From assembly GCA_012728895.1 (NCBI GenBank), contig JAAYEG010000015.1, forward strand, positions 1-45,663: a stretch of 45,663 bases of DNA, read 5' to 3'. Both the position numbers and the translations under genes were made by a program. The DNA comes from Methanospirillum sp. GTDB lineage: Archaea; Halobacteriota; Methanomicrobia; Methanomicrobiales; Methanospirillaceae. The notes under the pieces were generated by a model. That model was not told the DNA's origin. It saw only the letters and a list, made by a program, of their open reading frames with translations, and did no database searches. Of the stretch, positions 1-45,663 are shown in pieces; position 1 is the first letter of the stretch; every line of letters starts with the position of its first letter.

Positions 1-173
1 ACGCCGCGCTCCTCCTGGGTTTCGTCCACGCCGCGCTCCTCTCGGGGTTCTTCTGCGGCGACCCGTTCCTCGCCCTCCTCTTCCTCCTCCTGGGGATCGC
101 CATCGCCGTCGCCTTCGTCGCGGGGCGCCGGCGGCGGGAGCGCGGCGACCGAGCGTCTCCCGGCCCCGGGTGA
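1..173 (+). CDS. C-terminal end of a membrane protein (5' end outside window)
   Basis: The third forward frame is open from the window edge to a TGA at 171-173. It encodes about 56 residues. The first 40 or so are strongly hydrophobic (Leu, Ala, Val, Phe and Ile, with two apparent membrane segments) and are followed by a short Arg-rich, presumably cytoplasmic tail. This is typical of the C-terminus of a polytopic membrane protein. The fragment is too short and too low in complexity to name a family. The gene ends about 50 nt before argG. Confidence 0.55.
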
Positions 174-225
174 AGCTCTAATACCCTGCCGGGCGAACCA
201 TTCATTCTCAATTCTGGTGAACGCA

Positions 226-1404
226 ATGGGCAAGGGAACGATTGTGCTCGCCTTCTCGGGCGGGCTCGACACCTCGATCTGCGTGCCGCTCCTGAAAGAG
301 CGCTACGGCTACGACCGCGTGGTCACGGTCGCCGTCGACGTCGGCCAGAGCGAAAGCGACATCCGGATGGCGACCGAGAAGGGCGAGCGGATCGCGGACT
401 GCCACGTGACGGTCGACGCGCGCGACCCGTTCGTCGAGGAGCACGTCTTCCGCGCGATCCGCGCGAACGGGAGCTACGAGGGCTACCCGATGGGGACCGC
501 CCTCGCCCGGCCCGTGATCGCCGGGGAGTGCGTCCGGATCGCGCGCGAGGAGGGCGCGGCCGCGGTCGCGCACGGCTGCACGGGCAAGGGGAACGACCAG
601 CTCCGGTTCGACTTCATGATCCGGGCCTCGGGCCTCGAGGTGGTCGCGCCGATCCGCGAGCAGAACCTGACCCGCGAGTGGGAGATCGACTACGCCGACG
701 AGCACGGGATCCCGGTCCCGGTCAGGAAAGAGACGCCCTGGTCCGTGGACGAGAACTGCTGGAGCCGCTCGATCGAGGGTGGGCGGCTCGAGGACCCGTC
801 CTACCACCCGCCTGAGGAGATCTGGCACTGGACCACGGCCCCCGAGCAGGCCCCCGACATCCCGGCGGAGGTCTCGATCTCGTTCGAGGAGGGGGTCCCC
901 GTCGCCCTCGACGGCAGACTCACGAAGGGGTTCGACCTGATCATCGCGCTGAACCGGCTCGCCGGGGCCCACGGGGTCGGCCGGAACGACATGGTCGAGG
1001 ACCGGGTTCTCGGCCTGAAGGCGCGCGAGTGCTACGAGCACCCCGCCGCGACCGTCCTCCTCGCCGCGCACCGCGACCTGGAGAGGCTCGTGCTGACCCG
1101 GTCGGAGCTCGCGTTCAAGGCAGGGGTGGACGAGAAGTGGTCGGAGCTCGCCTACATGGGGCTGGTCTACGAGCCCCTCTACTGCGCGCTCAACGCCTTC
1201 GTCGACGAGACGCAGACCGCCGTGACCGGCACGGTCGACCTCCGGCTCTACAAGGGGTGCGTGCGGGTCCTCGGCCGGTCGTCGCCGAACGCCCTCTACT
1301 CGGACGACCTGGTCTCGTTCGACTCGACCTCGCTCGACCAGTGCTCGGCGATCGGCTTCTCGGAGTTCTTCGGGCTCCAGGCTCGGATGCGCAGGCGGAC
1401 CTGA
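226..1404 (+). CDS. argG: argininosuccinate synthase
   Basis: ArgG condenses citrulline and aspartate using ATP to give argininosuccinate in cytosolic arginine synthesis. The 392-residue product has the usual family length. The N-terminal PP-loop signature SGGLDTS sits at residues 11-17, and [13 protein letters not shown] further in is typical of the ATP/citrulline site. A GTG at 217 is in frame, but the GGTGA at 216-220 looks like the ribosome-binding site for the ATG at 226, so I place the start there. A weak TATA-like CTCTAATACC lies at about 176-185. The next gene starts 7 nt after the stop, so the two are probably cotranscribed. Confidence 0.96.
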
Positions 1405-1411
1405 CCCCGCG

Positions 1412-2368
1412 ATGCGCGTCGTCTGCCTCCTCTCGGGCGAGCACCCGACGCTCCCGGCGGCCGAGCTCGGGTGCGCCGTCCGGGTAAAGGCCACGGGGCC
1501 GCAGGTCGCAGTCGGGGAGTGCGCCGACCCCGCCCGGCTCACGCGCCTGGCGCTCACCCACCTGGTCTACGACCTGATCGACAGCTGCGGGGCCTCAGAC
1601 GACGCGGTCGACGCGATGGTGAGGAGGGCGGGGCTCGAGCCGGACGGGACGTTCGCGTTCAGGGTCCGGAAGGTCGCGGGCGCCCTGCTCGCGACGACTG
1701 CACCCGCCCTGGAGCGCCGGCTTGGCGGCATGGTCCGCGGGCGAGTCTCTCTCGCCGCACCCGACGTCGTCTACGGCCTGGTCTGCTCGGCGGACCGGTG
1801 CTACCTGGGCCGGCTCGTCAGCGAGCCGAACCCGGGGGGCTTCTCGGACCGCCCACCGTCGTCGCGCCCCTTCTTCCACCCCGGGGTGATGATGCCTCGC
1901 CTCGCCCGGGCGCTCGTCAACCTCTCTCTCGTCGAACCGGGCGAGGTGCTGCTCGACCCGTTCGCGGGGACCGGGGGCACCCTGATCGAGGCAACGCTCG
2001 TCGGGGCCCGCGCCCTCGGGTTCGACGTCGACCCCGTCATGCTCGCGGGGGCCCGCCTCAACCTTCCCGGCTCCCGTCTCGTCGCCGCGAACGCCGCCCG
2101 CCTCCCGCTCAGGTCGGGCTCGGTCGACGCGGTCGTCTCGGACCTCCCCTACGGCCAGTCCGTCCGGATCCGGGGGGAGAGCCTGGGGCGGCTCTACGAC
2201 GAGTCCCTCGCCGAAGTCGCGCGCGTGCTCCGCCCGGGCCGCCGGGCCGTGATCGTGACCCACCGCCCGATCGACGGGACCGCCGCCAGGCACCTTGCCG
2301 TCGTCGACCGCTTCGAGCAGCGGGTGCACAGAAGCCTGACCCGGCGGATCCTGGTGCTCGAGCGGTGA
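1412..2368 (+). CDS. tRNA (guanine10-N2)-dimethyltransferase-like RNA methylase (Trm-G10 type)
   Basis: The 318-residue protein has a THUMP-like N-terminal half and a Rossmann methyltransferase C-terminal half. The SAM-binding motif DPFAGTGGT is at residues 182-190, and the N2-amine catalytic motif appears as DLPYG at 244-248, the form characteristic of archaeal Trm-G10/Trm11 enzymes. These methylate N2 of G10 in tRNA. The motif FFHPGVMMPRLARALVNL just before the SAM site is also a family hallmark. The gene begins 7 nt after argG, so it probably shares that transcript. Assignment to G10 follows from the family; the substrate was not tested. Confidence 0.9.
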   Translation: MRVVCLLSGEHPTLPAAELGCAVRVKATGPQVAVGECADPARLTRLALTHLVYDLIDSCGASDDAVDAMVRRAGLEPDGTFAFRVRKVAGALLATTAPALERRLGGMVRGRVSLAAPDVVYGLVCSADRCYLGRLVSEPNPGGFSDRPPSSRPFFHPGVMMPRLARALVNLSLVEPGEVLLDPFAGTGGTLIEATLVGARALGFDVDPVMLAGARLNLPGSRLVAANAARLPLRSGSVDAVVSDLPYGQSVRIRGESLGRLYDESLAEVARVLRPGRRAVIVTHRPIDGTAARHLAVVDRFEQRVHRSLTRRILVLER

Positions 2369-2520
2369 CCGGCTTTATCCCGGGCCGTCCCCCGCCGCCG
2401 CCCGGTTTCTTCCGTCCTGCCGGCAGATAGTTTGATGGTACCAAGACCCCCTTACTCTCTCACCGGCGCGGGAGGGGCCCGGGGGGCGAGTTCCCGCGGC
2501 GACGGCGAGGCGGGTGGCCG

Positions 2521-3429
2521 ATGACAAGGGAGGAGCTGGAACGGGTCGACCTCGATCTTTCCGGGGGCCCGGCCGCACTCGTGCTGCACCGCGAGGATCT
2601 CTCCGCGGTCTTCCCCGGGATGCTCCGGTACCTGGTTCTGCTCGAGACCGGGGACCGGCGGATCGTCCTCTTCTCGACCAACACCTACGAGTACACGCCC
2701 CTCCTCCCGATCGACGCCGAACAGGCCGGCCGCCGGGCGGTCGCCACCTGGGCGGAGGCGCTCCGGGCCGACCCGGAGCGGTGCGCCCGGGCGGCGAGAG
2801 AGGCAGCCCCTCCCTGCCCAACGGCGGAGGGCGGCGTCCTGGTCCTGCAGGGCAGCCCCCGTCCCGACGGCTCGTGCGCCCTCCTCGCCGAATGGGCTGC
2901 CGGTGCCGCCGCGTTCGCCGGCCTGCCGGCCGAGGTCGTGTTCGTCCACGACCTGGCGGTCGCCCCCTGCATCGGGTGCTACCAGTGTTACAATACCGGC
3001 CTCTGCACGTTCGACGACGACATGTCCCGCCTCGGGCCGGCCATCAGGGACGCGGCGCTCCTGGTCGTCTGCTCTCCCGTCTACACCAACACGGTGCCCG
3101 CCGGTCTCAAGGCGGTCATCGACCGGGCCCAGGCGCTCCACGCGGAGACATCCCTCCTCGCGCGCCCGGCGCCAGACCGGGGCCGGGCCGGGGTGCTGCT
3201 CGCCACGGCCGGGCGGCCGGGCGGGGCCAACTTCACCTGCGTCCGGAGCGTGGTCCGGGCCTTCATGGCCAACCTCGGGATCCGGTACGCAGGGGAGGTG
3301 CTGGTCGACGACCTGGACGCCCGGCGCGACCCGAGAGAGGTGCTCGGCCTCGAGGAGCGGGTCAGGTCGACGGTCCTCTCGGCCCTCGCCCACCCCGCCG
3401 GCGGGCGGCGGCGACTCCCCGGTCACTGA
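2521..3429 (+). CDS. NADPH-dependent FMN reductase-like flavodoxin-fold protein with extra N-terminal domain
   Basis: The 302-residue product has a C-terminal flavodoxin-fold domain from about residue 104. The FMN phosphate loop GSPRPDGS lies at 111-118 and the motif SPVYTNTVPAGLK follows later. A four-cysteine cluster C150-x2-C153-x2-C156-x5-C162 resembles the cysteine-bearing loop of archaeal iron-sulfur flavoproteins. The first 100 residues, containing FSTNTYEYTPLLPID, are an additional domain I do not recognise. The likely role is a cytosolic FMN-dependent redox protein. It is transcribed alone after a 152-nt gap with TATA-like sequences (CTTTATCC about 2373; GATAGTTTGATG about 2427). Whether the cysteines hold an Fe-S cluster is unknown. 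Confidence 0.82.
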   Translation: MTREELERVDLDLSGGPAALVLHREDLSAVFPGMLRYLVLLETGDRRIVLFSTNTYEYTPLLPIDAEQAGRRAVATWAEALRADPERCARAAREAAPPCPTAEGGVLVLQGSPRPDGSCALLAEWAAGAAAFAGLPAEVVFVHDLAVAPCIGCYQCYNTGLCTFDDDMSRLGPAIRDAALLVVCSPVYTNTVPAGLKAVIDRAQALHAETSLLARPAPDRGRAGVLLATAGRPGGANFTCVRSVVRAFMANLGIRYAGEVLVDDLDARRDPREVLGLEERVRSTVLSALAHPAGGRRRLPGH

Positions 3430-3505
3430 ACGCCCCCCCGGGATTCAAACCGATGGTATTTACCTGTCCCGGCGTATCATCTCTCAACGATACAGGGGTT
3501 CACCC

Positions 3506-5014
3506 ATGTCGAACGATGCCGCCGGATTTCGCCTGATCAGCACCTCAGTCCTGGCCTACCGTATCGTGGTCCCGTCCTCGGCCATCCTCTTCGTCGGGGA
3601 TATCCTCAAGCTCGTGGACCACGACAAGGACTTCACCTTCTTCGCCAAGGTCACGGACATCACCCACGACACCGCGCAGGGGGAGCCGGCCGCCGGGCCG
3701 ACCCTCGCCGTCAACCTCCACCCGCTCGGGCTCATCGACCACGACGGGCGGTTCCGTCCCCCGATGACGGCCCCCACCAACTTCGCCGAGGTCTCCCGCC
3801 CCGACGACGCGGACCTCGAGTTCCTGAAGCAGTCGATGGGCGATCTCGAGGTCGGCCAGATGCGGGCGGGGCTCGGGATCCTCGAGGGCGTGACCGTCTC
3901 GCTCCCGTCCGAGACCCTCTCCTCGCACATGGGGGTCTTCGCGACCACCGGGATGGGCAAGTCGAACTTCATGAAGGTGCTCTGCGCCTCTGCGATGCGC
4001 CTGAGGCGGTTCGGGGTCCTGATGGTCGACCCCCACGGCGAGTACGTGACCGGGTACCGGCTCCGCAACCAGCGGATCAAGGGGCTCATCGAGTACACGG
4101 GGGCGCGGGACGGGCTCTCGGTCTACTCGACCCGCCCCCCCGACGAGCGGAAGCGCTACGGCCTCAAGGAGCTCCGGCTCGAGCACGACGACTTCCGGAT
4201 GGGGGACCTGGGCTTCCTGTACGAGCTCTCGCTCCCCCTGATCGAGGTCGTCGAGTCGCTCGACAGCCACGCCGGCTCGGACGTGATCGACTTCTTCATC
4301 AACGAGGGGGTCGACTCGCTCCCGTCGCCCCTCAAGACGACGAGCGGGATCGGCCGGCACCCGGAGATCACAGACACGCTCAGGACCTACGCCCTCGGGC
4401 CGCTCCACATGACCCAGCGCCGGGTCGAGACGGTCGTGGAGGAGAACCGGGTCTTCTTCCACCGGTTCGGGTCCTCGATCCCGTCCATCCTCGAGGACCT
4501 GGCCCAGAACAAGGTCGTGCTGATCGACATCCCCGGGGTGAGCGAGCGGGGCGAGCTCTTCGCCCTCTCCACGATGACCCGGGCGATCCTGAACGCGCAC
4601 AAGCTGCGGACCCTCTCCGACGAGGAGACCTCCCACCAGCAGGTCCTGATCGCGATCGAGGAGGCCCAGCGCGTCCTGGCCGAGGCGAACCAGTCGACCC
4701 AGGTCTTCCGAGAGTGCGTGATGGAGGGGCGCAAGTTCGGGGTCGGGCTCTGCCTGGTCACCCAGCAGCCCAAGAACATCGACCCCCGGATCCTCGCCCA
4801 GCTCAACACCTACGTCGTGATGGGCCTCGCCGACCAGCAGGACCGGTCGATCGTCGCCGGGAACGCCAAGCAGAACCTGGCGAGCATGAACAACGAGATC
4901 CAGACTCTCCCACGGGGTGACGCCGTCATCAGCATCATGGGCACGCCGTTCCCGGTCTCGACCCGGATCCACCTCTTCGAGGACTACCTGGACCGGCTCG
5001 ACGCGGCGTCCTGA
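3506..5014 (+). CDS. HerA-family DNA-translocating ATPase (DUF87)
   Basis: The 502-residue protein has an N-terminal HAS-barrel-like beta domain (about residues 1-110), then a RecA/FtsK-type ATPase. Walker A is GMGKSN at about 149-154 and Walker B is LIAIEEAQRV near 382-391. A late sensor-like segment contains LVTQQPKNIDPRIL. HerA-family hexamers translocate on DNA and usually work with the nuclease NurA in end resection, but no nurA, mre11 or rad50 gene lies nearby. The open frame extends far upstream, but the ATG at 3506 follows a TATA-like GGTATTTACC at 3457-3466 and fits the start of the HAS barrel. The gene is monocistronic. Confidence 0.9.
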   Translation: MSNDAAGFRLISTSVLAYRIVVPSSAILFVGDILKLVDHDKDFTFFAKVTDITHDTAQGEPAAGPTLAVNLHPLGLIDHDGRFRPPMTAPTNFAEVSRPDDADLEFLKQSMGDLEVGQMRAGLGILEGVTVSLPSETLSSHMGVFATTGMGKSNFMKVLCASAMRLRRFGVLMVDPHGEYVTGYRLRNQRIKGLIEYTGARDGLSVYSTRPPDERKRYGLKELRLEHDDFRMGDLGFLYELSLPLIEVVESLDSHAGSDVIDFFINEGVDSLPSPLKTTSGIGRHPEITDTLRTYALGPLHMTQRRVETVVEENRVFFHRFGSSIPSILEDLAQNKVVLIDIPGVSERGELFALSTMTRAILNAHKLRTLSDEETSHQQVLIAIEEAQRVLAEANQSTQVFRECVMEGRKFGVGLCLVTQQPKNIDPRILAQLNTYVVMGLADQQDRSIVAGNAKQNLASMNNEIQTLPRGDAVISIMGTPFPVSTRIHLFEDYLDRLDAAS

Positions 5015-5198
5015 GACGGTCGGACCCCCCTTCTCCGCCGGGGCGGAGTGCGGTCCCCCCGCCCCCCGCACCGCGGTCGACCCGGCGGCGTCGGAGGGCC
5101 CGGGCGGCGCGGGGATCCCCCCCGGGCCCGCGTCCCCTCCCCCGCCGCCCTCCCCGCCTGGCCTGTCGCGCACGGGAGCCCTCCGCCTCCCGGGCGGG
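5015..5198. other. intergenic spacer between two convergent genes
   Basis: This 184-nt, very GC-rich spacer separates the convergent HerA-type and DUF488 genes. Open frames in it lack start-site context and family resemblance. It probably only carries the 3' ends of both transcripts, and I see no clear T-tract. Confidence 0.4.
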
Positions 5199-5804
5199 TC
5201 AGACGTCGAGCCGCTGCTGCCCGGGGTCCGCGGGATACGACACCGTTCCCTCCGTGACCCTCGCGCCCTCCCGGAGCCGGTGCCCGAGGGGAGCCCCCCT
5301 GCCGATGACGTGGAGGACCCGGCATCCGCGGGCCACGAGCGCGTCGGCGATCATGGACCGGTGGCAGCGCCAGGGGACGGCCTCCGCGCAGAAGACCGCG
5401 CATCGTCCGGCCCCGGCGATCTCGATCAGCCGGAAGATCGCCTCCGCGAACTCTCTCGTCTGCATGTGGTCGGCGTAGGCCCGGAAGCGCTCGTTCGAGA
5501 GACCCCGGTTGGCGGAACCGGCCGGGTCGGACGGTCGTCGGAACCCGCCCAGGGACCTGCAGTGGAGGTAGGCGATCCCCCGGGCTCGAAGGGCCGCGGC
5601 GAGCGCCTCGCGGTTGAACTGCGGGTTCCGCCGGGAGTACGGGAGGCTCCGCACGTCGACCACGGTCCTACACCCGTGCTGCCCGAGGAGGTCCAGGAGG
5701 TCGTCAACGGCTCTCGTCGAGTGCCCGATGGTGAGGATCTGCGGCGCGGGGTCCGCCGCGGGCTCTCCGGGGGCAGGGCCGGGTCCCTGCGCTCTGCCTT
5801 CCAT
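5199..5804 (-). CDS. DUF488 family protein
   Basis: The 201-residue product has the conserved DUF488 features. ILTIGHSTR opens the domain at about residue 23, DVRSLPYSRRNPQFN follows, and the cysteine-containing motif CAEAVPWRCHRSMIADAL is near residue 150. The biochemical function of the family is not established. The first 22 residues are Gly/Pro/Ala-rich and precede the domain, and no other ATG, GTG or TTG occurs between them and the conserved part. The gene diverges from the UbiA-type gene at 5841, with only 36 nt between starts. Confidence 0.88.
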   Translation of the reverse strand: MEGRAQGPGPAPGEPAADPAPQILTIGHSTRAVDDLLDLLGQHGCRTVVDVRSLPYSRRNPQFNREALAAALRARGIAYLHCRSLGGFRRPSDPAGSANRGLSNERFRAYADHMQTREFAEAIFRLIEIAGAGRCAVFCAEAVPWRCHRSMIADALVARGCRVLHVIGRGAPLGHRLREGARVTEGTVSYPADPGQQRLDV

Positions 5805-5840
5805 CAGATTTGTATGGTACGACGTCGAGGCAGGTAATGC

Positions 5841-6734
5841 ATGCGCGCGTCCATCCGCCCGTACGCCGATCTCCTGCGGCTCCACTTCGCCTTCGCCTGG
5901 CCGCTCCTCTTCTCCTCGGGTTTCCTGCTCGCGGTCGCACGCTATGGCGATTTCTCGTGGCTCCTCCTCGGCAAGGCGGTCCTGATCGGCCTCTCCGGTT
6001 TCCTCGCCGGGCTGGTGCTGAACGACTGGGTCGACCGCGACCTGGACCGCCGGGACGTCGACCCCCATTTCTCGCGGTACTGGCGCCCGTTCGGGACCCG
6101 CCCCCTCGCCGACGGCTCCATCCCCCCTCGCCGCGCCCTCGCGCTCGCTGTCGCCCTGGCGCTGGTCGCGGGCATCACCGCGCTCACCCTGCCCTGGCCG
6201 CACGGGGGGTACGTGGTGGCGATCATGGTCTATTCCTACGCCGCCGAGGCGTTCTACCAGGTCGCGAAGCGCCGGCAGCGCCTGCCGGTCGCCCAGGTGG
6301 TCGGGCGAACCGACTTCGCCCTCTTCCCGGTGGCGGGCTACCTCGTGGCGGGGTTCCCGGACGCCGTCGCCGCGCTCTATCTCCTCTTCTTCTACCCGTT
6401 CGCGCTCTCGCACCTGGGGGCGAACGACATCGCAGACATCACGAACGACCGGGCGAGGGGCATGCAGACGATCCCCGTCCTCTACGGCATGGAGGGGGCC
6501 GCGCGGTGGGTCGTCGCCTTCGCCCTCCTCCACGCCGCGGTGGCCGTCCCCTTCGCCGCCGTCCTGGGCCCGGTCGCCCGCGCCGGCCTGGTCGCGGGGC
6601 TCGCCTGCGTCCTGGTCGCGTCCGCGGGGTTGCTCCGGCGCCCCCGGGAGGCTGTCGGGCTCAGGCTGCTCCCGCTCTTCCACCTGGCCATGACGCTCTA
6701 CGCCGGCGGGATCGTGCTGGACTATGCCCTCTGA
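5841..6734 (+). CDS. UbiA-family prenyltransferase
   Basis: The 297-residue membrane protein has about eight hydrophobic helices and both aspartate-rich motifs of UbiA prenyltransferases. NDWVDRDLD is at residues 61-69 and NDIADITND at 195-203; both have the NDxxDxxxD form that binds Mg-diphosphate. Archaeal members make digeranylgeranylglyceryl phosphate or prenylate quinone-like or heme-like acceptors, and the acceptor cannot be told from sequence. A TATA-like TTTGTATGG about 28 nt before the ATG suggests a nearly leaderless transcript. The stop overlaps the next start by 11 nt. Confidence 0.88.
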   Translation: MRASIRPYADLLRLHFAFAWPLLFSSGFLLAVARYGDFSWLLLGKAVLIGLSGFLAGLVLNDWVDRDLDRRDVDPHFSRYWRPFGTRPLADGSIPPRRALALAVALALVAGITALTLPWPHGGYVVAIMVYSYAAEAFYQVAKRRQRLPVAQVVGRTDFALFPVAGYLVAGFPDAVAALYLLFFYPFALSHLGANDIADITNDRARGMQTIPVLYGMEGAARWVVAFALLHAAVAVPFAAVLGPVARAGLVAGLACVLVASAGLLRRPREAVGLRLLPLFHLAMTLYAGGIVLDYAL

Positions 6735-7206
6735 CCCCTTCCCCCGCACGGTCCGCTACCGGCGCACGCAGCGGGCCAGCACCCTCCTCCTCGGCCTTCT
6801 CGGCGGGATCGCCCTCGTCCTGGTCGTCGCCCTCGTGGCTGCCGCCGGGGGGGACCCGGCACCCCTCGCAGTCCCTGCCGCCGTGCTGGTCGGTCTGATC
6901 TCCCTGTCCGTCCTCTTCTCCTCGCTCACCGTCGAGGTCGACGACGAGGCCCTGCGGATCGCGTTCGGCCCCGGGCTCGTGCGCCACGCATGGTCCCTCG
7001 ACCGGATCGCGGCCGCGAGGCCCGTCCGGAACCCGTGGTGGTACGGCTGGGGCATCCATTACACGCCGGGCGGGTGGCTGTACAGTGTCGCCGGCTTCGA
7101 GGCGGTCGAGATCGTCCTCGCCGACGGCCGGCGGCGGCGGGTCGGGACCGACGACCCGGAAGGGCTCGTCGCGGCGCTCGGAGCGGCCCGCCCGCGGTGG
7201 ATCTGA
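6724..7206 (+). CDS. small membrane protein with PH-like C-terminal domain
   Basis: The 160-residue product has two adjacent transmembrane helices (about residues 20-42 and 48-67). A soluble C-terminal domain follows, beginning LTVEVDDEALRIAFGPG and ending in a short helix. That layout is the one seen in bacterial/archaeal PH-domain (bPH2/YdbT-like) membrane proteins. WWYGWGIHYTPGGWLYS is a conspicuous aromatic patch in the middle of the domain. It overlaps the end of the UbiA-type gene by 11 nt, so the two are translationally coupled and may act on the same membrane lipids. Function is unknown. Confidence 0.7.
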   Translation: MPSDPFPRTVRYRRTQRASTLLLGLLGGIALVLVVALVAAAGGDPAPLAVPAAVLVGLISLSVLFSSLTVEVDDEALRIAFGPGLVRHAWSLDRIAAARPVRNPWWYGWGIHYTPGGWLYSVAGFEAVEIVLADGRRRRVGTDDPEGLVAALGAARPRWI

Positions 7207-7222
7207 GCGCCCCCGGGCCGCA

Positions 7223-8098
7223 TCACCGGCGCCGGCGCAGGTACCGCACCGCCCTCGGCAGGTTCTGCCGGTAGTGGACCCTGAGCGAGGGCCGGAGATA
7301 GGATGCGTACTGCGGGAGGACGGCAGCTGCCTGGACCGTCTTCTCGATCACCGACTTCTCGCTCCCCCAGACGACGGCGTCGCCGCGCCGGACGGCGTCC
7401 AGGAACTCCTCGACCGTGCCGGCCCGTACCGCCGTGACGACGCGCCCTATCTCGCCGAGCAGGTGCGCGTCCGTGCCGCCCGTCAGGGCGAGCCCGTGCT
7501 CGCTTGCGAACGCGATCGCCCGGTTGTTCTGCGAGCGGGTCATGCCGCCGCAGATCCCCTCGAGGCCGTCGAGCCGGAGCAGGACCTCGGGCGCGAGATC
7601 GCCTGCCGCGATGGCCTTGCAGACCCCGCGGCAGAGAAAGAGGTAGCCGAATGGGTGCGCCGCGACGGCGAAGGCGTCCCGCCCCTCGAGCCCGGCGAGC
7701 ACGTCCGCCGTCGGGAGCGAGGTCGCCATGTGGGGGCACTCGCCGACGGCCCGCGAGATCACGGCTTCGTGGTAGTCGACGAGGTCGTCGAGGGTATAGA
7801 AGTACAGCAGCAGGTGCGGCCCTTCCGAGGCGGAGATCTCGATCCCGGGGACGATCACCTCCCCCGGTCCCGCCCCGCGGACCGCCGCGACGGCCCCCGA
7901 GACCGCGTTGTGGTCCGTCACCGCGAACGACGCGCCCGTCCGGCGCGCGAGCCGGAGGGCGTCCCGCACCCGGATCAATCCGTCCGAGTGCTCCGTGTGG
8001 ACGTGCATGTCGACGGCGACGTAGCCGTCCTCGCGGAGCGTGGCGAGGTCCGGCGGGCCGAACCGGACCCGCGCCGACCCCGCCGCCTCGCCCTCCAT
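7223..8098 (-). CDS. PHP-domain metal-dependent phosphoesterase
   Basis: The 291-residue protein carries the PHP metal-binding motifs in order: DMHVHTEHSDG at about 30-40, TDHNA at 61-65, a glutamate in PGIEIS, AAHPFG, and GTDAH at about residue 216. PHP enzymes hydrolyse phosphoester bonds (nucleases, histidinol phosphatase, 3',5'-nucleoside bisphosphatase), and the substrate here is unknown. The C-terminal 60 residues (LPQYASYLRPSLRVHY onward) lie beyond the core and end in a basic tail. A TATA-like CTTAATGC centred near 8127 on the minus strand is about 28 nt from the ATG, predicting a leaderless mRNA. Confidence 0.88.
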   Translation of the reverse strand: MEGEAAGSARVRFGPPDLATLREDGYVAVDMHVHTEHSDGLIRVRDALRLARRTGASFAVTDHNAVSGAVAAVRGAGPGEVIVPGIEISASEGPHLLLYFYTLDDLVDYHEAVISRAVGECPHMATSLPTADVLAGLEGRDAFAVAAHPFGYLFLCRGVCKAIAAGDLAPEVLLRLDGLEGICGGMTRSQNNRAIAFASEHGLALTGGTDAHLLGEIGRVVTAVRAGTVEEFLDAVRRGDAVVWGSEKSVIEKTVQAAAVLPQYASYLRPSLRVHYRQNLPRAVRYLRRRR

Positions 8099-8123
8099 GG
8101 CCGTTGGGTGAGCGCGCCGGCCG

Positions 8124-8130
8124 CATTAAG
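8124..8130 (-). promoter_or_regulatory. TATA-like element for the PHP gene
   Basis: The minus strand reads CTTAATG here, centred about 28 nt before the ATG at 8098. It is surrounded by very GC-rich sequence, so the AT-rich patch stands out. The spacing predicts a transcription start at or next to the start codon. Confidence 0.4.
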
Positions 8131-8290
8131 TCTTCTTTCCCGACCCTCCCGAAACGGACTGTTTCAGTTCGCGGACGGATCCGCCAGTGGCGGAACCCCG
8201 TGCAGCCCCGGGGTCCGGGACATGCGAATGGCCGGAGGGTCGGCGCACGCGGAGTGCCACGACGGGGGTAGCCTCCTCTGTGGACATAGT

Positions 8291-8300
8291 CTTATAAAAT
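8291..8300 (+). promoter_or_regulatory. TATA box of the decayed TPR gene
   Basis: CTTATAAAAT is a close match to the archaeal TATA consensus. It lies about 42 nt before the ATG at 8342 that begins the remnant frame, so the promoter may have outlived its gene. Confidence 0.45.
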
Positions 8301-8341
8301 CGGTCGTACCGAAGGTTGAGCGCTGTTCTGTCCACTCTCCA

Positions 8342-8688
8342 ATGGCCTATCGATTCGTTAATACGCTCGCATATCTTTTCGGGCATCGAATACCAGACCG
8401 TGCGGCCCCGTTTTTCCCGGTTCACGATCCCGGCATCGACGACCGGTCAATGCGGCTGCCTGGTGCATCCGGGGGAATTACTATAACGATGCATTCGGCC
8501 AGTTCGGCGAAGCATTAGAGAGTTATCACCGGTCACTTGAGCTTGACCCGGAATACGCGTACGCCTGGTTTTCGAAGGGGGTTACGTTACAGAATCTGCA
8601 AAGGTTCGACGAAGTGAGAGCCTCTTTTGAATAAGCCGTACAGTACGATCCCTCTCTCGCGGGATTGATCTCTCGAATTCGACGATAA
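8342..8688 (+). pseudogene. decayed TPR-repeat protein gene
   Basis: Reading from 8443 in one frame gives PVNAAAW, then a helix pair ending in EALESYHRSLELDPEYAYAW, then KGVTLQNLQRFDE, FE and AVQYDPSL. These are textbook tetratricopeptide repeat positions. The frame is broken in two ways. A TAA at 8632-8634 replaces the Gln or Lys normally found between FE and AVQYDP, and the expected IDPVNAAAW junction is split by an apparent 2-nt insertion at 8441-8442 (GAC-GA-CCG). Upstream, the ATG at 8342 opens 33 codons that run into this frameshift. Downstream a second stop falls at 8686-8688 and no more repeats follow. Base composition is more AT-rich than the neighbours. I consider it a dead fragment of a larger TPR gene. 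Confidence 0.6.
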
Positions 8689-8906
8689 CCGGGAGTACTT
8701 CATCCCGGCGTGTGGTCTGGCAGACGGATTCCCGAGGACTGGGTATGCGCGAGCCGGAGCAACGATTGTACCCAGCGACTTCCATACCGATGCTCCGGCG
8801 ACCGGACACGTCTCGCCGAACACGTGTCGCTCAAGAGGGTACGAGGGGAGTGACCGGCATAACCTCATGAGCCCGCCCGCCCAACCAGTACGCAGGAGCC
8901 CTGAGA
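8689..8906. other. non-coding stretch before ubiX
   Basis: After the TPR remnant I see no supported gene. A short AT-containing GCATAACC near 8857 could be a promoter element for ubiX, and CAGGAG at about 8891-8896 a distant ribosome-binding site. Confidence 0.35.
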
Positions 8907-9464
8907 ATGAGCAGGAGAAAGGAGTTCGTTGTGGGGGTGACGGGGGCGAGCGGCGCCCCGTACGCCCACAGGCTGCTCGAGGTGCTGGCCGAGGAGGCCG
9001 ACGTCCACCTGGTGGTCACGCGACAGGCGCGGGCGATCGCGGCCATCGAGGGGGTCAGGTACGAGGGTTTCTCGGTGACCGGCCACGACAACGCCGACCT
9101 GGCAGCCTCGATCGCATCGGGCTCGCACCACGCCGACGGGATGGCGATCGTCCCCTGCAGCACCAAGACCCTGGCCTCGGTCGCGCACGGCCTCTCGTCG
9201 TCGCTCATCGGGAGGGCAGCGGACGTCACGCTCAAGGAGCGGCGACCGCTCGTCCTGCTCGTGCGCGAGATGCCGCTCTCGCGGGTCCACCTCAGGAACA
9301 TGCTGGCCGCGGACGAGGCCGGCGCGACGGTGATGGTCGCGAGCCCAGGGTTCTACGGCCGTCCCGCCACGATCGCCGACCTGGTCGACATGGTCGTGGG
9401 CCGGGTGCTCGACCACCTCGGGATGGATCTCGGGGTCGGGCCGCGCTGGGAGGGGGCCCCGTGA
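8907..9464 (+). CDS. ubiX: UbiX-type flavin prenyltransferase
   Basis: The 185-residue flavoprotein has the UbiX hallmarks: VTGASGAPYA at about 11-20, the segment PCSTKTLASVAHGLSSSLIGRAADV around 83-107, and REMPLS plus the MLAADEAGA region. UbiX joins dimethylallyl phosphate to FMN to make prenylated FMN, the cofactor of UbiD decarboxylases. Its stop overlaps the GTG of a UbiD-family gene (GTGA at 9461-9464). The obvious role is therefore to supply cofactor to that enzyme, in what looks like an isoprenoid-synthesis operon. Confidence 0.94.
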   Translation: MSRRKEFVVGVTGASGAPYAHRLLEVLAEEADVHLVVTRQARAIAAIEGVRYEGFSVTGHDNADLAASIASGSHHADGMAIVPCSTKTLASVAHGLSSSLIGRAADVTLKERRPLVLLVREMPLSRVHLRNMLAADEAGATVMVASPGFYGRPATIADLVDMVVGRVLDHLGMDLGVGPRWEGAP

Positions 9465-10726
9465 CCGACCCGTCCCTCCGGGCATACCTGGACGGGCTCG
9501 TCCGGGACGGTCTCGCCACCGTGGTCGAAGAGCCTGTCTCGCCCGACTTCGACGCGCCGCGCCGGTCGGCCGCCACGAACCGCCCGCTCGTGTTCGACGA
9601 CCTGGGGCGCGGGTGGCGCGGCGTGATGAACCTCGTCTCGGACCGCGGGTCGATCGCGCGGGCCCTCGGCCTCGCCCCGGAACGGGTCCTGCCGACCCTC
9701 GCAGGAGCCCGGTTCGACGGCGAGCCGGCGGTCGACGGCCCCCTCCGCACCGCCTCCCCGGATCTCGGCACCGTCCCGGTCATGAGGCACTACCCGAGGG
9801 ACGCCGGGCCGTACATCACGGCCGGGATCGTCTTCTCCCGGCACGGGGACGTCCAGAACGCCTCGGTCCACCGGATGCTCGTCGCCGGGCCCGACCGGCT
9901 CGTCGTCCGGCTCGTCGAGGGACGGCACACCCACACCCTCCACCGCCGGGCGCTCGCGGACGGAGAGCCCCTCCCCGTCGCGATCGCGATCGGGGTCCAC
10001 CCTGCCGTGATGCTCGCCTGCTGCACGCGTGTCCCCGAGGGGCGGGAGCTCGCCTACGCCGCCGAGCTCCTCGGCGGGGAGCTCGGTGTCCGGGAGTGCC
10101 AGAACGGCGTGCTCGTGCCCGACGCCGAGGTCGTGCTCGAGGGGTCGATCGGCGTGGAGACCGCGGACGAGGGGCCGTTCGTCGACATCACGGGGACCTA
10201 CGACCCGGTCCGGGTCCAGCCAGTCATCGGGCTCTCGGGCATGGCGGTCAAGCCCGACCCGGTCTACCACGGCATCCTCCCCGGCGGGGCCGAGCACAAG
10301 GTGCTGATGGGCGCCCCATACGAGCCGATCATCTACCGGGCGGTCGCCGGGGTCACGACCGCCAGGAACGTCGTCCTGACCCCGGGCGGCTGCGGCTACC
10401 TCCACGCGGTGGTCCAGGTGAGGAAGGCGACCAACGGCGACGGCAAGAACGCCTGCATGGCCGCCTTCGCCGCGCACACCTCGCTCAAGCACGTGGTCGT
10501 GGTGGACGAGGACATCGATCCCTGCGACATGTCCGAGGTCGAGTACGCGATCGCGACCCGGGTGCGCGGCGACACGGACCTGCTCGTCGTCCCCGGGGCA
10601 CGCGGCTCGTCGCTCGACCCGTCGAGGATCGGCGACGGGATGAACGTCAAGGTCGGGATCGACGCGACCATGGAGCTCGGCCGGGAAGACGAGTTCGTGC
10701 GGGCGGGGTGGGACGATGCAGCTTGA
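9461..10726 (+). CDS. UbiD-family decarboxylase, probable anhydromevalonate phosphate decarboxylase
   Basis: The 421-residue product is a UbiD-family prenyl-FMN-dependent decarboxylase. Recognisable segments are VMRHYPRDAGPYITAGIV, NASVHRM, the ECQNG region near 210 and EGPFVDITGTYD near 235-246. It sits between ubiX and aconitase X. In archaea such as Aeropyrum, phosphomevalonate dehydratase (aconitase X) and a UbiD homologue together convert 5-phosphomevalonate to isopentenyl phosphate via trans-anhydromevalonate 5-phosphate. The context makes that role much more likely than quinone synthesis. The GTG start at 9461 overlaps the ubiX stop, and the stop overlaps the next gene by 11 nt. Confidence 0.88.
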   Translation: MTDPSLRAYLDGLVRDGLATVVEEPVSPDFDAPRRSAATNRPLVFDDLGRGWRGVMNLVSDRGSIARALGLAPERVLPTLAGARFDGEPAVDGPLRTASPDLGTVPVMRHYPRDAGPYITAGIVFSRHGDVQNASVHRMLVAGPDRLVVRLVEGRHTHTLHRRALADGEPLPVAIAIGVHPAVMLACCTRVPEGRELAYAAELLGGELGVRECQNGVLVPDAEVVLEGSIGVETADEGPFVDITGTYDPVRVQPVIGLSGMAVKPDPVYHGILPGGAEHKVLMGAPYEPIIYRAVAGVTTARNVVLTPGGCGYLHAVVQVRKATNGDGKNACMAAFAAHTSLKHVVVVDEDIDPCDMSEVEYAIATRVRGDTDLLVVPGARGSSLDPSRIGDGMNVKVGIDATMELGREDEFVRAGWDDAA

Positions 10727-11879
10727 CCCTGACGACGAGCGGATCCTGGCCGGGGAGTTCGGCGAGACCCGGCAGCAGATGATGGAGCTGCTGGTCGGGC
10801 TGGGGACCGTCTACGGCGCCGAGCGGTTCGTCCCGATCGCGTCGGCCCAGGTCTCCGGCGCCTCGTACAAGACCATCGGGGAGTGGGGGCTCGAGTGGCT
10901 CTCCTCTCTCGATGCCCGGGCGGTGGTGCCGGCCGTCCTGAACCCGGTCGGCATGGACCTGGAGCGCTGGCAGGAGATGGGGATCGACCCCGCCTTCGCC
11001 AAGAAGCAGGAGCAGGTGGTGGCGGTCTACCGCCGGCTCGGTATCCGGCTCGAGTGCACCTGCACGCCGTACTATCTCTCCCTCACCGGCTACGGCGATC
11101 ACCTGGCCTGGTCGGAGTCCTCAGCCGTCTGCTACGCCAACTCGGCGATCGGGGCCCGGACCAACCGCGAGGGGGGGCCGACCGCGCTCGCCGCGGCCCT
11201 GGTGGGCAAGACGCCGTACTACGGCCTGCACCTGGTTGAGAACCGGAAGCCGACCGTGGTCGTCCGGGTGGAGGGCGCCCCGCCCTCCCCCGACGCGGGG
11301 TGGTACGGGGCGCTGGGGGTGATCGCTGGGCGCCAGGTCGGGTCCCGTATCCCGTTCTTCTCCGGGATCCGGCCGACCCGGGACGGGCTCAAGAGCCTGG
11401 GGGCCGCCATGGCTGCCACCGGGGCCGTCGCGCTCTTCCACGTCGACCGTATCACGCCCGAGGCCCGGGTCTTCTCGTACGACCTGGGGGGGCTCGAGGC
11501 GATCACGGTCGGTTCGGACGAGGTCGCGGCCGCGTGGTCCGGGATCCCGGTCGACGCGGTGGCGATCGGCTGCCCCCACTGCTCGGGCGAGGAGCTGGGC
11601 CTGATCGCCTCCCTGCTCGAGGGAAAGAGGGTCACGAAGCCCCTCTACGTCTTCGCCGCCCGCCGCGTCATCCGGGAGCACCCCCGGGAGGTGGCCGTCA
11701 TCGAGCGGAGCGGGGCGCGCGTCTACGCCGACACCTGCATGGTCGTCTCGCCGGCCTTCGAGCGGTACGGGGCCGTCATGACCAGCAGCGGCAAGGCCTC
11801 GGTCTACCTCCCGAGCCTCTGCGGAGGCGCGGCCCGGCTCGGGACGGTCGAGGAGTGCGTGGCCGAGGCCACGAGCTGA
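10716..11879 (+). CDS. aconitase X large/catalytic subunit, probable phosphomevalonate dehydratase
   Basis: The 387-residue protein matches the aconitase X catalytic subunit. It has NPVGMD at 76-81, CTCTPYY at 114-120 with candidate Fe-S cysteines, GCPHCS with Cys286 and Cys289, and SSGKASVYLPSLCG near the C-terminus. In the archaeal mevalonate pathway this Fe-S enzyme dehydrates 5-phosphomevalonate. It overlaps the UbiD-family gene by 11 nt, so three steps or cofactors of one pathway are translationally coupled. The small swivelling subunit (DUF126) normally needed is neither fused nor adjacent and must be encoded outside the window. Confidence 0.9.
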   Translation: MQLDPDDERILAGEFGETRQQMMELLVGLGTVYGAERFVPIASAQVSGASYKTIGEWGLEWLSSLDARAVVPAVLNPVGMDLERWQEMGIDPAFAKKQEQVVAVYRRLGIRLECTCTPYYLSLTGYGDHLAWSESSAVCYANSAIGARTNREGGPTALAAALVGKTPYYGLHLVENRKPTVVVRVEGAPPSPDAGWYGALGVIAGRQVGSRIPFFSGIRPTRDGLKSLGAAMAATGAVALFHVDRITPEARVFSYDLGGLEAITVGSDEVAAAWSGIPVDAVAIGCPHCSGEELGLIASLLEGKRVTKPLYVFAARRVIREHPREVAVIERSGARVYADTCMVVSPAFERYGAVMTSSGKASVYLPSLCGGAARLGTVEECVAEATS

Positions 11880-11913
11880 TCTTTTCTGGTCTGAGGTCAA
11901 CTTCGGGTGCAGG

Positions 11914-12543
11914 ATGGCCTGGCTCGACTTCGTCATCGGCCATTTCGTGCCCGAGCGGCTCATCGTCCGCTTCAAGGAGGAGAGGAACGTGGCGGGCCTT
12001 GTCAGGCTGCTCGAGCGGGGCGAGCCGTACATCCGGCACCTCGCGGCGGGCGCGCTCGGCGAACTAGAGGACCCCGCCGCCCTCGACGCCCTCCTCGCCG
12101 CCCTGGCCGGCCCCGACGGCGAGGGTGTCCGCTGGCGGGCTGCGGAGGGGCTCGCCAGGCTGGGCCCCCCGGCGGTCGACGGGCTCTCCGCCCTCACGTC
12201 CTCCGGGGATCCGGACGTCCGCTGGAAGGCGATCGTCGCCCTGGGGGACAGCGGGGACCCGCGGGCCGTGCCGGTGCTCTGCGCCTGCCTGGCGGACCGG
12301 GACCGTTTCGTCAGGAGGCGGGCCGTCTCGGCCCTCGCGAGGTTCGGCCCCGCCTCCCTCCAGACCCTGCTCCAGGCCCTCTCCGACCGCGACCCCCTGG
12401 TCCGGGAGGGGGCGGCCCGGGCGCTCGGGCAGCTCGGCGACCCCGGGGCGATCGATGGGCTGATCGAGGCCCTCAACGACCCGGTCGAGTCCGTCCGCAG
12501 GGCGGTCGCCGCCTCGCTCATCACCCTGAACCCGGAGGGCTGA
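11914..12543 (+). CDS. HEAT-repeat (PBS lyase-like) protein
   Basis: The 209-residue product consists of about five HEAT repeats of roughly 31 residues, with recurring patterns such as VRWRAAEGLARLG, VRWKAIVALGDSGDPRAV, VRRRAVSALARFG and VREGAARALGQLGDPGAI. Short-repeat HEAT proteins of this type act as protein-interaction scaffolds or, in cyanobacteria, phycobilin lyases. Only scaffolding is plausible in a methanogen. The N-terminus (MAWLDFVIGHFV) is slightly hydrophobic. It lies 34 nt after aconitase X and before a second HEAT gene. The partner is unknown. Confidence 0.85.
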   Translation: MAWLDFVIGHFVPERLIVRFKEERNVAGLVRLLERGEPYIRHLAAGALGELEDPAALDALLAALAGPDGEGVRWRAAEGLARLGPPAVDGLSALTSSGDPDVRWKAIVALGDSGDPRAVPVLCACLADRDRFVRRRAVSALARFGPASLQTLLQALSDRDPLVREGAARALGQLGDPGAIDGLIEALNDPVESVRRAVAASLITLNPEG

Positions 12544-12552
12544 TCCGCCCGC

Positions 12553-12562
12553 AGGATTTTAT
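12553..12562 (+). promoter_or_regulatory. TATA-like box for the second HEAT-repeat gene
   Basis: AGGATTTTAT lies just after the stop of the first HEAT gene and about 24 nt before the ATG at 12581. This predicts an independent, leaderless transcript for the second gene. Confidence 0.4.
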
Positions 12563-12580
12563 GCGGACGGCTCACACGTC

Positions 12581-13135
12581 ATGAAGATGGTGGGACCAGA
12601 CGAGATCCAGGCGTGGCTCGGGCAGCTCCATAGCGGAAAGACAGAAGAGCGGCGGGAGGCTGTCCGTAGGCTCGGGGACGCCGGGGAACCGGCGGTGGGA
12701 CCGCTGCTCGATGCGCTCGCCTCGACCGGGGACTCCGACGAACGGTGGTACCTCGCGCTCGCGCTCTCCCGTATCGGGAGCCCGGCCGTCCGCCCGCTAA
12801 TCGCCGTGCTTCGAGAGAAGCGCGACCCTCAGGTCCGTCGGTACGTCGCCGCCGCCCTCTCCGCCATCGGCGAGGACGCGGTCGAGGCCCTGATCCGTCT
12901 CCTCGGAGAGACGGAGGAGCCCGATGTCCGGGGGTTCGCCGCCCTCGCTCTGGGCCGCATCGGCGAACCCGCGATCGGTCCCCTGAGTCGGGCCGTCGAG
13001 GCCGGAGGCCCCCTCGGCCTCGCCGCCGGCCAGGTGCTCTGGCGGATGGAGGACCAGGGGCTGCAGGCGCTGCTGGGGGCCTACGGCCTGGACGAGTCGT
13101 GCGGCCCCCTCCCCGGATCCGGGCCGCAGCCCTGA
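12581..13135 (+). CDS. HEAT-repeat protein
   Basis: The 184-residue protein has about four HEAT repeats. Examples are RREAVRRLGDAGEPAVGPLLDAL, RWYLALALSRIGSPAV, VRRYVAAALSAIGEDAV and VRGFAALALGRIGEPAI. A degenerate C-terminal part ends near YGLDESC. It is a paralogue-like neighbour of the preceding HEAT gene but differs in repeat sequence and begins with a distinct helix (DEIQAWLGQLHSG). It ends 2 nt before the convergent stop of the minus-strand membrane protein. Function unknown; probably a protein-binding scaffold. Confidence 0.85.
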   Translation: MKMVGPDEIQAWLGQLHSGKTEERREAVRRLGDAGEPAVGPLLDALASTGDSDERWYLALALSRIGSPAVRPLIAVLREKRDPQVRRYVAAALSAIGEDAVEALIRLLGETEEPDVRGFAALALGRIGEPAIGPLSRAVEAGGPLGLAAGQVLWRMEDQGLQALLGAYGLDESCGPLPGSGPQP

Positions 13136-13137
13136 GA

Positions 13138-14289
13138 TCACAGGAACTGCCGGCCTTCCTCCCGCTCCCCGAGGATCCGGAGCGTCTCCGGGTTCAGGAC
13201 CAGGTCCAGGTCGGGCACGACGACGTAAACCGGCAACAGCCCCCCGATCTCCTGCCGCTGCGTGCGATAGACCCTCGAGTGCACGAAGACCGCTCGAAGG
13301 CGGGCGAAGTCATTCGTGAACCTGTCGATCGAGCCCGCCCGGTCATCTTCGAGCCCATCGCGGCAGGCCCTGAGCGGCCCGAGGACGTGCCGGGCCAGGA
13401 CCTCGCATCTCCGCCTCCCCATCTTCCTGGCCAGCCGGCGGCTCGCGGTTCCCTGGGCGTACCGCACGAGGATGACCTGCCCTGCCAGGACGAAGAGCAC
13501 CGCGACCAGGCCTGCCCCCGCGACGTTCGGCTCCGAACGCCAGATCACCCCGAGCGTGAATCCTGGCATGACCATCGCGACGACCAGCACGACCGCGACG
13601 ACCCCGGCGACGACCCCGATCGGCAGGATCACCTTCCAGACCGGCTCGACGCGGAACCGGAGCCGGCGGGTGACGTCGTCCTGGATCCCGACGAGAGAAT
13701 CGAGAAATCGGCCGGAATGGGGCCGGAAGACCACGATCGCGAGGTAGTAGACCATGATCGCTGCAGACTGGAATACGACGAGCCACCGGAGCGGGCCGCT
13801 CCCGGAAACGAGCGCGAAGACGATGTCCAGGCCGAAGACCGCGAAGAACGCGGGGGCGAGGGGCTGGCTGTTGACGAAGAAGGCGTTCCAGAACACGCCG
13901 GCGATCGTCCACCTGTGCCCGGCGAGATCCTGCCATCCGGCCCCGCCGGCGAACCGGCCGAACGAGAACCCGCCCTCCCGCCCGTCGCCCGTCCCGCGCG
14001 AGGGCAGGAGCAGGAGGAACGGGTAGACCACGTAGAGAAAGAAGCTCGCCGTGATCCAGTGGAGCGGGTAACCGGGCAGGACGAGCCAGAGCAGCAGGTT
14101 CGCGGCGACCACGTCGACGGCGATCAGGAGCGGGACCAGCCCCTCGTCCACCGGGCGTTCGAGCCGGGCGAGCGCCCTCTCCTCGCCCGCCATCTCCCTC
14201 TCGACACTCGCGATCAGGCGGTCGAGGCGGTTCTCCACCCCCTCGCCGAGCACCCCCGCCTCGACGGAGGGCTCCGGGTTACCGGTCAC
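13138..14289 (-). CDS. polytopic membrane protein of unknown function
   Basis: The 383-residue protein starts with a soluble region containing ENRLDRLIASVEREMAG. About seven hydrophobic segments follow (LLIAVDVVAANLLLWLV, WITASFFLYVVYPFLLLL, a central pair around FFAVFGLDIVFALV, then VILPIGVVAGVVAVVLVVA and LVAVLFVLAGQVILV). It ends in a roughly 120-residue soluble domain rich in Arg, containing LDLVLNPETLRILG. I recognise no family. I chose the GTG at 14289 because the longer frame begins inside the preceding gene. It is third in the cetZ-coiled-coil-membrane order, 40 nt downstream, with a T6 tract between that may attenuate transcription. Confidence 0.7.
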   Translation of the reverse strand: MTGNPEPSVEAGVLGEGVENRLDRLIASVEREMAGEERALARLERPVDEGLVPLLIAVDVVAANLLLWLVLPGYPLHWITASFFLYVVYPFLLLLPSRGTGDGREGGFSFGRFAGGAGWQDLAGHRWTIAGVFWNAFFVNSQPLAPAFFAVFGLDIVFALVSGSGPLRWLVVFQSAAIMVYYLAIVVFRPHSGRFLDSLVGIQDDVTRRLRFRVEPVWKVILPIGVVAGVVAVVLVVAMVMPGFTLGVIWRSEPNVAGAGLVAVLFVLAGQVILVRYAQGTASRRLARKMGRRRCEVLARHVLGPLRACRDGLEDDRAGSIDRFTNDFARLRAVFVHSRVYRTQRQEIGGLLPVYVVVPDLDLVLNPETLRILGEREEGRQFL

Positions 14290-14302
14290 TGGGGGACCCC
14301 GG

Positions 14303-14308
14303 AAAAAA
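14303..14308 (-). terminator. T6 tract between operon genes
   Basis: On the minus strand CCTTTTTTCC lies 20 nt after the stop of the coiled-coil gene. Archaeal RNA polymerase terminates at short T-tracts, so this could partly end the cetZ transcript before the polytopic membrane gene. Confidence 0.35.
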
Positions 14309-14329
14309 GGCGATCCCGGTCGAACCGTC

Positions 14330-15457
14330 TCAGCCCAGCTCGTCCCACCGGGTCCGCCGCTGGAACAGGACGACACCGACCGCGATCAGGGCGATCACTG
14401 CGATCACGACGACGTACGGCAGGATCCCGCCACCTTCGGGGTTCGCGGACACGTTCCCGGACGGGCTGTTCCCGTCCGCATAGAGAGACCGGAGCTGGAC
14501 CGAGTCGTTGTAGGCCTCGAGCGCCTTGGCCGCGGACTCGTTCGCACGGATCCGCGCCTGGTTGAAGTTGTCGTCGTCCAGGCTGTCGCGGGCGCTGATG
14601 AGGGACTGCTGGGCGCTCTCCCGCTTGACCGTGATGGCCGCGACGCGGGGGTCGTTGGAGAGGTCCGGGTTCGCCTTGAAGAAGGTCAGCATCTCGTCGA
14701 CGTTCCGGATCTGGGCAGTGGCGCGGTCGACCTCGGCCTGAGCGCTCGTCCGGTCGAGGCTCTCTTCCGCCTGGTCGATCAGGACGGTCACCCGGCCGAC
14801 CGCGTTGCTCTGCTCGGAGACTGTCCCGGAACTCGCGGTCTTCAGCAGCTGGTCGGCCTCGGCGTACATCCTCTCTGCCTCGGTCGTGTTCGCGCCCTGC
14901 ACCGCCCGCGAGTCGATCGCGGCGCGCAGCCCGTCGAGGGAGGTCTGCGCCGCGGCCAGGTCCCGGGAGACCGCGTCGGGGTCGACCACCTCGCGCGTGA
15001 TGGCCTGCTCGCCGTTCTCGCGGACCTTGTTCTCCTGGTCGAGCCACTGGAACCTGAGAACGGTGATGTTCTTGCTCTGGTTGACCTGTGGGACCGTGCC
15101 CTCGAGCGTGACGTGGAGCTTGACCGACGACTCTTTCGGGTATTCGAGCTCGAATCCGGTGATCTTGAAGAACTTCCCGAAGGCGTCGGGCTTGGGGTTC
15201 TCGTTGCCGCTGATCACGACGGACCAACGCCACTTCGGCTCGTCGAGCTCGGAGAAGAGGGCGAAGGTGTCGTCGCTCGGGAAGGTGGTTCCCGCCGTCA
15301 CCGGGAAGCCGACGATTGCATTCACCGTGACAGGAATCCCGGCCTGGAGGGCCCCGTCCGGGGTCACCTCGGCCCTCTCCACCGTGTAGGCGTTCGCGCC
15401 GGCCGCGAGGCCGCAGGCGAGTAAAAGAACAAATGCGGTTCGAATGATCGCGTTCAT
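14330..15457 (-). CDS. secreted/anchored coiled-coil protein downstream of cetZ
   Basis: The 375-residue product has an N-terminal signal peptide (hydrophobic stretch AFVLLLACGLAAGANA, likely cleaved after residue 23). An approximately 130-residue beta-rich extracytoplasmic domain (AEVTPDGALQAGIPVTVNAIV) is followed by an about 180-residue heptad-like helical region rich in Ala, Gln and Glu. The Gly-rich linker NPEGGG leads to one C-terminal transmembrane helix (about 343-365) with a short basic tail. The fold is unknown. GGAGTGAT before the ATG is a good ribosome-binding site, and the start lies 4 nt after the cetZ stop. Tight coupling suggests the protein links the envelope to the CetZ filament. 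Confidence 0.78.
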   Translation of the reverse strand: MNAIIRTAFVLLLACGLAAGANAYTVERAEVTPDGALQAGIPVTVNAIVGFPVTAGTTFPSDDTFALFSELDEPKWRWSVVISGNENPKPDAFGKFFKITGFELEYPKESSVKLHVTLEGTVPQVNQSKNITVLRFQWLDQENKVRENGEQAITREVVDPDAVSRDLAAAQTSLDGLRAAIDSRAVQGANTTEAERMYAEADQLLKTASSGTVSEQSNAVGRVTVLIDQAEESLDRTSAQAEVDRATAQIRNVDEMLTFFKANPDLSNDPRVAAITVKRESAQQSLISARDSLDDDNFNQARIRANESAAKALEAYNDSVQLRSLYADGNSPSGNVSANPEGGGILPYVVVIAVIALIAVGVVLFQRRTRWDELG

Positions 15458-15461
15458 GGTA

Positions 15462-16643
15462 TCACTCCGTCTCCTCTCCAAACAGCGGTTCGATGCCGTC
15501 CTTGAACATCGTCTTTCCGTCGAGCTTCTCCTTCGCGAGCTCCTCTCTCGTCTCTTTCGCCATCTCGAGAAGGTCGCGGACGCGCGGGGCGTCCGCCACC
15601 GAGGCGAGGACCACGATCGCCGCGACGTAGTTCGAGCGGATCGGGTAGTCGCCCGACCGGATCTCGTCCGCGTCGATCTGCTCCTCGATCCAGGCGCGGG
15701 CCTTCTCGACCCCCTTCCGGTCCATCTCGCCCGGGGGGCCGACGAGGAGGATCAGCGCCCGGCCGGCCGACCGGTAGTTGCAGGGGAGCGTCAGACGGCC
15801 GAGCACGGCCGAACGGACGAGCGAGAGGATCTTGGACGAGCGGTCGTCCCCGAGGAGCTGCTGTTCGGCCCCGTCCTCCTTCTTTCTGAGGTTCCGGAGG
15901 ATGCCGGACAGCGACCCCTGCCTCTGTTTCAGCCTCTGGCTGACCGCCTCCGTTTTGGCAAACCCGACCGTGGTGATCCCGCCGCCCCGGAGCGTGTTGA
16001 TGATCTCGGACGAGTCGACGACCATCTCGCCGATCCCCTGCTGTCCCACCTCACCGGCCCGGAAGAGGACGCCGAACCTTCGGGCGATCTCGTCGTTGAT
16101 CCGGTCGTAGGCGGTCTTGATCGACTCCCCCTCCTTCCGCCAGGCCGCATTGTCGAAGATGAACGTGTTGTCGGCGACGTTCACGAGGGTCGTGAGCGAG
16201 CGCGCCGCGTTGTACGAGTAGAGACGTCCCTCGTCGGGCGAGGGGATGATCCCGATGGCGTAGACGGGCTCCTCGTACAGGCTCTTGAGGTACTGGGCGA
16301 GCACGGGCGTCCCGCCCGAGCCCGTCCCTCCTCCGAGCCCCGCCACGATCACGAACGCATCGATGTCGTGCGTCCCGATCGCCTCGATCGCCGTCACGAT
16401 CGAATCCACCTCGTCGCGCGTGATCTTCGCCCCGAGGGCGTTCTCCGTCCCGACGCCATGGCCCTTGACCACGGTCTGCCCTATCAGCACCCGGTCCTTC
16501 ATCGGGATCTGCTTGAGGCCGAGGAGGTCCGTCCTTGCCGTGTTCACCGCGATGGCACGGAAAAGGTGCGTCTTGTCCTGTTCGACGAACATGTCGACGA
16601 CCTTCCCACCGGCCTGCCCGAAACCGATAAAGAAGATCCTCAT
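15462..16643 (-). CDS. cetZ: CetZ-type tubulin/FtsZ-family GTPase
   Basis: The 393-residue protein has the tubulin-superfamily GTPase motifs: the N-terminal loop GFGQAGGK (7-14), NTARTDL, and the phosphate-binding T4 signature GGGTGSG at 104-110 in AGLGGGTGSGGTPV. The latter, with the GxGQAGGK loop, is the CetZ variety rather than FtsZ1/FtsZ2. In haloarchaea CetZ proteins form filaments at the membrane and control cell shape and motility rather than division. The methanogen homologue is uncharacterised. It is the first gene of a minus-strand operon, followed 4 nt later by a secreted coiled-coil protein. Confidence 0.92.
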   Translation of the reverse strand: MRIFFIGFGQAGGKVVDMFVEQDKTHLFRAIAVNTARTDLLGLKQIPMKDRVLIGQTVVKGHGVGTENALGAKITRDEVDSIVTAIEAIGTHDIDAFVIVAGLGGGTGSGGTPVLAQYLKSLYEEPVYAIGIIPSPDEGRLYSYNAARSLTTLVNVADNTFIFDNAAWRKEGESIKTAYDRINDEIARRFGVLFRAGEVGQQGIGEMVVDSSEIINTLRGGGITTVGFAKTEAVSQRLKQRQGSLSGILRNLRKKEDGAEQQLLGDDRSSKILSLVRSAVLGRLTLPCNYRSAGRALILLVGPPGEMDRKGVEKARAWIEEQIDADEIRSGDYPIRSNYVAAIVVLASVADAPRVRDLLEMAKETREELAKEKLDGKTMFKDGIEPLFGEETE

Positions 16644-16759
16644 CCCGGGACACCCTCCGACGAAACCATGTGACGTACTATGAGCCCCGCACGTTTATGA
16701 GGTTTTATTCGCTCCTCCAAACGTTCTTATCTCTTTTGCAGTATACCTTCTAACCATTT
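16644..16759. promoter_or_regulatory. divergent promoter region between cetZ and the glycan operon
   Basis: This 116-nt AT-rich gap separates the divergent starts at 16643 and 16760. Candidate elements are the minus-strand CATAAACG around 16693-16700 and GAATAAAACC around 16704-16713 for cetZ, and the plus-strand TTCTTATCTC around 16724-16733 for the FAD oxidoreductase. It is the only apparent promoter for both multigene units. Confidence 0.5.
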
Positions 16760-17989
16760 ATGAAGTGCTGCATCGTCGGAGGAGGCCTCACGGGGCTCGT
16801 AGCGGCCCTTTCCCTCTCCACCGACCACGAGGTCGTTCTCATGGAACGCCGGCCCGTGCTCGGGGGATGCCTCTCCTCGATCGACCGCGGCGACTACACC
16901 ATCGAGGCCTTCTATCACCACTGTTTCCAGGGTGACCGCCACCTCCTCGTGCTCCTCGACCGGCTCGGGCTGCGCGGCGAGCTCGAGTGGCTGACCGGGA
17001 CCACCGGGTACCACGTCGAAGGCCGTTCGTTCCCGCTCTCGACCCCGACCGAGATCCTCTCGTACCCCCACATGAGCCTGCTCGACAAGGCCCGGCTCGG
17101 GTGGCTGATGCTCCGCGCCGGCCGGATCGACCGTTCCGGGCTCGACGACGTGACCGCGAAGTCGTTCATCCAGGACAACCTGGGGACGTCGGTCTACACC
17201 TCGTTCTTCGAGCCCCTGCTCCGGTCGAAGTTCGGGCCGATGCAGGACCGCGTCTCGGCCGCGTGGCTCCTCTCGCGGATCGCGATCCGCTCGAACCGGT
17301 CGCCCGGCGGGGAGCGGCTCGGGTACCTCCGGCACGGCTTCGCGTCCCTGGTCGACCGGCTCCGCCGCGCCGCCGAGGCGGAGGGCTGCTCGGTCCTGAC
17401 CGGGACCCCGGTCGGGGCGATCCGGCGCGACGGGGCGGGGTGGACCGTGCGTGACGAACGGTTCGACGCGGTCGTCTCGACCGTTCCCCCCCAGCTCCTC
17501 GCCTCGATGACCGGACTCCCGCTGGGCGAGGTCCCGTACCAGGGAGCGGCATGCATGACCCTCGCCATCGACCGCGACGTCACCGGCGGCATCTACTGGC
17601 TCAACATGAAGGACCGGGCCCCGTACGGGGCCGTTGTCGCTCACACCAACCTGGTGCCGGTCGAGCGCTACGGCGAGCACCTGGTCTACCTCGCCTCGTA
17701 CTTCGCCGGAGACCTCCCCGAGGGTCACGGCGACCGGATGCTCTCCGACTTCTGCCAGCGGTTCGGCGTGGCGAAAGAAGAGGTCCGGTGGCACCACCTC
17801 GAGGTCGACCCGTTCGCGGGCCCGGTCTACGAGACCGGGTACCACCGGCGGATCCCGGGATACGCCCACGACGGTCTGTACATGGCGGGCATGTTCTCGG
17901 CGCCGAACTACCCGGAGCGGTCGATGGAGGGCTCGATCGTCGCGGGGGAGGAGGTCACCGCCGCGGTGCGAGGCGCCTCGCATGGATGA
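16760..17989 (+). CDS. FAD-dependent amine-oxidase/protoporphyrinogen-oxidase-like oxidoreductase
   Basis: The 409-residue flavoprotein begins with a Rossmann dinucleotide motif GGGLTGL at about 7-13. This is followed by an acidic residue after the second strand (VVLMERR) and the GGCLSS signature of amine-oxidase-type flavoenzymes. VSTVPPQLL and a C-terminal YMAGMF-N-PERSMEGSIVAGEE segment complete the FAD fold. Its place at the head of a glycosyltransferase/flippase operon argues for a sugar, polyprenol or glycolipid substrate (UDP-galactopyranose mutase and phytoene desaturase share this fold) rather than porphyrin. That is inference. The stop overlaps the next ATG by 8 nt. Confidence 0.82.
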   Translation: MKCCIVGGGLTGLVAALSLSTDHEVVLMERRPVLGGCLSSIDRGDYTIEAFYHHCFQGDRHLLVLLDRLGLRGELEWLTGTTGYHVEGRSFPLSTPTEILSYPHMSLLDKARLGWLMLRAGRIDRSGLDDVTAKSFIQDNLGTSVYTSFFEPLLRSKFGPMQDRVSAAWLLSRIAIRSNRSPGGERLGYLRHGFASLVDRLRRAAEAEGCSVLTGTPVGAIRRDGAGWTVRDERFDAVVSTVPPQLLASMTGLPLGEVPYQGAACMTLAIDRDVTGGIYWLNMKDRAPYGAVVAHTNLVPVERYGEHLVYLASYFAGDLPEGHGDRMLSDFCQRFGVAKEEVRWHHLEVDPFAGPVYETGYHRRIPGYAHDGLYMAGMFSAPNYPERSMEGSIVAGEEVTAAVRGASHG

Positions 17990-18692
17990 GCCCGAGCTGA
18001 CCGCGGTCCTGCCGGTCTTCAACGACCGCGCCGCCCTCGAGCGGGCTGTCCCTGTCTCGATCGAGGTGCTCGAGGCGTGCGCGGACACGTTCGAGCTCGT
18101 CGTGGCAGAGGACGGATCGACCGACGGCTCGGCCGAGTTCGTCGCCGCGTACGCCGAACGCGACCCGCGGGTCCGGCTCCTCCACTCGGACGAGCGGCTA
18201 GGGCGCGGGAGGGCCCTGAACCGCGCGTTCATCGCCTCCGGCGGGCGCGTCGTCTGCTACTACGACGTGGACCTCGCCACCGACATGCGCCACCTGGCGC
18301 CCCTGGTCGACGCGGTTCGGGACGGGGCCGCGATGGCGACCGGCTCGCGCCTGATGCCCGGGTCCGTGATCGTCAGGTCCGGGGGTCGGGAGTTCGCGAG
18401 CCGCGGCTACAACCTCCTCGTCCGGAGCGTGCTCGGTTCCCGGCTTCACGACCACCAGTGCGGTTTCAAGGCGTTCGACCGCGCCCGCCTCCTGTCGATT
18501 CTCGGGCAGGTCCGCGCCACGCACTGGTTCTGGGACACCGAGGTGCTGGTCCGGGGCCAGCGCGCCGGGTACCGGGTCGTCGAGCTGCCGGTCCGGTGGA
18601 CCGAGGGGCCGGGGACCACCGTCAGGCCCAGGGACGTGGTCGAGATGGGAAGCGCGGTCTTCCGGCTCTGGTGGCAGCTCCATGTGGCGTAA
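17982..18692 (+). CDS. GT2-family glycosyltransferase (dolichyl-phosphate sugar synthase-like)
   Basis: The 236-residue GT-A enzyme has AVLPVFNDRAALE at the N-terminus, VVAEDGSTDGS near 37-47, a DxD-like YYDVDLATD around 91-99, and HDHQCGFKAFDR with FWDTEV in the C-terminal half. All are typical of DPM1/AglJ-like synthases that load a sugar on dolichyl phosphate at the cytoplasmic face. No transmembrane segments are fused. It overlaps the FAD oxidoreductase by 8 nt and the flippase-like gene by 11 nt, so the three are coupled. Confidence 0.9.
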   Translation: MDEPELTAVLPVFNDRAALERAVPVSIEVLEACADTFELVVAEDGSTDGSAEFVAAYAERDPRVRLLHSDERLGRGRALNRAFIASGGRVVCYYDVDLATDMRHLAPLVDAVRDGAAMATGSRLMPGSVIVRSGGREFASRGYNLLVRSVLGSRLHDHQCGFKAFDRARLLSILGQVRATHWFWDTEVLVRGQRAGYRVVELPVRWTEGPGTTVRPRDVVEMGSAVFRLWWQLHVA

Positions 18693-19653
18693 GATCTTAA
18701 CGACCGTGCTCCCGCTCACGATCGCCGTCGCGATCATCGCGTACATGCTCGTCCCGATCTGGACGGACCTGGTCGAGGCGCTCCAGACCGCCGTGCCCGC
18801 CCACTTCGTGGTCGCGGTCGCGGTCTGCGTCGTGGCATGGATCCTCCGCGGGTGGCGGTACCGCCTGATCCTGAACGGGCTCGGCGTCCAGCCGACCCTG
18901 GGGTTCGCCACGGCATGCATCTTCGTCTCGCAGACGGTGAACCTGGTGGTCCCTGCCCGGCTCGGGGACCTCGTCCGGGTCTTCATCCTCAAGCACCAAT
19001 TCGAGACGACCTACTCCCAGGGGCTCTCCTCCATCGTGGTCGAGCGGGTCTACGACATCGTCACTGTCGCGCTGCTCGGGCTCGTCTCGATCCCCTTCTT
19101 CCTGGAGTTCCCGCCCGAGTACTACGCCCTGATCGTGGTCCCTCTCGTCGGCGGGGCCCTCTTCGTCGTCCTGCTCCTGGTCGTGGGCAGGATCCGGTCC
19201 CGGAACCGCCTGGTTCTGGCGATCCTCCAGATGCTCGACGAGATCCGGACGGTCTCGCTCTCGCTGCGCGCGATGGTCGTGCTCGGCGGCGTCTCGATCC
19301 TGATCTGGCTCGTGGACATCACGGTCTGCATCTTCGTGGTCCTGATGTTCCAGGCGCCGCTCGACGTCGCGAGCGTCGCCCTCGCGATCGTGATCGGCAA
19401 CCTGGTCAAGGCCGTCCCGATCACGCCGGGCGGCCTGGGGACCTACGAGTTCACGGTCGCGGCCATCCTCGAGCGCGGCGGGATCCCCCACGTGGCCGCA
19501 ACCCTGATCGCGTTCATCGACCACCTGATCAAGAACATGGTCACCCTCGTCGGCGGGGTGGTCTCGATCTTCGTCTTCGGGGACTGGATGGTCGGGGTGA
19601 TCAGGAAGGTCTACGAGAGCAGGGTGCTGAAGGGGGGATCGCTTGGCGATTGA
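18682..19653 (+). CDS. flippase-like lysylphosphatidylglycerol-synthase-TM (UPF0104) membrane protein
   Basis: The 323-residue integral membrane protein has about eight helices and the family motifs RGWRYRLIL, PARLGDLVRVF, SSIVVERVYDIVTV and TPGGLGTYEFTV. Members of this family (LPG_synthase_TM) are found fused or adjacent to GT2 enzymes in archaea, as in AglD-like proteins. They are thought to move or use lipid-linked sugars, though direct activity is not proven. It overlaps the GT2 gene by 11 nt and the first DUF2298 gene by 11 nt. Confidence 0.88.
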   Translation: MWRKILTTVLPLTIAVAIIAYMLVPIWTDLVEALQTAVPAHFVVAVAVCVVAWILRGWRYRLILNGLGVQPTLGFATACIFVSQTVNLVVPARLGDLVRVFILKHQFETTYSQGLSSIVVERVYDIVTVALLGLVSIPFFLEFPPEYYALIVVPLVGGALFVVLLLVVGRIRSRNRLVLAILQMLDEIRTVSLSLRAMVVLGGVSILIWLVDITVCIFVVLMFQAPLDVASVALAIVIGNLVKAVPITPGGLGTYEFTVAAILERGGIPHVAATLIAFIDHLIKNMVTLVGGVVSIFVFGDWMVGVIRKVYESRVLKGGSLGD

Positions 19654-21676
19654 GGCGCATATCCTGGCCGTGGTGGCCTGGCTCGCGGTGCTGAAACTCG
19701 TCCAGCTGGCGCTCTGGCCCTCCCTCGCACCCGCCTTCGGCCGGTACGCCTACCCGGTCTCTTTCTCGGGCTCGGTCCTGCTCCTCGCGCTCATCGCGTG
19801 GTACCTCGGGCTTGCCGGGCTCCCCGTCCAGCTGGCGCTCGCTCCGTTCCTGGTCCTGCTCGGCTGGCACGCGTACCGGGGGGCCTACACCCGCTCGTCG
19901 CTCGGGGGTCTCTGGCGCTGGGACGCGGTCTTCCTCTTCCTTTTCGTCTTCATGCTCGAATGCCGGTTCATCAGCCCGTCGGCCTGGGGCGCCGAGAAGT
20001 TCATGGATCACGGCTTCATCGCCTCGATCATGCGCTCGCCCGTCGTGCCGCCGCTCGACCCGTGGTACGCCGGCGGCCGGCTGAACGTCTACTATTACTA
20101 CGGCTCCTGGATCATGGGCGTGCTGGGGCTGTCGAGCGGGGTGCCGTCCAACCTCGTCTTCACCCTGGGTCTCCCGACCGTGCTCGCGCTTGCCGGGGTC
20201 AACTGCTACCTGGTCGGGCACCTCCTCCTCGACCGCTACCGCTGGTTGCCGGTCCTCCCGCTGATCCTGCCCAACCCGGCATCCGTCCTGTACGCCCTGC
20301 AGGGGACGCCCCTCTCGACGGTGGCCTGGAACAGCACACGGGTCATCCAGGACACGATCAACGAGTACCCCCTCTTCTCGTTCACCTGGGGCGACCTCCA
20401 TGCCCACGTGATCGGGATCTTCAACCAGGCCTTTCTGATCGCGCTCCTCGTGCTCGCCCTCGCCTGCTGGCCCCGTCTCGCGGACCGCGCACGCGTAATC
20501 CTGATCGGGTTCGTCGCGCTCTCGCTCGGCGCGATGCCGGGGATCAACTCCTGGGACGTCCTGATCTACGGTCCGGTCACCGTCCTCGTCGCGTCAGTCC
20601 TCTGGCTCCGCCACCGAAACGATCCCGGTGGCGGACGGATAACGCCGCTCCACTTCCTGGTGGCCGGCCCGGTCCTCGCGATCGCGCTTTACGCGCCGTT
20701 CTACCTCTCGCTCGCGTCGTCGGGCATCAAGGGGATCGGCTGGGTCGGAGCCCCGTCGGACCCGGCCCAGTTCCTGCTCGTCCACGGGTTCTTCCTGGCG
20801 GTCGCCTACCTCGCGTGCATCCCCGACCTCCGCCGCAGGCCGTACCTGGTCGGCGTCGCCCTGCCGTTCCTGCTCGGCGGCTACGCCGCGGCGACGATCG
20901 CCGCCGTCCCGCTCGCCTGCCTCGTCACCCGCATCGCGACCCGCGGGGGCGGGCGGCGGACCGAGGACCTCCTTCTGGCGCTCGGGCTGGGGATCGCGCT
21001 CTTCTGCGAGCTAGTCTACCTCAGGGACAACATGGGCGACCAGTACTTCCGCATGAACACGGTCTTCAAGTTCTACATCGCGGCCTGGCTCATGATGGGG
21101 ATCGGGACCTTCGTCATGGCCGGCCGGTTCCTGGACCGCCCGCCGGTCACGGAGCGGGTGGAGCGGGTGCCGTCGCTGGCGCGGCGCACTCTCTCCGTGG
21201 CCGTCCTCGCCCTGCTGCTCTCGGCCCCGTTCCTCGCTGCCGGCGCCTTCACCCACGAGACCTACACGCTCGACGGCATGGCGTTCCTGGACCGGGACCA
21301 CCCCGGGGACGCGAAGGCGATCCGGTACCTGCGGGAGATGGAGGGTCAGCGCGTCGTCATCGAGGCGCAGGGCGACAACTACTCGTACGCGGCCCGTGTC
21401 TCGTCGTTCACGGGGATGCAGGCCGTGATCGGCTGGACGTTCCACGAGTTCATGTGGCGGAACGACTACGCCCCGATCCAGGAGCGGATGACCGACGTCC
21501 GCGCGGCCTACGAGGACCCGGGCCGGACCCTCGCGGTGATGGAGAAGTACGGCGCTGACCTCCTCTACGTCGGGGATCTCGAGCGGGAGAAGTACGCCGT
21601 TCACCTCCCGGAGAGCGGACTCGAGCGGATCTTCGACGAAGGGGGCGTCCAGATCTACCGGCGCGGGGGGACGTAG
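19643..21676 (+). CDS. DUF2298/YYY-domain giant membrane protein, copy 1
   Basis: The 677-residue protein has about 12-14 membrane helices and the DUF2298 (Chlor_Arch_YYY) signatures: EKFMDHGFIASIMRS, DPWYAGGRLNVYYYYGSW and PLFSFTWGDLHAH, then GAMPGINSWD and QYFRMNTVFKFYIAAW. A C-terminal extracytoplasmic domain contains DRDHPGDAKAIRYL and GDNYSYAARVSSFTG. The architecture resembles GT-C glycosyltransferases or oligosaccharyltransferases, but no activity is known. The start is TTG at 19643 after AAGGGGGGAT, overlapping the flippase-like gene by 11 nt. A paralogue follows 3 nt later. Confidence 0.85.
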   Translation: MAIEAHILAVVAWLAVLKLVQLALWPSLAPAFGRYAYPVSFSGSVLLLALIAWYLGLAGLPVQLALAPFLVLLGWHAYRGAYTRSSLGGLWRWDAVFLFLFVFMLECRFISPSAWGAEKFMDHGFIASIMRSPVVPPLDPWYAGGRLNVYYYYGSWIMGVLGLSSGVPSNLVFTLGLPTVLALAGVNCYLVGHLLLDRYRWLPVLPLILPNPASVLYALQGTPLSTVAWNSTRVIQDTINEYPLFSFTWGDLHAHVIGIFNQAFLIALLVLALACWPRLADRARVILIGFVALSLGAMPGINSWDVLIYGPVTVLVASVLWLRHRNDPGGGRITPLHFLVAGPVLAIALYAPFYLSLASSGIKGIGWVGAPSDPAQFLLVHGFFLAVAYLACIPDLRRRPYLVGVALPFLLGGYAAATIAAVPLACLVTRIATRGGGRRTEDLLLALGLGIALFCELVYLRDNMGDQYFRMNTVFKFYIAAWLMMGIGTFVMAGRFLDRPPVTERVERVPSLARRTLSVAVLALLLSAPFLAAGAFTHETYTLDGMAFLDRDHPGDAKAIRYLREMEGQRVVIEAQGDNYSYAARVSSFTGMQAVIGWTFHEFMWRNDYAPIQERMTDVRAAYEDPGRTLAVMEKYGADLLYVGDLEREKYAVHLPESGLERIFDEGGVQIYRRGGT

Positions 21677-21679
21677 AAG

Positions 21680-23734
21680 GTGATCGGCCTCCCCGAACAG
21701 GCGTTCTACGTGCTCAGCTGGCTGGCGGTCCTGAAACTGCTCCAGGTCGCGGTCTGGCCCGCGCTCCGCCCGCTCTTCGGCCGGCTCGCCTACCCGGCCG
21801 CGTTCACGGTCTCGCTGTTGATCCTGCTGCCGCTCTCGTTCTACCTCGGGCTGGCCCGCCTGCCGACCTGGCTCGCCGTCGCCCCGCTCCTCCTGGTCCT
21901 CGGCGCGGGGATCGCGCGGGGGCAATACCTCCGGGCTGCCTGGGAAGACGTCCTCCGGTGGGACCTCGTCTTCCTGATCTTCTTCCTGTTCGTGCTGGAA
22001 CTGCGGTACTTCAACCCGTACGTCTCCCACTACTCGGAGCAGTTCATGGACCTCGCCTGGATCGCCTCTATCATGAACAGCCCTGTCGTCACCCCCGCCG
22101 ACCCCTGGTTCGCGGGCGGGACGCTCGACATCTACTACTACCTGGGCCACTGGCTGATGGCCCAGCTCGGCCTGCTCGCGGGGGTGCCTGCCCGCGTCGT
22201 CTTCAACCTGGTCCTGCCGACGGTCTTCGGGCTCTCGGCCGTGAACTGTTACCTGATCGGGCACCTCGTCCTCGAACGCCACCGCTGGCTCCCGGTGGCG
22301 CTCCTGGTCCTCGTCAACCCCGAGGCCGTCTCCCGGCTGGTCTCGGGCGACACCCTGGTCGCGGCCCTCGACCACTCGCGGCACGCGATCGAGTACAACC
22401 TGACCGAGTACCCCTTCTTCTCGGCGATCCTGGGGGATCCCCATGCCCTCGTGATGGGCATGGCGAACCAGGTCTTCCTGCTCGCGCTGCTCGCCTTCGC
22501 CTGGACCCGCTGGCCGGACCTCTCGAACCGCCAGCGGTGGGCCGCGATCGGCCTGGGCGCCCTCTCCCTCGGAACGATGCCGGGGATCAACTCCTGGGAC
22601 GTCCTGGTCTACGGACCGCTCGTCGTCGCCTTCGGGCTCCTGCTCTGGTGGCGTGCCCGGGCAGCGGGGGACCCGTCGGCGAACCGGGGGCTGCACTTCG
22701 GGCTCCTGGTCCCGGTCCTGGCCGTCGTCCTCTACCTCCCCTACCTGTTCGAGGTCAGGCCCGGGTCGATCCACGGGCTCCTCCCGGTCTTCGCGCCCTC
22801 GGCGCCGGCGGAGTTCCTTTTGACCCACGGGTTCTTCTTCGCCGTGATCGCGGTTGCGATCGCGCCCCTCGTGTACCGCCAGCCGCTCCTCCTCCTTGTC
22901 GCCGTCCCGTTCCTCGGTCTCGGGTACCACTCTGCGGCGATCGCTGCGGTCCTGGTCGCCTACATGGTTCTGCGGGCGCGCCGGACCGGGCGGTTCGAGG
23001 ACATGGTCCTGGTGACCGGGCTTATGATCGTCCTTGCCGTCGAACTGGTCTACGTCCGGGAGATCTTCGACAACGAGTACTTCCGCACGAACACGATGCA
23101 CAAACTCTACTATATCGCCTGGCTCCACCTGGGTCTCGGCTGCACGGGTCTCGCGGGCCGGTGGCTCTCCTCCCGCCCGGACCTCTTCGCGGTCAGGCCG
23201 GTCATCCAGAAGATAGCCGCGGTCGTCGTTATCGCCGCCCTTCTCGCGTTCCCCGTGGTCTTCCAGCCAGACGTCGGGCGGGACCTGCTGGGGATCACGT
23301 TCTCGGGAGGGGACCGGACCCTCGACGGGCTCGCCTACCTGGACCACGACCACCCGGGGGACGCCGGGGCCATCCGGTTCCTCGAGACCCTGCCCGGGAA
23401 CGACTGCATCGTCGAGGCCGTCGGCGGCGACTACAGCTACGGAGCGCCGATCTCGTCGTTCACCGGACGCCAGACGGTCATCGGCAAGCCGTCCCACGAG
23501 CTCCAGTGGCGGACGAACGAGGACGGATGGTGGTGGACGCGGATCCCGGACGTGGCGCGGATCTACGAGGAGCCGGAACAGACCGTCCCGCTCATGCGGA
23601 AGTACGGGTGCGGGCTCCTGTACGTCGGGGATCTCGAGCGGGAGAAGTACGCGGTGAACCTGCCGGGGACCGGCCTCGAGCGGATCTTCGACAGAGAGGG
23701 CGTCCAGATCTACCGGATCGCGGGCGCCGCATGA
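21680..23734 (+). CDS. DUF2298/YYY-domain giant membrane protein, copy 2
   Basis: The 684-residue protein is collinear with its upstream neighbour over its whole length: EQFMDLAWIASIMNS, DPWFAGGTLDIYYYLGHW, PFFSAILGDPHAL, GTMPGINSWDVL, EYFRTNTMHKLYYIAW, and the C-terminal LDHDHPGDAGAIRFL and GGDYSYGAPISSFTG. Differences are concentrated in the loops; for instance the DLHAH of copy 1 is DPHAL here. The two look like a tandem duplication that has specialised, perhaps as a heterodimer or as successive enzymes. The start is GTG at 21680. This is the last gene of the operon, 160 nt before the L7Ae cluster. Confidence 0.85.
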   Translation: MIGLPEQAFYVLSWLAVLKLLQVAVWPALRPLFGRLAYPAAFTVSLLILLPLSFYLGLARLPTWLAVAPLLLVLGAGIARGQYLRAAWEDVLRWDLVFLIFFLFVLELRYFNPYVSHYSEQFMDLAWIASIMNSPVVTPADPWFAGGTLDIYYYLGHWLMAQLGLLAGVPARVVFNLVLPTVFGLSAVNCYLIGHLVLERHRWLPVALLVLVNPEAVSRLVSGDTLVAALDHSRHAIEYNLTEYPFFSAILGDPHALVMGMANQVFLLALLAFAWTRWPDLSNRQRWAAIGLGALSLGTMPGINSWDVLVYGPLVVAFGLLLWWRARAAGDPSANRGLHFGLLVPVLAVVLYLPYLFEVRPGSIHGLLPVFAPSAPAEFLLTHGFFFAVIAVAIAPLVYRQPLLLLVAVPFLGLGYHSAAIAAVLVAYMVLRARRTGRFEDMVLVTGLMIVLAVELVYVREIFDNEYFRTNTMHKLYYIAWLHLGLGCTGLAGRWLSSRPDLFAVRPVIQKIAAVVVIAALLAFPVVFQPDVGRDLLGITFSGGDRTLDGLAYLDHDHPGDAGAIRFLETLPGNDCIVEAVGGDYSYGAPISSFTGRQTVIGKPSHELQWRTNEDGWWWTRIPDVARIYEEPEQTVPLMRKYGCGLLYVGDLEREKYAVNLPGTGLERIFDREGVQIYRIAGAA

Positions 23735-23823
23735 TCGCGCATGCCCTTCACGATTCGGCCGGTATTTCCCGCCATCTCCCCGCGAATCCCCCGTTTCACA
23801 TACCTTTATGACCATCCGGCGGG

Positions 23824-23833
23824 AAAATATATG
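23824..23833 (+). promoter_or_regulatory. TATA box of the L7Ae operon
   Basis: AAAATATATG preceded by a purine-rich GGG (BRE-like) is the strongest TATA match in the window. The usual 25-nt spacing puts transcription start near 23852-23858. A weaker CCTTTATGAC lies at 23804-23813. Confidence 0.6.
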
Positions 23834-23852
23834 GACCCATCCTCACTTGCTG

Positions 23853-23892
23853 ATGAGTGATGAAGGAACTACGCAATCCTGAATGAGGTAAG
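23853..23892 (+). promoter_or_regulatory. leader of L7Ae mRNA with box C/D-like motifs and upstream ORFs
   Basis: Directly before the L7Ae start the leader contains a box C-like GTGATGA (23857-23863) and a box D-like CTGA (23879-23882). A second overlapping TGATGA is at 23851-23856 and another CTGA at 23850-23853. Boxes C and D form the kink-turn that L7Ae itself binds, so autoregulation is plausible. The same stretch encodes a nine-codon ORF (ATG 23853, TGA 23880-23882; MSDEGTTQS) followed by ATG-AGG-TAA (23883-23891). The GAGGT at 23885-23889 also serves as ribosome-binding site. Folding was not computed. Confidence 0.45.
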
Positions 23893-23894
23893 TC

Positions 23895-24263
23895 ATGGCG
23901 AAAGGATACGTCCGTTACGAGGCCCCCGAGGAGCTCCAGAACAAGGCACTCGAGGCGCTGGAGCTGGCGAGAGACACCGGCAAGATCAAGAAGGGAGCGA
24001 ACGAAGCCACCAAGGCCATCGAGCGGTCCACGGCCCAGCTCGTGCTGATCGGCGGCGACGTCGAGCCCGAGGAGATCGTGATGCACCTCGCCCCGCTCTG
24101 CGACGAGAAGCAGATCCCGTACATCTTCGTGAACCGGCAGAACGACATCGGCGCTGCCTCAGGGCTCGAGGTCGGGTCCACCGCCGCCGCGATCGTCAAG
24201 CCTGGCAAGGCGAAGGAGATCGTGGACGAGCTCGGCGGGCAGATCACCGCGCTCCGCGGGTGA
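23895..24263 (+). CDS. rpl7ae: ribosomal protein L7Ae
   Basis: The 122-residue protein is a full-length archaeal L7Ae, recognised by the segment [25 protein letters not shown] and by [21 protein letters not shown]. It binds kink-turns in 23S rRNA, box C/D and H/ACA guide RNAs and, in archaea, RNase P RNA. The good ribosome-binding site GAGGT lies 5 nt before the ATG. It heads a typical archaeal set (S28e, L24e, Ndk) with gaps of 3-5 nt. Confidence 0.97.
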
Positions 24264-24268
24264 CGTGA

Positions 24269-24478
24269 ATGGCTGACGATGGAACGCCGGCAGAGGTGGT
24301 CGAGGTGATCGGCAGCACCGGCATGCACGGCGAGGCGATGCAGGTCAAGTGCCGGATCCTCGAGGGCAACAACAAGGGTCGCATCATCACGCGGAACACG
24401 GTCGGACCGATCCGCGAGGGCGACATCCTGATGCTCCTCGAGACCGAGCGCGAGGCGAAGAAGCTCTCGCGGAGATAG
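24269..24478 (+). CDS. rps28e: ribosomal protein S28e
   Basis: The 69-residue small-subunit protein has the typical S28e sequence, with [17 protein letters not shown] near the start, [20 protein letters not shown] in the OB-fold core and the C-terminal segment [14 protein letters not shown]. It lies 5 nt after the L7Ae gene and 3 nt before L24e, in the conserved archaeal order. Confidence 0.97.
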
Positions 24479-24481
24479 ATC

Positions 24482-24673
24482 ATGGTCGACTCATACACCT
24501 GCACGTTCTGCGGCGGGCCGATCGAGCCCGGAACCGGCAAGATGTTCGTGAAGCGGGACGGGACGATCTTCTACTTCTGCTCCACGAAGTGCCAGAACAA
24601 CCAGCGGCTCGGGCGGGTCCCCCGTCGCGTGGCCTGGACGAAGGCTGGCCGGCGGGCGCTCGGGAAGGAGTAG
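24482..24673 (+). CDS. rpl24e: ribosomal protein L24e
   Basis: The 63-residue zinc-finger protein has the paired cysteines CTFC (residues 7-10) and CSTKC (33-37) of L24e, with [19 protein letters not shown] between them and [14 protein letters not shown] after. It is a large-subunit component. The gene begins 3 nt after S28e and ends 2 nt before the GTG of ndk. Confidence 0.96.
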
Positions 24674-24675
24674 GC

Positions 24676-25122
24676 GTGGACCGCACCTTCGTGATGGTCA
24701 AGCCCGACGGCGTCCAGCGGGGCCTTGTCGGCGAGATCATCGGCCGCCTGGAGCGAAAGGGGCTCAAGCTCGTCGCGGCCCGGCTCGAACGTCTCCCCGA
24801 GGAGCGCGTGGACCGGCACTACGCCGAGCACCTCGAGAAGCCCTTCTACCCCGGGCTCAAGCGGTACATCATGTCGGGCCCGTGCCTGCTGATGGTCGTG
24901 GAGGGGAAGGACGCGGCCCGGACGGTCCGCACCCTGACCGGGGCGACTGACCCGCTCGAGGCCGCACCCGGCACGATCCGGGGGGACTTCGGGCTGGAGA
25001 TCGGGCGAAACGTGATCCACGCGGCCGACTCCCCCGAGTCGGCGGCCCGGGAGATGGGGATCCACTTCCCGGACGGCGTGGTCGAGTACCACCGGATCGA
25101 CGAGCCGGTCCTCTACGAATAA
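24676..25122 (+). CDS. ndk: nucleoside diphosphate kinase
   Basis: The 148-residue enzyme transfers the gamma phosphate of NTPs to NDPs through a phosphohistidine. [17 protein letters not shown] is at the N-terminus. The active-site histidine is His115 in NVIHAADS, where most homologues have HGSD, so the Gly-Ser pair is Ala-Ala here. The start is GTG at 24676, 2 nt after L24e. In many archaea infB follows ndk; here an unrelated lipoprotein gene follows instead. Confidence 0.95.
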
Positions 25123-25144
25123 CCCACTTTTCGGGGGCCAAGTA

Positions 25145-25999
25145 ATGGTTCCGGCCTGTTTTGATGGGTGTTTGAAGCGGAAGATCTGCCTGGCCCTGCT
25201 CTGCGCGCTCGCCCTGGCCGCGGCCGGGTGCACGGGGACGGGCCCCGACACCGCGACGCCCGTCCCGACGGCGTCCGCAGACGGCGACCCCGTGAACAGC
25301 ACCCTCGCGGCCTTCGCGTCCGGGGTGCAGTCCACGCTCGACCGGCTGGACGCCGGCACCTCGGCAGCGGCCGATGCCCTCGGGGAGACGGGCCTCGACG
25401 GCGCGGGTGCCGAGGAGGTGCTGCTCAACCTCTCTCGCGCGCACCTGGCCACTCCCGACGCGGTCACGTTCGACCCCGACGGCCGGATCGTGGCCGCGAT
25501 GCCCGAGGAGTACCGGTTCGCGGTCGGGGCCAACATCCACGGAGAGCCGAACGTGCGTGCCGCGCTGAACGGCACCCCCGGGCTGAGCCCCCGGATCAAC
25601 CTGGTCGAGGGCTTCCGCGGGGTCGCGCTGGCACACCCCGTCCTGAACGCGACCGGGCTTGCCGGCGGGGTCTCGCTCGTGATCCAGCCGGAGCGGCTGC
25701 TCGCCCTGGAGGCGCTCGGGGCGATGGGCAACGCCACGCTCGCCCTCTGGGCCGTCCAGACCGACGGCACGATCATCCTGGACTCCGACTCGAGCCTGAT
25801 CGGCAGGACCCTCGCGGACGAGACCCGGCACGGCGACGCATCCGCCCTGGGAGAGGTCGCCCGGGAGATCCTCTCGACGCCGTCCGGCTACGCCCGGTAC
25901 CGGGCCAACGAGACGGCGGGCGTCGAGGGCTCGATCGCCTGGGACACCGTGGGGCTGCACGGGACGGAGTGGCGCCTCGTGGTGAACAGGGAGCAGTAG
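25145..25999 (+). CDS. lipoprotein with a Cache-like extracytoplasmic sensor domain
   Basis: The 284-residue product has a basic N-terminus, a hydrophobic stretch LALLCALALAAAGC with a lipobox-type cysteine, and a Thr/Pro/Asp-rich linker. A soluble domain follows with ATPDAVTFDPDGRIVAAMPEEYRFAVGANI, GFRGVALAHPVLNATGLAGGVSLVI and GTIILDSDSSLIGR, patterns of single-Cache ligand-binding domains. No kinase or methyl-accepting output domain is attached, and none lies next to it. A TTG at 25172 is a plausible alternative start that would give a more usual signal peptide (LKRKICLALL). Ligand and partner are unknown. Confidence 0.72.
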   Translation: MVPACFDGCLKRKICLALLCALALAAAGCTGTGPDTATPVPTASADGDPVNSTLAAFASGVQSTLDRLDAGTSAAADALGETGLDGAGAEEVLLNLSRAHLATPDAVTFDPDGRIVAAMPEEYRFAVGANIHGEPNVRAALNGTPGLSPRINLVEGFRGVALAHPVLNATGLAGGVSLVIQPERLLALEALGAMGNATLALWAVQTDGTIILDSDSSLIGRTLADETRHGDASALGEVAREILSTPSGYARYRANETAGVEGSIAWDTVGLHGTEWRLVVNREQ

Positions 26000-26064
26000 G
26001 GGGCGTAGCACCGGTGCCTCCCGGCGTTCCCGCGTGGCGGCGCCCGTCGCGACCCCTCCCGCCC

Positions 26065-26091
26065 GGCACCCGTCCGGACCGCACGGGTGCC
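26065..26091. repeat. perfect inverted repeat before DUF371 gene
   Basis: GGCACCCGT (26065-26073) and ACGGGTGCC (26083-26091) form a 9-bp perfect stem with a 9-nt loop, 20 nt before the DUF371 start. It could be a hairpin ending the lipoprotein transcript or an operator. No T-tract follows. Confidence 0.4.
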
Positions 26092-26111
26092 GGCGGACAT
26101 CGGGTGGTATC

Positions 26112-26531
26112 ATGACCGTTCGCGAGCTGATCCGGTGCAGGGGCCACCCGCTGGTCTCGTCGCGCCACCGGACGACCTTCGAGCTGACGAAAGAGCCGGA
26201 GCTGACCCGGGCCGGCGACTGCATCATCGGCGTCGGCGCGGACAGGGGGGCGGCGGATCTCTCAGACGCGTTCAGGAGGGCCCTGCAGCGGGAGGGGGCG
26301 ATTCTGGTCACGACGCTCCGCTGCGACGGTATCGAGGTCAGGGTCCGCTCCGAGGGCCACCCCGGACTCACGCTCGACCACCCGTCCGACCTGGTCTGGC
26401 GCCGCTCGGAATACATCGACGGACGGACGATAGGGATACGGTCGAGCAGCGTGGCGCGGACCCTCCCGCGCGAGATCGTCGAGAGGCTCCGCGCGGGGAT
26501 GCTTCTCGAGGCCGAGCTCGAGATACCCTAG
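26112..26531 (+). CDS. DUF371 family protein
   Basis: The 139-residue protein matches the archaeal DUF371 family. RCRGHPLVSSRHRTTFELTKE is at the N-terminus, DCIIGVGADRGAADLS follows, and HPSDLVWRRSEYIDGRTIGIRSS is in the middle. The family is widespread in archaea, and its function is unknown to me. The start is the ATG at 26112, preceded by GGGTGGT. The stop overlaps the convergent xseB stop by 4 nt. Confidence 0.88.
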   Translation: MTVRELIRCRGHPLVSSRHRTTFELTKEPELTRAGDCIIGVGADRGAADLSDAFRRALQREGAILVTTLRCDGIEVRVRSEGHPGLTLDHPSDLVWRRSEYIDGRTIGIRSSSVARTLPREIVERLRAGMLLEAELEIP

Positions 26532-26710
26532 TCCCGGCCGAGCTCTCTGATCTTCAGCTCCGCGGTCGCGAGCAGCTCCTCGCACTGCCGCACGAGCACG
26601 GCCCCACGCTCGTACAGCCTGATGCACTCGTCGAGCCCCGTCTTATCGTCCTCGAGCTGCCTGACCACGTCGCGGAGCTCGGTCACCAGTTCCTCATACG
26701 TCTTCGTCAT
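26528..26710 (-). CDS. xseB: exodeoxyribonuclease VII small subunit
   Basis: The 60-residue protein is a complete XseB: TYEELVTELRDVVRQLEDDKTGLDECIRLYERGAVLVRQCEELL has the helical repeat seen throughout the family. XseB binds the large subunit XseA to form the exonuclease VII complex. The ATG at 26710 follows GAGGAGGT, an excellent ribosome-binding site that lies inside the end of xseA; the genes overlap by 17 nt. The family is bacterial in origin. Confidence 0.93.
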   Translation of the reverse strand: MTKTYEELVTELRDVVRQLEDDKTGLDECIRLYERGAVLVRQCEELLATAELKIRELGRD

Positions 26711-27983
26711 CGCATACCTCCTCGACACTCATCCTCCCCCTGCCGCGGCCGAAGCGGACCGTGACCCGGTCCCCCGGCGCGAGCTCCGTTGCCGAACGCA
26801 CCGGCAGCCCTCGCCGCTCGACGATCGCGTATCCCCGCGAGAGCGGCTCGAACGGTGACCGGGCCCGGAGCACGGACGTGAGACCCCCGATCTCGGCGTG
26901 CCGGCGCTCGAGCGCCCGCTCCGTCCCGCGCGCGAGCCGGGCCTCGAGGTCGGCCAGCTCCTCCCGCAGGCGGTCGATCCTGAACGCGAGCCGGGAAGGG
27001 CGGAGGCGGTCGCGGAGGGTGCGCAGTTCGTCGTCGGCCCGCTCCCACCGCCCCGAGAGGGTATCGACCAGCCAGCGCCGGGCCTGCCGGAGCTCCTCGA
27101 GGAGGACGGACCGGTCCGGGGCGACCAGCTCGGCGGCGGCGGACGGTGTCGGTGCGCGGAGGTCGCTCGCCAGGTCGCAGAGCGTCACGTCGACCTCGTG
27201 CCCGATGGCCGAGACGACGGGGGTAATGCAGGCCCGGACCGCCCGAACGACGGCCGGATGGTTGAAGGGGTAGAGGTCCTCGAACGATCCCCCTCCGCGC
27301 GCCACGATGATCACGTCGACGGAACCGTCGATTCGGGCGATGGCAGCCGCGATCTCGACCTCGGCGCCCTCTCCCTGGACGGCGGTCGGGGAGAGGACGA
27401 GCTCTACCGGGTACCTGCGGCCGAGCACGTTCGCGATGTCGTGCAGCACCGCTCCCGTCGGCGAGGTCACGACTCCGACGCGGGCGGGGAACGGCGGCAG
27501 CCCTCTCTTCCGGGACTCCCGGAAGCAGCCCTCTGCCTCGAGCTCCCGGCGCCACCGCTCGACCTCCAGGAACTTCTCGCCGATGCCGGCCTGCTCGACC
27601 TCTCGCACGTAGAGATTGTACCGTCCGCCCGGGGCGTAGTGGCCGATGGACCCGAACGCGACGATCGACTGGCCGTTCTCGAGCCCTGTCCTCAGGCGGG
27701 CCGCGTCGTTCTTCCAGATCACGCACGGGACCCGGGCGGTCCTGCCGTTCTGCTCCCCCGAGAGCGAGAAGTAGCAGTGGCCCGAGGCGGGCCGGCGGAG
27801 GTTGGTGACCTCGCCCCTCACGAAGCACTCGATCAGCCGCTCGTCGAGCAGCAGGTCGTCGATGATCGCCGCAAGCTCGCAGACACCGAGCACCCGGCGG
27901 GCCGGTGACGACGGTGCGTCGCCACCCGGTTCCGGTGCCGCTCCCCATCCCCCCGAGAAGAGATCCCGCTGGGCAGGCACCAT
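26694..27983 (-). CDS. xseA: exodeoxyribonuclease VII large subunit
   Basis: The 429-residue protein has the XseA layout. An N-terminal OB-fold (GEVTNLRRPASGHCYFSL, VPCVIWKNDAARL) is followed by a catalytic domain with GVVTSPTGAVLHDI, ARGGGSFEDLYPFNHP and AIGHEVDVTLCDLASDLRAPTPSAAAEL. A long helical C-terminus follows. It degrades single-stranded DNA from both ends. The ATG at 27983 is about 25 nt from a minus-strand TATA-like CTATAG (28009-28014), suggesting a leaderless message. Exonuclease VII is a bacterial enzyme, so its presence in an archaeon points to old gene transfer, although codon use now matches the neighbours. Confidence 0.94.
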   Translation of the reverse strand: MVPAQRDLFSGGWGAAPEPGGDAPSSPARRVLGVCELAAIIDDLLLDERLIECFVRGEVTNLRRPASGHCYFSLSGEQNGRTARVPCVIWKNDAARLRTGLENGQSIVAFGSIGHYAPGGRYNLYVREVEQAGIGEKFLEVERWRRELEAEGCFRESRKRGLPPFPARVGVVTSPTGAVLHDIANVLGRRYPVELVLSPTAVQGEGAEVEIAAAIARIDGSVDVIIVARGGGSFEDLYPFNHPAVVRAVRACITPVVSAIGHEVDVTLCDLASDLRAPTPSAAAELVAPDRSVLLEELRQARRWLVDTLSGRWERADDELRTLRDRLRPSRLAFRIDRLREELADLEARLARGTERALERRHAEIGGLTSVLRARSPFEPLSRGYAIVERRGLPVRSATELAPGDRVTVRFGRGRGRMSVEEVCDDEDV

Positions 27984-28016
27984 GGATCTTCTATATCGCA
28001 CGGGTCATCTATAGGT
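27984..28016. promoter_or_regulatory. 33-nt divergent promoter for xseA and the TIM-barrel gene
   Basis: Two TATA-like elements share this gap. TCTATATC at 27990-27997 faces the plus-strand ATG at 28017, and CTATAG at 28009-28014 faces the minus-strand ATG at 27983. Each is 22-28 nt from its start codon, so both mRNAs should be leaderless and the two pre-initiation complexes would overlap. Confidence 0.55.
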
Positions 28017-28838
28017 ATGTATCGCTGCTCGGCCTCGACCATGTTCTTCCACGAGTATCCGGTCGAAACGATCCTCGAGAGCGCGGAGGCCGCGACGCTC
28101 GATTCTGTCGAGTTCTGGCTCGAGACGCCCCTCTTCTGGCTGCCCGGCATGCCGGAGAACGAGCTCGTCGCCGCCCTCGCACGCCACCCCGCGCTCTCCC
28201 CCGTCTCGGTCCACGCCCCGGTCCTGGACCTGAATCCATGCTCCATTAATCCTCGCGTGGCCGACGCCTCCGTCGCCTACTCTGTCGAGTCGGTTGCCTT
28301 CGCCGACCGGGTCGGCGCCGATGTGGTCACGGTCCACCCGGGTCGACGGACGGCAAAGCGTCCCCCCAGTCCCGACGACCGTCGCCGGCTGGAGCGTCTG
28401 GTCGGAGCGCTCCGCGAGGTCGCGGCGGGCGCCAGGGTCCGCGTCGCGATCGAGAACATGGAGAGGAAGGTCAACCACCTGATGACCTCCCCCGACGAGG
28501 TCAGGCAACTCCTCGATCGGGAGGAGTGGCTCTGGTTCACGCTCGATGTCTCGCACGCGATGGGCACCTCGGTCGAGGAGGTCGGCCGGTTCATCGATCT
28601 CTGCGGCGACCGGCTCGCGAACGTGCACCTCTCGAGGGCGAGCGACGGGCGGATGCACATGGCGCTCTCCGGCCACCCCGACGGCAGGACCGTGCTCGAG
28701 ATGCTCCGCGGGATCCACTACGCCGGTCCGCTCACGCTGGAGATCGAGGACCTCCGGCTCGACCGGGCGTACTCGGTCGGCGAGAAGGTGGCCCTCATCA
28801 AATCCGAGTGTGCGTTCATCCGTTCGGTGATGGGATGA
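28017..28838 (+). CDS. sugar phosphate isomerase/epimerase-like TIM-barrel protein
   Basis: The 273-residue protein belongs to the xylose isomerase-like/AP-endonuclease-2 TIM-barrel superfamily. Metal-ligand-type motifs occur in order: VEFWLETP, VSVHAPV, VVTVHPGR, VAIENME, TLDVSHA, NVHLSRAS and LEIEDL. Both endonuclease IV and sugar isomerases share these. The lack of the full endonuclease IV signature makes a sugar or cyclitol isomerase more likely, but the substrate is unknown. It diverges from xseA. Confidence 0.8.
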   Translation: MYRCSASTMFFHEYPVETILESAEAATLDSVEFWLETPLFWLPGMPENELVAALARHPALSPVSVHAPVLDLNPCSINPRVADASVAYSVESVAFADRVGADVVTVHPGRRTAKRPPSPDDRRRLERLVGALREVAAGARVRVAIENMERKVNHLMTSPDEVRQLLDREEWLWFTLDVSHAMGTSVEEVGRFIDLCGDRLANVHLSRASDGRMHMALSGHPDGRTVLEMLRGIHYAGPLTLEIEDLRLDRAYSVGEKVALIKSECAFIRSVMG

Positions 28839-28852
28839 CCCGGAGCCCGGTA

Positions 28853-28861
28853 TGTTTATAC
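28853..28861 (+). promoter_or_regulatory. TATA box before the CNNM/CorC-type gene
   Basis: TGTTTATAC is an AT-rich TATA-like element immediately after the TIM-barrel gene. Transcription would start near 28886, leaving a leader of about 50 nt. Confidence 0.5.
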
Positions 28862-28937
28862 CGCGCCGCCGCGATTAGGTATTGAACCGCCCACTCTTGC
28901 ACGGGCGGCCGGTGCCGGCTCTCCCGGCGTGAACCAG

Positions 28938-30209
28938 ATGGTACAGTTCGATCCTCTCTTAGCTGGATATTTCTCTATATGCCTTCTTCTGACGGCCTTC
29001 TTCGCCGGGGCGGGCGTCGTGCTCCTCTCGATCTCGCGCCCCCGCGTCCGGACGCTCCTCAACGAGGAACGGTCCGGGGCCCCCGCCCTCGCGGAGCTCA
29101 GGAACGACCCGGTCCGGCTCCAGATCACGGTCCTGACCGGGACTCTGCTCGCCTCGTTCGCGGCTTCCACGTTCGCGATGCCCCTCCTCCTCCCCGTGTT
29201 CGGCGGTCCCGGCAGTCTCCTCGCCACCGCCGCGACGGTTCTTCTCGTTCTCGTGCTCGGGCTGCTCGTCCCGATACTGGTCGCGGCCCGGTACCCCGAC
29301 GGGTTCGCCCTCCTGGCTGCCGGCCCCGTCCTCGCCCTCTCGCGGGTCATCTCGCCCGTGCGCCGGGTGTTCGACCGCCTCTCCCGAACGAACGGGACGC
29401 CCGATGCGAACGGCGAGCCGGCCGTGACCGAGGACGAGATCCGGGAGTGGATCGACGTGGGCAAGAAGGTGGGTACGATCGAGCAGGACGAGCAGGTGCT
29501 GCTCTACAACGTCCTCGACTTCGGCGAAACGACCGCGCGCGAGGTGATGACCCCGCGCATGGACGTCGCGATGGTCGAGGACACCGCCTCGGCCGAGTCG
29601 ACCCTGACCCTCTTCCACGAGACCGGGTTCAGCCGCCTTCCGGTCTACCACGAACGTGTCGACAACCTGGTCGGCGTGCTCAACATCAAGGACGTCCTGG
29701 CAACCGTCGTGACCCGGACGACCGACGTCCCGGTCACCGACCTCGCCTACGACCCGTACTTCGTGCCCGAGACCAAGAAGATCGACGACCTGCTCCGCGA
29801 GCTCCAGGTCCGCAAGATCACCATGGCGATCGTCATGGACGAGTACGGCGGGTTCGTGGGGATCGTCACGATCGAGGACATCCTGGAGGCGCTGGTCGGG
29901 GATATCATGGACGAGTTCGACGAGGACGAGCCTTCCGTCCAGCCCGCGAGCGAGGGCGTCTACCTCGTCGACGCCTCGGTCTGGGTCGACGATCTCAACG
30001 AGAGGGTCGGGGCGGGCCTTCCGACTGGCGCGGGGTACGAGACCGTGGGCGGGCTCGTCATCGACCGGCTCGGGCACATCCCCCACCCCGGGGAGACGAT
30101 CGTTCTCCAAGGGTCCGGGGTCTCGCTCGTCGTGATGCAGATGCGCGGAAAGCGGATCGTCCGGGTCAAGCTGATCCTGCCGCTCGCGGAACCGCGAGAG
30201 AACGGTTAA
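28938..30209 (+). CDS. CNNM/CorC-type membrane protein (DUF21-CBS-CorC_HlyC)
   Basis: The product of about 423 residues has a DUF21 membrane domain with three to four helices (residues 10-150). An acidic-helix linker (TEDEIREWIDVGKKVGTIEQDE) precedes a CBS pair (VMTPRMDVAMVE ... GFSRLPVYHERVDNLVGVLNIKDVL ... MAIVMDEYGGFVGIVTIEDILEALVGDI) and a C-terminal CorC_HlyC domain. CNNM/CorC proteins export Mg2+ or regulate its homeostasis. I prefer the ATG at 28938 because GCGTGA just upstream can serve as ribosome-binding site; a GTG at 28929 is the alternative. It is followed by purN 19 nt later. Confidence 0.9.
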   Translation: MVQFDPLLAGYFSICLLLTAFFAGAGVVLLSISRPRVRTLLNEERSGAPALAELRNDPVRLQITVLTGTLLASFAASTFAMPLLLPVFGGPGSLLATAATVLLVLVLGLLVPILVAARYPDGFALLAAGPVLALSRVISPVRRVFDRLSRTNGTPDANGEPAVTEDEIREWIDVGKKVGTIEQDEQVLLYNVLDFGETTAREVMTPRMDVAMVEDTASAESTLTLFHETGFSRLPVYHERVDNLVGVLNIKDVLATVVTRTTDVPVTDLAYDPYFVPETKKIDDLLRELQVRKITMAIVMDEYGGFVGIVTIEDILEALVGDIMDEFDEDEPSVQPASEGVYLVDASVWVDDLNERVGAGLPTGAGYETVGGLVIDRLGHIPHPGETIVLQGSGVSLVVMQMRGKRIVRVKLILPLAEPRENG

Positions 30210-30228
30210 GCCGGGCCGCTCCGAGTAC

Positions 30229-30852
30229 ATGGGCATGATGCGGTGCGCGGTCCTCGCCTCGGGGCGCGGGTCGGACTTCCAGGCCGTCTGCGATGCCGTG
30301 GCCTTGGGAACCTGCCCGGTCGACCTGGTCCGCCTGATCACGGACAACCCCTCCGCGCAGGCGATCGAGCGCGCGGAGAGGGCCGGCGTCCTGGTCACGG
30401 TCGTCGACCCGGCGTCGTACCCCGACCGCGCGGCGCACGACGCGGCGCTCACCATGGCGATGGTCGACTCGGGGGCGGAACTCTTCGTGCTCGCCGGGTA
30501 CATGCGTCTCCTCTCTCCCGAGACTGTCCGGACGTTCGCGGGCCGGGTGATCAACATCCACCCCGCGCTGCTCCCCGCGTTCCCGGGCCTCCGGGCCCCG
30601 GCGCAGGCGATCGAGCACGGCGTCCGCGTCTCCGGCTGCACGGTCCACTTCGTCAACGAAGAGATGGACAACGGGCCGATCATCCTCCAGTCCTGCGTCC
30701 CCGTGCTCGACGACGACGACCCCGGGACTCTCGCCGCCCGGATCCTGGACGAGGAGCACCGCATCCTCCCGGAGGCGATCCGGCTCTTCGCGGAGGGTCG
30801 GCTCGCCTGCGACGGGCGGCGCGTGCGCATCCTGCCACCGGCGACAGGCTGA
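30229..30852 (+). CDS. purN: phosphoribosylglycinamide formyltransferase
   Basis: The 207-residue enzyme adds a formyl group from 10-formyltetrahydrofolate to GAR in purine synthesis. ASGRGSDFQAV binds phosphate near the N-terminus. The catalytic triad regions are visible in NIHPALLPAFPG (Asn, His) and VHFVNEEMDNGPII (Asp). Three close ATGs (30229, 30235, 30238) make the exact start uncertain. A TATA-like GGTTAAG at about 30203-30210 would favour a nearly leaderless start at 30229. Confidence 0.93.
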   Translation: MGMMRCAVLASGRGSDFQAVCDAVALGTCPVDLVRLITDNPSAQAIERAERAGVLVTVVDPASYPDRAAHDAALTMAMVDSGAELFVLAGYMRLLSPETVRTFAGRVINIHPALLPAFPGLRAPAQAIEHGVRVSGCTVHFVNEEMDNGPIILQSCVPVLDDDDPGTLAARILDEEHRILPEAIRLFAEGRLACDGRRVRILPPATG

Positions 30853-30892
30853 AGACCCGTCGGGGCGCACGGGATCGACGCAGACGGCAGCG

Positions 30893-31456
30893 ATGAAGGG
30901 AAAGGGGCAGCAGAGGCAGGCAAAGCGGATCGCGGCCGAGCGGATAGCGCACCTTTTCGAGACCGCGGACCGCCATTTCTCGACCGATCCGGGCATGAGC
31001 GACCGGTGCGTGGCGGTGGCGCGTGCGATCGCGATGCGCCAGCGGCTCCGGCTGACGCGTGAGCAGCGCCGGGCCTTCTGTCACGGATGCCACGCCTACC
31101 TCAGGCCCGGGTCGAACGCCCGGGTCCGGGTTCGGGAGGGCCACGTCACCGTTACCTGCCTCGTCTGCGGCAACAGGATGCGCTATGGAACCCGACGGCA
31201 CGCACGACATGAACCGGATGCAGGACCTGAAGCCGACATGCTGGATCGGCAGGCGGGGGATCACCGACACGCTGATCGAGGAGATCCGCCGTCAGGTCCG
31301 GGACCGGAAGGTGGTCAAGATCAAGTGGCTCAGCACGGCGGACGTGGACCCGGCGGGGATCGCGGAGGCAACCGGGACCGAGCTGGTGGCGATCCGGGGT
31401 CACACCCTCGTTCTACGGGAACGGCGCCGCTGAGCCAGGCGGCTCGAAATGCATAA
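30893..31456 (+). CDS. rnp4: RNase P protein component 4 with unusual C-terminal open frame
   Basis: Residues 1-102 match archaeal Rnp4/Rpr2: a basic helical N-terminus (AKRIAAERIAHLFETADRHF), then the zinc ribbon with CHGC and CLVC pairs. It is a protein cofactor of RNase P for tRNA 5' processing. Family members usually end soon after the second cysteine pair, but this frame has no stop until 31454. The product would be 187 residues, with about 85 extra Gly/Asp/Arg-rich residues translated through the whole YhbY gene in another frame. The tail looks like GC-rich shadow sequence, so either the normal stop was lost or a frameshift or sequence error hides it. Confidence 0.85.
   Translation: MKGKGQQRQAKRIAAERIAHLFETADRHFSTDPGMSDRCVAVARAIAMRQRLRLTREQRRAFCHGCHAYLRPGSNARVRVREGHVTVTCLVCGNRMRYGTRRHARHEPDAGPEADMLDRQAGDHRHADRGDPPSGPGPEGGQDQVAQHGGRGPGGDRGGNRDRAGGDPGSHPRSTGTAPLSQAARNA
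31185..31433 (+). CDS. YhbY/CRM-domain RNA-binding protein
   Basis: The 82-residue protein is a CRM (YhbY-type) domain: LKPTCWIGRRGITDTLIEEIRRQV, then DRKVVKIKWLS, and a C-terminal GTELVAIRGHTLVLRE containing the glycine-rich GxxG-like loop region. Such proteins bind pre-ribosomal or structured RNA. It usually follows rnp4 in euryarchaea, fitting RNA processing. Here the whole gene lies inside the rnp4 open frame. The ATG at 31185 is chosen; ATG 31209 is an alternative. Confidence 0.86.
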   Translation: MEPDGTHDMNRMQDLKPTCWIGRRGITDTLIEEIRRQVRDRKVVKIKWLSTADVDPAGIAEATGTELVAIRGHTLVLRERRR

Positions 31457-31480
31457 AAACCCTCCTCTCCTATACGTAAA
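31449..31480 (+). promoter_or_regulatory. promoter of the S19e superoperon
   Basis: Two TATA-like elements occur in the 86-nt gap before S19e: GCATAAAAAC at 31451-31460 and CTATACGTAAA at 31469-31479. A GTGAGGAG ribosome-binding site is at about 31508-31515. Confidence 0.5.
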
Positions 31481-31519
31481 GACTGTTGCGTGCAGACGTG
31501 TTGACAGTGAGGAGACCAG

Positions 31520-31957
31520 ATGACAACGGTATATGACGTTCCGGCAGACCAGCTGATCCCGCGCGTCGCGTCGGAGCTGAAGAGCCGGCCGGAACTCGCC
31601 CCGCCCGCGTGGGCCGAGTTCGCAAAGACCGGCGTGCACAAGGAGATGCCCCCGGAGGACCCGGACTGGTGGTTCACGCGTGCCGCCGCCGTGCTTCGCC
31701 GGGTTTACATCGACGGCCCGGTCGGTGTGCAGCGCATGCGCACCTTCTACGGCGGGCGCAAGAACCGCGGTTCGAAGCCGAACGCCTTCCGGAAGGGCTC
31801 GGGGTCCGTGATCCGCGAGCAGCTCAAGCAGCTCGAGGCGGCGGGCTTCGTCACGAAGAGGAAGGAGGGCGGACGCATAGTCTCGCCAGCCGGGATGGCC
31901 TTCCTGGACGGGATCGCCCACCAGGTGAACTCGTCCGCGCCACCACAGGACGCGTGA
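31520..31957 (+). CDS. rps19e: ribosomal protein S19e
   Basis: The 145-residue small-subunit protein has the S19e signatures [47 protein letters not shown] and QLEAAGFV. In archaea it is needed for small-subunit maturation. It opens the superoperon that continues through SRP54. The gap to the PDCD5-like gene is 18 nt and contains GGAGGAGGC. Confidence 0.97.
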
Positions 31958-31975
31958 CCCGCGGAGGAGGCACCG

Positions 31976-32305
31976 ATGGCGGATGACGAGCTGGCGGAAC
32001 TCCGGCGGCGGCGGGCGGCCGAGCTCCAGAGCCAGGCGATGGACCAGCAGCTCGCCGAGGAGGAGCGGGAGAGGGCCCGGGCCGCTGTCCAGATGGCCCT
32101 GATGGAGATCCTGGAGCCCGAGGCCCGCGAGCGGCTCAACACGATCCGCCTGACCCGGCCCGAGTTCGCCGCAGGGGTCGAACAGCAGCTGATCCTGCTC
32201 GCCCGCCAGGGGCGGATACGGCAGAAGATCACGGACGAGCAGCTCAAGGGGCTCCTCGCGCAACTGGTCCCGGCCAAGCGGGACTTCAACATCGTCCGCA
32301 AATGA
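31976..32305 (+). CDS. PDCD5-family DNA-binding protein
   Basis: The 109-residue protein is an archaeal PDCD5 homologue. It has a long charged N-terminal helix ([19 protein letters not shown]), a three-helix core with [21 protein letters not shown], and [22 protein letters not shown]. Archaeal members bind double-stranded DNA. Its place after S19e is conserved. Its stop overlaps the PP-loop gene start by 4 nt. Confidence 0.94.
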
Positions 32306-32892
32306 CCCGTGCAGGAGTGCTGTTCAGCGGGGGAAAGGACTCCGCGCTCGCGGCGCTCCTGCTCGCCCCCCACTACGAGGTCGAGGTCGTCACCTTCGCT
32401 TCGGGCGACGGGCACCGCCTGGCGGCCGTCGAGGCGGCCGGCGCGGCCCTCGGCCTCTCCTGGCGCCGCGCGTCGTATTCCGACGGGCTGATCGCCGCCG
32501 CCGCCGACCGGATCGTCGCCGACGGGTATCCGAACGGAGCGATCACCATGGTGCACCGCGCGGCGCTCGAGGCGCTCGCCCGCGAGTACCCGGTCGTCGC
32601 CGACGGCACCCGGTTCGACGACCGCGTGCCGAGGCTCACGGCGTCCGAGGCACGGTCCCTGATGGACCGGTCCGGGTGCTCGTACGTCCGGCCCCTGCTC
32701 GGGCTTCCCCGGGCGGAGGTCGAGCGGCTCGCCGCCCGCCACCTCGACTTCGAACGGGGCGAGACCGGGCGGATCCCGAACGGCGACTACGAATCCGCGC
32801 TGAGGGCGGAACTCAGGTCGCGCGGGCTCGACCCGGAGCCGTTCTTTCCCGCCGGGCACGAGCAGAGCCTCGTCGTAGGGCGAAAGGAATAA
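32302..32892 (+). CDS. PP-loop ATP pyrophosphatase-superfamily protein
   Basis: The 196-residue protein begins with the PP-loop [16 protein letters not shown] (residues 6-21), which binds ATP pyrophosphate in adenylating enzymes such as tRNA thiolases and asparagine synthase. The rest includes [27 protein letters not shown] and [16 protein letters not shown], resembling tRNA-modifying or diphthamide-like amidation enzymes but with no clear specific match. It lies within the ribosomal operon between PDCD5 and L39e, which suggests a translation-linked modification role. This is inference. Confidence 0.82.
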
Positions 32893-32906
32893 CAGGAGGA
32901 ATTGAG

Positions 32907-33059
32907 ATGTCGAGAGCAACCAAAGGATTCAAGATTCGCCTCGGAAAGGCGACCCAGCAGAACCGTCGAGTCCCGGCCTGGGTGATGGTCCGGACGAAGC
33001 GTAACGTTGTCAGCCACCCCAAGCGCCGCAGCTGGCGCCGAAGCTCGCTCAAGGTGTGA
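32907..33059 (+). CDS. rpl39e: ribosomal protein L39e
   Basis: This complete 50-residue protein is too small for default gene length limits. It is very basic, with [22 protein letters not shown] and [15 protein letters not shown], as in archaeal L39e, which lines the peptide exit tunnel. The ATG at 32907 follows AGGAGGA at 32894-32900. It ends 2 nt before L31e. Confidence 0.96.
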
Positions 33060-33061
33060 TC

Positions 33062-33325
33062 ATGGTCGAGAAGCTGAACGAGCAGATCTACGTGATCCCG
33101 CTCCGCGAAACGCGGCGGGCCCCGCGGTGGCGCCGCGCCAACACGGCGATCAAGGACATCCGCGCCTTCCTCGCCAGGCACATGAAGAGTGACGACGTCA
33201 AGCTCGACGCCTCAATCAACGAGAAGGTCTGGGAGAAGGGGTCGGAGAAGCCCCCGCGCCGGATCCGCGTCCGGGCGATGAAGTTCGACGACGGCCAGGT
33301 CCAGGCCGAGCTCGCGAAGGAGTGA
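33062..33325 (+). CDS. rpl31e: ribosomal protein L31e
   Basis: The 87-residue large-subunit protein has the L31e features [35 protein letters not shown] and [18 protein letters not shown]. The protein lies near the tunnel exit. The ATG at 33062 is 2 nt after the L39e stop and the preceding in-frame codons are not needed. aIF6 starts 2 nt after its stop. Confidence 0.97.
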
Positions 33326-33327
33326 GC

Positions 33328-33996
33328 ATGGACCGCACGACGGCCTTCGGCGGGGACCCCCACATCGGGATCTTCTGCCGGGTGCTCGAGGAGATCGCGA
33401 TCGTCCCGCCCGACGCCCCCGACGAGTTCTGCCACGCGCTCGAGTCCGCGCTCGACGTGGAGCTCGTCCGGACCACGATCCAGGGGAGCGGGATCGTCGG
33501 ATCGCTCGTTGCAGGCAACAGCCGGGCCGTCGTCGTAAGCGGGCTCGCCTCTCCCGAAGAGGTGCGGGTGCTCGAGGACTACCGCGAGGTCTACCGCCTC
33601 GAGGGCGAGATGAACGCGGCGGGGAACGTGATCCTGGTCAACGACCGGTTCGCGGCAGTCCACCCCGAGATGGACCCGGGAACCATCGAGGAGATCGAAA
33701 GCCACCTGGGGGTCGAGGTGACGAAACTCACCCTCGGCGGCGTCAAGACCGTCGGCATGGCCGGGCACGCGACCAACCGGGGGGTGCTCGTCCACGCGCG
33801 GGCGACACCGAAAGAGATCGGCCGGCTCGAGTCCCTTACCGACCTCCCGATCGGGACCGGCTCGGTCAACATGGGCAGCGGGCTCGTCGGGACCGGTCTG
33901 CTCGTGAACGCCCACGGCTATCTCGCCGGGGCCGATACGAGCGGTTTCGAGCTCGGGCGGATCGCAGACGTATTCGGATTTATCGAGGGCTTGTGA
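33328..33996 (+). CDS. eif6: translation initiation factor 6 (anti-association factor)
   Basis: The 222-residue protein has the repeated beta-alpha (pentein) units of aIF6, e.g. [58 protein letters not shown]-type [14 protein letters not shown], and [17 protein letters not shown]. It binds the 50S subunit and prevents premature joining. The ATG at 33328 is 2 nt after L31e, and its TGA overlaps the first base of the L18a ATG. Confidence 0.95.
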
Positions 33997-34181
33997 TGAA
34001 GCAGTACAGCGTCAGCGGCACCTTCCGGTGCGGCGATGAATGGAGACCGTTCATGAAGACGGTCAGCGCGCCGAACGAGGCGCAGGCACAGGAGCGGATC
34101 ATGACGATCATCGGCTCGAAACACCGGCTGAAGAGAATGTATATAACCGTTGACGGTGTGACGGCTCTCAGTGGTGAATGA
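33996..34181 (+). CDS. rpl18a: ribosomal protein L18Ae (L20a/LX)
   Basis: The 61-residue protein is an archaeal LX/L18a: [23 protein letters not shown], then a helix containing NEAQAQERIMTIIGSKHRLKR and a final strand YITVDGV. The ATG at 33996 overlaps the aIF6 stop by one base; the GTG one codon earlier is also possible. It overlaps the prefoldin gene by 11 nt. Confidence 0.95.
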   Translation: MKQYSVSGTFRCGDEWRPFMKTVSAPNEAQAQERIMTIIGSKHRLKRMYITVDGVTALSGE

Positions 34182-34620
34182 GGTGGAGCGGGAAATCCAG
34201 GTGCTCCAGCACTATCTGAACGAGTACGGCCAGCAGCTCGAGGTTCTCTCGCAGCAGCTCCAGATGATCGAGCACGGAAGGGCGGAGGCCTCCGCGGCCG
34301 TAGAGGCCCTGACCGGGATCGACACGGCGGAGGACGGGACGGTCCTGCTGCCTGTCGGTGGTGGGGTGACGCTCCGGGTCAGGGTTCTCGACCCGGACCG
34401 TGTCCTCCTCAGCATCGGGTCCGGCGTCGTCGTCGAGCGGCAGAACGCCGAGGCGCGGAGCTTCCTCGAGGACCGGATGCTCGAGATGGAGGCCTCCGCG
34501 AAGCGGCTCACCGAGACCCTCGGCAAGATCCAGGGCCAGGCGAACGAGGTCGCGCAGAGACTCGATCAGATCTACCGGTCGGTCCAGCAGCAGGGGCAGG
34601 CGCCACCGGCGACCGGGTAA
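34171..34620 (+). CDS. pfdA: prefoldin alpha subunit
   Basis: The 149-residue protein has the alpha-prefoldin architecture. An N-terminal coiled coil (EIQVLQHYLNEYGQQLEVLSQQ) leads to a central beta hairpin pair (VLLPVGGGVTLRVRVLDPDRVLLSIGSGVVVE), followed by a C-terminal coiled coil. With beta subunits it forms a hexameric jellyfish-like holdase that passes nascent proteins to the thermosome. The start is GTG at 34171, overlapping L18a by 11 nt. FtsY follows 3 nt later. Confidence 0.95.
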   Translation: MVNEVEREIQVLQHYLNEYGQQLEVLSQQLQMIEHGRAEASAAVEALTGIDTAEDGTVLLPVGGGVTLRVRVLDPDRVLLSIGSGVVVERQNAEARSFLEDRMLEMEASAKRLTETLGKIQGQANEVAQRLDQIYRSVQQQGQAPPATG

Positions 34621-34623
34621 CCC

Positions 34624-35886
34624 ATGTTCGAGGGGCTGAGGGGAAAACTCGCCGGTGTCAAGGCGCGGCTCGGGGGCGTGATCAGCGAGACCGCGGTGGA
34701 GGTACCACCCCTCTCCGCGTCCGACGAGCCGGTCGACTCACCTGTCGAGACCCCCGTGGCCGTCCCTCAGGGAGGGCCCGCCCCGGAGGAGCCCACCCTC
34801 TCTCCCTCCCCGGATGCCGAGCCCCCGTCGCCCGTACTCCCGGCCGAACCAGCACCCGAACCCGAGGGGCGGCCCCGCGGCGGTCTCTTCAGGAGGGCGA
34901 AGACCCCCTCCGAGCCGGAGGGGCCGGTCGACGACCAGCCCCCCGCCTCTCCTCTTCCAGCCCCCGCCGACGAGGGAACGGCGGCACGGAAGGCCGGTGT
35001 CCTCACGAAGCTCAAGGTCCTGGTCACCGAGCGGGAACTGATCCTGAAAGAGGACGATGTGCGCGAGGTGCTCGACGAGCTCGAACTCGTCCTCCTCGAG
35101 AACGACGTCGCGTTCCCGGTGACCGAGGAGATCATCGACCATGTCCGGCGTGACCTCGTCGGCCGCCACCGCCGCTTCCGCGAGTCTCCCGACGAGATCG
35201 TGGTCGAGACCCTCCGGAGCGCACTCCTCGACGTGCTCGGGGATGGCTTCGATCTGCCCGCGTTCATCCGGGACCACGAGCGCCCGGTCCGGATCCTCTT
35301 CACGGGCGTGAACGGCACCGGCAAGACCACCACGGTGGCGAAGGTCGGGTCCTTCCTGAAGCGCGAGGGATTCTCGGTGGTGATCGCTGCCGGAGACACC
35401 TTCCGTGCAGGTGCTATCGAGCAGATCGACATCCACGCCGAACGGCTCGGCATCCGGGTGATCCAGCACAAGCAGGGGGGCGACCCGTCTGCCGTTATCT
35501 ACGACGCGGTCGAGTACGCGCAGGCGCACGGCATGGACGTCGTGCTCGCCGACACGGCCGGACGGTTCCACAACAAGCAGAATCTCATGCAGCAGCTCGG
35601 CAAGATCCGGCGGGTGATGAAGCCGGACCTGGTCTTCTACGTGGACGAGGCGGTCGCCGGCAACGACGCTGTGACCCGGGCGGAGGAGTTCGACCGGACC
35701 GTCGGGGCGGACGGGATCGTCCTGACGAAGGCGGACATGGACTCCAAGGGCGGCGCGGCGATCTCGATCGCGCACACCATCGGCAAGCCGCTCGTCTTCC
35801 TCGGGACGGGGCAGGGCTACGACGACCTCGCGGTGGTCACCCCCGAGGGACTCGTCGCAGACCTGATCGGTTCGGCGGAGGCCTGA
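34624..35886 (+). CDS. ftsY: signal recognition particle receptor FtsY
   Basis: The 420-residue GTPase docks SRP-ribosome complexes at the membrane. The NG domain starts near residue 125. G1 is [13 protein letters not shown] near 228-240, [16 protein letters not shown] follows, G3 is DTAGRF and G4 is [12 protein letters not shown]. Ahead of it lies a long low-complexity A domain (about residues 25-120) unusually rich in Pro, Glu, Ser and Ala (e.g. [17 protein letters not shown]), longer than in many archaeal FtsY proteins. It lies 2 nt before srp54, so the receptor and its ligand are coexpressed. Confidence 0.96.
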
Positions 35887-35888
35887 CG

Positions 35889-37220
35889 ATGGTGCTCGAC
35901 CGTCTGGGCACCTCGCTCAAGGACGCGCTCAAGAAGCTCGCGGGCAAGACCGTCGTGGATCGCGCCGCCGTCGAGGAACTGGTCAAGGACCTCCAGCGCG
36001 CTCTCCTCCAGGCCGACGTCAATGTCAGGCTCGTGATGCGCCTGTCGCAGTCGATCAAGAGCCGCGCGCTCGACGAGGAGCCGGCGAAGGGGATGGGCGT
36101 GCGCGAGCACGTCCTCAGGATCGTCTATCAGGAGCTCGTCAACCTGATGGGGCCGCCGACCGAGGTGATCCTCGGCCAGCAGACGATCCTGATGGCCGGG
36201 CTCCAGGGCTCGGGCAAGACCACGACGACGGCGAAACTCGCCCGCTACTTCCAGCGCAAGGGGCTCCGCGTCGCCGTGATCGGGGCCGACACCTTCCGTC
36301 CCGGCGCGTACCAGCAGCTCGCCACCCTCTGCCAGCGGATCAACGTACCCTGCTACGGGGACCCAGACGAGCAGGACGCCCGGAAAATAACCCGGGACGG
36401 TCTCGCGAAGTCCCACTCGGCCGAGGTGATCATCGTCGACACCCAGGGCCGGCACGGCCTCGAGGAGGACCTGATCCAGGAGATCATCGACCTGAACACC
36501 CTCTCGAAGGCGACCCACCGCTGGCTCGTGGTCGACGCGGCCCTCGGCCAGCAGGCGCAGGAGCAGGCCCGGCGGTTCCACGAGGCGATCGAGATCGACG
36601 GCGTGATCATCACCAAGATGGACGGGACCGCGAAGGGGGGCGGCGCGCTCTCGGCCGTCGCCGAGATCCAGGCCGGGATCGTCTTCATCGGGGCCGGCGA
36701 GACGAGCGAGGACCTGGAGCGGTTCGAGCCGGACAGCTTCATCTCGCGACTCCTCGGAATGGGAGACCTGAAGTCCCTGGTCGAGCGGGCCGAGGAGGCG
36801 CTGGCCGAGACGGAGGAGATCGACGTCAACGCCGTCCTCCGCGGCAAGTTCACCCTCCGGGACATGTACAGGCAGCTCGAGGCGGTCAACCGGATGGGCC
36901 CCCTTAAGCAGATCATGTCGATGCTCCCGCTCGGCTCGATGGAGATATCGGACGGGGTCTACGAGGTGACCGGGACAAAGATGACCCGGTTCAGGATCAT
37001 CATGGACTCGATGACCCGGCAGGAGCTCGACGATCCCTCCACGATCAACTCGTCGCGCACGCACCGGATCGCGGCCGGATCGGGGGCGACGGTCGAGGAG
37101 GTGCGGGAGCTCCTCAAGTACCACAGGACCATGCAGCGCGCGCTGAAGGGTTTCCGCGGCGCCGGAGGCGGGCGTATGGACATGCAGCGGATTATGAAGC
37201 GGTTCTCGGGAAAGCAGTGA
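35889..37220 (+). CDS. srp54: signal recognition particle protein SRP54
   Basis: The 443-residue protein has N, G and M domains. G1 is [15 protein letters not shown] near 104-118, [13 protein letters not shown] is the family motif, and G4 is [14 protein letters not shown]. The M domain (from about 300) contains [29 protein letters not shown] and a Met-rich signal-peptide groove. The G3 motif reads DTQGR (184-188), where nearly all SRP GTPases have DTAGR; this is a notable substitution at the switch II residue. It binds 7S RNA and signal peptides. Confidence 0.96.
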
Positions 37221-37221
37221 G

Positions 37222-37791
37222 ATGACCGTCTTCGCCGTGGTGGGCCACCGGGCCAGGACGGACGCGTCCTGGACGCTCAACGACATGCCCGGGGGCGCGG
37301 GGAGGATGGACGTTCTCTGCCGTGCGGTCAACGCCGCGTTCTTCCTGTCGCACGACCTCCGTCGCGACGTGGCCTGCTACCTGGTCCTGCGCGGTGAACC
37401 GGGGCCCGGGAAGACGCTCAGGTTCACGGGGGACCGCCTTCGGTACCTGAACCCCGACGAGCGATCGACCGGGTCCCTGATCAAGAAGGCGCTCGCGCTC
37501 CCGTGCGGGCCCGAGTTCCGCGAGTCGACGCCGGGCGTCTCGGTGCGGGAGGGGGGGCTAGCCAGGCTCCTCGCGGAGCACGAGTTCGCCCTCCTGGACG
37601 AGAACGGCGCCGATGTCCGCGGTGCCGGGCAGCTGCCCTGTGCCTTCCTCGTCTCGGACCACCTGAACCTCGACGACGACGAGCGGGTTCTGACGGCGGA
37701 CCTGCCGTGTATCTCGGTCGGGCCGCGCTCGCTCCACGCCGACCACGCGATCACGGTCCTCCTCAACGAGCTCGACCGGAGGCAGCAGTGA
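37222..37791 (+). CDS. trmY: tRNA (pseudouridine54-N1)-methyltransferase TrmY
   Basis: The 189-residue SPOUT methyltransferase matches archaeal TrmY: FAVVGHRARTDASWTLNDMPGGAGRMDVLCRAVNAAFFLSH at the start, YLVLRGEP, and the C-terminal knot region with SVGPRSLHADHAITVLLNEL. It converts pseudouridine 54 of tRNA to N1-methylpseudouridine. The immediately following gene, overlapping by 4 nt, encodes Pus10, the enzyme that makes that pseudouridine; the pair performs two sequential steps at one nucleotide. Confidence 0.93.
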   Translation: MTVFAVVGHRARTDASWTLNDMPGGAGRMDVLCRAVNAAFFLSHDLRRDVACYLVLRGEPGPGKTLRFTGDRLRYLNPDERSTGSLIKKALALPCGPEFRESTPGVSVREGGLARLLAEHEFALLDENGADVRGAGQLPCAFLVSDHLNLDDDERVLTADLPCISVGPRSLHADHAITVLLNELDRRQQ

Positions 37792-39062
37792 CCGTCGCGG
37801 ATGACGTGGACGCGATCCTCGCGTACGGCGAGGTCTGCGACGCCTGCCTCGGCCGTTTCTTCGGGAAGAGGTCCCACGGTCTCACGAACCAGGAGCGGGG
37901 GCGCGCCCTGCGGGTCGCCCGGGCGATCGAGCGTCATCAGCCATACCAGGACTGTGCCGGCGACTGTATCATCTGCGGGGGCCTTCTCAGCGACCTGGAT
38001 CTCTGGGCAGACCGGGTCGTTGCCGCGCTGGAGGGGCTCGATTACGGTACGTTCCTGGTGGGGACACGGGTCCCCCCGCTTCTCGCCGAGTGCGAGGAGA
38101 TGGTCTGGTCGGACCTCTCGCTGACCCACGCCGAGCCGCTGAAGTCCGAGCTGAACCGCGAGGTCGGAAAACGCGTCTCGTCCCGGACCGGGCACGAGGT
38201 CGACTTTCGGCACCCCGACGTCGTCGTGCTGCTCGACATCGCCGGCGGGACGGTCGAGGTCCAGGTCTCGCCGCTCTTCGTCTACGGGCGGTACCGGAAG
38301 TTCGAGCGGGGGATCCCGCAGACGCACTGGGACTGCCGCTCCTGCCGCGGCGCCGGTTGCGAACGGTGCGGTTTCACGGGCAAGCAGTACCGGGACTCGG
38401 TCGAGGAACTGATCGCAGGCCCTATCGCATCGGCCCTGGAGGCAGAGGGCGGCGTGCTCCACGGCGCCGGACGCGAGGATATCGATGCCAGGATGGTGGG
38501 GACAGGCAGGCCGTTCATCCTGGAAGTGGTCGCACCGCGCCGCCGGACTCTCGACCTTCATGCGCTCGAGCGCGCCGTGAACGAGTCGGCGAGGGACCGG
38601 GTCGAGGTCGACCTTATCCGGCAGACCGTGCGCTCAGAGGTGGAAACCCTTAAGTCGAACCGATCGCATAAAAAATACAGGATTCTGGTCGAGGTAGACG
38701 GCGATATCTCCGATCAGGTGCTCGAATCGGCTCTGGCGACCCTCAGGGGTGCCGTTATCCACCAGCGCACTCCGGAACGGGTCGCGCACAGGCGGGCCGA
38801 CAGGGTGCGTGACCGGACCGTCCTGGATATCCAGTATCTCGGGCGTGAGGAGGGCGGCGTCCTCATCGAAGTTCTCGGCGAGGCGGGGCTCTATATCAAG
38901 GAGCTGGTCTCCGGGGACGGAGGGCGGACCCGCCCGAGCCTGTCCGACGCGATCGAGCGGCCCGCGAGGGTGAGCCGCCTCGATGTCGTCCTGGTCCAAG
39001 ACCCGACGGAGGAAGAAGACGATGGCACATCACAACGGTCCACGGAAGAAGACACGATATAA
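37788..39062 (+). CDS. pus10: tRNA pseudouridine synthase Pus10
   Basis: The 424-residue enzyme makes pseudouridine at tRNA positions 54 and 55. The N-terminal zinc-binding/THUMP-like half has CDACLGRFFGKRSHGLTN and CIICGG. The catalytic half holds THWDCRSCRGAGCERCGFTGKQY, the segment AGREDIDARMVGTGRPF with the catalytic Asp, and the late GEAGLYIKELVSGDGGRT region. The start is GTG at 37788, overlapping trmY by 4 nt. The last 14 codons overlap the start of L21e by 41 nt, a long overlap for this operon. Confidence 0.94.
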   Translation: MTVADDVDAILAYGEVCDACLGRFFGKRSHGLTNQERGRALRVARAIERHQPYQDCAGDCIICGGLLSDLDLWADRVVAALEGLDYGTFLVGTRVPPLLAECEEMVWSDLSLTHAEPLKSELNREVGKRVSSRTGHEVDFRHPDVVVLLDIAGGTVEVQVSPLFVYGRYRKFERGIPQTHWDCRSCRGAGCERCGFTGKQYRDSVEELIAGPIASALEAEGGVLHGAGREDIDARMVGTGRPFILEVVAPRRRTLDLHALERAVNESARDRVEVDLIRQTVRSEVETLKSNRSHKKYRILVEVDGDISDQVLESALATLRGAVIHQRTPERVAHRRADRVRDRTVLDIQYLGREEGGVLIEVLGEAGLYIKELVSGDGGRTRPSLSDAIERPARVSRLDVVLVQDPTEEEDDGTSQRSTEEDTI

Positions 39063-39315
39063 GTTCAAGAAGGATCTCAGGAAACGGGGGATCCAGCCCG
39101 TGACGACGCTGATCCAGCGGTTCGATCCGGGGCAGTCGGTCCACATCGTCTGCGACCCTTCGGTCCAGAAGGGGATGCCACACCGGCGGTTCCACGGGAG
39201 GACCGGCAGGGTGATCGAGCAGCGGGGCCGTGCCTGGATGCTCTCGGTCCGCGATGGGAACGCCGAGAAGATCATTATCGCGCGTCCCCAGCATCTCAGG
39301 GCACAGCGCTTCTGA
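39022..39315 (+). CDS. rpl21e: ribosomal protein L21e
   Basis: The 97-residue basic protein has the L21e features GPRKKTRYKFKKDLRKRGIQPVTT, HIVCDPSVQKGMPHRRFHGRTGRVIE and DGNAEKIIIARPQHL. It is a large-subunit protein contacting 5S rRNA. The start at 39022 lies inside pus10 and is preceded by GAGGAAG. The neighbourhood Pus10-L21e-RpoF-DUF655-KsgA is conserved in euryarchaea. Confidence 0.96.
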   Translation: MAHHNGPRKKTRYKFKKDLRKRGIQPVTTLIQRFDPGQSVHIVCDPSVQKGMPHRRFHGRTGRVIEQRGRAWMLSVRDGNAEKIIIARPQHLRAQRF

Positions 39316-39373
39316 ACTGAAGCACAACATCTAACTGCCTCGCGGGAGAATACAAGCCTACGGTAGGTCAGGT

Positions 39374-39724
39374 ATGAAGGTCAAGGCGGTGCAGTCCGAG
39401 GAGAAGATCACCCTCCCCGAGGTGAGGGAGATTTTGCTCCGGGTGGAGTCCGAGAGGCTCGGCCACGAGAGCGAGATGCTGTTCGAGCTCAGGCGATCGA
39501 TCGAGCATGCGAACCTGCTCGCGAAGACGACGCCCGATAAGGCGGTGGCCCTCGTCGAGGCACTCTCGGGCCTCGAGAAGATGCGCCCGGAGATCGCCTA
39601 CCGGATCGCGAACCTGATGCCCCGGTCGCGCGACGAACTGCGCGCCATCTACGCCAAGGAGCGCTTCTCTCTGACCGGCGAGGAACTCGACGAGATCCTC
39701 GAGATCGTCCTGGCCCATTTCTGA
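39374..39724 (+). CDS. rpoF: DNA-directed RNA polymerase subunit F (Rpb4)
   Basis: The 116-residue protein is archaeal RpoF: LPEVREILLRVESERL, a heptad-like helix with HANLLAKTTPDKAVALVEALS, and the HRDC-like tail LMPRSRDELRAIYAKERFSLTGEELDEILEIV. With RpoE it forms the polymerase stalk. The ATG at 39374 is 58 nt after L21e and 12 nt before the DUF655 start. Confidence 0.95.
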   Translation: MKVKAVQSEEKITLPEVREILLRVESERLGHESEMLFELRRSIEHANLLAKTTPDKAVALVEALSGLEKMRPEIAYRIANLMPRSRDELRAIYAKERFSLTGEELDEILEIVLAHF

Positions 39725-39736
39725 GGGTGATCCCCC

Positions 39737-40297
39737 GTGAAGACCGACAAGAAGGAGCTCTACGCCGTCGTCCTCGACGTTCTGATGAAGGGAAACCTCG
39801 AGGACCTCAGGGCCGGTTTCCGCCGTGAACCGGTGGTCCAGGCGGTAGGGACCGAGCAGTTCAAGCTCCTCGAACTCGTGCCCAAGAAGATCGAGATCCA
39901 GATCCACGACCGGCTCTACATCGGAGACGGTGAGCGGGACAAGATCGAGAGGGTGAAGCGGCGGATCTTCTACCAGGACCTGACGCAGGTCTCGAAGCTC
40001 GAGCTGCCGTACGTGATCGAGCAGCTCGTCATTGAGAACGAGCAGAACTTCGTTCAGTTCTTCAACCGCGCGATCTCGATCAGCCCGAAGCTCCATATGC
40101 TCCACCTGCTCCCCGGCATCGGCAAGAAGTTGATGTGGGAGGTGCTCGCGACGCGCGAGAAGAAGCCGTTTGAGTCGTTCGCCGATATCGCGGCGCGGGT
40201 CAAGGGGATCCCCCATCCCGAGCGCATGGTGATCGAGCGGGTCCTGGAGGAGCTCCAGGATCCCGATGTGAAGTATCACCTCTTCACATCGAAATAA
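39737..40297 (+). CDS. DUF655 family protein
   Basis: The 186-residue protein has an OB-fold-like N-terminal half with KLLELVPKKIEIQIHDRLYIG, and a C-terminal helix-hairpin-helix-like region LPGIGKKLMWEVLATREKKPFESFADIAARVKGIPHPE. Both features suggest RNA or DNA binding. The family is conserved beside rpoF and ksgA in archaea. No function is established to my knowledge. The start is GTG at 39737. Confidence 0.92.
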   Translation: MKTDKKELYAVVLDVLMKGNLEDLRAGFRREPVVQAVGTEQFKLLELVPKKIEIQIHDRLYIGDGERDKIERVKRRIFYQDLTQVSKLELPYVIEQLVIENEQNFVQFFNRAISISPKLHMLHLLPGIGKKLMWEVLATREKKPFESFADIAARVKGIPHPERMVIERVLEELQDPDVKYHLFTSK

Positions 40298-40320
40298 TCC
40301 CGGCGCGGAGGCCCCGCTCT

Positions 40321-40330
40321 TGTTTTTTTG
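40321..40330 (+). terminator. T7 tract ending the superoperon
   Basis: TGTTTTTTTG (seven T at 40323-40329) lies 26 nt after the DUF655 stop, just after a GC-rich segment. It fits an archaeal oligo-T terminator and separates this transcript from ksgA. Confidence 0.55.
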
Positions 40331-40430
40331 CTACCGTCGACGGCACCGTCACGGACGGCCCATTCAGACGGATCCCCGGTGTCACGGCCAAACAGGGCAC
40401 CTGCCACTGCCCCGCGGTTTTTACCCCGCC

Positions 40431-40907
40431 TCACCCTTTCCGGACCTCGTTGTAGAGCGATACGACCGATAGGCTGATCAGGTTCAGGGTGGTCGCTGCG
40501 TACCACACGTAGGTCTCGATCTCCGGGAGGCGCGCGATCCAGCCCGACCAGAGCATCAGGCAGATGATCACGAACGAGAGCAGGGTGTCGAGCGCGAGGA
40601 AGACCGTCGGCCGGCCGAGCCTCCGGCCGACCTGCGCGATCGTGCAGTACTCGAACGGGGCTGTCCTGCCCGCGAGGTCGTAGACGGATCGGCCGATGTT
40701 CATCGCGAGGTCGGCGCACGCCCACGCGATCACGACCCAGCCGAACGCGGCGAGGATGTCAGTCCCTGCACGGAGCGCGGACAGGCCGAAGACGAGCTTG
40801 AAGGCGCAGAAGGGAATGCCGATGGTGAGGGAGAGGAAGAACGGCCGGCTGAAGAAACGTTGTAATGCGTCGGACTGCTGCTTCGAGGATCTCCCTTCGG
40901 CCGGCAT
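40431..40907 (-). CDS. small polytopic membrane protein inserted in the superoperon
   Basis: The 158-residue product has four hydrophobic segments (FFLSLTIGIPFCAFKLVFGL, ILAAFGWVVIAWACADLAM, FLALDTLLSFVIICLMLWSGW and WYAATTLNLISLSVVSLY), with a charged N-terminus and the segment YDLAGRTAPFEYCTIAQVGRRLGRPTVF between helices. I do not recognise the family. It lies on the opposite strand between DUF655 and ksgA, which are usually adjacent, so it is probably a later insertion. The ATG at 40907 is the likely start; ATG 40919 and CTG positions upstream are less convincing. Confidence 0.7.
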   Translation of the reverse strand: MPAEGRSSKQQSDALQRFFSRPFFLSLTIGIPFCAFKLVFGLSALRAGTDILAAFGWVVIAWACADLAMNIGRSVYDLAGRTAPFEYCTIAQVGRRLGRPTVFLALDTLLSFVIICLMLWSGWIARLPEIETYVWYAATTLNLISLSVVSLYNEVRKG

Positions 40908-41097
40908 TTTGCATTCCCGGGAGAATTGTATCCCGGGCTGCATTAGCGTGCCGACCGGCGGGTCCCGTCACGCCCCCCTCGATCGGTACGGCAGGATGAT
41001 GCGGGGCCAACCGCGTCCGGACGTGTGATCGAGGCGGTCCGTGTCAATCCGGCAGGTTAAAGAGATATCCTGGAAAGGGCAACCTCGAAAGGATACC

Positions 41098-41904
41098 ATG
41101 GGCGCCCGGCACGACCAGCACTTTCTCGTCGATCCGACGGCCGTCTCCCGGATCGTCGGGGCGTACCCTGTCCGGGGCCGCCGGGTCCTAGAGGTAGGGC
41201 CCGGACGCGGTGTCCTGACAGGGGCGCTGCTCGGGGCCGGTGCGCTGGTGACCGCGATAGAGTTTGATCGCCTCCTCGTCGAGCACCTCAAAGCCCGCTT
41301 CGCCGACGCCATCGCCGACGGCACGCTAACCCTCGTCCTGGGCGACGCCGCACGGTGTCCCTGGCCCGACTTCGAGATCATGGTCGCGAACCTGCCGTAC
41401 TCGATCTCGTCTCCGGTCGTCTTCCGCCTGATCTCGTCGCCGTACGAGGCGGCAGTGCTGATGTTCCAGCGCGAGTTCGCGGAGAGGATGCGCGCCCCCG
41501 TCGGGACGCCCCGTTGCGGCCGTCTCTCGGTGATGGTCCAGACGTGGGCACGGGTCGAGGCCTGTTTCGTCCTGCCTCCGTCCGCGTTCTCGCCGCCGCC
41601 GGCGGTCGAATCGATGGTCGTCCGGGTGACGCCCCGCGACCCCCTCTTTCCGATCGCCGACCCCGATATCTACGCAGACGTGGTGCGGAGCCTCTTCATG
41701 CAGCGGCGGAAGACCGTCCGGAACGGCCTCCGGGCGGCTGCCGGCGCGCTGGGTGCCAATACCATCGACCGGCTCCTCGCCGAGCTCCCCGAAGAGGTGC
41801 TCGCGAGCCGGCCCGAGGAGCTCTATCTCGAGGACTTCGCCACGATCACGAACCTGATAGCGGCGCCCCAGATCGGTACCGGCTCGACACGGATCGCCCG
41901 CTGA
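41098..41904 (+). CDS. ksgA: rRNA adenine N6,N6-dimethyltransferase KsgA/Dim1
   Basis: The 268-residue enzyme dimethylates two adjacent adenines in helix 45 of 16S rRNA. ARHDQHFLVD begins the family, motif I is LEVGPGRGVLT at 31-41, and motif IV is NLPYSISSPV at 98-107, with FQREFAERM and RSLFMQRRKTVRNGL later. The ATG at 41098 fits the family start; an upstream extension to 41041 is unlikely. A TATA-like AGATATCC lies about 26 nt before, suggesting leaderless transcription. Confidence 0.96.
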   Translation: MGARHDQHFLVDPTAVSRIVGAYPVRGRRVLEVGPGRGVLTGALLGAGALVTAIEFDRLLVEHLKARFADAIADGTLTLVLGDAARCPWPDFEIMVANLPYSISSPVVFRLISSPYEAAVLMFQREFAERMRAPVGTPRCGRLSVMVQTWARVEACFVLPPSAFSPPPAVESMVVRVTPRDPLFPIADPDIYADVVRSLFMQRRKTVRNGLRAAAGALGANTIDRLLAELPEEVLASRPEELYLEDFATITNLIAAPQIGTGSTRIAR

Positions 41905-41955
41905 TTATGGTCAAGGAAGTCCGGCGGAATCGAGTTCATTCCCTGCTCCTCCTGA

Positions 41956-42162
41956 CAATGGGTCCTGCTCTTTCTAAGGAACTCCCGCCCCGGTCGCCTC
42001 GCGGGGCTCAAATTTGCAGCTGCCCTTCCCGACATCCCGGCAGGGGAAGACGAGCATCGAGATGCCTCTCGCGCCGCATTCGTGCGTAGCGGAGAATATG
42101 TCATTGTTCCAGAAGAGAGGATTATCACGCTCCGTCGCCGATCCTTGTCTACATGCGTGTGA
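41956..42162 (+). other. possible gene remnant between ksgA and methyltransferase
   Basis: This frame lacks a convincing start codon but stays open for 68 codons and ends inside the next gene start. The segment AAFVRSGEYVIVPEERIITLRRR has a natural amino-acid mix and moderate codon bias, unlike typical GC-shadow ORFs, so it may be the decayed end of a gene. I recognise no family, and it could equally be chance. Confidence 0.25.
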
Positions 42163-42944
42163 CCTTGTGGGACCCCGATGACTACGGTCGAAACGCCACG
42201 GCTCAGACGGCGTGGGCCGCCGGGCTCCTCCCACTGCTGGCCCTATCGGGGAACGAGGCGATCCTCGACCTCGGGTCGGGTGACGGCCGGGTGACGGCTG
42301 GTCTCGCACGTCTCGTACCGGAAGGGTACGTCGTCGGTCTCGATGCCTCGCCCTCGATGACCGCCCACGCCCGCCGAAACCATGCGACGGTCCAGCCCAA
42401 TCTGGAGTTCGTCCTTGGCGACATGGAGGCGATCCCGTTCCGGGATCGCTTTGACCGCGTCTTTTCGAATGCCGCCCTTCACTGGGCGTGCGACCATGCC
42501 GCAGTTGCGGGAGGGATCGCACGCGCTCTGCGCCATGGCGGACGGGCAGTGATCCAGTGCGGAGGTAAGGGGAATGCGGCCGCGATGGTCACAGTCCTCG
42601 ACGACCTGATCCGGTCTCCCTCGTGGGCACCGTACTTCTCGGATACGACCTTCCGCTATACCTTCCCGGATGACGCGACCTTTCGCGCGCATCTTATGAA
42701 GGCCGGCCTCGTTCCGTTTGAGGTCCGCCTGATCCCGATAACGATGACCGTTGCCGAACGCGATGGGCTTGCGGGATGGATCCGGACGACCTGGCTCCGC
42801 TACACTGGATCCGTGCCGGATAACCGCCGGGAGGCGTTCGTCCAGGCACTGGTCGACGGCTATCTCGCGCGGCTCCCTCCCGGCCGCGACGGAGCGATCG
42901 AGGTCGCGATGGTCCGACTCCAGGCGGTGGCCGAGCGAACATGA
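42153..42944 (+). CDS. class I SAM-dependent methyltransferase
   Basis: The 263-residue protein has a Rossmann methyltransferase fold: motif I AILDLGSGDGRVTAGLA near 36-52, post-I VVGLDASPSM, and a motif IV-like RFDRVFSNAALHWACDH. The C-terminal half, with FPDDATFRAHLMKAGLVPFEVRL, resembles trans-aconitate or small-molecule (UbiE-like) methyltransferases. The substrate is unknown. It lies between ksgA and the HemK-like gene, usually neighbours in archaea, and overlaps the latter by 4 nt (ATGA). Confidence 0.86.
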   Translation: MRVTLWDPDDYGRNATAQTAWAAGLLPLLALSGNEAILDLGSGDGRVTAGLARLVPEGYVVGLDASPSMTAHARRNHATVQPNLEFVLGDMEAIPFRDRFDRVFSNAALHWACDHAAVAGGIARALRHGGRAVIQCGGKGNAAAMVTVLDDLIRSPSWAPYFSDTTFRYTFPDDATFRAHLMKAGLVPFEVRLIPITMTVAERDGLAGWIRTTWLRYTGSVPDNRREAFVQALVDGYLARLPPGRDGAIEVAMVRLQAVAERT

Positions 42945-43516
42945 CCGCCGCTCCCCTCCATCCTGAGGTCTACCCGGTCGAGGAGGACACCCTCCTGTTG
43001 CTCGAAGCGGCCTTCGCCGAGGTGCGGTCGGATGACCGTGTGCTCGAGGTGGGCACGGGATCAGGCCATATCGCCGCGTCGCTCGGCGGCAGGGCTGCGC
43101 GCGTCGTGGCGCTGGACCTCAACCCGCACGCGGTACAGGCAGCCCGGGCCCGTGGCGTCGAGGTGCTTCGGACCGACCTCTTCGCCGGCGTCCGCGGCCC
43201 CTTCGATCTCGTTCTCTTCAACCCGCCGTACCTGCCCACGATGCCGGACGAACGGCTCGACGACTGGCTCGAGTACGCCCTCGACGGCGGTACGGACGGG
43301 CGGCGAACCATCGCCCGGTTCCTCAACGACCTCCCCAGGGTTCTTGCGTCCGGTGGGAGGGCGATGCTCCTGGTCTCGTCGCTGACCGGCCCCGGCGAGG
43401 TCGCCCGGCTCGCGGAAGCTGCCGGCCTCTCCGGACGAGCCCTGCTCGAACGCCGCATCGAGGGCGAGTCGCTCTTCGTGATCCGCCTCGAGCGGCGAGC
43501 CGATCGGGATGACTGA
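42941..43516 (+). CDS. HemK2/PrmC-like protein (glutamine-N5) methyltransferase
   Basis: The 191-residue enzyme has motif I VLEVGTGSGH near 34-43 and the NPPY catalytic motif at 94-97, in FNPPYLPT. Archaeal members of this short HemK2/Mtq2-like family methylate the GGQ glutamine of release factor aRF1. It usually follows ksgA in euryarchaeal genomes, as here with one gene inserted. The start overlaps the previous stop by 4 nt, and the C-terminus overlaps the glycosylase gene by 8 nt. Confidence 0.9.
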   Translation: MTAAPLHPEVYPVEEDTLLLLEAAFAEVRSDDRVLEVGTGSGHIAASLGGRAARVVALDLNPHAVQAARARGVEVLRTDLFAGVRGPFDLVLFNPPYLPTMPDERLDDWLEYALDGGTDGRRTIARFLNDLPRVLASGGRAMLLVSSLTGPGEVARLAEAAGLSGRALLERRIEGESLFVIRLERRADRDD

Positions 43517-44384
43517 GACCATCCGGCTCGCCGAGTGCGAGCCCCTTGACCTCGACGCGACCCTTGGGTGTGGGCAGGCGTTCCGCTGGCAGCGGGCCGG
43601 GGACCGCTGGGAGGGTGTCGTGGACGGACGGTTTCTCCGTTTGCGCCAGGAGGGCAATCTTCTGCACTACGCGGGAGCGGGGGAGTCGTTCGTCCGGCAC
43701 TATCTCGCGCTCGACCTCGACTTCGATCACGTGCTCGGCTCGATCGATCGGGACCCCGTCATGAGGACAGCTATCGAACGCTGTTACGGCCTCAGGGTGG
43801 TTCGGCAGCCGTTCTTCGAGTGCCTCCTCTCCTACCTATGCGCCACGAACACCAACATCCCGGCCGTCCGGAGAAGGGTTGAGGCCCTGTCGGGACAGTA
43901 CGGCGAACCAATCGCGAATGCCGGGCAGACCCGGTCCTTCCCGTCGCCCGAGTCTCTCCAGGACGCCTCCGAGGCCGATCTCCGTGACTGTAGACTCGGA
44001 TACCGCGCCAGGTATGCCCGGGCAGCCATCGACAGGTTCAGGGATGATGGACCCCGGATGGCGGAGATCCCGTCCCTCTCACACGACGAGGCGAGAAGAC
44101 GGCTGATAGCCCTCCCCGGCATCGGCCCCAAGGCTGCTGACTGCGTCCTCCTCTACGCACTGGGGCATCTCGATGCATTCCCGGTCGACGTGTGGATCCA
44201 CAGGATCCTCAGGCGTCACTACCTCCCCGAGCTCGGCGACAGTCCCCTCTCCCCATCCCGGTACGAGGCCGCGAGGGCATTCGGACGGTCACGTTTCGGC
44301 CAGCACGCCGGTTACGCTCAGGTATATCTCTTCAGCATGCGCGCTCGACTCTCGCACGAGATGGGTGAGACGGACGCCGGCTGA
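43509..44384 (+). CDS. ogg: 8-oxoguanine DNA glycosylase
   Basis: The 291-residue protein is an OGG1-type HhH-GPD glycosylase/AP lyase that removes 8-oxoguanine. The N-terminal domain has DLDATLGCGQAFRWQR. The helix-hairpin-helix LPGIGPKAADCVLL contains the catalytic Lys208, and PVDVWIHR holds the catalytic Asp227. A cysteine and several histidines could line the base pocket. The ATG at 43509 overlaps the HemK-like stop by 8 nt. Its end converges with an unknown gene 8 nt away. Confidence 0.95.
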   Translation: MTETIRLAECEPLDLDATLGCGQAFRWQRAGDRWEGVVDGRFLRLRQEGNLLHYAGAGESFVRHYLALDLDFDHVLGSIDRDPVMRTAIERCYGLRVVRQPFFECLLSYLCATNTNIPAVRRRVEALSGQYGEPIANAGQTRSFPSPESLQDASEADLRDCRLGYRARYARAAIDRFRDDGPRMAEIPSLSHDEARRRLIALPGIGPKAADCVLLYALGHLDAFPVDVWIHRILRRHYLPELGDSPLSPSRYEAARAFGRSRFGQHAGYAQVYLFSMRARLSHEMGETDAG

Positions 44385-44392
44385 TGCCGGCA

Positions 44393-44788
44393 TCATCGAT
44401 CCATCTCTTCAGGATGCCGGATGCGCGGGACGGCATCGGCGATCTGCCGTAATGTCTGCCGTCCCCGCTGCAGGCTGAAATGAAAATCGCCGTTTTTGTC
44501 CTCCCGTGACTCCACCCCGACACCCCACTCTTTCAGGGCACGTGCGGTGGCCTCGGCCTGCTCCCAGTTCGGCACTGGCTCGGCGAGCTTGAAGAGCAGG
44601 CCGAGAATCAGGCCGCCCACCCATTCCAGCGGAGTTAGGTCCCAGTCGATGCAGTCGGCAAGGCTCGCCTCGTTCGTGTTGAAAAAGAACTGGCCTTCGG
44701 CCTCCATCTCCAGCCCATCCAGGATCTCCGCAACGCTGTTCTGCTCTGCGCAGGCGCGGGCGAACGCCTGCATCGTCTGCTCGCTCAT
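44393..44788 (-). CDS. uncharacterised 131-residue protein
   Basis: The soluble 131-residue product starts MSEQTMQAFARACAEQ and has a central moderately hydrophobic stretch PLEWVGGLILGLLFKLAEPV. A C-terminal region (KNGDFHFSLQRGRQTLRQIADAV) follows. It has no motif I recognise, and no signal peptide. The ATG at 44788 is preceded by a TATA-like AAATAG (44811-44816 on the minus strand, about 25 nt away) and a perfect palindrome. Its composition is less GC-rich than the neighbours, consistent with recent acquisition. Confidence 0.65.
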   Translation of the reverse strand: MSEQTMQAFARACAEQNSVAEILDGLEMEAEGQFFFNTNEASLADCIDWDLTPLEWVGGLILGLLFKLAEPVPNWEQAEATARALKEWGVGVESREDKNGDFHFSLQRGRQTLRQIADAVPRIRHPEEMDR

Positions 44789-44800
44789 TGTGGTTGCCTC

Positions 44801-44810
44801 TGTGATCACA
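44801..44810. promoter_or_regulatory. 10-bp perfect palindrome, candidate operator
   Basis: TGTGATCACA lies 13 nt before the start of the uncharacterised minus-strand gene, between its TATA-like element and the ATG. A half-site GATCACA recurs at 44942-44948. A repressor bound here would block initiation. Confidence 0.45.
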
Positions 44811-44966
44811 CTATTTCTGCGAACTCCTCTTATGCTGATCCCCTGCGTGATCGATCTGCGCAGACTCTCTTGTGTTCTTCACTCCGCATTAGTGCTCCGT
44901 CCCCCTTGTCAATAAGTTTAATCAATTAGGCGCCCATTTACGATCACACCTCTCAGGCAGGGTTTC

Positions 44967-45019
44967 ATTTACTCGCGAAATCTGGATTATCAAGATCATA
45001 TCCTCCCCCCGGAGTAAAT
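44967..45019. repeat. inverted repeat before the decayed GT2 gene
   Basis: ATTTACTC (44967-44974) and GAGTAAAT (45012-45019) are exact inverted copies with 37 nt between, ending 3 nt before the ATG at 45023. They may be an operator pair or a hairpin in the leader. Confidence 0.35.
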
Positions 45020-45022
45020 CAG

Positions 45023-45216
45023 ATGTATTCGCGCCGCAACATCGCTCTTGTCTTTCATGATTATACCGATGAGAAGACCGTCATCTGGGGGATCGATTCG
45101 GTTCCCGACTACGTGGATCGTATCTATGTCCTTGGAATGAACGAAGGAAGTGACGTTCATCCTCCTGCCTGGGACGACCTGCCCGTGCGGCGCCCCGATC
45201 TTATTGTCAATGGTAA
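45023..45216 (+). pseudogene. truncated, degenerate GT2-like glycosyltransferase gene
   Basis: The frame encodes IALVFHDYTDEKTVIWGIDSVPDYVDRIYVLGMNEGSD near its start. In intact GT2 enzymes the pattern is I-A-x-V-x-P-A-Y-N-E-E-x-T-V with IDSVPDYVDRIYVxDDGS; here PAYNE became HDYTD and the DDGSTD-type nucleotide site is lost. The recognisable sequence ends about 45215, where an IS1595-type element begins, so the gene lost its remainder to insertion. The open frame runs to 45292 only by reading into the element. Confidence 0.55.
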
Positions 45217-45663
45217 TTATTCAGTTACTGCCACCCGAGCATATTCACCAAGCGTTTCAATCAATCGATCAAAGAGATCGGCGTCCCGGTAATTATACCT
45301 GAACTCCAGTTCCTTGAGGTAGAACGGGAACCTCGCCGGGTTTACCCCATGGTATTTCATGAGACGTTCCTTGGCGAACGACCAGAATCCTTCGATCCCG
45401 TTGATGTAGACCTTCCCATTGGCGAATCGTTTACTGTGATCAATCCGTTTGTGACGAAAGCCATAGGAGACCAGGCCGTTGTAGCTTTGAAATCGATCCG
45501 TGTACACCAGGCTGCCGCGTTTCACCTTCTTGATGGTGAGTTCAAGGAGTGTCTCTCCTTTCACGTTCTGCACGACCTCAACCCGTACCTTCCCTCCTCG
45601 TTCGAGGATCCCGAAGACCGGTACCTTGCCGGCGGCACCTCGCCCCCGTTTTCCTTTTCTCCG
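45217..45663 (-). mobile_element. IS1595/ISXO2-family transposase, 3' part (5' end outside window)
   Basis: The minus-strand frame is open from the window edge to a TAA at 45217-45219, giving about 148 residues. It begins in RRKGKRGRGAAGKVPVFGIL and continues with SLVYTDRFQSYNGLVSYGFRHKRIDH, NGKVYINGIEGFWSFAKERLMKYHGVN and FPFYLKELEFRYNYRD, the hallmarks of the ISXO2-like DDE domain. It carries the second catalytic Asp in YTDRF and the Glu/Asn region in NGIEGFWSFAKERL. The other insertion end and the zinc-ribbon N-terminus lie beyond the window, so intactness is unknown. It interrupts the GT2-like remnant. Confidence 0.9.

Follow-up and report, generated by a model that had tools for sequence, protein, structure and literature searches.

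What pathway is encoded by five tightly packed genes on a Methanospirillum sp. contig (JAAYEG010000015.1), in which a flavoenzyme heads a series of putative glycosylation proteins? The window, that is, the whole stretch of DNA analysed, is 45,663 nt long and gave no matches in Rfam and tRNA scans. ORF calls place the five co-directional genes at 16760-23734 (+) and they encode, in order, an FAD enzyme with an amine-oxidase fold, a family 2 glycosyltransferase (GT2), a PF03706 membrane protein and two DUF2298 proteins (DUF2298a and DUF2298b). The first three junctions are overlaps of 8, 11, and 11 nt and the last is a 3-nt gap, so the ORF coordinates bear out the spacing given in a preliminary description of this DNA (overlaps of 8-11 nt and a 3-nt gap). 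Taken together, the five genes very probably serve to charge a membrane lipid with a sugar, bring this sugar to the outside of the cell and link it to a molecule at the surface. The features are as follows.

16760-17989, + strand: FAD-dependent oxidoreductase of the PRK07233 family (NF005560, PF01593), 409 aa (family profiles, AlphaFold)
17982 (ATG)-18692, + strand: GT2 glycosyltransferase, 236 aa, putative catalytic domain of an AglD-type dolichol-phosphate (Dol-P)-hexose synthase (profile, alignment, spacing test)
18264-18272, + strand: DXD motif of the GT2, D95-V-D97, predicted counterpart of AglD D110-T111-D112 (alignment, spacing, PMC2877612)
18534-18536, + strand: predicted catalytic base of the GT2, D185 in FWDTE, counterpart of AglD D201 (alignment, spacing, PMC2877612)
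18682-19653, + strand: LPG_synthase_TM membrane protein (PF03706, TIGR00374), 323 aa (family profiles)
19643 (TTG)-21676, + strand: DUF2298a (Chlor_Arch_YYY), 677 aa, predicted GT-C fold, the ancestral operon copy (profiles, AlphaFold, fold search)
19994-20098, + strand: predicted first exterior loop of DUF2298a, with E118 (19994-19996), D139 of the DPW motif (20057-20059) and YYY 150-152 (20090-20098)
21680 (GTG)-23734, + strand: DUF2298b (Chlor_Arch_YYY), 684 aa, an old paralogue that keeps the family-invariant residues (profiles, tree)

The FAD-GT2-PF03706-DUF2298 block has identical order and strand in all 21 Methanomicrobiales representatives examined (loci L037-L057), is syntenic in every genus of the order examined, and is also present in the named Methanomicrobiales loci of sufficient length. 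Because these four genes recur with kept order and strand across the order, the operon is not a chance arrangement. In the 21 representatives the block adjoins a divergent pair of CetZ genes, and L7Ae lies downstream in 20 of them. A recurring neighbourhood, which the preliminary description had proposed looking for, was found in both archaea and Chloroflexota. DUF2298b is located inside the operon only in the close kin of the window (L067 and L104), while related second copies in other genomes lie away from it. Its origin by recent tandem duplication is rejected by the tree.

The GT2 matches PF00535 (79 bits, cut-off 23) and shows no transmembrane segment by hydropathy; its neighbour matches PF03706 with 171 bits (cut-off 33). 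The two proteins are encoded by separate, overlapping genes in the window, while the same two regions form a single polypeptide in several relatives, including three Methanosarcinaceae and Archaeoglobales loci where the fused ORF adjoins DUF2298 (L131, L140, and L143) and the haloarchaeal loci L191-L200. A residue fingerprint has been published for AglD, the dolichol-phosphate-mannose synthase of Haloferax volcanii (PMC2877612). The fusions match its D110, D112, R139, R152, D173, G177, W198, D201, and E203 by spacing, and all ten listed residues are found in nine of the ten haloarchaeal fusions. The window GT2 keeps all nine of these positions, with an interval between D112 and R139 that is one residue shorter, and lacks a counterpart of D133, which is dispensable in AglD. 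From this residue pattern, the pair looks like a split AglD-type Dol-P-hexose synthase. The GT2 domain pattern (DXD, R139, D173, W198, D201, and E203) is common to AglD and the window, and the AglD-like fusions of haloarchaea, Methanosarcinaceae and Archaeoglobales have a PF03706 membrane region as partner, as in the window. Unlike AglD, the Methanomicrobiales version is divided into two genes, and the window pair apparently shares a transcript with FAD and DUF2298 genes, which lie outside the published AglD route. The PF03706 family also includes proteins of other function, and the member in the window may be a flippase or the membrane domain or anchor of the synthase. The earlier label "flippase-like" thus names a possible role, but only one of the two suggested by the likeness to AglD. 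Likewise, the pathway had been called undescribed, but part of it is already described, since the pair resembles AglD of the N-glycosylation pathway.

Both DUF2298 proteins are well above the family cut-offs for TIGR03662 (546.6 and 441.2 bits for DUF2298a and DUF2298b, cut-off 300.25) and PF10060 (371.5 and 302.6 bits, cut-off 27.8), and both carry the YYYxG motif (VYYYYGSW and IYYYLGHW). Among 45 diverse members, E118, D139, YYY, H253, and K476 are invariant, and these residues lie in or beside loops predicted to be outside by the positive-inside charge rule. The papers examined that name DUF2298, PF10060 or TIGR03662 give no function for them, in agreement with the earlier statement that the family has no assigned reaction. 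Sequence searches of the PDB with a single sequence and with a 45-member profile found no relative, after which we compared folds. The AlphaFold model (pLDDT 94.2, pTM 0.94) had nine PDB fold matches with E<=0.001, and all nine are GT-C enzymes (DPY19, AftA, AglB, STT3/PglB, and AftD), although the TM-scores, which compare the overall fold, are moderate (at most 0.46 by query length and 0.51 by target length). The best reading of the model is that DUF2298 proteins are GT-C transferases, as the preliminary description had suspected when it proposed this structural comparison. With DPY19, AftA, and AglB/STT3/PglB they would share the overall fold, an exterior loop with conserved acidic residues and an exterior soluble C-terminal domain. 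They differ from these enzymes in having no sequence similarity detectable in PDB searches and in their own motifs (DPW...YYYxG, GDxHAH, and RMNTVFK).

The FAD enzyme matches NF005560 with 440.9 bits (curated cut-off 252) and carries the dinucleotide-binding motif GGGLTGL at its N terminus. In a 25-member alignment G7, G9, G12, E29, G35, and G36 are invariant and many polar residues (His, Tyr, Arg, and Asn) are kept. Its AlphaFold model (pLDDT 93.7) has the protoporphyrinogen-oxidase/phytoene-desaturase fold, and the top overlap is with plant phytoene desaturase (TM 0.82-0.83). The fold and FAD-binding motif are shared with protoporphyrinogen oxidase, phytoene desaturase and HpnE, but the protein belongs to a separate family and falls far under the cut-offs of the models for these three. 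The sugar-acting flavoenzyme UDP-galactopyranose mutase (UGM) shows weak profile similarity to residues 4-208. We rejected an identity with UGM, given that the profile overlap is weak, that the Pfam and NCBIfam hits, taken to E=0.01, include no UGM/GLF family, and that the structure is closest to protoporphyrinogen oxidase and phytoene desaturase, UGM being absent from the 50 best structural matches.

DUF2298 is detected in 118 of 120 Methanomicrobiales genomes and the FAD family above its cut-off in 116 of them. Beyond the order, many haloarchaea, Methanosarcina and Archaeoglobales carry DUF2298 too, as do two thirds of the Chloroflexota sampled. Among other archaea of the phylum, outside the order, 50 genomes have both families, 3 only the FAD enzyme, 1 only DUF2298 and 62 neither; for Chloroflexota the corresponding counts are 99, 6, 1, and 45 (Fisher p-values of co-occurrence 5.6e-28 and 1.2e-30, ignoring phylogeny). 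The module GT2 is found at >=250 bits in all 50 archaeal genomes outside the order that have both families, and without DUF2298 in about 16 others. In phylogenetic distribution the FAD enzyme follows DUF2298 more closely than it follows the GT2. Genes for PMT_2 GT-C proteins are neighbours of FAD or DUF2298 genes in several archaeal families as well as in Chloroflexota, and one locus (L144) encodes a fusion of a DUF2298 with a PMT domain.

We propose that the operon probably encodes a pathway for envelope glycosylation with a dolichol-phosphate sugar as donor, in which a split AglD feeds an exterior GT-C transferase and the FAD enzyme has a step on that route too. At the inner face, the GT2 would charge dolichol phosphate with a hexose, either mannose or glucose, taken from a nucleotide sugar; the PF03706 protein would form the membrane half of the synthase and perhaps also act as flippase. 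On the outside, DUF2298 would use the acidic residues of its first exterior loop to take over the hexose from dolichol phosphate and would then hand it on to an acceptor at the cell surface, for which a glycoprotein or the glycan on one is the most likely candidate. The flavoenzyme would carry out a modification, either of the lipid-linked sugar, or of the dolichol carrier, or of the acceptor. The proposal draws on the operon and its synteny, the co-inheritance, the GT2-PF03706 fusions in relatives, the match to AglD residues and the GT-C fold, from which we infer the direction of transfer, catalysis at the exterior and the dolichol carrier. The earlier interpretation is partly supported: its chain of activation, flipping and transfer holds as activation, exposure and transfer, but nothing favours the glycolipid it named over a protein or glycan acceptor. 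The window encodes a putative GT-A synthase together with a putative GT-C transferase, and the Gram-positive systems CsbB-GtcA-YfhO and GtlA-GtcA-GtlB likewise combine a GT-A synthase with a membrane partner (or flippase) and a GT-C transferase that acts outside. In contrast to those systems, a PF03706/TIGR00374 protein replaces the GtrA or Wzx flippase, DUF2298 replaces YfhO or PMT_2, and the flavoenzyme is a constant companion. The set is best read as a new version of multi-component transmembrane glycosylation with a constant flavoenzyme.

The flavoenzyme could in principle be a passenger, co-inherited with an otherwise complete GT2/PF03706/DUF2298 route. The phylogenetic profiles are uncorrected for relatedness, and in the haloarchaea sampled, as in most Archaeoglobaceae-like genomes (f8), the FAD and DUF2298 genes are non-adjacent, but the coupling spans two domains of life, presence is mosaic within archaeal families f7, f9, f14, and f20, and the two genes are repeatedly neighbours in Methanomicrobiales, f9, f14, f22, and Chloroflexota. 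We therefore consider a passenger very improbable. Action on the isoprenoid carrier instead of the sugar is a minority reading; an example would be saturation of dolichol phosphate at its alpha-isoprene, which would make the carrier suit DUF2298. This reading accords with the closest fold, that of phytoene desaturase, an isoprenoid enzyme. In addition, the alpha-position of dolichol phosphate is still partly saturated in H. volcanii without GGR, so another reductase may exist (PMC10821996). Against it, the enzyme is also carried by Chloroflexota, which are bacteria, and its conserved polar residues would also suit a polar substrate. Reduced dolichols are in use in archaea in general, but neither M. 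jannaschii nor S. acidocaldarius has a strong member of the FAD family.

For the acceptor, it is possible, although we do not favour it, that the module finishes N-glycans, adding a terminal Dol-P-derived hexose to glycans made by AglB, with DUF2298 in an AglS-like role. In H. volcanii AglD serves exactly such a route, making the Dol-P-Man for the N-glycan end that AglS transfers (PMC3871713); the GT2-PF03706 pair is AglD-like, and 97 of the 100 Methanomicrobiales genomes searched have AglB/STT3. STT3 was not found in the draft genome of the window itself, which would count against this role but, given those relatives, is probably an assembly gap; for the same reason we rejected the argument that the module is AglB-independent because AglB is absent. 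In H. volcanii the published genes for the pentasaccharide, aglD excepted, are all located in a single cluster, HVO_1517-1531 (PMC3871713). The haloarchaeal DUF2298 loci bear no likeness to this agl cluster, and four of the six examined are near L44e and eIF2-alpha. Because of this difference in location, DUF2298 is unlikely to be AglS. The published later steps of the AglD route belong to AglR and AglS, not to DUF2298, which also counts against our preferred proposal. Transfer to an archaeal lipid or wall polymer, giving a surface glycolipid or polysaccharide, appears rather unlikely. Comparable three-part bacterial systems decorate teichoic acids and polysaccharides (PMC8035078), the arabinosyltransferase AftA is among the top fold matches, and there appears to be no obvious glycoprotein common to Chloroflexota and Methanomicrobiales, but protein glycosyltransferases (DPY19, AglB, and PglB) are also among the top-scoring matches and no lipid-biosynthesis gene recurs in the neighbourhoods examined. 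We know of no identified pathway for archaeal O-glycosylation, and this role is one testable possibility for the module. In its boldest form, which we think improbable, FAD-AglD-DUF2298 would be a second, AglB-independent protein glycosylation machine of archaea and Chloroflexota, with DUF2298 as an O-glycosyltransferase (or a C-glycosyltransferase like DPY19, its best structural match) and the flavoenzyme as a new redox step on donor or carrier.

Under the proposed envelope glycosylation route, a GT-C role beside a split AglD and a constant flavoenzyme would place an uncharacterised family in a defined pathway, one whose genes stay together in many archaea and Chloroflexota, the same flavin enzyme being almost always among them. 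The pathway gives clear predictions for gene deletions that are testable in H. volcanii, for which good glycoproteomics exists and in which we found both DUF2298 and the flavoenzyme.

The window corresponds to contig C4 in a draft genome (2.28 Mb, 95% complete) whose closest named kin are uncultured Methanomicrobiales. ORF calls together with Pfam and NCBIfam searches confirm the five-gene co-directional operon proposed in the preliminary description, and all five proteins score far over the curated family cut-offs. The first four genes overlap successively by 8, 11 and 11 nt, and 3 nt separate DUF2298a from DUF2298b.

Genes of the operon
16760-17989, + strand, FAD oxidoreductase
17982-18692, + strand, GT2
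18682-19653, + strand, PF03706 membrane protein
19643-21676, + strand, DUF2298a (TTG start)
21680-23734, + strand, DUF2298b

The suggested likeness of DUF2298 to GT-C membrane glycosyltransferases holds. Its AlphaFold model is confident (pLDDT 94.2, pTM 0.94), and all nine PDB structures matched at E<=0.001 are GT-C enzymes, the best being the C-mannosyltransferase DPY19 (7.3e-08); the others include the arabinosyltransferase AftA (6.5e-07, TM 0.46/0.51), Archaeoglobus AglB (5.8e-06), human OST, PglB and AftD. The model thus predicts that DUF2298 is a GT-C enzyme. Among 45 members from archaea, Chloroflexota and one PVC bacterium, E118, D139, YYY150-152, P243, H253, W304, K476, G545, G591, G644 and E647 are invariant. 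Arg/Lys-rich loops between the model helices alternate with motif-bearing loops, a charge pattern that we read as an exterior location of E118/D139/YYY, H253, R470/N472/K476 and the C-terminal domain.

The GT2 and the PF03706 protein appear to be a split AglD, judging from published residue positions and their spacing. Absolutely conserved in AglD are D110, D112, D133, R139, R152, D173 and G177, and D201, the catalytic base, sits within the conserved W198-E203 segment (PMC2877612). The window GT2 agrees with AglD at nine of the ten positions once a shift of one residue is allowed; the exception is D133, dispensable in AglD according to the Figure 6 legend (PMC2877612). In several genomes GT2 and PF03706 form a single polypeptide beside DUF2298, including a Methanosarcinaceae MAG (L131), an Archaeoglobales MAG (L140) and Methanosarcina sp. 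KYL-1 (L143); the L131 and L143 fusions match 10/10 positions by spacing, as do nine of ten haloarchaeal fusions (~605-750 aa), the remaining one matching nine. AglD loads mannose onto dolichol phosphate at the inner face, with exposure and transfer assigned to AglR and AglS (PMC3871713), and this first half of the pathway would be common to both systems. The earlier label of 'flippase' for the PF03706 protein is not established. DUF2298 is probably not AglS, because in four of six haloarchaeal loci its gene is a neighbour of L44e and eIF2-alpha, whereas the published pentasaccharide genes, aglD excepted, lie together (PMC3871713).

Within the order, 118 of 120 genomes carry DUF2298, and 116 have an FAD-family member over the cut-off. 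The neighbour of CetZ and then CetZ itself, both divergent, followed by FAD-GT2-PF03706-DUF2298, are found in 21/21 representatives read across the order, with L7Ae downstream in 20, and named Methanomicrobiales loci of sufficient length share this arrangement. In one f6 genus an FkbM-type methyltransferase gene, which may methylate a sugar, separates PF03706 from DUF2298 (L055 7585-8541, L065 6740-7696). In the window the divergent pair (14330-16643, - strand) comprises CetZ and, downstream of it, a gene whose product is predicted to be secreted and membrane-anchored; the pair is found in every Methanomicrobiales genus read, and a regulatory region shared with the operon, or a link to cell shape, is possible. 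DUF2298 has translation-gene neighbours both here, upstream of L7Ae, and in haloarchaea (ribosomal L44e and eIF2-alpha; L169, L170, L171, L178).

Outside the order, the flavoenzyme and DUF2298 are inherited together. By manual counts from the result tables, 116 other Halobacteriota genomes (FAD over its family cut-off, DUF2298 at least 100 bits) comprise 50 with both, three with FAD alone, one with DUF2298 alone and 62 with neither (Fisher p 5.6e-28); 151 Chloroflexota genomes comprise 99, six, one and 45, respectively (1.2e-30), both p values ignoring phylogeny. Presence is mosaic inside archaeal families f7, f9, f14 and f20. Module-type GT2 (at least 250 bits; remaining GT2s reach ~200 bits or lower) occurs in all 50 archaeal genomes with both, and also in ~16 without DUF2298, suggesting that the flavoenzyme is coupled more tightly to the DUF2298 step than the sugar-loading step is.

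Structurally, the modelled FAD enzyme (pLDDT 93.7) comes closest to protoporphyrinogen oxidases, phytoene desaturase (TM 0.83) and monoamine oxidases, UGM models do not recognize the protein, and many polar residues are conserved in its family. Its target could be the lipid-linked sugar or the carrier. Haloferax without GGR retains partial saturation at the dolichol phosphate alpha-position (PMC10821996), so a further, unassigned reductase may exist.

In the tree, DUF2298a groups with L067 and L043. The partners of DUF2298b are second copies sited elsewhere in other genomes (L059, L060, L063, L066; SH-aLRT 98). DUF2298b is thus an old paralogue that joined the operon in the window's lineage. 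It retains the invariant residues and may therefore act on a second acceptor or add a second sugar.

The operon resembles Gram-positive multi-component transmembrane glycosylation systems in working principle (PMC8035078) and is a variant on that theme, but differs in its membrane partner, its GT-C family and the added flavoenzyme. The pathway logic of the proposed surface-glycolipid pathway stands, whereas 'glycolipid' is not established; the pathway may act in protein O-glycosylation. STT3/AglB, present in 97 of 100 sampled genomes of the order, was not found in the window's own draft, probably owing to an assembly gap.

In Chloroflexota a frequent order is FAD, PF03706, PMT_2 (another GT-C family), DUF2298 (L153, L154, L157), or alternatively FAD, PMT_2, DUF2298 (L158, L160). 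PMT_2 also adjoins FAD in archaeal families f9, f14 and f22 (L164-L166), and a 1425-aa Chloroflexota protein (L144 66-4343) joins a PMT domain to DUF2298 in one chain, indicating that the recurring partner is another GT-C transferase. One PMT_2 protein beside DUF2298 and FAD (L156 8951-11812) ends in a C-terminal NHL beta-propeller, possibly an acceptor-binding part. Other Chloroflexota loci encode giant DUF2298 proteins of ~2500 aa with two DUF2298 domains (L185 7097-14593), a distinct amine-oxidase-type flavoenzyme of 559 aa beside DUF2298 (one genome, L185 2902-4581) and, immediately beside DUF2298 in two genomes, an FtsY-like SRP54-type GTPase (L153 13111-14040, L154 9806-10717). The Methanosarcina GT2-PF03706 frame (L138, L163, L201) is open for ~587 aa (genomes G213, G227) with its first ATG/GTG/TTG ~90-100 codons inside, possibly reflecting a non-standard start codon or a frameshift.
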